From an uncultured Pelagibacteraceae bacterium (lineage in GTDB: Bacteria > Pseudomonadota > Alphaproteobacteria > Pelagibacterales > Pelagibacteraceae), in contig CACFOC010000004.1 of assembly GCA_902567945.1 (NCBI GenBank), forward strand, positions 1-45,284: a stretch of 45,284 nucleotides of DNA, written 5' to 3'. The notes under the pieces are model-generated. The model was not told where the DNA came from and did no database searches. It saw only the letters and a program-made list of their open reading frames with translations. Both the position numbers and the translations under genes were made by a program. Below are positions 1 to 45,284 of this stretch, in pieces. Position 1 is the stretch's first letter. Each line of letters starts with the position of its first letter.

Positions 1-23
1 GTTATGCATAAACCTGGGAAACT

Positions 24-227
24 TTAAAAACTTATAAGTCCTAATACATCTTTAAAAAGAACTAGAAAAAAATACGTAGCCGCAATACATCCAAATAGTA
101 GTCTTACAAAATCTCTTTCACCATCTTCTTTTCTATAAGTTATGCCGTGCCGCGCAATTAATGCTGTTACTACTAAAAAAATAATATTTACTAATTTTTC
201 ATATTCTGGTGGAATAAAATCGAACAT
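24..227 (-). CDS. Small two-helix membrane protein, unknown function
   Basis: A 67-residue protein that I do not recognise. Two hydrophobic stretches are visible, roughly residues 12-28 and 43-66, separated by a charged loop (RKEDGERDF), so it is probably an inner-membrane hairpin with a short cytoplasmic or periplasmic loop. Its ATG shares one base with the stop of the gene before it (TAATG on the minus strand), so it is probably translationally coupled to the 163-residue protein and belongs to the acetyl-CoA synthetase operon. That tight coupling supports it as a real gene despite its size. Nothing in the sequence gives a biochemical role. Only 23 bases lie between its stop and the window edge. 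Confidence 0.6.
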   Translation of the reverse strand: MFDFIPPEYEKLVNIIFLVVTALIARHGITYRKEDGERDFVRLLFGCIAATYFFLVLFKDVLGLISF

Positions 228-718
228 TATTTTTTTTTATATAATTCTGGATAGGCTATGCTTTTTTCAACATATGGCGGAAAAAGGTCAGCAGGTTCTT
301 CAATGCTCACATAATTTGCTGCCATATAATGACTACCTATAAAAACTATTCCAACAATAAATGCATAAAAAATTCCAAGTCTTTTCCTTTTTTTTTCATC
401 TTTTATTGACTCACCAAATTCATGATCATAAACATGATATTTCTCATCATAAGCGTTTAAAACATTAGCATTTTCCATTTTTAGGATGTCTATGGCATAA
501 TATGTTACCCAAATAGGTATTATTCCTGAGACCATATATTCGCTGAATATTTTATTTATTTTTTCTTCAGGTAAATCTTTTTTGTACCAAACCTTATAGG
601 CTAATTGTATTAATTGAAACTCTCCTATTTGAAGTATATTTGCAGCGTTAAGGATTTCAGATCTCTTCGGATTGTCATCCCAGTCAGGTTTGACTAAAGT
701 TTTAACTAAATCATTCAC
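227..718 (-). CDS. Hypothetical protein with one C-terminal membrane segment
   Basis: A 163-residue protein of unknown function. The first 110 or so residues look soluble and mixed alpha-helical, with an aromatic-rich middle (VWYKKDL, WVTYYAIDIL). A charged stretch (KDEKKRKR) precedes one hydrophobic segment near residues 115-136 and a short polar tail. This suggests a membrane-anchored protein with most of its mass on one side. The start is GTG and shares one base with the TAG stop of acetyl-CoA synthetase (TAGTG), so translational coupling is likely. The next gene downstream is coupled in the same way. The three genes therefore form one unit, and a link to acetate activation or membrane physiology is only inferred from that. 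Confidence 0.6.
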   Translation of the reverse strand: MNDLVKTLVKPDWDDNPKRSEILNAANILQIGEFQLIQLAYKVWYKKDLPEEKINKIFSEYMVSGIIPIWVTYYAIDILKMENANVLNAYDEKYHVYDHEFGESIKDEKKRKRLGIFYAFIVGIVFIGSHYMAANYVSIEEPADLFPPYVEKSIAYPELYKKK

Positions 719-2814
719 TATTTATTTTTCCTATTTTCTACCAAACTCTCAACCACAGTTGGATCTGCCAAAGTAGTTGTGTCTCCCAACTGATCGTGTT
801 CATTTGCTGCAATTTTTCTTAAAATCCTTCTCATAATTTTGCCAGATCTTGTCTTTGGTAAACTTGGAGCAAATTGAATTAAATCAGGTGTAGCAATTGG
901 TCCAATTTGTTTTCTTACCCAGAGTTTTAAATCTCTTTCAAGCTCTCCAGAAGTTTTTTCTCCAGCATTTAAAGTAACATAGCAATAAAGTCCATTTCCC
1001 TTAATATCATGTGGAAAGCCGACTACAGCAGCTTCAGCAACTTTGGGATGTGCAACGAAAGCACTTTCTAGTTCTGCAGTACCAAGATTATGCCCTGATA
1101 CTATAATTACATCATCTACTCTTCCTGTTATCCAATAATATCCATCCTCATCTCTTCTACATCCGTCTCCAGTAAAATATTTTCCATCAAATTGTGAAAA
1201 GTAAGTATCAATAAATCTTTGATGATCACCAAAAACGGTTCTCATTTGTCCGGGCCATGACTGTGATATACACAATCTCCCTCTACAAGCACCTTTTAAA
1301 ACTTTTCCTTTTTCGTCTACAATAACTGGCTTAATTCCATAAAATGGTTTAGTTGCTGATCCAGGTTTAAGATCAATTGCTCCAGGTTGGGGCGAGATTA
1401 ATATTCCTCCTGTCTCAGTTTGCCACCACGTATCAACAATTGGACACTTAGAATTTCCAACAACTTTATAGTACCATAGCCAAGCTTCAGGATTGATTGG
1501 CTCACCAACTGTACCTAAAAGTTTTAGTGATTTTCTGCTAGTTTTATTTACTGGTCCTTGGCCTTCTTTCATAAGAGCTCTAAGAGCAGTTGGTGCAGTA
1601 TAAAAAATATTTACTTTATACTTATCAATAATCTGCCACCATCTTGAAAAATCAGGATAAGTTGGAATACCTTCAAACATTATCGTCGTTGCTCCATTAG
1701 CAAGGGGACCATAAATAATATAACTATGTCCAGTTACCCAGCCTATGTCAGCCGAACACCAATAAATATCATTTTTTTTGTAATCAAAAATATATTGATG
1801 AGTCATTGAGGCATAAACCATATAGCCTCCTGTCGTATGCAATACTCCTTTTGGTTTTCCTGTAGATCCTGAAGTATAAAGAATAAATAAAGGATCCTCA
1901 GCACCCATTTCTTCTGGCTCACAATTTTTTGGAGCTAATTTTGTAAGATCATCATACCAAACGTCTCTACCTTCAACCCAATTAATTTCGTTACCTGTTC
2001 TTTTTACTACTATGCATTTTTTTACATTTGGGCAATTTTGTAATGCTTCATCTGTTATTTTTTTTAAAGGTATTATTTTACCTCCTCTAATTCCTTCATC
2101 GGCAGTTATGATATAATCGGATTGACAATCATTAATTCTTCCTGCTATTGAATCTGGAGAAAATCCCCCAAATATTATTGAATGAATTGCTCCAATTCTG
2201 GCACAAGCTAGCATTACATATGCCAGCTCTGGTATCATAGTTAAATAAATAGTAACCCTATCACCTTTTTTTATACCAAGTTCTTTTAAACCATTAGCAG
2301 TTTTACATACATTTTTATGAAGTTCTTTATAACTTATTTGTTTAGAATCTTTAGGGTCATCACCAACCCAAATAATAGCTGCTTTGTTTTTTTTATCTTT
2401 TAAATGTCTATCAATACAATTTACTGATGCGTTTAGAGTTCCATCATAAAACCATTTAATTTTAACATCGGTTTTACTATATTTAACATCTTTGATTTTA
2501 CTATATGGTTTTATCCAATCAATTCTTTTTCCTTCTTTTCTCCAAAAACCTTCATTGTCTTTAAGTGATAATTTATATTTTTTTTGATATTGGCTATTAT
2601 TGACATAAGCCCTATTTGCCCATTTTTTTGGAACCTTAAAAATTAGCTCATTTGAGGGTTGTTTTTTTATTTTTTTCTTATTTTTATTTTTTCTTTTTTT
2701 TTGTGATTTATTTTTTTTAACTTTTTTTCTTATTTTTCTTCTTCTTTTTTGCGATTTGTTTTTTTTAACTCTTTTTCTTATTTTTCTTCTTCTTTTCTTT
2801 TTTTTCTTGGGCAT
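718..2814 (-). CDS. acs: Acetyl-CoA synthetase with a lysine/arginine-rich N-terminal extension
   Basis: AMP-forming acetyl-CoA synthetase, which activates acetate with ATP and CoA through acetyl-adenylate. The P-loop-like motif [12 protein letters not shown], the WWQTETGG motif, the YFTGDG hinge region and the C-terminal [11 protein letters not shown], which carries the acetylatable catalytic lysine, are all present. The recognisable enzyme starts near residue 57 ([13 protein letters not shown]), as in ordinary Acs. The first 53 residues are unusual: almost entirely Lys, Arg and Asn, with a 16-residue unit repeated in tandem at residues 8-23 and 24-39. No in-frame ATG, GTG or TTG is seen between this extension and the core, so the extension is probably translated. 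It begins 17 bases after the EVE gene stop and overlaps the next gene by one base, consistent with an operon. The enzyme assignment is secure; the role of the tail is unknown. Confidence 0.96.
2698..2793 (-). repeat. 48-bp tandem duplication encoding the basic Acs tail
   Basis: Two adjacent 48-base units on the minus strand encode [16 protein letters not shown] and [16 protein letters not shown], that is, residues 8-23 and 24-39 of acetyl-CoA synthetase. They differ by one residue. The flanks are further Lys/Arg/Asn low-complexity sequence made of A-rich codons. This looks like a recent in-frame tandem duplication in purine-rich DNA. Confidence 0.85.
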
Positions 2815-2830
2815 AAAATTATTTCCAAGT

Positions 2831-3253
2831 TTAAACTTTACCCATCTTACATAATTTTTTCCAGTATTTTAAATCAACTTTCATAACAGATAATCTGCTT
2901 TGTTTTACTAGAGAAAAATCTTGAAAATGCTTATTTTTTTTGATTTCAGCTAAATTTATTTCCCTTTTCAGGGGATATAAGGCCTTTATAATGACTGATA
3001 CGAACTTTTTGGTTTTATCAGTTTTGTCTAAAAAAGCTTCTTTTTTAACTTCAGCAATTCCAACTATACTTTTTACTTTACCAGTATGATAAAAAAAACA
3101 TTTATCTCCAATCTTCATGTTTCTCAAATTATTTGCTGCTTGAAAATTTCTTACGCCATTCCATTCAGCTCCTTGATCCCCAGACTTTAATTGCTGTTTC
3201 CACGACCATTCGTCAGGCTCAGTCTTTACTAACCAATAGTTTTTCATTGACAT
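2831..3253 (-). CDS. EVE-domain protein (PUA-like fold)
   Basis: A 140-residue single-domain protein of the EVE family, which belongs to the PUA-like superfamily and is thought to bind modified bases in RNA or DNA. Family signatures are visible: the opening [13 protein letters not shown], then [20 protein letters not shown], and FFYHTG leading into VGIAEV. The length is typical. Two starts are possible, the ATG at 3253 or the one at 3247 (MSMKNYW); the family usually begins close to the KYWL-type motif, so either fits. The start lies immediately after the T-run of the upstream gene's terminator, with no Shine-Dalgarno sequence visible. Acetyl-CoA synthetase follows 16 bases downstream, so the two are probably co-transcribed. 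The biological substrate is unknown. Confidence 0.9.
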
Positions 3254-3288
3254 AAAAAAAAACCCACATAATTTGCATTATGTGGGTT
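3254..3288 (-). terminator. Rho-independent terminator of the outer-membrane protein gene
   Basis: A perfect 12-bp stem (AACCCACATAAT with ATTATGTGGGTT, 3261-3272 and 3277-3288) with a four-base loop. On the minus strand it is followed by a run of nine T at 3262-3254. It lies 22 bases after the stop of the beta-barrel gene. The T-run ends exactly at the ATG (3253) of the EVE gene. Confidence 0.85.
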
Positions 3289-3309
3289 TAATTTTTAAAT
3301 TTTATTTAA

Positions 3310-3981
3310 TTAAAATTTATAACCAACTGAGATCGAACCATAAGCTATAGTTGGATCAGCTGTAATTTTAGTAGTAGTTGTTATTCCGTTAGAAGAACCT
3401 TTACCAGTTACTGAGATCGAATCGAAATCATGTAAACCAGCTTCAGATCTAACGAATAATCCGCTGTCTAAAACTGTTCTAGTACCAATGGCAAAAGTTT
3501 CACCACTTAGGTCTCCTGGAGTTGTTACGTCACCAGAAACAGAAGTTTCAGCTTCTACTACACCGTATTTAAAATACATAGATGAAGTATCGCTCATTAC
3601 AAATGTTGGTGCGATGTAAGCAGTCCACATATCTTCAACTTGGAATTTTACTTCCGTTGTGTTGGACTTACTTGCTAAATCTGATTTTGTCGCTAGTTTA
3701 GCTTCACCTGAAAAGAATGTACCACCAATATCCAGTATCATTCCTCCCATTGGTATAGCATAACCTAACTCAGCACCTGCAATCGTAGCAACTTTACCGG
3801 CTGTACCAGTAGTTACGTTACCTTGATTGTCATTGTGCGAGGCATCAGCTTCAACACCAACTACCGCAGCGTTAATACCTAAGTAAGGTCCTGCGAAAGC
3901 TTCTTCATTTGCCTTAAGCGGAGTCATCAATAAGCAAGCTATTGCAATAGCGCTGCTCATCAACTTAATTAGTTTAGTCAT
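3310..3981 (-). CDS. Outer-membrane beta-barrel protein (small porin/OmpA-barrel type)
   Basis: A 223-residue secreted protein. Residues 1-24 form a Sec signal peptide (basic MTKLIK, hydrophobic core, cleavage probably after LKA). The mature part opens with FAGPYLGINAAV, a pattern common in small outer-membrane barrels. It continues as alternating Gly/aromatic/polar strands and ends in YGSISVGYKF, with the terminal phenylalanine typical of BamA-recognised barrels. No OmpA peptidoglycan-binding domain is present. A strong Shine-Dalgarno sequence (AGGGAG) sits seven bases before the ATG, the gene has its own 232-base upstream region and a strong terminator, and it uses more GC-containing codons than its neighbours. 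All this suggests a highly expressed monocistronic gene. The ligand or pore function cannot be read from the sequence. Confidence 0.85.
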   Translation of the reverse strand: MTKLIKLMSSAIAIACLLMTPLKANEEAFAGPYLGINAAVVGVEADASHNDNQGNVTTGTAGKVATIAGAELGYAIPMGGMILDIGGTFFSGEAKLATKSDLASKSNTTEVKFQVEDMWTAYIAPTFVMSDTSSMYFKYGVVEAETSVSGDVTTPGDLSGETFAIGTRTVLDSGLFVRSEAGLHDFDSISVTGKGSSNGITTTTKITADPTIAYGSISVGYKF

Positions 3982-4163
3982 GTTTACTCCCTTTTATTAA
4001 AGTTATTTTTAATTTAAAAATAATTAATAGAAATCTATTTAAATTTCGCTCTATTGCATAGCATTATCTTGTAACGGCAGAATCCAATACTAACAAAAAT
4101 GCTTAATTCATACAAAAAACATTGATTTTATTATGTTTTTTTGATGTGACTTTTTTACAACAT

Positions 4164-4191
4164 ATTATAAAATTATACAGAATCTAGTAAA
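4164..4191 (-). promoter_or_regulatory. Candidate promoter for the outer-membrane protein gene
   Basis: In the 232-base spacer between tsaD and the beta-barrel gene, the minus strand carries TTTACT (4191-4186), a 16-base gap and TATAAT (4169-4164). A second TATAAT lies at 4177-4172. If used, the promoter would leave a 5' untranslated leader of about 175 bases before the ATG at 3981. In DNA this AT-rich, such matches arise easily by chance. I see no other gene in the spacer. Confidence 0.35.
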
Positions 4192-4213
4192 AATCCAATA
4201 TTTTCAACATTTA

Positions 4214-5290
4214 TTACTTCAATTTTACCCCAGCGCCCTTAAGGAAAGGCGCCGAGTAATCCAATGGCCATCTGGCTTTTGATGGAAACTCTAAATTATT
4301 AGTCATGTTGATTTTAAAGCGTTCGATACCAGCCCAAGCAATCATAGCAGCATTATCACTGCATAAATTTATTGGTGGGAAAACAGGTAAAAATTTATTT
4401 TCTTTAGCCAATTGAGTTAAATTTTTTCTAATGGATAAATTAGATGCTACCCCTCCTGCAATTACAAAATAATTCAATTTTTTTTGTTTGTTTACTAAAA
4501 ATTGGTCCATTGCTACTTTAGTTTTTTCATAAAGTATTTTGTTAATAGTTTTTTGAAAAGATGCAGCTAAATGGTATTTTTCTTTTTCATTTTTTAATTT
4601 TTTGGAAGCTCTAAGTACAGCAGTTTTAAGACCAGCAAAAGATAAATTACAACCTCCTTTTTTTAAAATCGGTTTTGGCAGTTTAAAATAATCGCAGTCA
4701 CCTTTTTCTGCCCATTTTTCAATTTCTGGTCCTCCCGGGAATTCTATTCCTAAAATTTTTGCCGTTTTGTCGAAAGCTTCTCCAAGTGCATCATCAATTG
4801 TTGTTCCAAGTCTTCTATATTTGTTAATTCCATTTACTTCTAAAAATTGAGTATGTCCTCCTGAAATTAGTAATAGCAAATATGGAAATTTAATATTTTT
4901 ATTTATTTTTGGACTTAAAGCATGACCTTCTAAATGATTAATGGCAATAAAGGGCTTTTTTAAAGATCCGGCGATTGCCTTGCCAGCATTTAACCCAACA
5001 GTTAAGCAAACTATTAGCCCTGGTCCAGCCGTAGCTGCAACTCCATCTATATTGTTTATGTTAAAGTTGCTTTCGTTAATTGCTTTTTTAATTATAAACT
5101 CAATTTTCTCAACATGAGCTCTTGCAGCTAAATCAGGAACAACACCACCAAATTCTTTATGTATATCTACTTGGCTAGACACGATATTTGATAAAATTTC
5201 ACCAGTTCCATCAGTTTTTTCTTGAACAATAGATGCTGCAGTTTCATCACAACTTGTCTCTATCCCCAAAAAAGTAAGCTTTTCTCTCAT
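4214..5290 (-). CDS. tsaD: tRNA N6-adenosine threonylcarbamoyltransferase
   Basis: TsaD (Gcp/YgjD family) transfers the threonylcarbamoyl group to A37 of ANN-decoding tRNAs, working with TsaB, TsaE and TsaC in the cytoplasm. Visible motifs are LGIETSCDET at the N-terminus, the metal-binding NHLEGH, LLISGGHTQ, the glycine-rich GGVASNLS and a C-terminal DNAAMIAWAG. I take the start as the ATG at 5290 (MREKLTF), because the sequence ahead of it (Tyr/Phe-rich) is not part of the family. This gives 358 residues, the normal length. It is divergent from hemC with about 60 bases between starts; this tsaD/hemC head-to-head pair is common in alphaproteobacteria. The assignment is secure. Confidence 0.97.
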   Translation of the reverse strand: MREKLTFLGIETSCDETAASIVQEKTDGTGEILSNIVSSQVDIHKEFGGVVPDLAARAHVEKIEFIIKKAINESNFNINNIDGVAATAGPGLIVCLTVGLNAGKAIAGSLKKPFIAINHLEGHALSPKINKNIKFPYLLLLISGGHTQFLEVNGINKYRRLGTTIDDALGEAFDKTAKILGIEFPGGPEIEKWAEKGDCDYFKLPKPILKKGGCNLSFAGLKTAVLRASKKLKNEKEKYHLAASFQKTINKILYEKTKVAMDQFLVNKQKKLNYFVIAGGVASNLSIRKNLTQLAKENKFLPVFPPINLCSDNAAMIAWAGIERFKINMTNNLEFPSKARWPLDYSAPFLKGAGVKLK

Positions 5291-5353
5291 GTTTGAATAC
5301 CTGTCTATAAATATAAAATAATAATATAACATATATAATTTTTAATAATAATA

Positions 5354-6289
5354 ATGAAAGATAAGAAAAAATTTATAATTGGTTCTCGAGGAAGTAAGCT
5401 ATCACTAGCTTATTCAAGGCATGTTAAGAATTTACTAATGCAATCTATTCCACATTTTGATGACAATTTAATAGAAATAAAAATAATAAAAACCTCAGGT
5501 GATATATTTCAAAATAAGAAAATATCAGATATTGGAGGCAAGGGTGTTTTTTCAAAACAAATTGAAGAAGAACTATTAGATTCAAAGATTGATTTAGCTG
5601 TTCACTCATTAAAAGATTTGCCTACAGAAATGACCAAAGGTTTGTGTATAAAAGCAGTAGTTAAAAGAAATGATCCAAGGGATGCTTTTTTAAGTTATTC
5701 AGGCAAATCCTTTTTTGAACTTGAGTCTCAATCAATAATCGGCACAAGTTCATTTAGAAGACAGGCACAACTAAATTTATTACGAAAAGATGTTAAGGTA
5801 ATTGCTATGAGAGGAAATATTGACACAAGAATTAGTAAATTAAAAAATAGAGAGTTTGACGCTATAGTTTTATCTTTAGCTGGAATTCAAATGCTTCATT
5901 TAGAAAAAGAAGTTAAAGCAATTTTTACTACCGAACAAATGTTGCCAGCTATAGGCCAAGGAGTAATTGCTTTGCAGTGCAAAAAAGATGATCTAAAAAC
6001 TTTAGATATTTTAAAAAATATAAATGATAAAGTTACTTATTATTGTATTCAAGCAGAGCGAGCGCTACTTGAAGCAATAGGTGGAGATTGCGATACGGCA
6101 ATAGGAGGTCTAGCTAAATTATCAAATAATGAAATATTTTTAAAAAGTGAACTTTTTTCAAATGACGGAAAGAAAAAATTTCAATCCCAAAGTTCTGGAC
6201 ATTTTAAAGAAGCTAAAGAAATAGGATATAGAGTTGGCAAAGAGTTATTAAAAAAAGCTGGCTCAGATTTTACACCACAAGGAAATTAA
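5354..6289 (+). CDS. hemC: Porphobilinogen deaminase (hydroxymethylbilane synthase)
   Basis: HemC polymerises four porphobilinogen units into hydroxymethylbilane, the precursor of haem and related tetrapyrroles. The start IIGSRGSKLSLAYS, the central SLKDLPTE, GTSSFRRQAQL, AMRGNIDTR and the cofactor-attachment region ERALLEAIGGDCDTAIGG are all visible. The cysteine in the last motif should carry the dipyrromethane cofactor. The 311-residue length is standard. hemD begins one base after its stop, so the two form an operon for consecutive steps. The ATG at 5354 lies just downstream of a very AT-rich divergent promoter region shared with tsaD. Confidence 0.97.
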   Translation: MKDKKKFIIGSRGSKLSLAYSRHVKNLLMQSIPHFDDNLIEIKIIKTSGDIFQNKKISDIGGKGVFSKQIEEELLDSKIDLAVHSLKDLPTEMTKGLCIKAVVKRNDPRDAFLSYSGKSFFELESQSIIGTSSFRRQAQLNLLRKDVKVIAMRGNIDTRISKLKNREFDAIVLSLAGIQMLHLEKEVKAIFTTEQMLPAIGQGVIALQCKKDDLKTLDILKNINDKVTYYCIQAERALLEAIGGDCDTAIGGLAKLSNNEIFLKSELFSNDGKKKFQSQSSGHFKEAKEIGYRVGKELLKKAGSDFTPQGN

Positions 6290-6290
6290 A

Positions 6291-6992
6291 ATGCATATTG
6301 TAATTACAAGACCTAAAGAAGAATCTTTGCACCTTATTGAAAACCTAATAAGGTTAGGTCATACAGTGACACATCTTCCAGTAATTAAAATTGAAAAATT
6401 AGAAACGGAGAAAATAAATTTACTAAATTATCAAGCTGTAATTTTTACAAGTTCAAATGCTATAAAATTTATGAATATTGAAAGATTTAATTCAAAAATT
6501 AAATGTTTTTGTGTGGGAAAAGCAACTGAGCTTACAGCAAGACAAGTGGGTTTTATAAATACTAACACTTCCGAAGGTACTGTAGATTCTTTAGTTGAAC
6601 TAATTATGAGAACTTTGGATAGCAAGTCAGGAAAATTACTTTATTTAAGCAGTGAGTTTATTTCTAAAGATTTAGATAAAGATTTAATTAAATCAGGATA
6701 TTCAGTAGACAGAATTTCAAATTACACTTCTCTTCCAGTTGATGAAGTCGATAAAAAAACATTAGATTTTTTTGAAAAAAAACCACCAGATGTTATTTTT
6801 ATTTATTCTTCAAAGAGCGCTAAAAATTTATTTAATCTAATAAATAAATATTCACTTTTAAACGTAGTGACTCAATCTAATCTAATGTGTATAAGCGAGA
6901 AGGTATTACTAGTATTAAAACAGATTAAATGGAAAAAAGTATTTGTTTTTAGTCCTGGAGAAGAAGAATTTTTGTTAAATAAAATTAGGTAA
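6291..6992 (+). CDS. hemD: Uroporphyrinogen-III synthase
   Basis: A 233-residue protein that should cyclise hydroxymethylbilane to uroporphyrinogen III with inversion of ring D. HemD sequences diverge strongly, so the call rests on the family's opening (IVITRPKEES), the segment AVIFTSSNAIKFM, the FCVGKATELTARQVGF region, the later VIFIYSSKSAKNLF, and its position directly after hemC. The fold is expected to be two alpha/beta domains joined by a linker. The spacing to hemC (one base) and to the MscS gene (three bases) indicates co-transcription. In many alphaproteobacteria the next gene is a mitofilin (Mic60)-like protein; here it is a mechanosensitive channel. Confidence 0.93.
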   Translation: MHIVITRPKEESLHLIENLIRLGHTVTHLPVIKIEKLETEKINLLNYQAVIFTSSNAIKFMNIERFNSKIKCFCVGKATELTARQVGFINTNTSEGTVDSLVELIMRTLDSKSGKLLYLSSEFISKDLDKDLIKSGYSVDRISNYTSLPVDEVDKKTLDFFEKKPPDVIFIYSSKSAKNLFNLINKYSLLNVVTQSNLMCISEKVLLVLKQIKWKKVFVFSPGEEEFLLNKIR

Positions 6993-6995
6993 GAA

Positions 6996-8081
6996 ATGGA
7001 TATATTTAAAAATTTTTCAACTTTATTTATTGAAGTGTGGGATAAAGGTATTCTTGGTGTAGATATTTTCCAAATAATAATTGGTTTGGGAATTTTTTTA
7101 ATTTTTTTATTATTTAGAGGTTTTATTAGTAAAGTTATTATTAATCGTTTAAAAAAAATAACAAAAAAAACTACAAACAAACTAGATGATACCTTTGTTC
7201 AGGCAATGGAGGGCCCGGCAAGATTTTTTCCTATTGTTATAGGTTTTTTTATTGCAAGTTATTATTTAGAATTTAGCCCCGAGTCACAATCATTTATAGA
7301 TAATATAAACAAATCACTTATCACAGTTTTAATTTTTTGGTTAATACATCAATTTATTCAACCCGTTAGTTATCTCTTAGGAGGGTTAGAAAAACTTTTA
7401 ACAAAGGAGTTAATTGGATGGATAGTTAAAGCTTTTAAAATACTAATTATTATTTTAGGCGCTGCAGCAGTTCTAGAACTTTGGGGAATAAAAATAGGAC
7501 CAATAATTGCTGGACTAGGTTTGTTTGGTGTTGCAGTAGCATTGGGAGCTCAAGATTTATTTAAAAATTTAATATCAGGAATTTTGGTATTAGTAGAAAA
7601 AAGATTTAAAGTTGGTGACTGGATTATTGTCGAAGATATTATAGAAGGCATTGTTGAAAGAATAGGATTTAGATCAACTGTTGTAAGAAAATTTGATAAA
7701 TCAATAGCAATTATTCCAAATTTTCAATTTGCAGAAAATGCAGTAATTAATATAAGTGAGACAACCAATTGGATAATTAGTTGGGTTATTACTTTGCAAT
7801 ACAATACTACTGTCGAACAACTTAAAAAAATTAGAGATGAAATAGAGAAATATGTTACTTCTCATAAAGACTATAACACTAGTTTAGGTCATGCGGTTAG
7901 AGTAGATAAGTTTTCAGACAGTTCAATAGATATGTATATTAGATGTTTTACAGTTACTGATGATTGGGATGAGTGGCTTGCAGTCAAAGAAAGATTAGCA
8001 ATAGAAATTAAACAAATTGTAGAAAAAAATAATGCTTCTTTTGCATTTCCAAGTCAGTCTATTTATGTGGAAAAAAAATGA
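6996..8081 (+). CDS. MscS-family small-conductance mechanosensitive channel
   Basis: A 361-residue inner-membrane channel protein that should open under membrane tension to release solutes on osmotic downshock. About five hydrophobic segments are visible near residues 25-45, 72-90, 105-128, 145-165 and 168-190. The last is the pore-lining helix, with the Gly/Ala pattern GLFGVAVALGAQDLFKNLISG typical of MscS. The cytoplasmic beta domain follows (VLVEKRFKVGDWI, then VVRKFDKSIAIIPN), with the alpha/beta C-terminal domain after it. Extra N-terminal helices compared with E. coli MscS place it in the longer MscS-like group. Its stop overlaps the YggT gene start by four bases. Confidence 0.93.
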   Translation: MDIFKNFSTLFIEVWDKGILGVDIFQIIIGLGIFLIFLLFRGFISKVIINRLKKITKKTTNKLDDTFVQAMEGPARFFPIVIGFFIASYYLEFSPESQSFIDNINKSLITVLIFWLIHQFIQPVSYLLGGLEKLLTKELIGWIVKAFKILIIILGAAAVLELWGIKIGPIIAGLGLFGVAVALGAQDLFKNLISGILVLVEKRFKVGDWIIVEDIIEGIVERIGFRSTVVRKFDKSIAIIPNFQFAENAVINISETTNWIISWVITLQYNTTVEQLKKIRDEIEKYVTSHKDYNTSLGHAVRVDKFSDSSIDMYIRCFTVTDDWDEWLAVKERLAIEIKQIVEKNNASFAFPSQSIYVEKK

Positions 8082-8368
8082 AATCAATATTTATTTTATT
8101 AGATAGTATAATTACCATTTATTTATGGATTATTATTATTAATGCTATTTTAAGTTGGCTAGTTGCATTTAAAATTCTTAATACGCAAAATAGATTTGTT
8201 TTTTCCGTACTTGATGCAACTTATAAAATGACAGATCCTGCCTTGAATAAAATACGAAGATTTATACCAACCTTTGGTTCGATAGATGTGTCTCCTGTTA
8301 TCTTGATTTTACTTTTAATGTTCTTAAGAAATATTATTTTCGAAATTTTTGCACCAGGTTTATTCTAA
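8078..8368 (+). CDS. YggT-family membrane protein
   Basis: A 96-residue YggT family (PF02325) integral membrane protein. Two hydrophobic regions are present, about residues 5-32 and 72-92. Between them lies the family's LDATYKMTDPALNKIRRFIPTFGSIDVSPVI-type segment, in which the conserved pattern of Asp-Pro, Ile-Arg-Arg-Phe-Ile-Pro and Asp-Xaa-Ser-Pro can be seen. YggT proteins are linked to cell division, membrane organisation and osmotic tolerance in other bacteria, but the biochemical role is unsettled. Its start overlaps the channel gene stop by four bases (ATGA), which suggests coupling, and folD follows one base after its stop. Confidence 0.93.
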   Translation: MKSIFILLDSIITIYLWIIIINAILSWLVAFKILNTQNRFVFSVLDATYKMTDPALNKIRRFIPTFGSIDVSPVILILLLMFLRNIIFEIFAPGLF

Positions 8369-8369
8369 A

Positions 8370-9215
8370 ATGATTATAGATGGGAAAAAAATAGCAGCTG
8401 AGCTGCGAGAAGATTTAAAAAAAAAGGTGGTGGAACTTAAATCTAAATATAATTCTGTTCCTGGACTAACTGTAATTTTAGTAGGCGAAGATGCCCCAAG
8501 TAAGATTTATGTAAAAAATAAAGAAAAATTTGCAAAAGAAGTTGGAATGAATTCAGAAGTAATTAAATATTCTGAAAAGATAGAGGAAAAAGTTCTTTTA
8601 AATAAAATTGAGGAATTAAATAATGACAAGAAAGTTTCAGGTATATTAGTTCAGCTTCCTTTACCGAAACATATTGATAAAAGAAAAGTTATTGAAACTA
8701 TAGATCATAAAAAAGATGTTGATGGTTTTCATCCCATGAATGTTGGTAATTTATCTTCTGGGTATGACAGTAGTATTCCATGTACACCTCTTGGATGTAG
8801 TTTATTACTTAAAAAAATTGAAAAAAATTTAAGTGGAAAACACGCAGTAGTAATTGGAAGATCTAACTTAAATGGTAAGCCAATGACTCAATTACTTCTA
8901 AAAGAAAATTGTACGGTTACCATTACTCACTCAAAGACAAAGGATTTAAAAAAAGAATGTCTCAGAGCAGATATAATTATTGCGGCAGTAGGAATGCCCC
9001 GATTAGTCAAAGGAGATTGGGTAAAAAAAGGTGCAATAGTTATTGATGTTGGAATTAATAAAACTGATTCGGGCATAGTGGGTGACGTTGATTTTGATGA
9101 AGTTTCTAAAGTTGCTAAAGCAATTACACCAGTTCCAGGTGGCGTGGGTCCAATGACTATAGCTTGTTTACTCAATAATACTGTTGAGTGTTTTAAAAAA
9201 ACTCATTCTAATTAA
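8370..9215 (+). CDS. folD: Bifunctional methylenetetrahydrofolate dehydrogenase/cyclohydrolase
   Basis: FolD interconverts 5,10-methylene-, 5,10-methenyl- and 10-formyl-tetrahydrofolate using NADP, supplying one-carbon units in the cytoplasm. Key segments are the catalytic region YVKNKEKFAKEVG with its lysine, VQLPLPKHID, the DVDGFHPMNVG segment, CTPLG, the nucleotide-binding VVIGRSNLNGKPMTQLL and the C-terminal TPVPGGVGPMT. I place the start at the ATG at 8370 (MIIDGKKIA), giving 281 residues, because upstream residues would overlap yggT and are not part of the family. This sits in the hemC-hemD-mscS-yggT run and is followed by two small membrane protein genes. Confidence 0.97.
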   Translation: MIIDGKKIAAELREDLKKKVVELKSKYNSVPGLTVILVGEDAPSKIYVKNKEKFAKEVGMNSEVIKYSEKIEEKVLLNKIEELNNDKKVSGILVQLPLPKHIDKRKVIETIDHKKDVDGFHPMNVGNLSSGYDSSIPCTPLGCSLLLKKIEKNLSGKHAVVIGRSNLNGKPMTQLLLKENCTVTITHSKTKDLKKECLRADIIIAAVGMPRLVKGDWVKKGAIVIDVGINKTDSGIVGDVDFDEVSKVAKAITPVPGGVGPMTIACLLNNTVECFKKTHSN

Positions 9216-9220
9216 TCATA

Positions 9221-9442
9221 ATGTTTCCAAAAAAATATTCACAATTATTATTTGTTTTAATTATGGGATTTTTAATGAGTCTTCTCATGACTTTAATCAT
9301 TACCTTTGTTAATACAGGAATGGATGACGAATATACGCAAAGGTTTTTAAAAGCTTGGACTGTTAGCTTGCCAATTGCTATTGGAACGGCTTTATTTGTT
9401 GGACCTTTTGCAAAAAAATTTGTAGATAAAATAACTAAATAG
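9221..9442 (+). CDS. DUF2798-type small membrane protein
   Basis: A 73-residue protein with two hydrophobic helices, about residues 7-30 and 47-65. Between them are an acidic/aromatic loop and a conserved-looking WTVSLPIAI segment, then GPFAKKFVDKI at the end. This pattern resembles DUF2798 family proteins (two helices, with a Trp/Pro motif at the second helix). The function of the family is unknown. It follows folD by five bases and precedes another membrane protein by five bases, so it is probably part of the same transcript. Confidence 0.7.
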   Translation: MFPKKYSQLLFVLIMGFLMSLLMTLIITFVNTGMDDEYTQRFLKAWTVSLPIAIGTALFVGPFAKKFVDKITK

Positions 9443-9447
9443 AATTT

Positions 9448-9870
9448 ATGTATAGTTCAATGAAGTGGATTGTGTTTGTTACTGGATGGATGACATTTAG
9501 AGCAGTTGGTTCTACCTTATTTTTATTTTGGACAATAACTGGTAATGAAAGAGCAGCACCTTCAGAATGGGTTTTGCCATTAATTGGTGACTTTATTATA
9601 GGAACAACAGCTTTTTTTTTAGTTTATGGTATAATAAAAAAACCTTCCTCTTTTTTATGGGGGATATTACTTTCCTGGAATATTTTAGGACTTATAGATT
9701 TAATTGGTGCTATAGCAATTAGCTTATCAGTTCCCTATGAGCCAATACCAGAAATAGGTTTAACAAGTTTAGGTGTTAGATTTATATTGATTTTAAATAC
9801 GTTTTTACAAATATCTTGTTTATATTTTCTTTTTAAGAATGAAGTTAAAAATCATTTTCATAAATTATAA
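9448..9870 (+). CDS. Multi-pass membrane protein, unknown function
   Basis: A 140-residue protein with about four hydrophobic segments near residues 6-28, 44-64, 68-92 and 107-127, separated by short loops. It ends in a basic, His-containing tail. I do not recognise the family. The start could be the ATG at 9448 or the one at 9460 (MKWIVFV). It is the last gene of the plus-strand hemC-to-folD run and meets the argG gene end-to-end with only four bases between the two stop codons, so there is no room for a separate terminator. Confidence 0.65.
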   Translation: MYSSMKWIVFVTGWMTFRAVGSTLFLFWTITGNERAAPSEWVLPLIGDFIIGTTAFFLVYGIIKKPSSFLWGILLSWNILGLIDLIGAIAISLSVPYEPIPEIGLTSLGVRFILILNTFLQISCLYFLFKNEVKNHFHKL

Positions 9871-9874
9871 AAGT

Positions 9875-11056
9875 CTATAGTTTTTTTTTATGAAAATTAA
9901 TAAATCTTTCAACATTTGATTTATTAAATGTTTTGTTTTCTTCAAAAGATACTTTCTTCATTGAGTAAGCGTTACTTTTAGTTTGTCTTGAGACAATTGT
10001 AATATTGCCTTTATATAACTTAAGTTTAACTGAACCATTTACTTTATTTCTTTTTCTATCAATAATTTTTTGTAGTTTAAATCTTGCTTTTGAATACCAA
10101 TAACCATTGTAAATGAGTTCTGCGTATTTAGGCATTATCTCATCTTTTTGATGCATTGTTTCTTTATCTAAAGTAACAGACTCCATTGCTCTATGAGCTA
10201 CCATTAGTAAGGTTCCACCAGGAGTTTCATAAACACCTCTTGATTTTATTCCAATAAATCTATTTTCAACTAAATCGACTCTTCCAATCCCATTCTTACC
10301 TGCAAGAATATTTAGTTTTTGTAAAAGATTTCCTGGTGATAATTTTTTACCATTAACTGATATGGGATCTCCATTTTTAAACCCAATAGCTACATATGAT
10401 ATTTTATTAGGTGCTTTTTCAGGAGCAACTGTTCTTTGAAAAATAAATTCTGGTGCCGCATTTTTTGGATTTTCCAAGACTTTACCTTCAGTAGAGGTAT
10501 GAAATAAATTATCATCTACAGAAAATGGAGAGGCTCCTTTTTTATCTTTAGGTATTAGTATTTTATTTTTTTTTGCATATTTAATTAAATCTGATCTTGA
10601 ATTTAATTTCCATATTCTCCACGGTGCAATTACTTTAATTTTTGGACCAAAATAATGATATCCAAGTTCAAATCTTACTTGATCGTTACCTTTGCCTGTT
10701 GAACCATGTGAAACTGCATGGGCATTAAATTTTTTTGCAATTGCAATTTGTCTTTTTGCAATTAAAGGTCTTGCAATAGATGTTCCTAATAAATAAACAC
10801 CTTCATAAATAGCGTGACCTCTGACCATTGGGTAAATATATTCTTTTGCGAATAAATCTTTTAAGTTTTCAATAATAATTTTTTTTACCCCAAGTTTTTT
10901 TGCATTTTTGATAATTTTTTCTTTATCAATTTTTTGCCCGATGTCAGCAGTATAAGATATAACTTCTGCATTATATTTTTCTTGTAGCCATCTAAGTATT
11001 ATAGAAGTGTCTAGACCGCCAGAATAGGCAAGTACTATCTTTTTTTGCTTTTTCAT
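9875..11056 (-). CDS. argG: Argininosuccinate synthase
   Basis: ArgG joins citrulline and aspartate at the cost of ATP in arginine synthesis. The pyrophosphate-binding loop LAYSGGLDTS, the HGSTGKGNDQVRFE segment that binds ATP and citrulline, APWR, SPFSVDDNLFHTSTEG, the RVDLVENRFIGIKSRGVYETPGG region and APEKAP are present. The 393-residue length is normal for the type I family. The IalB-like gene lies 14 bases upstream on the same strand, so the two may share a transcript with the aldo/keto reductase. No argH is present in the window. Confidence 0.97.
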   Translation of the reverse strand: MKKQKKIVLAYSGGLDTSIILRWLQEKYNAEVISYTADIGQKIDKEKIIKNAKKLGVKKIIIENLKDLFAKEYIYPMVRGHAIYEGVYLLGTSIARPLIAKRQIAIAKKFNAHAVSHGSTGKGNDQVRFELGYHYFGPKIKVIAPWRIWKLNSRSDLIKYAKKNKILIPKDKKGASPFSVDDNLFHTSTEGKVLENPKNAAPEFIFQRTVAPEKAPNKISYVAIGFKNGDPISVNGKKLSPGNLLQKLNILAGKNGIGRVDLVENRFIGIKSRGVYETPGGTLLMVAHRAMESVTLDKETMHQKDEIMPKYAELIYNGYWYSKARFKLQKIIDRKRNKVNGSVKLKLYKGNITIVSRQTKSNAYSMKKVSFEENKTFNKSNVERFINFHKKKL

Positions 11057-11070
11057 TAATTATCTAGTTT

Positions 11071-11586
11071 TTAACCACAACTTTTTTTTGCAGTATTATA
11101 AGCTTTTGTAAAACCCATCATAGAATAGTGGTCAGTTGTTTGATCGCCCTTATCTGAATTTCCAATAATCATAAGTCTTGAAGCTTTTTTCATAGTAATA
11201 ATTAATTTTTTTTCGTCGTCATTATCAACAACCCAAGCAAATTTTCCTTTTGAAAATAAATCATAAGTTCTTTTCCCGGATTTTGCTTCTACTGGCGCCT
11301 TAAGTTTAAATTCATAACCGTTGGTTACACTAATTTCGTTTTTAATATTTTCACTTGGTCTAAAACTTACAAATAATCTTGAAGGATCTCTCTTTAGTTT
11401 TTTTGGGGCTCTTATTACAGGTATTGATTGGGCATAACATATTTTATTTCCATCCTGCAATAATTTAAAAGATTCCCAGTCTTTAAATTTTCCTAAGCTT
11501 TTTAAATTTTCTTCAGCACTTAATATTCCAAAAGAGAAGTAAAATAAGAAAATAATTAAAATATTTTTGATTATTTTTATGTGCAT
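11071..11586 (-). CDS. IalB-like (invasion-associated locus B family) secreted protein
   Basis: A 171-residue exported protein. Residues 1-24 are a hydrophobic signal peptide (cleavage likely after ILSAE or LSA). The mature part matches the IalB family: an opening KDWESFKL, a cysteine followed by YAQS, the RLFVSFRPSENIKNEISV segment, the MKKASRLMIIGNSDKGDQTTD segment and a closing FTKAYNTAKKSCG. Two cysteines, in KICYAQ and KKSCG, could form a disulphide in the periplasm. The family is common in alphaproteobacteria; despite the name it occurs in free-living species, and its molecular role is unclear. The gene overlaps the aldo/keto reductase by ten bases. Confidence 0.85.
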   Translation of the reverse strand: MHIKIIKNILIIFLFYFSFGILSAEENLKSLGKFKDWESFKLLQDGNKICYAQSIPVIRAPKKLKRDPSRLFVSFRPSENIKNEISVTNGYEFKLKAPVEAKSGKRTYDLFSKGKFAWVVDNDDEKKLIITMKKASRLMIIGNSDKGDQTTDHYSMMGFTKAYNTAKKSCG

Positions 11587-12626
11587 GGGTTTGTATATTT
11601 TTTCTGTATTTCTCCAATTTTTTTTATAATTTCTTTGTCTAAATTAATATCTACACTATCTATATTAGTTTTCAACTGCTCCATTTTAGTAGCACCAATT
11701 ATTACCGAGGTTACAAATGGTTGGATTTCGCAAAATTTAATGGACATTTGAGCAAAATCTAAATTAAAATTTTTTGCTAAATTCCAATATTCTTCAATAG
11801 CTTTTTCTGAATTAACCGTTCTGTATCTTGGCCAAAAATCATAAAATAAATCCATTCTTGAATTTTTGGGCATTGCGCCATTTCTATACTTCCCAGATAA
11901 ATATCCTGATGCTAATGGAGAATAGGCTAATAAACCAACTTTTTCTCTTATAGCAATTTCAGAAAGATCAACTTCAAATTTTCTATTCAAAAGATTATAT
12001 GCATTTTGTATTGAAACTATCCTAGTAATTTTTTTTTGTTCTGAATACTTAAGATATTGATTTGTCCCCCAAGCTGTCTCATTGGATATTCCCACATGTC
12101 TTGCTTTTCCTGCTTTAACTAAATTATTTAATGCGTCTAAAGTTTCTTCAATGCTCACAGAATTATTAGAATCTTTGTGTTCATATTCCAACTTACCAGA
12201 AAAGGGGCCAGAGGGTCTGTCTGGCCAATGTACTTGATACAAATCTATATAATCAGTTTTTAAATCTTTTAAACTTCTATCAATAGCAAATTCAATTTGT
12301 TTTTTGTTTAGGGAAGTTTTTTCACTATCAGGTCTCATCCAGGACATTCCTGATGCTCCCGCTACTTTGTCAGCTAAAATTATTTTACTTCTCTTTTTGG
12401 TTTTTAAAAACCACTCACCTATAAACTGACTTGTTTTACCTCTTGTCTCAGGTTTCATTGGTACAGCGTATAGTTCAGCAGTATCAAAAAAATTTACTTC
12501 TTGATCTACCGCATAATCCATTTGTTGAAAAGCTTCTTTTATGCTGTTTTGTTCCCCCCAAGTCATTGTTCCTAAACAAATTGTACTTACTTTTAAGTTT
12601 GTTTTCCCAAGTTTTTTGTAGTTCAT
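11577..12626 (-). CDS. Aldo/keto reductase (Tas-like)
   Basis: A 349-residue NAD(P)H-dependent oxidoreductase of the aldo/keto reductase superfamily, closest in pattern to the Tas group. Visible features are the opening YKKLGKTNLKVSTICLGTMTWG, the catalytic FFDTAELYAVP region with Asp and Tyr, the lysine in KIILADKVAG, the DYIDLYQVHWPDRP strand with the active-site His, HVGISNE, and the C-terminal cofactor segment VTSVIIGATKMEQLKTNID. It is cytoplasmic. The substrate cannot be told. The gene is divergent from the BI-1 gene (about 90 bases between starts) and overlaps the IalB-like gene by ten bases. Confidence 0.92.
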   Translation of the reverse strand: MNYKKLGKTNLKVSTICLGTMTWGEQNSIKEAFQQMDYAVDQEVNFFDTAELYAVPMKPETRGKTSQFIGEWFLKTKKRSKIILADKVAGASGMSWMRPDSEKTSLNKKQIEFAIDRSLKDLKTDYIDLYQVHWPDRPSGPFSGKLEYEHKDSNNSVSIEETLDALNNLVKAGKARHVGISNETAWGTNQYLKYSEQKKITRIVSIQNAYNLLNRKFEVDLSEIAIREKVGLLAYSPLASGYLSGKYRNGAMPKNSRMDLFYDFWPRYRTVNSEKAIEEYWNLAKNFNLDFAQMSIKFCEIQPFVTSVIIGATKMEQLKTNIDSVDINLDKEIIKKIGEIQKKYTNPCT

Positions 12627-12714
12627 TGTTTAAAATTAAATTATTTTTAAAGTTTTATTAAGTTATTTGAACACCTTGAAAGTTTTTAAAATATCAATAT
12701 ATTTAACTCATATT

Positions 12715-13470
12715 ATGGATTTTAATAGACAAAATATTCAATCAAAGGTTAGGACAGCTGAAACACATGTAATAGACGAAGGCTTGAGAGCATATATGCT
12801 TAAAGTCTATAATTACATGGCGTCAGGTATATTTCTTACAGGAATAATATCTTTACTACTTTTTAAATTATCAGTTGTTATGGCACCTGACGGATCTATA
12901 ACTGGTCTTACCACATTAGGAAATGCATTATATAATTCGGCATTGATGTGGGTTGTTATGTTAGCTCCATTAGGCGTAGTTTTTTATATGAGCTTTGGCA
13001 TTAGAAAAATGAGCGCAGCAAAAGCACAAGGAGCATTTTGGATCTTTGCAGCTTTAATGGGAGCTTCCTTATCTTCGATATTTTTAATTTATACAGGCGC
13101 TAGTATTACAAGGGTATTTTTTATTACAGCGGGTACCTTTGGTGCAATGAGTATTTATGGATATACAACTAAAAGAGATTTAACAAAATTTGGTTCATTT
13201 CTTATGATGGGACTAATTGGAATTATTATTGCATCAATAGTGAATATATTTATGAAATCTACGATGATGTACTTTGTTATATCTATTCTTGGAGTTTTAA
13301 TTTTTGTTGGTTTGACCGCATATGATACACAAAAAATTAAGAATATGTATTTAGCAAGTGACACTGGGGAGATAATGGGAAAAAAAGCTGTAATGGGAGC
13401 GCTTACACTTTATTTAGATTTCATAAATTTGTTTATAATGTTGCTTAGATTATTTGGGCAAAGAAGATAA
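12715..13470 (+). CDS. Bax inhibitor-1/YccA family membrane protein
   Basis: An integral membrane protein of the BI-1 family with seven hydrophobic segments. I start it at the ATG at 12715 (MDFNRQNIQS), giving 251 residues, because an upstream in-frame TTG adds 16 residues that do not look like the family. Features are LRAYMLKVYNYMASG near the N-terminus, a run of helices from residue 35 onward, the FVGLTAYDTQKIKNMY motif near residue 200, whose Asp is conserved in the family, and LYLDFINLFIMLLRLFG at the end. Members act as pH-sensitive calcium leaks or modulators of membrane proteases in studied cases; the role here is not known. Two bases separate its stop from the DUF2794 stop on the other strand. 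Confidence 0.93.
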   Translation: MDFNRQNIQSKVRTAETHVIDEGLRAYMLKVYNYMASGIFLTGIISLLLFKLSVVMAPDGSITGLTTLGNALYNSALMWVVMLAPLGVVFYMSFGIRKMSAAKAQGAFWIFAALMGASLSSIFLIYTGASITRVFFITAGTFGAMSIYGYTTKRDLTKFGSFLMMGLIGIIIASIVNIFMKSTMMYFVISILGVLIFVGLTAYDTQKIKNMYLASDTGEIMGKKAVMGALTLYLDFINLFIMLLRLFGQRR

Positions 13471-13472
13471 AT

Positions 13473-13814
13473 TTAATTAACTAATTTAAATTTTTTCCAC
13501 ATTATTTTATTAATAAGTATACTAAGATCTTCAGATTTTTTGATAATCTTATTTGCAGAATCTTTAACTAGATATTTTTCTTCTTTGTTTTTAGGTTTTA
13601 AATTTTTTATGATTTTATAAGCAGGATTCTCAGATGCTCTATGATATACATTAAAATTTATTTCTCTTTTTGAAATAGATAGTCCATAATCCTTCCAGTC
13701 TCCATCGGAAACCATTTTAGCATATAGATTTAAAATTAATTGTAATTCTTGTTTATTAAAAAAATTAGATTCATTACTTTTAATATTATTTATAACCAAT
13801 TTTAAGTGTTTCAT
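13473..13814 (-). CDS. DUF2794 family protein
   Basis: A 113-residue soluble protein. The central stretch FNKQELQLILNLYAKMVSDGDWKDYGL, followed by FNVYHRASENPAYKI, matches the alphaproteobacterial DUF2794 family (acidic WxDY motif and RASExP motif). No function is established. Its ATG shares a base with the yciB stop (TAATG), so it is translated after yciB and probably coupled to it. Confidence 0.85.
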   Translation of the reverse strand: MKHLKLVINNIKSNESNFFNKQELQLILNLYAKMVSDGDWKDYGLSISKREINFNVYHRASENPAYKIIKNLKPKNKEEKYLVKDSANKIIKKSEDLSILINKIMWKKFKLVN

Positions 13815-14365
13815 TATTTCTGCAATTTATATTTATTTATTAACGGAATTTGGCTTGCGGTAAATAAAAGAGTTATTGGTAATAAGCCCCATACTTTAAA
13901 ATTTACCCAAAAAGCTTCAGATTGTGTTTCTACAACTATTGCGTTAATCACTGCAGCAAAAATAAAAAAACCAATCCATCGAATATTAAGTTTTTTCCAT
14001 CCTTCGTCTTGTAAATTTAAAGCATTATTGAAGAAAATTTTTAACAGAGGTCTTTCTGTAAAATATTTTCCAAAATACAATACTCCTGCAAAAAGAAGAT
14101 TTATTATTGTTGGTTTGTAATAAAAAAAAGTTTTATTATCAAAATATAATGTAAGACCCCCAAAAAAAATAATAAGGGTTGCACTCACGAGTGGTACCAT
14201 TGGTATTTTTTTTTCTGTAAAATAAACCATTACCAAAGCTATTATAGTTGCTATGATGAAAGGAGTTATTGCCGCTTTTAAGTTGTTTCCACTTTTAAAA
14301 TATACAACAAAAAAAATAAGCAAAGGTCCAAAATCTGCCAAAAACTTAATAAATGAATTACGCAT
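13814..14365 (-). CDS. yciB: YciB/intracellular septation protein A family
   Basis: An inner-membrane protein of the YciB (IspA/IspZ) family, linked in other bacteria to cell envelope synthesis and septation. I choose the ATG at 14365 (MRNSFIKFLADFGPLLIFFVVYF), giving 183 residues. This matches the family's characteristic KFLxDxGPLxxFF opening and length; residues ahead of it are not membrane-like. About five hydrophobic helices follow, with FTEKKIPMVPLVSATLIIFFGGLTLYF and a later PLLKIFFNNALNLQDEGWKKLNIRW segment, whose Trp-Xaa-Lys-Leu-Asn pattern is conserved. In many alphaproteobacteria this gene follows ftsY; here ftsY is 16 kb away. It is divergent from hspQ. Confidence 0.92.
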   Translation of the reverse strand: MRNSFIKFLADFGPLLIFFVVYFKSGNNLKAAITPFIIATIIALVMVYFTEKKIPMVPLVSATLIIFFGGLTLYFDNKTFFYYKPTIINLLFAGVLYFGKYFTERPLLKIFFNNALNLQDEGWKKLNIRWIGFFIFAAVINAIVVETQSEAFWVNFKVWGLLPITLLFTASQIPLINKYKLQK

Positions 14366-14448
14366 ATAAAATTTTAACACATGTGACTTTGAAGGTGTAT
14401 TATTATCTATTGATTTTTTTATAAATATACATATGTTATTATTATTAG

Positions 14449-14769
14449 ATGGCTGAAAGCAAAGCAAAATTTTCAATAGGGGATATTGTAAAGCATAGAC
14501 ATTTTAATTTTAGAGGAGTCATCTATGACGTTGATTTTGAATTCAACAATTCCGAAGAATGGTATCGTTCGATACCCAAGGATGTGCGCCCAAGGAAAGA
14601 TCAGCCGTTTTATCATCTATTAGCTGAAAATAATGATATTACATATGAAGCTTACGTATCCGAGCAAAATTTAATTCCTGATGATTCTGACGAACCAATT
14701 AAACACCCTTTGATAGAAGAAATTTTTACAGGAAAAAAGGGCACAGGTTATTTTAGACCATCAAATTAA
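14449..14769 (+). CDS. hspQ: HspQ (YccV-like heat-shock/hemimethylated-DNA-binding domain)
   Basis: A 106-residue protein of the HspQ/YccV family, which in enterobacteria modulates DnaA stability and Lon protease specificity. Key features are FSIGDIVKHRHFNFRGVIYDVD at the N-terminus, the acidic EWYRSIP, and the FYHLLAE...YVSEQNLIPDDSDEPIKHP core ending with the HPLIEEIF segment. The length is typical. It is single, divergent from yciB (83 bases between starts), and is followed by a repeat-bearing spacer before the PagL-like gene. Confidence 0.92.
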   Translation: MAESKAKFSIGDIVKHRHFNFRGVIYDVDFEFNNSEEWYRSIPKDVRPRKDQPFYHLLAENNDITYEAYVSEQNLIPDDSDEPIKHPLIEEIFTGKKGTGYFRPSN

Positions 14770-14784
14770 ACATAAATATTTTTG

Positions 14785-14821
14785 CCTCAAATTAGACAAC
14801 ATTCTCTCAAATGTTAGACAA
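14785..14821 (+). repeat. Direct repeats CTCAAAT/TAGACAA in the spacer after hspQ
   Basis: Two units, CTCAAAT-TAGACAA (14786-14799) and CTCAAATGTTAGACAA (14806-14821), sit close together in the 216-base spacer between hspQ and the PagL-like gene. They contain TTAGACAA at 14792 and 14814, that is 22 bases apart or about two helical turns. The interval also contains a 6-bp inverted repeat, AACATT/AATGTT (14798-14803 and 14810-14815). A weaker third relative, CTCAACTAGGCAA, occurs at 14894-14906. The spacing suggests a protein-binding site, but no regulator is identifiable. I see no gene in this spacer. Confidence 0.5.
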
Positions 14822-14890
14822 AGTATAATCTTATAGATATTTTATTGCTTGGTTGAGGACACGTAATATAATTATCATCTCCCTCTTTTG

Positions 14891-14912
14891 TGCCTCAACT
14901 AGGCAATTTTTT
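14891..14912 (+). terminator. Weak candidate terminator ahead of the PagL-like gene
   Basis: TGCCT-CAACT-AGGCA forms a perfect 5-bp stem with a five-base loop, followed by ATTTTTT. The stem is short but is one of the few GC-containing inverted repeats in the spacer. It could end hspQ transcription. It overlaps the third, degenerate copy of the direct repeat described at 14785. Confidence 0.3.
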
Positions 14913-14985
14913 ACTTAAATTCAACAATTCTTTACCAATAACAATACTGGTTTATTTTTTGTAACGAAAACTATATGTTATTTGA

Positions 14986-15855
14986 ATGAAGAAAATTGTG
15001 ACAATAGTTTTGTTAGTTTTTTTAGCTTTGAGTTTTGGAAGTATAAAAAGTTTTGCTTTTTTTAGTAATCCTTGGAAAAATTATAATCCAAAATGTAAGA
15101 AGTTTGATTTTTATTGTAAAAGAACAAGTCCAAAAATGACCAAAGAAGAAGCTCAGAAAATAATAGAAGCTGAAAAAATAAATGAAATAAAGAAAGTTAA
15201 AGAAAATACAAAAAAAATAGAGATAACGTCTTCTGAAAAAGACAAAAAAAAAAATTATAAAAAACCAAAAAAAATATTTGGTATTTTTAATAACCCCTAT
15301 GCAAATGCAAATCCAAAATGCAAGAAGTTTGATTTTTATTGTAAAAGAACAGCACCTAAGGTTTATGAAATAGATGAAAATGTTAAAGAAGAAAATATTG
15401 AAGTTGCGAAAGTTAAATTCGATAATTACGATACAGAATTAAATGCTTTTACAGGCATGTTCGACTTTAGTGATGATGGCCAAGCTGCAGGCTTATTTGG
15501 TTTGCAACATCAAAATGATGAATTATTTAAAGAAAGTTTTCTTGGTAAATTATCACCAATTACTGGAGGTTTTTTAACTGAAAAATCTGCATTTTATTTA
15601 TATACGGGTATACAAGCTGAATACGAACTTGGACTTTTAACAGTAACTCCTAGTTTTGCTCCTGGTTATTACCACTTTGGAGATGGGAAAGATTTAGGTT
15701 ATCCATTAGAGTTTAAAAGTGAAGTGCAGGTAGCTCTTGATTTATCAGAAAAAACTCAACTGGGTATGAGTTACAACCATATTTCAAATGCAAGTCTTGG
15801 GACTAAAAATCCAGGAGCAAATAGCTATATGTTTAATTTTCTTAAACAATTTTAG
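14986..15855 (+). CDS. PagL-like outer-membrane protein with duplicated two-cysteine N-terminal motif
   Basis: A 289-residue secreted protein. Residues 1-24 are a signal peptide. The region after it holds two copies of NPKCKKFDFYCKRT (residues 34-47 and 109-122), each preceded by an Asn-Pro/aromatic stretch and separated by a Lys/Glu-rich linker. From about residue 150 the protein resembles the acyloxyacyl-hydrolase/lipid A 3-O-deacylase (PagL) barrel family, with aromatic/glycine strands, SYNHISNASLGTKNPGANS near the end, and a C-terminal Phe. The His-Xaa-Ser-Asn motif (His265, Ser267) corresponds to the PagL catalytic pair. The position of the PagL catalytic Glu seems to be occupied by Asn, so activity is uncertain. 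The cysteine motifs are not part of PagL as I know it. It is a single gene with its own spacer upstream. Confidence 0.7.
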   Translation: MKKIVTIVLLVFLALSFGSIKSFAFFSNPWKNYNPKCKKFDFYCKRTSPKMTKEEAQKIIEAEKINEIKKVKENTKKIEITSSEKDKKKNYKKPKKIFGIFNNPYANANPKCKKFDFYCKRTAPKVYEIDENVKEENIEVAKVKFDNYDTELNAFTGMFDFSDDGQAAGLFGLQHQNDELFKESFLGKLSPITGGFLTEKSAFYLYTGIQAEYELGLLTVTPSFAPGYYHFGDGKDLGYPLEFKSEVQVALDLSEKTQLGMSYNHISNASLGTKNPGANSYMFNFLKQF

Positions 15856-15884
15856 TTTGGTTTAGATCAATTAAAAAAATATAA

Positions 15885-17045
15885 ATGAATCTTAAAGATT
15901 GCCATAATTTCCAAGATTTTAGAGAATTAGCAAAAAAAAAACTTCCATCTCCAATCTTTCATTATATTGATGGTGGATCGGATGATGAGGTTACACTAAG
16001 AAGAAACACCGAAGCATTTAATGATTGTGATTTAGTTCCCAACGTTCTTGCTAGTGTTGGTAGTCCTGATTTATCAACAACTATTTTTGGAAAAAAAATA
16101 AATTTACCAATTTTTCTTGCACCTACTGCAATGCAAAGACTTTATCACCATCAAGGAGATATTGCTTCAGCAAAAGCAGCGGAAAAATTTGGAACATTTT
16201 ATAGTATGTCGACAATGGCAAATACCACTATTGAAGAAATTTCAAATGTTTCTAGTGGTCCTAAATTATTTCAGTTATATGTTCACAAAGATCAATCTAT
16301 TACCGATGATTTAATAGAAAGATGTAAAAGATCTAAATTTGATGGCATGTGTTTAACTGTCGATACACTAGTCGCTGGTAATAGAGAAAAAGATCATCGA
16401 ACGGGTTTTACTACACCACCAAAACTCACTCTCCAAAGCTTAATGAGCTTTGCAATTCATCCTGTATGGGTATTTAATTATTTAACTCATTCGAAATTTG
16501 AGTTAGCTAATGTTTCCAAAAAAACAGACAAGGGAACTAATATTTCAAAATCAGTTATCGAATATATTAATGAACAATATGATCCGGCAATGGATTGGAA
16601 GGATGCGGAATATTGTGTCAAAAAATGGAATGGGCCATTTGCATTAAAAGGAGTGATGTCTGTTGATGATGCAAAAAGGGCTGTTGATATTGGATGTACG
16701 GCAGTAATGATTTCAAATCATGGAGGCAGACAATTAGACGGCTCAAGATCACCTTTTGATCAAGTTAAAGCAATTTCTGATGCTGTTGGAGATAAATTAG
16801 AAATTATTTTAGACGGAGGTGTTAGAAGAGGAACACATGTCCTTAAAGCAATTGCTGCAGGAGCAAAAGCATGTAGTTTTGGTAAGATGTTTTTGTTTGC
16901 ATTAGGAGCAGGTGGACAGCAAGGAGTTGAAAAAGTACTACAGAATATGCAGGATGAAATTCATAGAAATATGGTTTTAATGGGGTGTAAAAATCTTAAG
17001 GCACTTGATAATTCAAAATTAATTTATAGAAAAGGAAAATTTTAA
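15885..17045 (+). CDS. lldD: FMN-dependent L-2-hydroxyacid dehydrogenase (LldD-like)
   Basis: A 386-residue enzyme of the FMN-dependent alpha-hydroxyacid oxidase/dehydrogenase family (L-lactate dehydrogenase, glycolate oxidase, mandelate dehydrogenase). Diagnostic segments are FHYIDGGSDDEVTLRRN at the N-terminus, PIFLAPTAMQRL, the central LTVDTLVAGNREKD, FALKGVMSVDDA with the FMN-binding Lys, the active-site ISNHGGRQLDGS with His and Arg, and ILDGGVRRGTHVLKA. The length and the inserted region around residues 175-215 fit the membrane-associated LldD group. It should oxidise L-lactate or a similar acid and pass electrons to the respiratory chain. The aminotransferase starts directly after its stop. 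The exact substrate is not fixed by sequence. Confidence 0.88.
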   Translation: MNLKDCHNFQDFRELAKKKLPSPIFHYIDGGSDDEVTLRRNTEAFNDCDLVPNVLASVGSPDLSTTIFGKKINLPIFLAPTAMQRLYHHQGDIASAKAAEKFGTFYSMSTMANTTIEEISNVSSGPKLFQLYVHKDQSITDDLIERCKRSKFDGMCLTVDTLVAGNREKDHRTGFTTPPKLTLQSLMSFAIHPVWVFNYLTHSKFELANVSKKTDKGTNISKSVIEYINEQYDPAMDWKDAEYCVKKWNGPFALKGVMSVDDAKRAVDIGCTAVMISNHGGRQLDGSRSPFDQVKAISDAVGDKLEIILDGGVRRGTHVLKAIAAGAKACSFGKMFLFALGAGGQQGVEKVLQNMQDEIHRNMVLMGCKNLKALDNSKLIYRKGKF

Positions 17046-18209
17046 ATGAAACTGGCAAAAAATTTAGAAAAATTAGGAACGGAAACGGCTTTTAAAGTGT
17101 TAGCTGAGGCGAAACAGCTAGAGGCTAAAGGAAAAGAAATAATTCATCTAGGCTTAGGGCAACCTGATTTTAAAACTCCAAAACATATTGTTAATGCAGC
17201 AAAAAAAGCTTTAGATGATGGACACCATGGGTATGTTTTATCTAATGGAATTTTAGAATGTAGACAGGCTGTTACCAGAAAAATCAAAAAACTTTATAAC
17301 AAAGAAATTGACCCGGAGAGAGTATTGATAATGCCAGGTGGAAAACCTACCATGTATTATGCAATTTCTTGCTTTGGTGAAGAGGGAGCTGAAATAATAC
17401 ATCCGACACCAGGATTTCCAATTTATGAATCTATGATCAATTATACAGGATCAAAAGCAATTCCTTATGATCTAACAAAAGACAAAGATTTAAAATTTAA
17501 TGCTGAAAAAGTTTTATCTTTAATCACCGACAAAACAAGATTATTAATAATCATTAATCCAAATAATCCTACAGGTAGTTTTGTTGAAAAATCTGAAATT
17601 GATAAATTAGCAGATGGACTTAAAAAACATCCACATATAGCAGTTTTAAGTGATGAAATTTATAGCAGGCAAATTTTTGATGGTAAGGAAATGCCAACTT
17701 TTTTTAATTATCCAGAACTTCAAGATAGATTAATCGTACTAGATGGATGGAGCAAAGCTTATGCTATGACAGGATGGAGAATGGGGTGGAGCGTATGGCC
17801 AGAAAATTTAGTTCCACATATAAATAAATTACTTATTAATAGTGTTTCGTGCGTTAACGCACCATCACAATTTGCTGGAATAGCAGCATTAGATGGACCA
17901 GATGATTCAATTAATGAAATGATGAAAAAATTTGATGAAAGAAGGAAATTAATTCATAAAGGTCTAAATAATCTACCAGGCGTGGAATGTAGTTTACCAG
18001 GTGGTGCTTTTTATGCATTTCCTAAAGTTATAGGAACGGGAATGAATGGAGCAGAATTTGCAAAAAAATGTTTGCATGAAGCAGGCGTAGCAATAGTTCC
18101 CGGAACATCCTTTGGAAAAACTTCAAGTGATTATGTTAGATTTAGTTTTGCGGCCTCAAAAGAAAATATAAGCAAAGCTCTCGAAAAAATAGATAAAATG
18201 CTTCGATAA
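17046..18209 (+). CDS. Class I/II PLP-dependent aminotransferase
   Basis: A 387-residue fold-type I aminotransferase. PLP-binding features are visible: the NPNNPTGSF segment, the SDEIYSRQIFDG segment with the cofactor-contacting Asp and Tyr, the Schiff-base lysine in DGWSKAYAMTGWRMGW, and the substrate-carboxylate-binding Arg in YVRFSFA. This pattern is the AspC/AlaA-like subgroup I-gamma, and the substrate cannot be read off. It starts at the base after the lldD-like stop and lies just ahead of glcDEF. Transamination of a keto acid made by its neighbours, such as pyruvate or glyoxylate (giving alanine or glycine), is a reasonable inference but not proven. Confidence 0.9.
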   Translation: MKLAKNLEKLGTETAFKVLAEAKQLEAKGKEIIHLGLGQPDFKTPKHIVNAAKKALDDGHHGYVLSNGILECRQAVTRKIKKLYNKEIDPERVLIMPGGKPTMYYAISCFGEEGAEIIHPTPGFPIYESMINYTGSKAIPYDLTKDKDLKFNAEKVLSLITDKTRLLIIINPNNPTGSFVEKSEIDKLADGLKKHPHIAVLSDEIYSRQIFDGKEMPTFFNYPELQDRLIVLDGWSKAYAMTGWRMGWSVWPENLVPHINKLLINSVSCVNAPSQFAGIAALDGPDDSINEMMKKFDERRKLIHKGLNNLPGVECSLPGGAFYAFPKVIGTGMNGAEFAKKCLHEAGVAIVPGTSFGKTSSDYVRFSFAASKENISKALEKIDKMLR

Positions 18210-18225
18210 GTCTCTTTAAGTTATT

Positions 18226-18254
18226 TTGACCACTAAGCTTTTTGGATGTAATAT
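18226..18254 (+). promoter_or_regulatory. Strong sigma-70-type promoter candidate for glcDEF
   Basis: TTGACC (18226-18231), a 17-base spacer and TAATAT (18249-18254) lie in the 51-base gap after the aminotransferase. This is the best promoter match I found in the window. Transcription would begin near 18261, at or very close to the first glcD ATG, so the message would be leaderless or, if the ATG at 18276 is used, have a leader of about 15 bases. Confidence 0.6.
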
Positions 18255-18260
18255 ATTTGT

Positions 18261-19757
18261 ATGAATAGCTTAGCTATGCCCAAAGTTGATCGCAAACTTG
18301 TTGCAAGAAAAAATGATATAGTTAGTGATCTTAAAAAAATTATTAAGTCAGAAAATGTTCTGCACCACGAAGATGAATTGCGCCCGTTTGAAACCGACGC
18401 TTTGTCAGCTTATAAACAAAAACCATTAATTGTTATTTTTCCAGAAAATACAAAAGAAGTTAGCAAGATACTTTCGTATTGTAATCAACATAGAATTAAA
18501 GTTGTTCCACGAGGTTCCGGTACAGGTTTATCGGGTGGCGCATTGCCAATGCAAGATAGTATACTTTTATGTTTAGGAAAATTTAATAAAATTATAGAAA
18601 TAGATTATAAAAATAGATGTGTTGTTGCTCAGCCTGGTGTAACTAATTTGTCAATTACACAAGCTGTTCAAAACAACGGCTTTTATTATGCACCAGATCC
18701 TTCAAGTCAAATTGCTTGCTCTATAGGAGGAAATGTGGCAGAAAATTCTGGAGGAGTTCACTCCCTAAAATATGGAACAACAACTAATAATCTTCTTGGC
18801 GCTGAAGTTGTTTTTATGGATGGAACTATAAGTAGATTAGGCGGCAAAACTTATGATTCTGAAGGATACGACTTACTCGGTTTGATTACAGGCTCAGAAG
18901 GTTTATTGTGTGTTATTACAGAAGTTACTGTAAAAATTCTTAAAAAACCACAAACTGTTAAGGCTGCTCTAATTGGATTTTCAAGTATAGAAAATGCAGG
19001 CGATTGTGTTTCAGATATTATTGCAAGTGGAATTATTCCAGCAGGAATGGAAATGATGGATAAAGCTTTGATTCACGCTACTGATAATTTTGTTAAAGCA
19101 GGATATCCAAGAGATGCAGAAGCTATGCTTATTGTGGAACTAGATGGGACAGAAACTGAAGTAAATGAATTAATTACAAAGGTAGAAGCAATAGCTAAAA
19201 AAAATAAGTCTTCAAGTGTTAAAATCAGTAAAAATGAAAAACAAAGATTAAAATTTTGGGCTGGAAGAAAGGCAGCATTTCCTGCTTGTGGAGATATGGC
19301 CCCAGATTATTATTGCATGGATGGTACGATCCCAAGAGGAAAACTCGCTGAAGTATTAAGGGAAATAGGAAGATTATCTAAGAAATACAATTTGCCAGTT
19401 GCAAATGCATTTCACGCTGGTGACGGAAATCTTCATCCTCTAATTATGTATGATGCTAACGAAAAAAATGCTTTAGAAAAAACAGAAAAATTTGGAGCGG
19501 AAATATTAAAATACTGTGTGAAAATTGGAGGAGTTTTGACAGGAGAACATGGAGTTGGCGTTGAGAAAAGAGAGTTAATGTGTGAAATGTTTAATAATAA
19601 TGATATTCAGCAACAAATTAAAATAAAAAAAGCTTTAGATGCAGGTTCATTATTAAATCCTGGAAAAGTCTATCCAATATTAAGAAAGTGTGCAGAAGAA
19701 GGGAGAGTGCATGTCCATAGAGGAAAAGCAAAATTTCCAGACATACCAAGATTCTGA
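18261..19757 (+). CDS. glcD: Glycolate oxidase, FAD-binding subunit GlcD
   Basis: A 498-residue FAD-linked subunit of glycolate dehydrogenase, which oxidises glycolate to glyoxylate. The FAD-binding PCMH domain shows VVPRGSGTGLSGGALP and CSIGGNVAENSGGVHSLKYG. The C-terminal oxidase domain shows the metal/active-site motifs NAFHAGDGNLHPLI and LTGEHGVGVEKRELM, then LDAGSLLNPGKVYP. Start choice is uncertain between 18261 and 18276 (MPKVDRKLV); the second matches the usual family N-terminus. glcE begins inside its last 47 bases. It is membrane-associated through GlcF in characterised systems. The assignment is secure. Confidence 0.95.
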   Translation: MNSLAMPKVDRKLVARKNDIVSDLKKIIKSENVLHHEDELRPFETDALSAYKQKPLIVIFPENTKEVSKILSYCNQHRIKVVPRGSGTGLSGGALPMQDSILLCLGKFNKIIEIDYKNRCVVAQPGVTNLSITQAVQNNGFYYAPDPSSQIACSIGGNVAENSGGVHSLKYGTTTNNLLGAEVVFMDGTISRLGGKTYDSEGYDLLGLITGSEGLLCVITEVTVKILKKPQTVKAALIGFSSIENAGDCVSDIIASGIIPAGMEMMDKALIHATDNFVKAGYPRDAEAMLIVELDGTETEVNELITKVEAIAKKNKSSSVKISKNEKQRLKFWAGRKAAFPACGDMAPDYYCMDGTIPRGKLAEVLREIGRLSKKYNLPVANAFHAGDGNLHPLIMYDANEKNALEKTEKFGAEILKYCVKIGGVLTGEHGVGVEKRELMCEMFNNNDIQQQIKIKKALDAGSLLNPGKVYPILRKCAEEGRVHVHRGKAKFPDIPRF

Positions 19758-20991
19758 TCATATAGAATATCCAAAGAGTGAACGAGAGGTATCAAATTTA
19801 ATAAAGAAATTTTATAAATCAAACATCCCTTTAGAGTTAATAGGATCAGGATCAAAAAGAAAAATAGGAAAAAGCCTTCAATGTTCTAAAACTTTAAGTT
19901 TGTCAAAACTAAATGGTATTATAGAATATTTACCTAAAGAACTTTATATCAAAGTTAAGGCAGGCACTCCAATAGAAGAAATAGAAAAAGAGCTTGAAAA
20001 AAATAATCAGCAATTAGCTTTTGAACCGATAGACTTTGGATATTTCTTAAATGGGAAAAGCGATTATGGTACTGCAGCAGGCCAAGTTGCCTGCAACATT
20101 TCTGGTTCACGTAGGTTTAAAGTTGGAAGTGTTAGGGATCATGTACTGGGATTTAGGGGTGTTAATGGTAGAGGAGAAATTATAAAATCTGGAGGTGTAG
20201 TAGTAAAAAATGTAACTGGTTATGATTTAAGTAAATTAGTATGTGGTTCTTATGGTACTTTGATAGCACTAACCGAAGTCACATTTAAGGTTTTGCCTAT
20301 GCCAGAAGAAAGCAAAACATTAATTATTCATAATCAAAAAATAGAATCGGCTACTTTTTTCCTTGAAAAATCTATTAGTTCTTCAAATGATGTTTCTGGA
20401 GCAATTTTTTTTCCAGAAGATTCAAAAAAGCTTGGCTATAGGGTAAATTTTGAAAATACATTTAAGCTAAACGATCTCAAATACCAAGGTTCAATTACAG
20501 CAATAAGAATCGAAGGTGCAAAAAATTCAATTGATCAAAGAATTGAAAATTTAATAAAAGAACTTAAAATAATGAATTTAAGCATTTCTATTCTCCAAGT
20601 GCACCAATCAAATATTTTTTGGAATAAAGTTAAAAGTTTAGAATTTTTTTCTGGTTCAAAAAATAGTATAATTAGGATAGTTATTCCGCCATCAGAATGT
20701 GCGAGCTTAATTTATCAATTCTCCAATAGATTCAAATATTTTTTGGATTGGGGTGGTGCTTTAATGTGGCTAGAAGCTTATGAATTATCCGAGGAAATGT
20801 TCGAGTCAATAAGAAGAAAAGTGGTAAAGCTAGGAGGTTATGTAACTATGATTAAAAACTCTGATTATCTACCTTATGTTGAAGACGTTTTTACAATAAA
20901 TAGAGAACGTTTTAATATTTCTCAAAATATCAAAAAAAGTTTTGACCCAAAGAGAATACTTAATCCTGGTAAAATGTATACAGGTATATAA
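19711..20991 (+). CDS. glcE: Glycolate oxidase, FAD-binding subunit GlcE
   Basis: A 426-residue second FAD-binding subunit, similar to GlcD but with a reduced C-terminal domain. FAD-domain features are LELIGSGSKRKIG, the KVKAGTPIEEIEKEL segment, GTAAGQVACNISGSRRFKVG, GGVVVKNVTGYDLSKLVCGSYGTL, and NPGKMYTG at the end. I choose the ATG at 19711, preceded by a GAAGGGAGA ribosome-binding site, over an upstream in-frame GTG at 19690. The gene overlaps glcD by 47 bases and ends directly at the glcF start, so the three subunits are translated together. The middle region (about residues 210-330) is divergent, as in other GlcE proteins. Confidence 0.92.
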   Translation: MSIEEKQNFQTYQDSDHIEYPKSEREVSNLIKKFYKSNIPLELIGSGSKRKIGKSLQCSKTLSLSKLNGIIEYLPKELYIKVKAGTPIEEIEKELEKNNQQLAFEPIDFGYFLNGKSDYGTAAGQVACNISGSRRFKVGSVRDHVLGFRGVNGRGEIIKSGGVVVKNVTGYDLSKLVCGSYGTLIALTEVTFKVLPMPEESKTLIIHNQKIESATFFLEKSISSSNDVSGAIFFPEDSKKLGYRVNFENTFKLNDLKYQGSITAIRIEGAKNSIDQRIENLIKELKIMNLSISILQVHQSNIFWNKVKSLEFFSGSKNSIIRIVIPPSECASLIYQFSNRFKYFLDWGGALMWLEAYELSEEMFESIRRKVVKLGGYVTMIKNSDYLPYVEDVFTINRERFNISQNIKKSFDPKRILNPGKMYTGI

Positions 20992-22299
20992 ATGGAAACT
21001 CATTTTTCAAAAGAACAATTAAAAGACAAAGACAACAAATCAAGTGAAAAAATTTTAAGAAAATGTGTTCATTGTGGATTTTGCAATGCTACTTGCCCAA
21101 CTTATAATTTGTTAGGAGATGAACTGGATGGTCCAAGAGGTCGAATTTATTTAATTAAAGATATGTTGGAAAAAAACAAACCTGCAAATGAAAAAATTGT
21201 AAAGCATATAGACCGCTGCCTATCATGTTATAGTTGTATGACGACGTGCCCCTCAGGTGTAAATTATATGCATCTTATAGATCACGGTAGGAATCATATA
21301 GAAAAGACTTTTAAAAGACCTTTTGGTGATAGGTTGATCAGAAATTTTTTGTCACAAATAATGCCTTATCCTTTTCGTTTTAGAATTATTGGAATACTAG
21401 CTTTATTTATAAAACCTTTCAATTTCCTTTTTCCAAAAAGAATTAAAGAAATGATTAATCTAATGCCAATAAGTTTTCCTAAAAAAAAACTTCGTAAAAT
21501 GAAAGTGTATCCAGCTGAAAAAAGAAAAAAACCAGTAGCTCGTGTTGCTTTGCTGGCAGGCTGTGTTCAACAAGTAATTTCACCGCAAATTAATGAAGCA
21601 ACCATTAGACTGCTGAATAGACATGGAGTTGAAGTAGTAGTTCCAAAAAATATTAATTGTTGTGGTTCATTAGATCACCATTTAGGAAAAAGTGATTTAG
21701 CAAAGCTAACTTTCAAAAAAAATGTTTTAATTTGGTATGATGAATATTTAAAAAATGGTTTGGATGCAATAATTTCTAATACATCAGGCTGCGGCACTAC
21801 TATAAAAGATTACGGGTTTATTTTTAGATGGGATGATGATTTAAAGAAAAAGGCTAAAAAAATATCAGAGTTAACAAAAGATATTACTGAATATTTAAAT
21901 GATAATGTTAAGCTTAACTTTGATAAGAATAAACCAAGTAACAAAGAATATAAAATTGCTTACCATTCAGCTTGCTCAATGCAACATGGACAAAAAATTC
22001 ATGAAATTCCAATAAATTTAATAAAAAAAACAGGCAATAAAGTATTTGATATTCCAGAAGGCCATCTTTGTTGTGGGTCTGCAGGAACTTATAATTTACT
22101 TCAAAGTGATATTGCAAAAAAATTGTTAAAAAATAAAATTTCAAATATCAATAAAATAAATCCTGAGTTTATTACCACGGGAAATATTGGATGTATTACA
22201 CAGATAGCAACCGGTACTAAAATTCCAATTTTACATACGATCGAAATTATAGATTGGTATACTGGTGGACCAAAGCCAAAAGTTTTAAATCGTTTATGA
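20992..22299 (+). CDS. glcF: Glycolate oxidase, iron-sulfur subunit GlcF
   Basis: A 435-residue electron-transfer subunit. Two 4Fe-4S ferredoxin-type motifs lie near the N-terminus: CVHCGFCNATCPTY and CLSCYSCMTTCPSG. Two cysteine-rich CCG domains follow, with INCCGSLDHHLG and LCCGSAGTYN among their signatures. This arrangement is typical of GlcF and passes electrons from GlcD/GlcE to the quinone pool. The gene begins directly after glcE and overlaps the next gene by four bases. Confidence 0.95.
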   Translation: METHFSKEQLKDKDNKSSEKILRKCVHCGFCNATCPTYNLLGDELDGPRGRIYLIKDMLEKNKPANEKIVKHIDRCLSCYSCMTTCPSGVNYMHLIDHGRNHIEKTFKRPFGDRLIRNFLSQIMPYPFRFRIIGILALFIKPFNFLFPKRIKEMINLMPISFPKKKLRKMKVYPAEKRKKPVARVALLAGCVQQVISPQINEATIRLLNRHGVEVVVPKNINCCGSLDHHLGKSDLAKLTFKKNVLIWYDEYLKNGLDAIISNTSGCGTTIKDYGFIFRWDDDLKKKAKKISELTKDITEYLNDNVKLNFDKNKPSNKEYKIAYHSACSMQHGQKIHEIPINLIKKTGNKVFDIPEGHLCCGSAGTYNLLQSDIAKKLLKNKISNINKINPEFITTGNIGCITQIATGTKIPILHTIEIIDWYTGGPKPKVLNRL

Positions 22300-23249
22300 A
22301 AAAAATTTTAATTACTAGAAAGCTTATAAAATCAAGTGAAGAAAATGCTTTAAGATTATTCGACGTAAAATTAAATCAAGAGGACAAATTATTATCAAAA
22401 GACCAATTAATAAAAGAAAGTAATAATTGTGATGGAATACTTTCTTCACTTACTGAAAAATTTGACAGTGAGGTAATTTCAAAACTTTCAACAACGGTTA
22501 AAATTATTTCTAATTTTGCAGTTGGTTTCGGAAATATTGATATTGATGCAGCAAAAAAAAGAAATATTGCTGTTACAAATACCCCAGATGTATTGACTGA
22601 TGCGACTGCAGAAATTGCTATACTTATTCTTTTAGGAGCAGCCAGAAGAGCAAAAGAAGGAATCAAATGGGCTAATAAAAAAAATTGGAAATGGTCAGCA
22701 GATTTTTTAATGGGCAAACAGCTAACAGAAGCAAGATTGGGAATTTTAGGAATGGGTAGGATTGGTAGGGCCATAGCTGATAGAGCAAGAAGTTTTGGAA
22801 TGAAAATTCATTATCACAACAGATCTAGACTAGATAAAAATTTAGAAAAAAATGCCGTATACCATCAATCATTAAAAAGTTTATTATCAGTTTCTGATTT
22901 TTTTTCTATTAATTGTCCAGCAAATAAAGATACGAGACATATTATTAATAAAGAAACTATAAAACATTTTCCAGATGGTGCTGTGATTTCTAATAGCGCA
23001 AGAGGAGACATGATCGATGATGATGCAATGGTCGAAGCATTAAAAAGTGGTAAAATTTATTCTTTAGGTTTAGATGTTTACAATGGTGAGCCAGATATTC
23101 ATCCAGAGTATTTAACTTTGCCCAATGTATTTGTTTTGCCACATTTAGGTAGTGCTACTAAAAAAACTCGTACAGCCATGGCGGATCTTGCTGTAAAAAA
23201 TATTGACGAATTTTTTAGAACTGGTACATGCAAAAACAGGGTAAATTAA
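22296..23249 (+). CDS. D-2-hydroxyacid dehydrogenase (glyoxylate/hydroxypyruvate reductase-like)
   Basis: A 317-residue NAD(P)-dependent D-2-hydroxyacid dehydrogenase, with the start set at the ATG at 22296 that overlaps the glcF stop as ATGA. The catalytic and binding segments are the SNFAVGFGNIDI substrate region, the Rossmann motif LGILGMGRIGRAIADRA, VISNSARGDMIDDDAM with the active-site Arg, the YNGEPDIHPE Glu, and the active-site His in LPHLGSATKKTR. It best resembles glyoxylate/hydroxypyruvate reductases. Downstream of glycolate oxidase it could reduce glyoxylate back to glycolate or handle hydroxypyruvate; this is inferred from context. A 21-base hairpin follows its stop. Confidence 0.9.
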   Translation: MKKILITRKLIKSSEENALRLFDVKLNQEDKLLSKDQLIKESNNCDGILSSLTEKFDSEVISKLSTTVKIISNFAVGFGNIDIDAAKKRNIAVTNTPDVLTDATAEIAILILLGAARRAKEGIKWANKKNWKWSADFLMGKQLTEARLGILGMGRIGRAIADRARSFGMKIHYHNRSRLDKNLEKNAVYHQSLKSLLSVSDFFSINCPANKDTRHIINKETIKHFPDGAVISNSARGDMIDDDAMVEALKSGKIYSLGLDVYNGEPDIHPEYLTLPNVFVLPHLGSATKKTRTAMADLAVKNIDEFFRTGTCKNRVN

Positions 23250-23268
23250 TTCAACCCTGTGTTGAATT
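23248..23268 (+). terminator. Hairpin at the end of the glc operon
   Basis: AATTCAAC-CCTGT-GTTGAATT forms a perfect 8-bp stem with a five-base loop, beginning on the last two bases of the D-2-hydroxyacid dehydrogenase stop codon. No uninterrupted T-run follows (TCAATAAATAATTG), so it may be a weak terminator or a 3'-end stabiliser. Confidence 0.4.
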
Positions 23269-23325
23269 CAATAAATAATTGTTTAATCTACATCAATTTT
23301 TAATAACAATTTTTTTTTCATTAAA

Positions 23326-23383
23326 GACAATTAACAATTTATGTGCTTAAATTTGCTTAAGTTAATTAACTAATGACAATTAA
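23326..23383 (+). promoter_or_regulatory. Upstream region of the TRAP binding-protein gene with GACAATTAA repeats
   Basis: The 146-base gap before the TRAP binding-protein gene carries GACAATTAA twice (23326-23334 and 23375-23383, 49 bases apart). It also carries a pair of GCTTAA hexamers (23345-23350 and 23355-23360, 10 bases apart, one helical turn). The gene has a strong AAGGGGG ribosome-binding site at about 23382-23388. The repeats could be operator half-sites for a regulator not encoded in the window. No clear -10/-35 pair can be picked in this AT-rich DNA. Confidence 0.35.
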
Positions 23384-23395
23384 GGGGGAAAACTT

Positions 23396-24541
23396 ATGTC
23401 AAAAAAAGATAAAACGTTAAAAGGAATTAAAACTCCTTCAAGACGTAAATTCTTTAAAGCTGCTGCTGCAACAGGTGCTGTTGCTGCTGCAACGTTGGCT
23501 ATGCCTTCTATCGCTAAAGCTGCAACTACTTTAAAAGTACAAGCGGCTTGGGGTGGAGGAATTTTCCTAGAGAATGCTCAAGCATACGTTAAAAGAGTTA
23601 ACGATATGGCTGGAGGTAGTTTGAAAATCGATTTACTACCTGTAAATTCTGTAGTGAAAACAAGTCAAATGCAAGATGCTGTTCACAGAGGAGTTCTAGA
23701 TGGAGCTCACTATGTACCAGCATATTGGTACAGTAAATCACCCGCTGCTTCTCTTTTCGGCACAGGCCCATGTTGGGGTTGGAGTGCGCAAGAGTTGCTA
23801 GGTTGGATACAGTACGGAGGTGGTATGCAACTATTCAATAAACTGATGGGTAGCTTAGGATTAAACCTTGTTAGTTTCTTTAATAGTCCAATGCCTGCTC
23901 AGCCACTTGGATGGTTTAAAGAGCAAATTAAAAAATCTTCTCAAATGAAAGGTTTGAAATATCGTACTGTGGGATTAGCTGCAGACGTTCTAGGAGAAAT
24001 GGGAATGTCAGTTGTCCAATTACCAGGTGGAGAAATTCAACCTGCAATGAAGAGCGGATTAATTGATGCTGCTGAGTTTAACAATCCAACTTCTGATAGT
24101 GACTTTGGTATGCAAGATGTATCAAAACATTATCACTTAGCAAGCTTCCACCAATCACAAGAAGCGTTTGAAATCACATTTAATAAGAAAAAATTTGATT
24201 CTCTAGCTCCTGAATTACGAAAAATTCTTGAGTATGCTTCTGAAGCTGAAAACTCTAACTTCTTCTGGCACAACACGTTAAGATATGCCGATGACCTTGT
24301 TAAATTAAAAAACAAGCTTGGTGTTAACGTTTACAGAACGCCAGACGGTGTTATGCAAGATCAGTTGAAAGCATGGGATGTTATTACAAAGAAATTCTCG
24401 AAGAAAGATCCTTTCTTTGCAGAAGTTGTAAAATCTCAAAAAGTATATGCTAAAAAAGTTATGGCATATTTATTGCTTAACCAACCTGATTACGGAATGG
24501 CTTACAGACATCACTTCGGTGAACCAACGAAAGCAATTTAA
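23396..24541 (+). CDS. dctP: TRAP transporter substrate-binding protein (DctP superfamily, TakP-like)
   Basis: A 381-residue periplasmic binding protein that delivers its ligand to a TRAP membrane complex. A twin-arginine-type signal (SRRKFFK, residues 15-21) precedes an Ala-rich hydrophobic core and likely cleavage near SIAKAA. The mature domain shows the family pattern GLKYRTVGLAADVLGEMG, whose Arg usually binds the ligand carboxylate, and GEIQPAMKSGLIDAAEFNNPTSD. These resemble the TakP group that binds 2-oxo acids, and related lactate-binding members. Codon use is richer than in its neighbours and the ribosome-binding site is strong, suggesting high expression. A hairpin separates it from the membrane subunits. 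The 2-oxo/2-hydroxy-acid ligand is an inference from the family and neighbours. Confidence 0.9.
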   Translation: MSKKDKTLKGIKTPSRRKFFKAAAATGAVAAATLAMPSIAKAATTLKVQAAWGGGIFLENAQAYVKRVNDMAGGSLKIDLLPVNSVVKTSQMQDAVHRGVLDGAHYVPAYWYSKSPAASLFGTGPCWGWSAQELLGWIQYGGGMQLFNKLMGSLGLNLVSFFNSPMPAQPLGWFKEQIKKSSQMKGLKYRTVGLAADVLGEMGMSVVQLPGGEIQPAMKSGLIDAAEFNNPTSDSDFGMQDVSKHYHLASFHQSQEAFEITFNKKKFDSLAPELRKILEYASEAENSNFFWHNTLRYADDLVKLKNKLGVNVYRTPDGVMQDQLKAWDVITKKFSKKDPFFAEVVKSQKVYAKKVMAYLLLNQPDYGMAYRHHFGEPTKAI

Positions 24542-24563
24542 ATATTTAAGTTAATATATTATT

Positions 24564-24588
24564 AAGGGCGGCACAAAAAGCCGCCCTT
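24564..24588 (+). terminator. Strong hairpin between the TRAP binding protein and membrane subunits
   Basis: AAGGGCGGC-ACAAAAA-GCCGCCCTT is a perfect 9-bp, GC-rich stem, remarkable in this AT-rich DNA, followed by TCTTATTG. It lies 23 bases after the binding-protein stop and 53 bases before the dctQ start. It probably acts as a partial terminator and mRNA 3' stabiliser, giving excess binding protein over permease, as in many transporter operons. Confidence 0.8.
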
Positions 24589-24641
24589 TCTTATTGAGTT
24601 TTATGTAGTTTTATATAAACTATTTCTAGTTAGAGGGGTTC

Positions 24642-25241
24642 GTGGAAAAATTTATTTATTTCTTTGAAAGTTTAAGCATATGGATAGGCCGAGCTTTCGG
24701 TTGGTGTATCCTTATTTTGACTCTTTCTGTTACTTATGAAGTTTTTGTAAGATATGTGTTGAACGCTCCAACAGTATGGGCGTTTGATATGATGGTGCAA
24801 ATGTACGGCGGCTTATTTTTAATGGCTGGAGCATACGCATTAGCACAAGACGCCCATGTAAGAGGTGATGTTTTATATAGATTATTTCCTGCTAAAGCAC
24901 AGGCATGGGTGGATTTAATACTCTATATATTTTTCTTTTTTCCTGGGATGTTGGCTTTAGTTTGGTTTGGTTATGAAATAGCTAGTGACTCTTGGAGATA
25001 TAAAGAAGTTAGCTGGAATAGCCCTGCTCGAATTCAAATTTATTTTTTTAAATCTCTAATACCTCTTGCTGGAGGATTACTAATATTACAAGGAATCTCG
25101 GAATCTATGAGATGTATTCTTTGTATTAAAAATGGCACATGGATGAAAAGGCATGAAGATGTCAGAGAAACTGAAGAAGATTTAATTAAACAACAAGAAG
25201 AAGAACTAAGAAGAAAAAAAGCATTGGGGAAGGACAATTAA
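24642..25241 (+). CDS. dctQ: TRAP transporter small permease (DctQ)
   Basis: A 199-residue inner-membrane subunit with the family's four-helix plan: hydrophobic segments near residues 10-33, 45-68, 86-110 and 130-150. The motif EVFVRYVLNAPTVWAFDM near residues 31-48 and the ALAQDAHVRGDVLY segment are characteristic of DctQ. The C-terminal tail is highly charged (Glu/Lys/Arg). The start is a GTG at 24642 with an AGAGGGG ribosome-binding site just upstream. It abuts dctM with no gap, so the two membrane subunits are made together. Confidence 0.92.
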   Translation: MEKFIYFFESLSIWIGRAFGWCILILTLSVTYEVFVRYVLNAPTVWAFDMMVQMYGGLFLMAGAYALAQDAHVRGDVLYRLFPAKAQAWVDLILYIFFFFPGMLALVWFGYEIASDSWRYKEVSWNSPARIQIYFFKSLIPLAGGLLILQGISESMRCILCIKNGTWMKRHEDVRETEEDLIKQQEEELRRKKALGKDN

Positions 25242-26588
25242 ATGACTGATCCACAAGTAGCTATGTTAATGCTTTCATTGTTTATCTTTCTAGTTTTATT
25301 AGGCTTTCCTATAGCTTTTACACTTATTGCTATGGGCGTGGGTTTTGGTTATTACGCTTACTTCCAAGCAGACAATTTATTTAATAATCAAATTTTTTAT
25401 TTACTTAATCAAAATACCTATTCTGTAATGGAAAATGATGTTTTGGTTGCCATACCTTTATTTTTATTTATGGGTTATGTTGTTGAGCGTGCAAATATTG
25501 TTAATAGATTATTTTTTAGTTTACAATTAGCCACGCGACATCTTCCAGGATCAATGGCTGTAGCAGCGCTTGCTACCTGTGCAATATTTGCTACTGCTAG
25601 CGGAATCATTGGGGCAGTCGTTACATTAATGGGACTACTAGCTTTCCCAGCTATGGTTAAAGCTGGTTATCACAGGGGCTTTGCCTCTGGGGTAATTTGT
25701 GCTGGTGGAACTTTAGGAATATTAATTCCTCCAAGTATTATGCTTATTGTTTATGCGGCTATAGCTGAATTATCTCCGTTGAGACTTTACGCAGCAGCAA
25801 TTTTTCCTGGTTTTTTATTAGCTGGTTTTTATATGATTTATGTTGTTACCCGTGCATATTTTAATCCAAGTCTTGCACCAAAACCTATAGAAGAAGAAGT
25901 TCCGCCATCAAGAGTTATTTTACTTCAGCTGTTAACTTCTTTTGTTCCTCTAGCATTATTAATTTTAACAGTACTTGGCTCAATTTTACTCGGATTAGCA
26001 ACCCCAGCAGAGGCTGCTGCAATCGGTGCGTTTGGAGGATTGTTTTTAGCTTTTTGTTACAGAGCACTTAATTGGAAAACATTAAAACAATCGATTTTCT
26101 TAACAGCCAAAACAACCGCCATGGTTTGTTGGTTATTTGTTGGTTCTTGGACTTTTGCCTCGGTTTTTTCATATCTAGGTGGTCATGCAATAATTGAACA
26201 TTGGATTCTTGCTATGAACTTGGAGCCTTGGCAATTTCTTGTTCTAGTTCAGTTAATAATTTTTTTACTTGGTTGGCCTTTAGAATGGACAGAAATATTA
26301 ATTATTTTTGTTCCAATTTTTTTACCTATGCTTGATGCATTTGGTGTGAACCCATACTTTTTTGCTATGTTGGTTGCTTTAAACCTTCAAACTTCGTTTC
26401 TGACTCCACCTATGGCGATGGCAGCTTATTATTTAAAGGGTGTGGTTGGAGATGAGATTGAATTAATAGACATATTTAAAAGCATCATGCCTTATTTGGC
26501 CATAGTAATATTCACAATGGTTCTTATGTATAATTTTCCGGGGATAGCATTATATTTACCAGATTACTTTTTTGGTATTGCTAAATAG
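25242..26588 (+). CDS. dctM: TRAP transporter large permease (DctM)
   Basis: A 448-residue inner-membrane transporter subunit that carries the sodium-coupled transport path. More than ten hydrophobic helices are visible. Typical DctM motifs are PLFLFMGYVVERA, the ATCAIFATASGIIGAVVTLM segment, GYHRGFASGVICAGGTLGILIPPS, LATPAEAAAIGAFGG and PPMAMAAYYLKGV. The length is at the upper end of normal. It follows dctQ directly and an amidase gene starts five bases after it. With the TakP-like binding protein it forms a complete TRAP transporter. Confidence 0.95.
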   Translation: MTDPQVAMLMLSLFIFLVLLGFPIAFTLIAMGVGFGYYAYFQADNLFNNQIFYLLNQNTYSVMENDVLVAIPLFLFMGYVVERANIVNRLFFSLQLATRHLPGSMAVAALATCAIFATASGIIGAVVTLMGLLAFPAMVKAGYHRGFASGVICAGGTLGILIPPSIMLIVYAAIAELSPLRLYAAAIFPGFLLAGFYMIYVVTRAYFNPSLAPKPIEEEVPPSRVILLQLLTSFVPLALLILTVLGSILLGLATPAEAAAIGAFGGLFLAFCYRALNWKTLKQSIFLTAKTTAMVCWLFVGSWTFASVFSYLGGHAIIEHWILAMNLEPWQFLVLVQLIIFLLGWPLEWTEILIIFVPIFLPMLDAFGVNPYFFAMLVALNLQTSFLTPPMAMAAYYLKGVVGDEIELIDIFKSIMPYLAIVIFTMVLMYNFPGIALYLPDYFFGIAK

Positions 26589-26593
26589 AATTA

Positions 26594-27928
26594 ATGTCTG
26601 CACTTAATACTTCCGTAGTAGAAATGGTTAAATCTATTAAAAAGGGCGAAATTACATCAGAAGAACTTGTAAAAAATTATATAAAAGAAATAAAAAAAAA
26701 AGAAAAAAATGTAGAAGCTTGGGAGTTTTTCGATGAAGAACTTGCAATTACTCAAGCAAAAAAATTAGATTTACTGCATCAATCAGGCAATCATGGCGAC
26801 CTTCATGGTATTCCAGTTGGTATTAAAGATATTTTTGATACAGCGGATATGCCAACAACTGATGGTACTGAGATTCATAAGAACAATCCAAGTTTAAATG
26901 ATTGTACGGTTGTTTCGAAATTAAAACAGGCAGGAGCAGTTATTATGGGCAAGACTGTAACATGTGAACTTGCGTATTATTCACCTGGAAAAACTAAAAA
27001 TCCACATGATCCTAATAGAACTCCTGGCGGATCATCAAGTGGTTCCGCTGCAGCTGTAGCTTCACATATGGTTCCACTTGCTGTTGGCAGCCAAACTAAT
27101 GGATCAGTAATTAGACCTGCCTCTTACTGCGGCGTAGTAGGATATAAACCTACTAGGGGATTAATTTCACGACACTTAGTATTACAGGTGTCTAGAAAAT
27201 TAGATCAGATAGGAGTTTTTTCCAACTCTGTGGAAGATGCTGCATTAATTAGCGAACAACTTATTGGTTATGATAAACAGGATCCCGATACATCTTTAAA
27301 CCCTAAACCAAAATTATTAGCTGCTTCCCAGCAAAAACCTCCAATGGAGCCAGTGTTGGCCTATATTAAATTGCCTTTTATGGACAAATTAGAAGAAGAT
27401 ACAAAAGAAGGTTTTGAAGAAATAAAAGATGAAATAAAAAATAAACTAAAAGGCAAAATAGATGAAGTTGAACTTCCAGAAGGTTTTAAAGGTATTCCAG
27501 ATTGGCATAAAATAATTATGGAGGCAGACATGGCTTCTTCTTTTTCTAAAGAATATAAATCTTCTAAAAATAAATTAAGTGATAAAATTGTAGAGGCTAT
27601 TGAAAGAGGAATGAAATATACCTCAGTTGAGTATAACGATGCCCTATCAAAAATAGACACAGCAAATACTTTCTTTAAACAATTTTTTCATGATTACGAT
27701 GCAATCTTAACTCCTGGAGCATCAGGCGAGGCTCCTAAGGGTTTAGAATTTACGGGTAATCCTATTTTTTGTACAGTTTGGACTTATTGCGGAATGCCTT
27801 CTATTAGCTTACCATTACTTCAGGGAAATAACGGTCTGCCAATAGGAGTGCAATTGGTATCATCACTTTTTGATGATGAAAGATTATTTAGAAATGCAAA
27901 TTGGTTAACAAGTAAAATTAAGAAATGA
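26594..27928 (+). CDS. Amidase-signature family hydrolase
   Basis: A 444-residue amidase of the Ser-cisSer-Lys type. The catalytic Lys lies in GIPVGIKDIFDT, the glycine/serine-rich loop with the cis-Ser in TPGGSSSGSAAAVA, and the nucleophilic Ser in QTNGSVIRPASYCGVVGYKP. The C-terminus has the family's LPIGVQLV segment. It lacks the features that would mark it as GatA, so it should hydrolyse a small amide rather than amidate tRNA; the substrate is unknown. It sits five bases after dctM, suggesting that its substrate or product may be linked to the imported compound. It overlaps the next small gene by four bases. Confidence 0.88.
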   Translation: MSALNTSVVEMVKSIKKGEITSEELVKNYIKEIKKKEKNVEAWEFFDEELAITQAKKLDLLHQSGNHGDLHGIPVGIKDIFDTADMPTTDGTEIHKNNPSLNDCTVVSKLKQAGAVIMGKTVTCELAYYSPGKTKNPHDPNRTPGGSSSGSAAAVASHMVPLAVGSQTNGSVIRPASYCGVVGYKPTRGLISRHLVLQVSRKLDQIGVFSNSVEDAALISEQLIGYDKQDPDTSLNPKPKLLAASQQKPPMEPVLAYIKLPFMDKLEEDTKEGFEEIKDEIKNKLKGKIDEVELPEGFKGIPDWHKIIMEADMASSFSKEYKSSKNKLSDKIVEAIERGMKYTSVEYNDALSKIDTANTFFKQFFHDYDAILTPGASGEAPKGLEFTGNPIFCTVWTYCGMPSISLPLLQGNNGLPIGVQLVSSLFDDERLFRNANWLTSKIKK

Positions 27929-28113
27929 AATTAAGTGAAAAAATAACAATTATATTAGGCATAGCTCTTGTTGCAACATTTGTAATAGGTTTAGCTTGGA
28001 GTATAAGCACAGGTCTTGCTGGATTTTGGAGAGGACTTCCTTTTTGGTTTATCGTAATATTCTGTCTTTATCTACTTATTATAGATTCTTTAAAGGCACT
28101 TAGAAATAAATAA
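27925..28113 (+). CDS. Small membrane protein, unknown function
   Basis: A 62-residue protein with two hydrophobic helices, about residues 7-28 and 33-54, and a basic end (KALRNK). I do not recognise it. Its ATG overlaps the amidase stop by four bases (ATGA), which supports translation and operon membership with the TRAP-amidase genes. It meets the zinc-ribbon gene tail to tail with one base between stops. Confidence 0.6.
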   Translation: MKLSEKITIILGIALVATFVIGLAWSISTGLAGFWRGLPFWFIVIFCLYLLIIDSLKALRNK

Positions 28114-28114
28114 A

Positions 28115-28762
28115 TTAATAAGAGTCAATTAAATCTTTAACTATTATAATCATATTTTTAAATGTTTCTGAAAAATATTCTAGTTGTAAATTTAATAATT
28201 CAAGAAAGTACTCTACTTCAGGAAAATAATAAATTAAATCATTTTCAAATGTTTTTATTACTCCCACAATAGAAAAAATAACTATTATTGATAATAAAAT
28301 AAAACTAAAAAATCCCAATCCTTTCTTGGGGTTATAGATATCAGGTAATTGTTTTGTATTATTTATGGCGCCAGATGGATCAACATCTTTTTTAGATCGT
28401 TTTTGTTTTTTTTGAATTGGTTCTGTTTTTTTTCTTCCTGTTAATTTATCAAGTTCTTTCCCAATTTTTTTTTTGGCAAACAAACCGGTTTTACCAGACG
28501 GCAACAATTCTGCCCATTGACTTCCTAAAAATTTATAAGTTTTACCATCAGAAGCTTTTATTTCCTCAACAGATAAACTTTCATTGGTTTCTTTTGGTGT
28601 TACTTTTGTGGCAGTTTTCTTTGTGACTGGCGTAATGTTTGAAGTTGGCATTTGGTGCCAAGTAGTTGAGCAGTATCCACACTGAACTGTTCTTCCTTCA
28701 TTTGGAATATCTGCATCTTTTACTACAAATTTTTTTGAACAACTTTCACACTGTATAATCAT
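28115..28762 (-). CDS. Zinc-ribbon (MJ0042-type) membrane-anchored protein
   Basis: A 215-residue protein. The N-terminus is a zinc ribbon of the MJ0042 type, with CESCSKKF and, after the basic strand, CGYCSTTWHQMP giving the four cysteines. A Thr/Lys/Glu-rich linker follows, then a short conserved-looking KTYKFLGSQWAELLPSGKTGLF stretch. A basic segment precedes one transmembrane helix near residues 152-171 (FFSFILLSIIVIFSIVGVI), with a Tyr/Phe-rich C-terminus beyond. Alphaproteobacteria often have such zinc-finger/transmembrane proteins; their role is unclear, though a regulatory or assembly role is often assumed. It lies downstream of a 56-residue gene on the same strand. Confidence 0.8.
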   Translation of the reverse strand: MIIQCESCSKKFVVKDADIPNEGRTVQCGYCSTTWHQMPTSNITPVTKKTATKVTPKETNESLSVEEIKASDGKTYKFLGSQWAELLPSGKTGLFAKKKIGKELDKLTGRKKTEPIQKKQKRSKKDVDPSGAINNTKQLPDIYNPKKGLGFFSFILLSIIVIFSIVGVIKTFENDLIYYFPEVEYFLELLNLQLEYFSETFKNMIIIVKDLIDSY

Positions 28763-28790
28763 TTAATTTTATCTTAAAAACTTAGTTATT

Positions 28791-28961
28791 CTATTCAATC
28801 ATTTGATCAAGAACAAGGATTTCGCTTTTATCTGATTTTGCTTGATTGTTAAGAGTTAAAACTTCATTTTTTGTATCTATTTCTTTGTTTTTCTTTCTTT
28901 GTATTTTAGAAATACTATCTATTGCACTTAAAATATCGTTTATTTTATATTCCTTTGTCAT
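28791..28961 (-). CDS. 56-residue protein, probable small gene
   Basis: A short open frame on the minus strand from the ATG at 28961 to the TAG at 28791. It begins MTKEYKINDILSAIDSISKI and ends SEILVLDQMIE. It is strongly charged, with no membrane segment, and could form an amphipathic helix. It fills an otherwise empty 240-base gap and lies 28 bases ahead of the zinc-ribbon gene in the same direction, which argues for a real gene. I cannot name a family with confidence. The C-terminal LDQMIE-like end is reminiscent of short peptides that dock onto a partner. Confidence 0.5.
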   Translation of the reverse strand: MTKEYKINDILSAIDSISKIQRKKNKEIDTKNEVLTLNNQAKSDKSEILVLDQMIE

Positions 28962-29005
28962 GATTTTTTAAAAGCTTATGATAAGTTAAATATACAAAAT
29001 ATAAA

Positions 29006-29842
29006 ATGAATTTTTTGTTTAAAAAAAACTTGATAAAAATGAACTATTTTGGACCAATATTGTTAGTTTTTGTAGCAATTTATTTTTTTGTTCTCATTTC
29101 TACATATATTTTTCAGAGAAACTTATTATACCATCCAATGGAAAATAATTATTTTGGAGATAAACTCAATGTTTCAGTTACAAAAATAAAAATAAAAACT
29201 CAAGATAATATTGAACTTTTATCTTGGTATCATAATAAAGATTCCAACAAATATAAAACCATACTTTTTTTACATGGAAATGCAGGATCTTTAGAAAATA
29301 GAATACATAAAATTAATCACTTTAAAGATATGAATGTTAATTTTCTTATTATTGCTTGGAGAGGGTTTAGTAAAAATAAAGGGAGTCCTACAGAAAAAGG
29401 CCTCTACAAAGATGCAAGAGGTGCTGTTGAATGGTTAAAATCTAAAGGTATTGAAGAAAGCGATATAATAATTTATGGAGAATCGTTAGGGACGGGAGTT
29501 GCAGTTGAAATAGCACAAAATAAAAATTTTGCAGGGGTTATATTAGAATCCCCCTTTACGTCAATGGTAGATGCCGGAAAAGACAAATATCCATTTTTAC
29601 CTGTAAGATTGTTACTCAAAGATAAATATGAAAGTGATAAGAAAATAAAAAATGTAAATTCCCCTATATTAATTATGCACGGCAAAGTTGATAAAATCGT
29701 CCCATTTCATATGGGTAAAAAAATGTATGAATTAGCAAATGAACCTAAACATTATTATTTTTCAGAATATGACGACCATATGATGGAATACAATGAAAAG
29801 CTTTTAAATGCGTTAAAAAAATTTATTTACGGCTTAAATTAA
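29006..29842 (+). CDS. Alpha/beta hydrolase with N-terminal membrane anchor (BEM46/YqkD type)
   Basis: A 278-residue alpha/beta hydrolase. A single hydrophobic helix near residues 14-36 anchors it in the membrane. The hydrolase domain shows the oxyanion motif LFLHGNAGS, the nucleophile elbow YGESLGTG with Ser, the ILIMHGKVDKIVPF segment with the acid Asp, and a C-terminal His in EYDDHMMEYN. This matches the BEM46/YqkD-like group, which acts on unknown esters. The start could be the ATG at 29006 or the ATG at 29039 (MNYFGPILL); neither has a clear ribosome-binding site. A terminator-like hairpin follows 21 bases after its stop. Confidence 0.88.
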   Translation: MNFLFKKNLIKMNYFGPILLVFVAIYFFVLISTYIFQRNLLYHPMENNYFGDKLNVSVTKIKIKTQDNIELLSWYHNKDSNKYKTILFLHGNAGSLENRIHKINHFKDMNVNFLIIAWRGFSKNKGSPTEKGLYKDARGAVEWLKSKGIEESDIIIYGESLGTGVAVEIAQNKNFAGVILESPFTSMVDAGKDKYPFLPVRLLLKDKYESDKKIKNVNSPILIMHGKVDKIVPFHMGKKMYELANEPKHYYFSEYDDHMMEYNEKLLNALKKFIYGLN

Positions 29843-29863
29843 GTCACAATTCTAACAAATAAG

Positions 29864-29907
29864 TTTCACAAAAAATAATTAGATTTATTTTGTGAAATTT
29901 TTTTTTT
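29864..29907 (+). terminator. Rho-independent terminator overlapping the next gene's start
   Basis: TTTCACAAAA (29864-29873) pairs with TTTTGTGAAA (29888-29897); a further TAA/TTA step pairs after a two-base bulge. A run of ten T (29898-29907) follows. It should end the alpha/beta hydrolase transcript. The GTG start codon of the next gene lies in the right arm of the stem, and the T-run encodes phenylalanines of its signal peptide. Confidence 0.7.
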
Positions 29908-30470
29908 ATTACCTTATCTTTTTTGTTTTTTTTCTTAACGTTAAAGGAAATTCAAATGAAACCTCACCCTTACAATTAGACTATCAACAAGTTATTAATA
30001 TTGGGGAAATGCAATCGCACGACAATAAATTTACTTTATATTTTAAAACACGAGAAAAAGCTGTTTTAGCCAAAGGTGAAGAAGTTAATTATATAAATGA
30101 CTATCCTCAAGATTTGTATTATTTGCAACACGACACTGGAAAAATTTATCCACTAATCACTTATGATTGGTTTCCAAAAAAAATTAAGGAATTAGGTACA
30201 AGTTATGGTTTACCGATTTTTCCCGAAGATTTTGCCTATTATTTGTTAAATGATAACGAAACTTTAATAATGGTAAGTGGTATAAAATCTATTAAATCTA
30301 ATTATAAATTTAATCTCAAAAATCAAAGACTTGAAATTCTTAACAGAAAAGAAAGTTATAAATTAAGATTTGTATTTTCACTATTAAAAAACTGCGGATT
30401 CAAAAACCTGAATTCAACATATGAATGTTCATTCTATAAACCTTTGATTTCAGAAAATCTTATCAGGTAA
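29892..30470 (+). CDS. Secreted protein, unknown function
   Basis: A 192-residue protein of no recognised family. Residues 1-19 are a very Phe-rich signal peptide (MKFFFYYLIFFVFFLNVKG). The mature part is mixed beta and polar, with Tyr-rich stretches, two cysteines in NCGFKNLNSTYECSF near the C-terminus that could form a disulphide, and no membrane segment. The start is a GTG inside the hairpin of the preceding gene's terminator, with no ribosome-binding site seen. The ten-T run at codons 3-6 could make the reading frame slippery. It ends one base from the ftsY stop on the other strand. Confidence 0.6.
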   Translation: MKFFFYYLIFFVFFLNVKGNSNETSPLQLDYQQVINIGEMQSHDNKFTLYFKTREKAVLAKGEEVNYINDYPQDLYYLQHDTGKIYPLITYDWFPKKIKELGTSYGLPIFPEDFAYYLLNDNETLIMVSGIKSIKSNYKFNLKNQRLEILNRKESYKLRFVFSLLKNCGFKNLNSTYECSFYKPLISENLIR

Positions 30471-30471
30471 T

Positions 30472-31386
30472 TTAATTAGACATTATTGCATTTGCATAAT
30501 GTTCAGCATCGAAAGCTTGGAGATCATCTTCTTTTTCTCCCATACCTAAGGCTATAATTGGTAATTTAAATTTTTTACCTACCGCCAATAATATCCCGCC
30601 TTTTGCTGTCCCATCTAATTTAGTCATAATAATTCCAGTAATTGGAGTAATTTTTTTAAATTCTTCTACTTGATTAATTGCACTCTGGCCAGTAGTAGCA
30701 TCTAATATAAGAAATGTTTCATGAGGCGCGTTAGTGTCTATTTTTTTTACAACTTTTGCTATTTTTTTAAACTCATCCATTAAATTTTTTTTATTTTGTA
30801 ACCTGCCAGCTGTATCAATAAGTAAATAATCCGAATTATTTTTTTTTGCATATTCTAATGCTTTATAAGCTACTGAAGCAGGATCAGCGCCCTCGTGAGA
30901 TTTAATTATATCAGCATTAATCTTTTTTGCCCAAACATCCAATTGATTTACCGCAGCTGCTCTAAACGTATCTGCGGCCCCCAGAACTATTTTTTTTTTA
31001 TTTTGTCCTAAAATTTTTCCCAGTTTTCCAATTGTAGTTGTCTTTCCAACACCATTTACACCCGCAACTAAAATTACACTTGGGTTATTTATATGTATAT
31101 TTTTTAAATTTTTTTCAAGTGGTTTTAATATTTTTGAAGCGTAATTAGAAAAAATTTTAAAAATTTCATCTTTACTGGCGTTTTTTGGATCTATTTTAGT
31201 ATTAGCAAATTTTTCTCTTAATTCTTTTGCAGCTTCAACACCTACGTCAGATTGAATTAAAAAATCTTCTAGCTCATTAAGTATATTTTCATCAATCTTT
31301 TTTTTAAAAATTAATTCATTCAAACCAGATGATAAACTTCTTGAACTTTTACTTAAGCCTAACTTAAACTTTTCAAAAATATTCAT
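30472..31386 (-). CDS. ftsY: Signal recognition particle receptor FtsY
   Basis: FtsY is the membrane-associated GTPase that pairs with Ffh to hand ribosomes making membrane proteins to the translocon. The N-terminal helical bundle (residues 1-80) is followed by the GTPase domain: GVNGVGKTTTIGKLG, the DTFRAAAVNQL insertion-box motif, DTAGRLQNKKNLMDE, TKLDGTAKGG and the closing region GMGEKEDDLQAFD. At 304 residues it lacks the long acidic domain of E. coli FtsY; membrane binding would rely on the short basic N-terminal helix. It follows dapF by two bases. The usual alphaproteobacterial neighbour mtaB between dapF and ftsY is absent. Confidence 0.97.
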   Translation of the reverse strand: MNIFEKFKLGLSKSSRSLSSGLNELIFKKKIDENILNELEDFLIQSDVGVEAAKELREKFANTKIDPKNASKDEIFKIFSNYASKILKPLEKNLKNIHINNPSVILVAGVNGVGKTTTIGKLGKILGQNKKKIVLGAADTFRAAAVNQLDVWAKKINADIIKSHEGADPASVAYKALEYAKKNNSDYLLIDTAGRLQNKKNLMDEFKKIAKVVKKIDTNAPHETFLILDATTGQSAINQVEEFKKITPITGIIMTKLDGTAKGGILLAVGKKFKLPIIALGMGEKEDDLQAFDAEHYANAIMSN

Positions 31387-31388
31387 GA

Positions 31389-32216
31389 TTAAATATCAAC
31401 TATAATTTTTTCAATCTCAGAAACTTTACCTGTCATGTAAATATTATTATCTTTTTTCCAATTAATATTTAATACTCCTCCTAAAAATTCTATATCTACA
31501 CATCTTTCATTTAATTTAAGAATGGCACCCGAAACTGCTGTAGCACATGCTGCTGTTCCACATGCTTTAGTTAAACCAACGCCACGCTCCCAAACTTTTA
31601 CTTTAACAGTTTTACTATTTTTAATATTAGCTAAAGTAACATTGCATTTTTCCGGAAAATAATCATGGGTTTCTATTTTAGGACCAATTTCTTTTAAATT
31701 AAATTGATTTAAATCTTCAACAAAAAAAATTATATGGGGGTTTCCAATACTTAATGAAAAGCCACCTTTGATTTCATCTCCATTTATACTATTAATTTTT
31801 ATTTCTAAATTTTCATTATTCATCTTTTTTGATAAGGGTATTTTTTTCCATTCAAAATTAGGTTGGCCCATGTTTATGCTCACCAAATTTTTATCATTTA
31901 ATTCTGCCCTCAAAATCCCAACTTTTGTTCTTAAAGATATTTTTTTACTATTATTTTCTTTCATCAAGAAATATGCAACACATCTAGAACCATTACCGCA
32001 TGCTGAAATTTCATTTCCATCAGAATTAAAAAATTTTAGAAATGCATTACTACTTTCATCTTTTTCAATAAAAATTACTTGATCACAGCCAATATTATTT
32101 CTATCTGAAATTTTTATGATTTGATCTTTGGAAAGAGAAATAGATTTTTCTCTTCTATCAAATATGATGAAGTCATTGCCTAATCCATCCATTTTATAAG
32201 CTTCTAAATTGTTCAT
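31389..32216 (-). CDS. dapF: Diaminopimelate epimerase
   Basis: DapF converts LL- to meso-diaminopimelate for lysine and peptidoglycan synthesis. The two catalytic cysteines are visible in SACGNGSRC and TKACGTAAC. YKMDGLGNDFIIFD, the GNPHIIFFV segment and EKCNVTLANI also fit the family. I choose the ATG at 32216 (MNNLEAYKMDG), giving 275 residues, rather than an upstream TTG. It is co-directional with ftsY, two bases apart, and divergent from ffh across a 164-base region that holds three hairpins. Confidence 0.96.
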   Translation of the reverse strand: MNNLEAYKMDGLGNDFIIFDRREKSISLSKDQIIKISDRNNIGCDQVIFIEKDESSNAFLKFFNSDGNEISACGNGSRCVAYFLMKENNSKKISLRTKVGILRAELNDKNLVSINMGQPNFEWKKIPLSKKMNNENLEIKINSINGDEIKGGFSLSIGNPHIIFFVEDLNQFNLKEIGPKIETHDYFPEKCNVTLANIKNSKTVKVKVWERGVGLTKACGTAACATAVSGAILKLNERCVDIEFLGGVLNINWKKDNNIYMTGKVSEIEKIIVDI

Positions 32217-32239
32217 ATTTTTAGTTTTATCTTTATTTA

Positions 32240-32268
32240 TTGACTTTTTGAACCTCAATATGTAGTTT
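32240..32268 (+). promoter_or_regulatory. Possible promoter for the ffh leader
   Basis: TTGACT (32240-32245), a good -35 match, is followed 17 bases later by TAGTTT (32263-32268), a poor -10 match. Transcription from here would start near 32275, just before the first hairpin of the structured region. This would give ffh a roughly 105-base leader. Confidence 0.3.
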
Positions 32269-32279
32269 GCTGCCTATTC

Positions 32280-32355
32280 CCGCAAAAGGAAGTTTTTGCG
32301 GTGCCTTTGGAAACAAAGGGATCGACACTAGTCAGCGAAGGTTCGCCCACTAGTG
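32280..32355 (+). ncRNA. Three-hairpin structured leader or small RNA ahead of ffh
   Basis: Three perfect stem-loops lie in a row. Hairpin 1 is CCGCAAAA/TTTTGCGG (32280-32287, 32294-32301) with loop GGAAGT. Hairpin 2 is CCTTTG-GAAA-CAAAGG (32304-32319), closed by a GNRA tetraloop when read on the plus strand. Hairpin 3 is CACTAGT/ACTAGTG (32326-32332, 32349-32355) with an inner GCGA-AGGT-TCGC stem. The segment is far more GC-rich than the surroundings and contains no open frame. The tetraloop favours plus-strand transcription, as an ffh leader or separate RNA. I do not recognise a known class, and it lacks the SRP RNA domain IV signature. Confidence 0.45.
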
Positions 32356-32380
32356 CAATTTGTGCTGGAATAAATGAATT

Positions 32381-33727
32381 ATGTTTGAAAATTTAACAAG
32401 TAAATTTGAAGAAATTTTTAGTTCTTTAAAAAAGGCTCCATCACTTAATGAAACCCAAGTTGATGAAGGCTTACGAAATATACGCCAAGCTTTATTAGAA
32501 GCAGATGTAGCGCTACCTGTAGCGAAAGAACTTATAAAAAATATAAAACCAAAGGCAGTTGGTAAAGAAGTTATTAGATCAACAACACCTGGGCAAATGA
32601 TTGTCAAAGTTGTTTTTGATGAAATTGTTAAAATTTTAGGAGACAAAAAATCTGAATTAAATTTAAACGCAGTTCCTCCCGTTTGTTTAATGTTGGTTGG
32701 ATTGCAAGGGTCAGGAAAAACAACAACAGCAGCAAAGCTTGCAAAATATTTAGAAAAAAATAATAAAAAAAAATCTCTTTTGGTCAGTTTGGATATTTAC
32801 AGACCAGCTGCACAAGAGCAGTTAAATATATTAGGTGAAAAAAATTCAATACAAACTTTGCCCATTGTTAAAGATCAGCTACCAGTTGATATTGTAAAAC
32901 GTGCTCTTAATGCTGCATCTTTAAGCGCAATCGATTCCATAATTTTTGATACAGCTGGAAGAACTCAAATTGATCTATCTATGATGAATGAAATTAAAGA
33001 AATCAAATCAATTGCAAACCCAATAGAAACAATTTTAGTTGCCGATTCTCTTACAGGTCAAGTTGCTGTTAACGTTGCTCAAGAATTTAAAAAAGCTGTT
33101 GATTTGACAGGAATAATTTTGACTAGAGTAGATGGAGATGGAAGAGGTGGGGCAGCTTTAAGTATGAAATTTTCTACAAATACTCCTATCAAATTTATTG
33201 GAATAGGTGAAAAAATAGACCAGCTAGATGTTTTTCACCCAGATAGAATAGCTAACAGAATATTAGGAATGGGAGACATTGTCTCTTTAGTAGAAAAAGC
33301 TTCACAAGATCTTGATGAAGAAAATATTAAAAAAACAGAAGAAAATTTAAAATCAGGTTCTTTTTCTATGGAAGATTATTTAAATCAACTTAGACAAATG
33401 AAAAAAATGGGTGGCATGGAAGGTGTGTTATCTATGCTACCTGGAGTATCTAAAATAAAAAAACAGATGGATAATGCAAATGTTGATGAAAACATAATTA
33501 AAATTAATGAAGCAATTATTTTATCAATGACTAGAGAAGAAAGGTTAAATCCAAAAATAATTAATAATTCAAGAAAAAAAAGAATTTCTAGTGGATCAGG
33601 AGCCGATTCTGCCACTATAAATAAATTGTTAAAACAATTTAAAATGATGACTAATATGATGAAAAAAATGTCAAAAGGTGATCCAAAGGGAGGATTACCT
33701 CCAGAAATTTTTAATCAACTAAAATAA
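32381..33727 (+). CDS. ffh: Signal recognition particle protein Ffh
   Basis: A 448-residue SRP GTPase that binds signal sequences and 4.5S RNA. The N domain (FSSLKKAPSLNETQVDEGLRNIRQALLEADV) is followed by the G domain motifs GLQGSGKTTTAAKLA, DTAGRTQID and LTRVDGDGRGGAALS. The methionine-rich M domain has MKKMGGMEGVLSMLPG and the RNA-binding region RKKRISSGSGADSATINKLLKQF. The length is normal. It heads a transcript with rpsP, trmD and rplS. Only a short unpaired stretch separates the structured upstream element from the ATG, with no obvious Shine-Dalgarno sequence. Confidence 0.98.
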   Translation: MFENLTSKFEEIFSSLKKAPSLNETQVDEGLRNIRQALLEADVALPVAKELIKNIKPKAVGKEVIRSTTPGQMIVKVVFDEIVKILGDKKSELNLNAVPPVCLMLVGLQGSGKTTTAAKLAKYLEKNNKKKSLLVSLDIYRPAAQEQLNILGEKNSIQTLPIVKDQLPVDIVKRALNAASLSAIDSIIFDTAGRTQIDLSMMNEIKEIKSIANPIETILVADSLTGQVAVNVAQEFKKAVDLTGIILTRVDGDGRGGAALSMKFSTNTPIKFIGIGEKIDQLDVFHPDRIANRILGMGDIVSLVEKASQDLDEENIKKTEENLKSGSFSMEDYLNQLRQMKKMGGMEGVLSMLPGVSKIKKQMDNANVDENIIKINEAIILSMTREERLNPKIINNSRKKRISSGSGADSATINKLLKQFKMMTNMMKKMSKGDPKGGLPPEIFNQLK

Positions 33728-33742
33728 AAAAAGGAGATAAAT

Positions 33743-34168
33743 ATGTTAAAAATTAGATTGTCTATGGGTGGAGCTAAGAAAAGGCCAGTATACAAAATTG
33801 TAATTGCAGATAGTAGGTTTCCAAGAGATGGAAGATTTATCGAAAAAGTAGGTTTTTTTAATCCACTACTGCCCAAAACAAAAAAAGAAAGAATTAATCT
33901 AGAAGTTGAGAGAATAAAACATTGGATAAGCAAAGGTGCCAAACCAACTCTAAGAGTATCGAGAATATTGGGAGAAGCTGAAATTTACCCGATGCCCGCT
34001 CAAGGAAATAATCCACTTAAAGCAATTCCAAAGAAAGATAGAAAAAAAGATAAAAATAAAGCTGAGGCTAAAAAAGAAGAACCAAAGAAAGAAGAACCAA
34101 AGAAAGAAACACCTAAAGCTGAGGCTAAAAAAGAAGAACCAAAGAAAGAAGAACCAAAGAAAAAATAA
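33743..34168 (+). CDS. rpsP: Ribosomal protein S16 with a Lys/Glu/Pro-rich C-terminal tail
   Basis: S16 is a small-subunit assembly protein. Residues 1-85 or so match it well: MLKIRLSMGGAKKRPVYKIVIADSR at the start, RDGRFIEKVGFFNPL and the WISKGAKPTLRVSRIL region. The usual length is about 80-90 residues; here it is 141 because of a low-complexity tail (AEAKKEEPKKEEPKKE type, then ending PKKK). The tail includes an exact 45-base repeat. A strong AAGGAG ribosome-binding site precedes the ATG. trmD starts at the base after its stop, with no rimM in between. Confidence 0.96.
   Translation: MLKIRLSMGGAKKRPVYKIVIADSRFPRDGRFIEKVGFFNPLLPKTKKERINLEVERIKHWISKGAKPTLRVSRILGEAEIYPMPAQGNNPLKAIPKKDRKKDKNKAEAKKEEPKKEEPKKETPKAEAKKEEPKKEEPKKK
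34061..34162 (+). repeat. Exact 45-bp repeat in the rpsP tail
   Basis: Two identical 45-base units (34061-34105 and 34118-34162), separated by 12 bases, encode the AEAKKEEPKKEEPKK segment twice. Each unit itself contains a shorter internal repeat of AAGAAGAACCAAAG type. The identity suggests recent duplication or homogenisation. Confidence 0.9.
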
Positions 34169-34858
34169 ATGTGGACGGCAAAAGTATTTACTTTGTATCC
34201 TGAGTTATTTCCAGGACCACTGGGTAATGGTTTATACAAGAAAGCACTGGAAAAAAAATTATGGGCACTAAAGGTAGTGAATATAAGAGATTATGCTTTA
34301 GATAAGCATAAAACTGTTGATGACACTCCCTTTGGTGGAGGAAGTGGAATGCTAATGAGAGCAGACGTAATAGCTAATTCTCTAGATAAAAATATTTCTA
34401 ATAAAAAAGAGCCAATTATTTATTTATCACCAAAAGGAAAAAAGTTTGATCAAAATTATGCTAAAAAAATGTTAAATAGTAATATAAATATTATATGTGG
34501 TCATTTCGAAGGAGTAGATGAAAGATTATTAGAAACTAGAGGTATAGAAGAAGTAAGTGTGGGAGATTTTATATTATCTGGAGGAGAGATAGCAGCTTTA
34601 GTAATTATTGATACAATAGTTAGATTAATACCTGGTGTATTAGGAAATTCAGATTCGCTTGCAGAAGAAACATTTGAAAGAAATATGTTAGAATACCCAC
34701 AGTATACAAAACCTCAAAAATGGGAAAAAAAGGATGTTCCAGACGTATTATTAAAGGGAGATCATGCTAAAATTAAAGACTGGCGTTTAAAGCAATCTGA
34801 GGATATAACACGACGCCGACGCCCTGATTTGTGGGAAAAATATAAAAAAAAAAAATGA
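34169..34858 (+). CDS. trmD: tRNA (guanine-N1)-methyltransferase
   Basis: TrmD methylates N1 of G37 in tRNAs that have G at position 36, preventing +1 frameshifts. The SPOUT-fold knot region is clear: FGGGSGMLM near residue 60, [44 protein letters not shown], and the downstream RRPDLWEKY. The 229-residue length is typical. It begins directly after rpsP and overlaps rplS by four bases (ATGA), so it belongs to the ffh-rpsP-trmD-rplS run. Confidence 0.97.
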
Positions 34859-35379
34859 AAAACATAGAAGAAATAAATAGAGAAAGTGTCAAAAAAATTT
34901 TGTCAAAAAAAAAGATACCAGAATTTTTTGCAGGGGACACAATCAAAGTAGGTGTTAGAATTTTTGAAGGCAAAAGAGAAAGAATTCAATATTTTGAAGG
35001 TGTTTGCATAGCAAAAAAAAAACGAGATTTAAATTCATCTTTTACAGTTAGGAAAATTTCTTTTGGAGAGGGTGTTGAAAGAACATTCGCTCTGTTTAGT
35101 CCAATTATTGGTTCAATAAAAGTAATAAGGTCTGGTAATGTTAAAAGAGCAAAATTATATTATTTAAGAGACAGAAAAGGCAAATCAGCAAGAATTACGG
35201 AAAAAATAAAGAAAAGTATAGGTGTAGACATTTCCGAACAATCAGTTGAGCAAGAATCTGAAAATACAAATTTAGGATCTGAAAACCAAAAAAATGCCGA
35301 ACCTCAAAAGGAAGAGGTTAAAAAAGAAACTCTTAAAAAAACAGTAGGAAAAACTGAATTAAAAAAAGAGAAAAAATAA
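34855..35379 (+). CDS. rplS: Ribosomal protein L19 with an acidic/basic C-terminal tail
   Basis: L19 sits at the interface of the two ribosomal subunits. The core covers residues 1 to about 120: [61 protein letters not shown] and [17 protein letters not shown]. The remaining 50 or so residues form a Glu/Lys/Asn/Ser-rich tail ending in LKKEKK that is not part of the family. The low-complexity tail resembles the one on S16 two genes upstream. Its start overlaps the trmD stop. Confidence 0.96.
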
Positions 35380-35391
35380 TTTTTTTCTGAA

Positions 35392-36795
35392 ATGCCCCAA
35401 ACGCTTTACGACAAAATTTGGAATGAACATATGGTTCATCAACAAGATGATGGAACAACCTTATTATATGTTGACAGACATCTTGTACATGAAGTTACCA
35501 GCCCACAAGCATTTGAGGGTTTAAGACTTACAAAAAGAAAAGTCAGAAAACCAAAATTTACACTAGCTGTTGCAGATCATAATGTGCCCACTAGTAATCG
35601 ATCTAAAGGTATTGATGATGAAGAATCGAGAATTCAAGTAGAAGTACTTGAAAAAAATTGTAAAGAATTTGGAATACAATTATTTGACATGAAAGATAAA
35701 AGACAAGGTATAGTTCATATTATTGGGCCCGAACAAGGATTTACTCAACCTGGTACAGTAATTGTTTGCGGAGATAGCCATACTGCAACCCACGGAGCTT
35801 TCGGTGCCCTTGCTTTTGGCGTGGGAACTTCAGAAGTTGAACATGTTTTGGCAACACAAACTTTAATTCAAAAAAAATCAAAAAATTTAAAAGTAAATGT
35901 TACAGGCAAATTATCAGCAGGAGTTACTTCTAAAGATGTTATATTACAAACTATTGGAAAAATAGGAACCGCGGGTGGAACAGGTATGGTAATCGAATAT
36001 GCTGGAAACGTAATTAGTGCTTTAAGCATGGAACAACGTATGACAATCTGTAATATGTCAATAGAAGCTGGCGCAAGAGCAGGGTTAATTGCTCCAGATG
36101 AAAAAACTATTAAATATTTAAAAGATAGACCCATGTCTCCTAAGAAAGAAAATTGGGACAAAGCAGTAGAGTATTGGTCAAAACTTAAATCAGATCCAGA
36201 GTCAAAATTTGATTATGAAGTAGAAATAAAAGGAAACGATATAAATCCCATGGTAACTTGGGGAACTTCTCCTCAAGATGTTGTTTCTATTACAGATTCA
36301 ATTCCAGACCCAGAAAAAGAAAAAGACGCAGATAGAAAAATTTCAATGAATAGAGCTTTAGAATATATGGGACTTAAACCAAACACAAAAATGACAGACA
36401 TTAAAATTGATAGGATTTTTATAGGAAGTTGTACAAATGGTAGAATAAGCGATTTAAGAGATGCTGCTAAAATCTTAAAAGGAAAAAAAATAGCCAGTCA
36501 CGTTAATGCTATGGTCGTTCCAGGATCTGGATTAGTAAAACAACAGGCTGAACAAGAAGGAATTGACAAAATTTTTATTCAATCAGGATTTGATTGGAGG
36601 GAACCCGGTTGTTCAATGTGTTTAGCTATGAATAATGACAAACTTAATCCTAAAGAAAGATGTGCGTCGACTTCAAACAGAAATTTTGAAGGACGACAAG
36701 GAAGGGGAGGAAGGACTCATTTAGTTAGTCCAGCTATGGCAGCAGCAGCAGCTATAGATGGTCATTTATCTGATGTAAGAAAATTTAAGATTTAA
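35392..36795 (+). CDS. leuC: 3-Isopropylmalate dehydratase large subunit
   Basis: LeuC forms with LeuD the 4Fe-4S enzyme that isomerises 2- and 3-isopropylmalate in leucine synthesis. The cluster-binding cysteines lie in [18 protein letters not shown] (first region), [12 protein letters not shown] and [12 protein letters not shown]. The N-terminal [18 protein letters not shown] and [18 protein letters not shown] are typical. The 467-residue length is normal. It starts 12 bases after rplS, and leuD follows one base after its stop. Confidence 0.97.
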
Positions 36796-36796
36796 A

Positions 36797-37396
36797 ATGA
36801 AAAAATTTAATATATTAAAAGGTATACCTGCAAATTTGCCAATTATGAATGTTGATACTGATATGATTATTCCTAAGCAGTTTTTAAAAACTATCAAAAG
36901 GACTGGATTAGGAAAAAATTTATTTTTTGAAATGCGTTATGATGAAAAAGGTAATAAAAAAGAAAATTTTGTTTTGAATCAAAAACCATATGATCAGTCT
37001 ACAATTTTGTTAACAGGAAAAAATTTTGGTTGTGGTTCTTCAAGAGAACACGCCCCATGGGCACTATTAGATTTTGGTATAAAATGTGTGATAGGCCCTA
37101 GTTTTGCAGATATTTTTTACAATAATTGTTTTAAAAATGGAATGTTACCAATAATTTTAGACGTAGATAAAATTGAGGAGCTTGTTCAATACTCTAAAAG
37201 AAAAGAAAGTATAGAAATAAATCTTGAAAATGAGAAAATTATATTTGGAAATAAAATAATTAATTTTAAAATTGATGCTTTTAAAAAAAAATGTTTATTA
37301 AATGGTCTAGATGATATTGCTTTATCTTTAAATAAAGAAAAAAACATTACTTCATTTGAAAATGAGATGAAAAAGAACAAACCCTGGATTAATTAG
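36797..37396 (+). CDS. leuD: 3-Isopropylmalate dehydratase small subunit
   Basis: A 199-residue swivel-domain subunit of isopropylmalate isomerase. The segments [63 protein letters not shown] and KNGMLPI are characteristic. It lies between leuC and leuB with one-base gaps, so the three genes are co-expressed. leuA is not in the window. Confidence 0.97.
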
Positions 37397-37397
37397 A

Positions 37398-38504
37398 ATG
37401 ATTAAAATAAAAAAAAGGAAAATTTTACTATTACCAGGTGATGGAATTGGCGCAGAAGTTATTGGTGAAGTTAAAAAAATTATTAATTGGTTTAATAAAA
37501 AAAAATCTTTAGATTTTCAAACCGAAGAAGGTTTAGTAGGTGGAGTTTCTTATGAAAAACATAAAAAACCAATTACGGACGAAGTTTTTTATAAAGCATT
37601 AGAATCAGAAGCAGTTATATTAGGAGCTGTTGGAGGCCCTAAATGGGATAATCTTGAATTTTCAAAAAGACCAGAACGGGCTCTTTTAAAATTAAGAAAA
37701 GAATTAAAACTATTTGCTAATCTTAGACCGGCAATTTGTTTTAAACAATTAGTTGATGCATCTAGTTTAAAACCAGAGATTGTTTCAGGATTAGATATAA
37801 TGATCGTAAGGGAGCTTACAGGAGGAATATATTTTGGTGAACCAAGAGGAATTAAACCGATTGAAAATGGGGAGCGAAAAGGTATTAATACACATTCTTA
37901 TACAAGCAGTGAAATAATTAGAGTTGCCAAGGTAGCTTTTGAACTTGCTCAAAAAAGAAATAAAAAAGTTACATCATGTGAAAAATCTAATGTTATGGAA
38001 GCAGGTGTCCTTTGGAGAGAAGAAGTCCAAAAAGTTAAAGATGAAGATTATCCAAACATTGAATTAAAGCATATGCTTGCCGACAATTGTGCAATGCAGT
38101 TACTAAGAGATCCAAAACAGTTTGATGTCATAGTAACAGATAATTTATTTGGTGATATATTGTCAGATGAAGCTGCAATGTTGACCGGCTCACTAGGTTT
38201 ACTTCCATCTGCCTCTTTAGGAGCAAAAGATAAAAATGGTAAAATGAGATCTATGTATGAACCAGTACACGGGTCAGCTCCTGATATTGCAGGAAAAGGC
38301 CAAGCTAATCCAATTGCATCAATTTTAAGTTTTTCGATGGCATTAAGATATTCTTTAGATTTAGATAAAGAAGCAGATAATTTAGATAAGGCAGTCCAAA
38401 AAGTTCTTGATGATGGCTTAAGAACAAAAGACATTTTGTCCAAAGGTAAAAAAGAAGTATCCACATCGCAAATGGGGGATGCAATAATTTCAAAACTTAA
38501 ATAG
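37398..38504 (+). CDS. leuB: 3-Isopropylmalate dehydrogenase
   Basis: LeuB oxidises and decarboxylates 3-isopropylmalate to 2-oxoisocaproate with NAD. The opening [16 protein letters not shown], the [15 protein letters not shown] segment, [18 protein letters not shown] with its substrate-binding arginines, [13 protein letters not shown], the [26 protein letters not shown] metal-binding region and [18 protein letters not shown] are all present. The 368-residue length is normal. It closes the leuCDB set and is followed after 11 bases by the beta-oxidation genes. Confidence 0.97.
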
Positions 38505-38515
38505 TATTAAGTTCA

Positions 38516-40744
38516 ATGAATATAAAAAATGTTGTTGTCATTGGTTCTGGTACTATGGGAAGTGGTATCGCAGCACAATTATGTAATGCGAACATTCCAG
38601 TCACCCTACTAGATTTGAAGACAGAAATTTCAGAAAAAGCGAAAAAAAAAATTCTTGAATCAAGACCTCCTTTGCTAATCGATAAAAGCAAAATTGGCAA
38701 TATAAAAGTAGGAAATATAGAAGGAGATTTTGATATTGTTAAAAAAGCTGATTGGGTAGTCGAAGCCGTAGTTGAGAGAATAGATATAAAACATAATCTT
38801 TATGAAAAAATATTAAAAACAAGAAAAAAAGATTCAATAATTTCATCCAACACATCCACTATCCCTTTAAAAGTTTTATCAGAAAAAATGTCCGATGAAG
38901 ATAAAAAAGATTTTTGTATTACTCACTTTTTTAATCCAGTTAGGTATATGGGTTTATTAGAGATTGTTAGTGAGTCTATTAACGACACAAAGAAGATAAA
39001 TTTTTTAAAAAATTTTTGTGAAGATAGTTTAGGAAAAGGAGTAATTATCTGTAAAGATACCCCAGGTTTTTTAGGTAACAGAGTCGGCGTTTATGCCATG
39101 CAAGTTGCTATGACGGAAGCCATCAAAATGAAATTAAGTATAGAGGAAGCCGATGCTATTTTTGGGAGACCTATGGGCATTCCTAAAACAGGAGTATTTG
39201 GTTTGTATGATTTGATCGGTATTGATTTAATGGCAGATGTTTTAAAAAGTTTTTTAAAAGAATTACCAAAATCTGATGTTTTTCATGAAGTAGCTCAAGA
39301 AATCCCATTGGTGAAAAATCTAATTGAAACTGGTTACACTGGAAGAAAAGGAAAAGGTGGATTTTATAGAATGAATAAACAAAACGGAAAGAAATTGCTA
39401 GAAGCAATTAATTTAACTACCAAAGATTATTCTCCATCTAAAAAAGTTGACCTTGGTATCGATGAAAAAGTTGATTTAAAAGAACTTGTTTCAAGAAATG
39501 ATAAATATGGAGAATATGCTTGGTCAGTTATTTCAAAAATTATTCTGTATGCATCTTCTTTAGTACCTGGTGTATCAAAGGATTATAATAATATTGATGA
39601 GGCAATGAGACTTGGTTTTAATTGGACCAAGGGGCCATTCGAAATGCTCGAAGAGCTGGGTGTAATATTTTTTGTAGAAAAAGATAGTCAGTTAAAAATG
39701 AATAAATTTATAAAAGAACTTTACGACAAAAAAACTGAAACTTTTTACGGAAAAAGGCAGATTTATACAAATTTAGAAACTTTAGGAAAAGTAAAGCAAT
39801 CAGCAAAAATTAATAAAGATAATAAGTCAGCTTTTACATACGAGCATAAAGATTATAAAATTATAGAATTTAATACTAAAGCCAACACTTTGGATTACGA
39901 TTCAATGGATGCATTAAAAAAAGCATCTGATAAAAATATGATCATTATTAATGAGGGGATGCAATTTTCAGCAGGTGTTAATTTGAATTATGTTATGGAT
40001 TTTGCAAAAGAAAAAAATTGGAAAGCTATAGAAAAGTTTATTCATCATTTTCAAATGACCTGTAAACAGTTAAAATATTCCAATAATGTGGTTGTTTCTG
40101 CACCTTCAGGCTTAGCTTTGGGTGGCGGTTTTGAAGTTTTAGTTCAAAGTGATTATGTAGTTGCGCATACTAATATAGTCACAGGATTAGTTGAAACACT
40201 AGTAGGTTTGATACCTGCTGGAGGAGGAACTACTAATATGCTGTGGAGATGGATGCAAGCTCAAGAAGCCAAAAAAGATCCTGATTTTGCTCCACAAAAA
40301 GTATTTGATATTATTGGTTACGGTAAGACGGCTACCTCACCAATAGAGGCAATGCCTCTTAAGTTTTTATTAGAGAAAGACAAAAGTATTATGAACAGAA
40401 ATAAGTTACTTTCAGCTTCACAAGATTTAATAAATGAGAAAAAAGACGGATATAGACCTCCAAAACAGCCAACTTTTAAGTTATCAGGAAGCCAAGTTAG
40501 AGGTAAAATGTTCCAAACACTTGAAAAACTTTTTAAAGAAAAGAAAATTTTGGAACATGGTATGGAAGTCGGAAAAAAATTAGCTTTTGTATTAAGTGGT
40601 GGCAATACTACTGTTAATAAAGAATTATCAGAAGATGATATGTATGCTTTAGAGTTAGATGCGTTTGTTAGACTCATAGAAATGAAAAAAACTCAAGCTA
40701 GAATAAAACACACACTTGCAACAGGAAAACCTTTGGTGAATTAA
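38516..40744 (+). CDS. 3-Hydroxyacyl-CoA dehydrogenase/enoyl-CoA hydratase fusion (FadN order)
   Basis: A 742-residue two-enzyme protein for beta-oxidation. The N-terminal half is 3-hydroxyacyl-CoA dehydrogenase: the NAD-binding VVVIGSGTMGSGIAAQLC, SSNTSTIPL, the catalytic-His segment ITHFFNPVRYM, CKDTPGFLGNRVG and the second helical domain with GRKGKGGFY. The C-terminal half (from about residue 440) is crotonase-like: FSAGVNLN, SGLALGGGFEVLVQSDYV with a Glu, and LVETLVGLIPAGGGT with a second Glu, so both catalytic acids look present. This dehydrogenase-first order is that of FadN-type proteins and the reverse of FadB/FadJ. It ends with TAATG overlapping the acyl-CoA dehydrogenase start. No thiolase gene is in the window. 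Confidence 0.92.
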   Translation: MNIKNVVVIGSGTMGSGIAAQLCNANIPVTLLDLKTEISEKAKKKILESRPPLLIDKSKIGNIKVGNIEGDFDIVKKADWVVEAVVERIDIKHNLYEKILKTRKKDSIISSNTSTIPLKVLSEKMSDEDKKDFCITHFFNPVRYMGLLEIVSESINDTKKINFLKNFCEDSLGKGVIICKDTPGFLGNRVGVYAMQVAMTEAIKMKLSIEEADAIFGRPMGIPKTGVFGLYDLIGIDLMADVLKSFLKELPKSDVFHEVAQEIPLVKNLIETGYTGRKGKGGFYRMNKQNGKKLLEAINLTTKDYSPSKKVDLGIDEKVDLKELVSRNDKYGEYAWSVISKIILYASSLVPGVSKDYNNIDEAMRLGFNWTKGPFEMLEELGVIFFVEKDSQLKMNKFIKELYDKKTETFYGKRQIYTNLETLGKVKQSAKINKDNKSAFTYEHKDYKIIEFNTKANTLDYDSMDALKKASDKNMIIINEGMQFSAGVNLNYVMDFAKEKNWKAIEKFIHHFQMTCKQLKYSNNVVVSAPSGLALGGGFEVLVQSDYVVAHTNIVTGLVETLVGLIPAGGGTTNMLWRWMQAQEAKKDPDFAPQKVFDIIGYGKTATSPIEAMPLKFLLEKDKSIMNRNKLLSASQDLINEKKDGYRPPKQPTFKLSGSQVRGKMFQTLEKLFKEKKILEHGMEVGKKLAFVLSGGNTTVNKELSEDDMYALELDAFVRLIEMKKTQARIKHTLATGKPLVN

Positions 40745-42513
40745 TGGCAACTTATAGAGCTCCAGTAGATGATATGATGTTTCTCTTTGAGAATTTAAGA
40801 GACAATTCTCATTACAATTCACTTGAAAAATATAAGGAGGTTAATCCTGATCTTGCAAAAGATATTTTGGAGCAAGCGGCAAAGCTAACTGAAAATCTTA
40901 TATTACCCTTAGCTAAAGTCGGGGATGAAACACCTGCTAAATTAGAGAATGGCGTAGTAAGAACTCCCCCAGGATATAAAGAAGCTTACAAAAAATTTAT
41001 TGATGATGGGTGGGTCTCTTTATCTTGCGCACCTGAGTATGGCGGACAAGGAATGCCAAAAACCATTAGTTCATTTTTTGATGAAATGTTATCTGCTGCT
41101 AGTCTTTCATTTAAACTTTATAGCGAACTAAGCATTGGAGCGTACAATTGTATACTTCATCATGGAAATGATTCAATAAAGAAAAAGTTTCTTCCTAATA
41201 TGGTTAAGGGTACCTGGAGTGGAACAATGTGTTTAACAGAACCAGTTTGTGGAACAGATTTAGGACTCTTAAAAACAAAAGCAGTAAAACAATCAGATGA
41301 CACTTATAAATTAACTGGTCAAAAAATATTTATAACTTCAGGGGATCAAGATCTTACTGAAAATATTATTCATTTGGTTCTTGCGAGAACTACCGATGCA
41401 CCAGCTGGAACAAAAGGCATTAGTTTATTTTTGGTACCAAAAATCAAAGTTAAGGAAGACGGATCTTTAGGAAAAAGAAATGGAGTTTCAACCAATTCAA
41501 TTGAAAGTAAAATGGGAATTAGGGGATCAGCTACCTGTGTTTTAAATTTTGACGATTCCACTGGATATATGATCGGGCCTAAAAACAAAGGATTAAGCTC
41601 TATGTTTACAATGATGAATTTAGAAAGAATTGTTGTGGGTCTTCAAGGATTGGGATTATCCGAAATTGCTTATCAAAATGCCCTAAACTATTCAAAAGAA
41701 AGAAAACAAGGAAAATCTCATAATAGCAAAACTAAAAATGGCGCAGACTTAATCATTGATCATGCAGATATAAGAAGATCATTATTAAATATGAAATCGA
41801 TTATAGAGGGTGAAAGAGCTTTAAGTTTTTGGTTAGCTCAACAAACTGAAGTCAGTTTGCATCATAAAGACAATAAAGTTAAAGAAGAAGCTTTAGACTT
41901 TGTTTCTTTAATGACCCCAGTTGTTAAATCATTATTTAGTGATATGGGAATGGAAATTACTAGTGAAGCTATGCAAATTTTTGGTGGATATGGTTATACA
42001 AAAGATCAAGGAATAGAGCAGCTTTACAGGGATAATAGGATTACACCAATATATGAAGGCACAAACTCCGTTCAAGCAATTGATCTTGTTTTTAGAAAAC
42101 TTATTAATAAAGATAAAGATATTATAGGTGGCTATTTTAAATTAATCGGGGAAGAAATAAAAAAAAATAAAAATCAAGCTAAAATAAAACCGCTAGCTGA
42201 AAAATTAGATGAATATTTAAAAATAACGATAAATTTTACAAATTGGATTAAAGATAAAATGAAAAATTCTAGGGACGATGTAAGTGCAGCTTGTAACGAT
42301 TATTTAAAAGTATTAGGCTTTATTTCATTAGGGTATTCTTGGCTCAAAGTCTTAAACGTTAGTTATAAAGAGTTAAGTAAAAACAAAATTTTTTTTGAAG
42401 ACAAAATTGAAACTGCTAATTTTTTCTTTAATAGAGTTTTACCTAGAATAGACTTTCATTATAAGTCTGCTATCTCAGGAAGTAAGTATATAATGAATTT
42501 TAAATTTAACTAA
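40744..42513 (+). CDS. Acyl-CoA dehydrogenase, long (~590-residue) class
   Basis: A 589-residue FAD-dependent acyl-CoA dehydrogenase with an extra C-terminal domain. Family segments are YRAPVDDMMFLFENL at the start, YGGQGMPKTISSFFDEML, MCLTEPVCGTDLGLLKTKA, KMGIRGSATCVLNFDD, FGGYGYTKDQGIEQLYRDNRITPIYEGTNSVQAIDL, with the catalytic Glu in IYEGT. This length class includes both fatty acyl-CoA dehydrogenases and DmdC-type methylmercaptopropionyl-CoA dehydrogenases, and the sequence alone does not separate them. Its coupling to the FadN-type fusion favours beta-oxidation. The stop is one base from the aldehyde dehydrogenase stop on the other strand. Confidence 0.92.
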   Translation: MATYRAPVDDMMFLFENLRDNSHYNSLEKYKEVNPDLAKDILEQAAKLTENLILPLAKVGDETPAKLENGVVRTPPGYKEAYKKFIDDGWVSLSCAPEYGGQGMPKTISSFFDEMLSAASLSFKLYSELSIGAYNCILHHGNDSIKKKFLPNMVKGTWSGTMCLTEPVCGTDLGLLKTKAVKQSDDTYKLTGQKIFITSGDQDLTENIIHLVLARTTDAPAGTKGISLFLVPKIKVKEDGSLGKRNGVSTNSIESKMGIRGSATCVLNFDDSTGYMIGPKNKGLSSMFTMMNLERIVVGLQGLGLSEIAYQNALNYSKERKQGKSHNSKTKNGADLIIDHADIRRSLLNMKSIIEGERALSFWLAQQTEVSLHHKDNKVKEEALDFVSLMTPVVKSLFSDMGMEITSEAMQIFGGYGYTKDQGIEQLYRDNRITPIYEGTNSVQAIDLVFRKLINKDKDIIGGYFKLIGEEIKKNKNQAKIKPLAEKLDEYLKITINFTNWIKDKMKNSRDDVSAACNDYLKVLGFISLGYSWLKVLNVSYKELSKNKIFFEDKIETANFFFNRVLPRIDFHYKSAISGSKYIMNFKFN

Positions 42514-42514
42514 A

Positions 42515-43996
42515 TTATCCCATTGTAAACGGATCTGACATAGGTTTGTCAGATGTATTAAACCACGTAGTTTTAATTCTTGTATAATCTTTTATTGACT
42601 CAATCCCAGCTTCCTTGCCATAACCACTATCTTTCATTCCACCAAAAGGTGCAGAAGGAGATATCAATCGATATGTATTTACAAATGTAATTCCCGCACG
42701 TATTGCTTTTGAAACTCTTAAACCCCTTCCTAAATCTTTAGTATAAACACCAGAAGACAATCCGTATTGATTATCATTCATTTTATTAATTACCTCTTCT
42801 TCTGTTTCAAATTTCATCACTGATAAAACTGGGCCAAATAATTCATTTTCAGCTGTTGGAAGACTATGATTTTCACATTCAATTATTGTAGCTGGAAAAT
42901 AATAGCCTTTATTTGATAGGCTGTGTCTTTTACCTCCGCATTTAATTTTTCCACCTTGGTCTACAGTAAGCTTTATATTTTTTTCTATGATTTCCAATTG
43001 TTTTAAACTACTAAGAGGTCCCATTTGTGTATCAGTGGCCATCGGGTCACCTAATTTTATTTTTTTTGCACGATTAACTAATTTTTCTAAAAAATTGTTA
43101 TAAATACTTTTTTGAAGATATAATCTTGATCCAGCTATACAGCTTTGGCCGCTTGCCCCAAAAATACCTGCGGTTATACCATTCAATGCATTTTCTTGAT
43201 CAGCGTCTTCAAATACAGCAACAGGACTTTTTCCTCCTAATTCTAAACTAACTTGCGATAAGTTTTCAGCAGAATTTTTAATAATGTGTCTTGCTGTTTC
43301 TGGTCCCCCAGTAAAGGCAATTCTTTCAACATCTTTGTGAGTAGTTAAAGCTTTTCCACAAGGCTCACCAAATCCTGATACAACATTTACAACTCCTTTT
43401 GGTATTCCAGTTTTTTCTATTAATTTTGCAAACTCAAACATAGTTGCTGGTGCTAGCTCGGATGATTTAATTACAACTGTATTTCCCATCGCTAAAGCTG
43501 GTGCAAGTTTAACAGCGGTTAATAGCATTTGAGAATTCCAAGGAATAATTGCTGCGATAACTCCAATTGGTTCTCTTGTAGTAATTACCTGCATATTTGG
43601 TTTATCAATTGGCAAAACAGTTCCTTCAACTTTATCTGTTAATCCTGCAAAATAATCATAATATTCAGCAATATAATTAGCTTGAGTTTTAGTTTCTCTA
43701 AAAAGTTTTCCAGTATCAATTGTTTCAATTTTTCCTAACATTTCAGCATTTTCTCTTAATTGATTTGCGATAGCTTTTAAATAATTAGCTCTCTCTCTGG
43801 GCATTAATTTTGACCACTTTCCTTCAAAAGCTTTTTGAGCCGCTTCAATCGCTTTATTTACATCTTTTGCACTTGCTTCGGGAACTACTGCCCAAGGTTC
43901 GTTATTTTCTGGATTTAAACTTTTAAAAGTTTTTTTATTTTCAGCATCAACCCATGTTCCGTTGATATACATTTTATATTCTTTAAGTTTAGCCAT
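42515..43996 (-). CDS. NAD(P)-dependent aldehyde dehydrogenase
   Basis: A 493-residue aldehyde dehydrogenase. The cofactor and catalytic motifs are complete: PWNSQMLLTAVKLAPALAMGN, the IAFTGGPETARHI Rossmann loop, the general-base Glu in VSLELGGKSPVAVFEDAD, the catalytic Cys in GQSCIAGSR, and ENELFGPVLSV. PSAPFGGMKDSGYGKEAGIES near the end fits the betaine-aldehyde/2-hydroxymuconic-semialdehyde-like group. The true substrate is unknown. Its start overlaps the alpha/beta hydrolase stop by eight bases. With that hydrolase and the DUF1185 gene it forms an operon that continues past the window edge. Confidence 0.93.
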   Translation of the reverse strand: MAKLKEYKMYINGTWVDAENKKTFKSLNPENNEPWAVVPEASAKDVNKAIEAAQKAFEGKWSKLMPRERANYLKAIANQLRENAEMLGKIETIDTGKLFRETKTQANYIAEYYDYFAGLTDKVEGTVLPIDKPNMQVITTREPIGVIAAIIPWNSQMLLTAVKLAPALAMGNTVVIKSSELAPATMFEFAKLIEKTGIPKGVVNVVSGFGEPCGKALTTHKDVERIAFTGGPETARHIIKNSAENLSQVSLELGGKSPVAVFEDADQENALNGITAGIFGASGQSCIAGSRLYLQKSIYNNFLEKLVNRAKKIKLGDPMATDTQMGPLSSLKQLEIIEKNIKLTVDQGGKIKCGGKRHSLSNKGYYFPATIIECENHSLPTAENELFGPVLSVMKFETEEEVINKMNDNQYGLSSGVYTKDLGRGLRVSKAIRAGITFVNTYRLISPSAPFGGMKDSGYGKEAGIESIKDYTRIKTTWFNTSDKPMSDPFTMG

Positions 43997-44780
43997 TATT
44001 TTGATCTATAAATTCTTTAAATGTTATATTAACATCATCTGCACATTCTATACTACAGAGATGTTTTCCTTTCTTTATTTCAATAAACTTACTCTTCTGA
44101 ATTACTTTACTCAAATTTCTAGACATTGTAGGGGTAGACCCCACATCATTTTCCCCTGTAGTTATAAGAGTATTAACATTAATTTTTTTTAGCATATTAT
44201 CATCGTCAATATACTTAACAAAAATTGCATAGCTTTTTAAAAAATTTGTACGATCGTTTTTATCTAAAATTGAGTATATTTTTTTGTAGATATTAGGGTT
44301 TTTTTTAGAAAAATTTTCAGAAAGCCATCTTCTTAAAGCGTCTTTCTTTGAAGCTGGCTTGTTCATTTTTGCTACTTCAAGTCTATTTTCAATAATTCTT
44401 TTTTGCTCTTCGCTTCTTTTGTATATTGAACCAAGTAATATTAAAGAATTTAATTTATCATTATATTCCGAAGCAAAATGCCTAGCTATTAAAGCGCCTA
44501 AAGAAAAACCTATCAAATTAATCTTACTAAGTTTTAATTCATTAATTAATCTTAACAGCTGCCTAGTAAAGTTTTTCATATTAATCGTAGATTTTTTTAA
44601 AGGTGTTTTTCCGTGGCCCAACAAATCATATGTAAGTGTATTATAATCTTTAAAAAAATTAATTTGAGGATCCCAAATTTCTTTGCTTAAACCAACTCCA
44701 TGAATGAAAACTATTGTATTCTTTTCATTAACTTTGTTGAAGGAATAAGATGTACCAAATGCATCTATTTTGTTTGACAT
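43989..44780 (-). CDS. Alpha/beta hydrolase (PcaD-like fold group)
   Basis: A 263-residue cytoplasmic alpha/beta hydrolase without a signal peptide. Features are VFIHGVGLSKEIW (oxyanion region), the YDLLGHGKTPL strand, the nucleophile elbow IGFSLGALIARH with Ser, the acid Asp in TGENDVGSTPTMS and the C-terminal His in KGKHLCSIE. It resembles enol-lactone hydrolases and related carbon-carbon or ester hydrolases of catabolic clusters. It is placed between the DUF1185 gene (five bases upstream) and the aldehyde dehydrogenase (eight-base overlap downstream). The substrate is unknown. Confidence 0.88.
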   Translation of the reverse strand: MSNKIDAFGTSYSFNKVNEKNTIVFIHGVGLSKEIWDPQINFFKDYNTLTYDLLGHGKTPLKKSTINMKNFTRQLLRLINELKLSKINLIGFSLGALIARHFASEYNDKLNSLILLGSIYKRSEEQKRIIENRLEVAKMNKPASKKDALRRWLSENFSKKNPNIYKKIYSILDKNDRTNFLKSYAIFVKYIDDDNMLKKINVNTLITTGENDVGSTPTMSRNLSKVIQKSKFIEIKKGKHLCSIECADDVNITFKEFIDQNNG

Positions 44781-44785
44781 TAAAT

Positions 44786-45284
44786 TTATTTAGAATTTTT
44801 AATTCCCATTTCTTTCATGTCTTGGTATCGATCTCCAGTCCTAGCATGTGCCCGTCCTCCTGGTGATCCTCCAATGGCAATTATAATTTCATTATCACAA
44901 GGCGCATCATGGATATTAAACTCATGGGTTAAATAGTAAGGTCTCAAGCCACTGTCAGTTTTATGCATCATTGGTATAGAAATTTTACATCCAGCAGGGC
45001 CTCTTGTATTTGTGAAACTCAAATAGGAAGTGCCACCTACAGCATCTCTGAATTTGTTTCCAAATCTTAAAGTATGTATAAAGGCCGAAGCATGTTCGAT
45101 TTCTCCCTTTAAACCTACCACTCCTGCTTTACCATAAGCTAAAATTTTTTCTCCCGAACCTATTTCTTTAATCAATTCTGGAACCAAAATCTCTCCGAGT
45201 GCAGGTGCTAAAGCAAGTATTTCTGGTTTTAGATCTTCAACAAAACCCCTATCAATCCAAGGATTTTTTATCACAGCAGCTACA
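44786..45284 (-). CDS. DUF1185/'amino acid synthesis' family protein, 5' end cut by window edge
   Basis: The visible part is about 166 residues; the reading frame stays open to the last base of the window, so the start lies outside. The sequence AAVIKNPWIDRGFVEDLKP near the cut matches the region about 25-30 residues into DUF1185 (PF06684) proteins, which are about 190 residues long. Further matches are the AYGKAGVVGLKGEIEHASAFIH segment, the FRDAVGGTSYL segment, and DAPCDNEIIIAIGGSPGGRAHARTG near the end. The GTG at 45274 is therefore an internal Val codon, not the start. The function of the family is unknown. It appears to be the upstream gene of an operon with the alpha/beta hydrolase and aldehyde dehydrogenase. 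Confidence 0.85.
   Translation of the reverse strand, partial: VAAVIKNPWIDRGFVEDLKPEILALAPALGEILVPELIKEIGSGEKILAYGKAGVVGLKGEIEHASAFIHTLRFGNKFRDAVGGTSYLSFTNTRGPAGCKISIPMMHKTDSGLRPYYLTHEFNIHDAPCDNEIIIAIGGSPGGRAHARTGDRYQDMKEMGIKNSK

Follow-up and report, generated by a model that had tools for sequence, protein, structure and literature searches.

A structured RNA element in the 164-base spacer (positions 32217-32380) between dapF-ftsY and ffh was found to belong, almost certainly, to Rfam family RF01793, and very probably functions as a cis-acting leader. The element is best explained as the 5' leader of an ffh-rpsP-(rimM)-trmD-rplS operon that is most likely autoregulated by ribosomal protein S16, a reading held at about even confidence, and a ligand other than Ffh is probable. 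The analysis was performed on a 45,284-nt stretch of DNA from an uncultured Pelagibacteraceae bacterium (i.e. the window), and the elements and genes of the window given with coordinates below lie on the + strand.

The spacer has the layout given in a preliminary description of this DNA, with dapF-ftsY divergent and ffh downstream. All three of the hairpins noted there, spanning 76 bases, were present in the minimum-free-energy fold. Hairpin 1 (32280-32301; CCGCAAAA..UUUUGCGG) lies outside the Rfam model and, like hairpin 2 (32304-32319; CCUUUG-GAAA-CAAAGG), was defined by the fold and by pair counts in SAR11 sequences. Hairpin 2 carries the GAAA tetraloop reported previously. Hairpin 3 (32326-32355; CACUAGU-CA-GCGA-AGGU-UCGC-CC-ACUAGUG) is not the perfect stem-loop described earlier, as an internal loop places a C32333.C32348 mismatch beside A32334.C32347. 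Two fold runs gave z values of -2.9 and -2.6 relative to shuffled sequences, with only 2/200 and 1/200 shuffles, respectively, folding equally well. The GC content of 32280-32365 was 50% as compared to 31% for the window, bearing out the local enrichment described, and this level was reached by only 0.35% of 86-nt windows. A conserved tail follows hairpin 3 (32356-32371; CAAUUUGUGCUGGAAU), has a class-wide form of about CRUUUUUYGYUUKGG and contains a weak SD-like GGA at 32367-32369. A probable promoter was located at 32240-32269, consisting of a -35 element (TTGACT, 32240-32245), an 18-nt spacer and a -10 element (TAGTTT, 32264-32269). Its position and spacing agree with a promoter-like TTGAC...TA element that precedes hairpin 1 in SAR11 and in most of the other alphaproteobacterial copies examined. 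A generic promoter scan of the window did not call the 32240-32269 element, and no intrinsic terminator was found in the window.

The match to RF01793 (ffh) extends over 32311-32364 and the full model (1-52), with a score of 51.7 bits (gathering score 35), and was the sole Rfam match in the whole window. It starts inside the loop of hairpin 2, covering only the 3' arm of this hairpin plus hairpin 3. The ffh start (32381) is 16 nt past the end of the match, and the conserved CC of the internal loop is provided by C32347 and C32348. Because of this match, the element is not new: RF01793 is the 'ffh motif' of Meyer et al. (2009; PMC2704228), which was reported to precede ffh in 'Candidatus Pelagibacter ubique' and several alphaproteobacterial orders, drawn as a single bulged hairpin, detected in small-RNA metatranscriptomes and suggested to have a role in ffh regulation. 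The likeness covers the sequence and structure of hairpin 3, the place upstream of ffh and the clade (SAR11). The Rfam model describes one hairpin of 52 nt, typed as an sRNA, whereas the unit in the window adds hairpins 1 and 2, the promoter and the tail; moreover, unlike the ffh motif as published, the association of the element with ffh does not hold across all lineages. RF01793 was present in 268/297 sampled Pelagibacterales genomes and in 106/385 sampled genomes of the class. A copy in Mesorhizobium huakuii 7653R (i.e. MH_s5 in intergenic region IGR_Pb-19) has published RNA-seq coordinates (PMC5596092).

The preliminary interpretation of the spacer as a structured ffh leader, and not the SRP RNA, was thus right, although already published in the form of the ffh motif. 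No match to the SRP RNA family (RF00169) was obtained over 32100-32480 even at E values of up to 1, and the absence of SRP RNA domain IV noted earlier is consistent with RF01793 being the only family detected. An SRP RNA in disguise was rejected, as the canonical SRP RNA sits elsewhere in SAR11. Meyer et al. (PMC2704228) located the canonical 4.5S RNA between pheA and dnaX, and RF00169 was found in 51 of 58 Pelagibacterales genomes at a loose threshold, 42 of these being over the cut-off. The SRP RNA is therefore a separate gene in most SAR11 genomes and shares only an SRP-related neighbourhood with the window element. RF00169 was not found in the window's own genome, an observation that says little because this genome is only 71.6% complete. 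Three other Pelagibacterales genomes (G024, G028 and G048; >=97% complete) contained RF01793 and had no RF00169 match even at E values of up to 10 and with stricter filters; the SRP RNAs of these genomes may be divergent or may have been missed.

Covariation was assessed in an alignment of 52 distinct SAR11 leaders, with pairs counted over 36 distinct sequence pairs for hairpins 1 and 2. In hairpin 2, 95% of cells were paired and both-sided changes occurred at 6/6 pairs, amounting to 53 cells as compared to a mean of 13.6 and a maximum of 27 in shuffles that do not preserve relatedness among sequences (0/1000 shuffles reached 53). Hairpin 1 exhibited a similar level of pairing (94% of cells), with both-sided changes at 2/7 pairs and in 7 cells (shuffle mean 1.5, maximum 5), and is the weaker case since the shuffles ignore relatedness. 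These compensatory changes, at every pair of hairpin 2 and two pairs of hairpin 1, indicate that the structure is not due to chance. Folding of the upstream sequences also exceeded that of their shuffled counterparts, with a mean z of -2.5 in SAR11 and a weaker effect elsewhere (-1.35). The conserved unit hence exceeds the Rfam model and consists of the promoter, hairpins 1 and 2, hairpin 3 with its C.C mismatch, and a U-rich/GYUKGG tail. As far as the literature was searched, this larger unit goes beyond the published record, as do the C.C mismatch and U-tract, the linkage to rpsP and the retention of the RNA by an apparently SRP-less family. Two additional pairings were rejected. A closing helix that would pair the 5' end with the SD region (e.g. 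UAUUC/GAAUA in the window) was convincing by eye, but matched pairs folded no better than mismatched pairs (P = 0.72 in SAR11 and 0.28 in others). Similarly, for a switch in which hairpin 2 would pair with the tail (ACAAA/UUUGU), only 7/52 SAR11 sequences reached a pairing energy of -3 kcal/mol or lower.

Of 78 distinct versions of hairpin 3 from Alphaproteobacteria, 75 carried the C.C mismatch, the three misses apparently being parsing failures. This near-invariance, together with the conserved flanks, points to a specific contact at hairpin 3. A structured 5' UTR that sets only mRNA stability or translation level, with no specific ligand, would accommodate the differences in loops and stem lengths between clades, but fits poorly with the conserved mismatch and flanks and is very unlikely. 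The nine bases after the hairpin 3 stem contained a U-run in 42/64 cases outside SAR11 as compared to 22 expected, whereas no enrichment was observed among 36 distinct SAR11 tails (6 versus 8 expected). On the basis of this sequence distribution, hairpin 3 may act as a terminator in the majority of alphaproteobacteria, though as a rule not in SAR11, where roughly 20-45 nt separate the end of hairpin 3 from the start codon of ffh (25 nt in the window). A single mechanism does not, therefore, fit all clades.

The U-tract outside SAR11 also bears on whether the element is an independent sRNA, as had been proposed initially, which would end at hairpin 3 and act in trans, with the operon being expressed by read-through or from another promoter. 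The terminator-like hairpin, the promoter-like element just 5' of hairpin 1, the typing of RF01793 as an sRNA in Rfam and the small-RNA metatranscriptome detection cited by Meyer et al. (PMC2704228) are all in keeping with this proposal. Identical small-RNA data would, however, be given by a terminated leader, and the proposal does not account for the fixed place upstream of one operon or the conservation of GYUKGG past the U-tract. In SAR11, a terminator is mostly lacking, a U-run is usually absent and the start codon is only about 20-45 nt away. An independent sRNA is accordingly regarded as quite unlikely.

The first gene downstream of the element in the window is ffh (32381-33727), encoding SRP54_N, SRP54 and SRP_SPB domains, followed in order by rpsP (33743-34168; Ribosomal_S16, PF00886), which encodes the proposed regulator, trmD (34169-34858), rplS (34855-35379; L19) and leuC. 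The trmD and rplS genes were taken from the list of open reading frames, and a search with the window TrmD protein located homologues in the corresponding position in relatives. Gene context in other genomes was searched using the window Ffh, S16, TrmD, L19 and LeuC proteins as queries, with too-short loci being set aside. The element was followed by ffh and then rpsP in 74 loci of 73 genomes and directly by rpsP in a further 14 loci. While ffh was directly downstream in all SAR11 genomes examined and in nearly all other contexts, rpsP was downstream in all readable loci but one (L235 in genome G524). This locus was rejected as a true exception, as its ffh is truncated and joined to unrelated sequence, and it is probably a bad assembly (i.e. 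a broken MAG contig). Three loci of f24 genomes (L165, L180 and L249) contained ~2-2.6 kb of other sequence between ffh and rpsP, indicating that the operon may be broken or expanded in these genomes.

A conserved structured RNA hence precedes rpsP, with or without ffh in between, in nearly every locus that could be read, as is expected of a ribosomal protein leader. The other operon products were also considered as ligands. RimM was rejected and is unlikely as a general ligand because neither the window nor a locus of the SRP-less family (L196) has rimM between rpsP and trmD. L19 or TrmD could in principle be sensed, as most of the sufficiently long loci have trmD and rplS after rpsP. In one genome (G577, locus L248), however, the element is intact and rplS was not found within 12.5 kb downstream, which makes L19 a less likely ligand, and the nearest constant ribosomal protein gene is that for S16; sensing of either L19 or TrmD is thus given a low probability. 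A recent review (PMC10931766) reported no information on the regulation of this operon.

The SRP is generally regarded as nearly universal among bacteria. A marine alphaproteobacterial family (f51; PS1 clade/MED-G09) nevertheless appears to be without Ffh, FtsY and SRP RNA altogether. The sample of this family comprised 18 genomes from three genera that are 55-97% complete (G345, G564, G640, G469 and G677-G690; loci L190-L206). PF00448, which covers both Ffh and FtsY, was over the cut-off in 0/18 genomes, with one weak partial match of 20.5 bits, and neither PF02978 (the Ffh M domain) nor RF00169 was detected in any of the 18. Control genomes were positive for PF00448 (14/14), PF02978 (14/14) and RF00169 (13/14), and YidC was present in 15/18 genomes of the family. 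A literature search found no paper on SRP absence in the PS1 clade/MED-G09. As PF02978 was detected in 346/385 sampled genomes of the class, the lack of Ffh is an uncommon trait that is not restricted to the PS1 clade/MED-G09; other near-complete alphaproteobacterial genomes in which no Ffh M domain was detected include G405, G379, G425, G371 and G364.

RF01793 was nonetheless present in 14/18 genomes of the SRP-less family, with rpsP directly downstream at 14/14 loci and dapF divergent upstream at 13/14. In locus L190, the gene after dapF is not ftsY; instead, genes for a MiaB-like radical-SAM protein, a redoxin and an aconitase follow. Hairpin 3 exhibited two-sided changes within the family (e.g. 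GUUCGU/ACGAAC in L190 versus GUCCGU/ACGGAC in L203), indicating that its structure is still under selection without the SRP. This family is unusual in itself and constitutes a natural experiment separating an Ffh-based from a ribosomal hypothesis.

Both the preliminary description, in which the leader could sense Ffh or SRP levels, and Meyer et al. suggested autoregulation by Ffh, whereby Ffh not bound to 4.5S RNA would bind the leader and repress ffh. In agreement with this model, the element sits immediately 5' of ffh in every SAR11 genome examined and in nearly all other contexts (PMC2704228). In genomes that possess Ffh, this protein could be the ligand, the element having been re-used in PS1. 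The element was, however, not restricted to genomes in which Ffh exists: its retention before rpsP in 14/18 genomes with no detectable Ffh, FtsY or SRP RNA disfavours Ffh-sensing. The leader also lacks a resemblance to helix 8 (Meyer et al., PMC2704228; RF01793 as sole Rfam match). Autoregulation by Ffh is therefore unlikely. In the SRP-less family the RNA cannot depend on Ffh, and its constant partner is rpsP.

With rpsP as the constant partner, RimM unlikely and L19 weakened, S16 is the most economical ligand, and we infer, with confidence close to evenly balanced, that it is the ligand of the leader. S16 is an operon product that is normally bound to 16S rRNA; free, excess S16 would bind hairpin 3 and its flanks. 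In most alphaproteobacteria, this binding would favour termination at hairpin 3 and the U-tract. The U-tract is missing from most SAR11 leaders, and in this clade the bound S16 would instead prevent ribosomes from loading a few nucleotides further 3'. Under either mechanism, Ffh would be a co-regulated passenger and not the sensed signal. An autoregulatory S16 leader has been proposed upstream of rpsP in Flavobacteria (Eckert et al. 2020; PMC7247131), based on the same reasoning to S16. That leader belongs to another phylum and is likened to the present element by position and proposed role; the latter constitutes a concrete candidate RNA in Alphaproteobacteria. The S16 protein encoded in the window (33743-34168) has a long, low-complexity, charged C-terminal tail (KKEEPKKEEPKK), and a similar charged C-terminal tail (EEAPAEEAKEE) was observed in S16 of the SRP-less family (L196:1582-2004).
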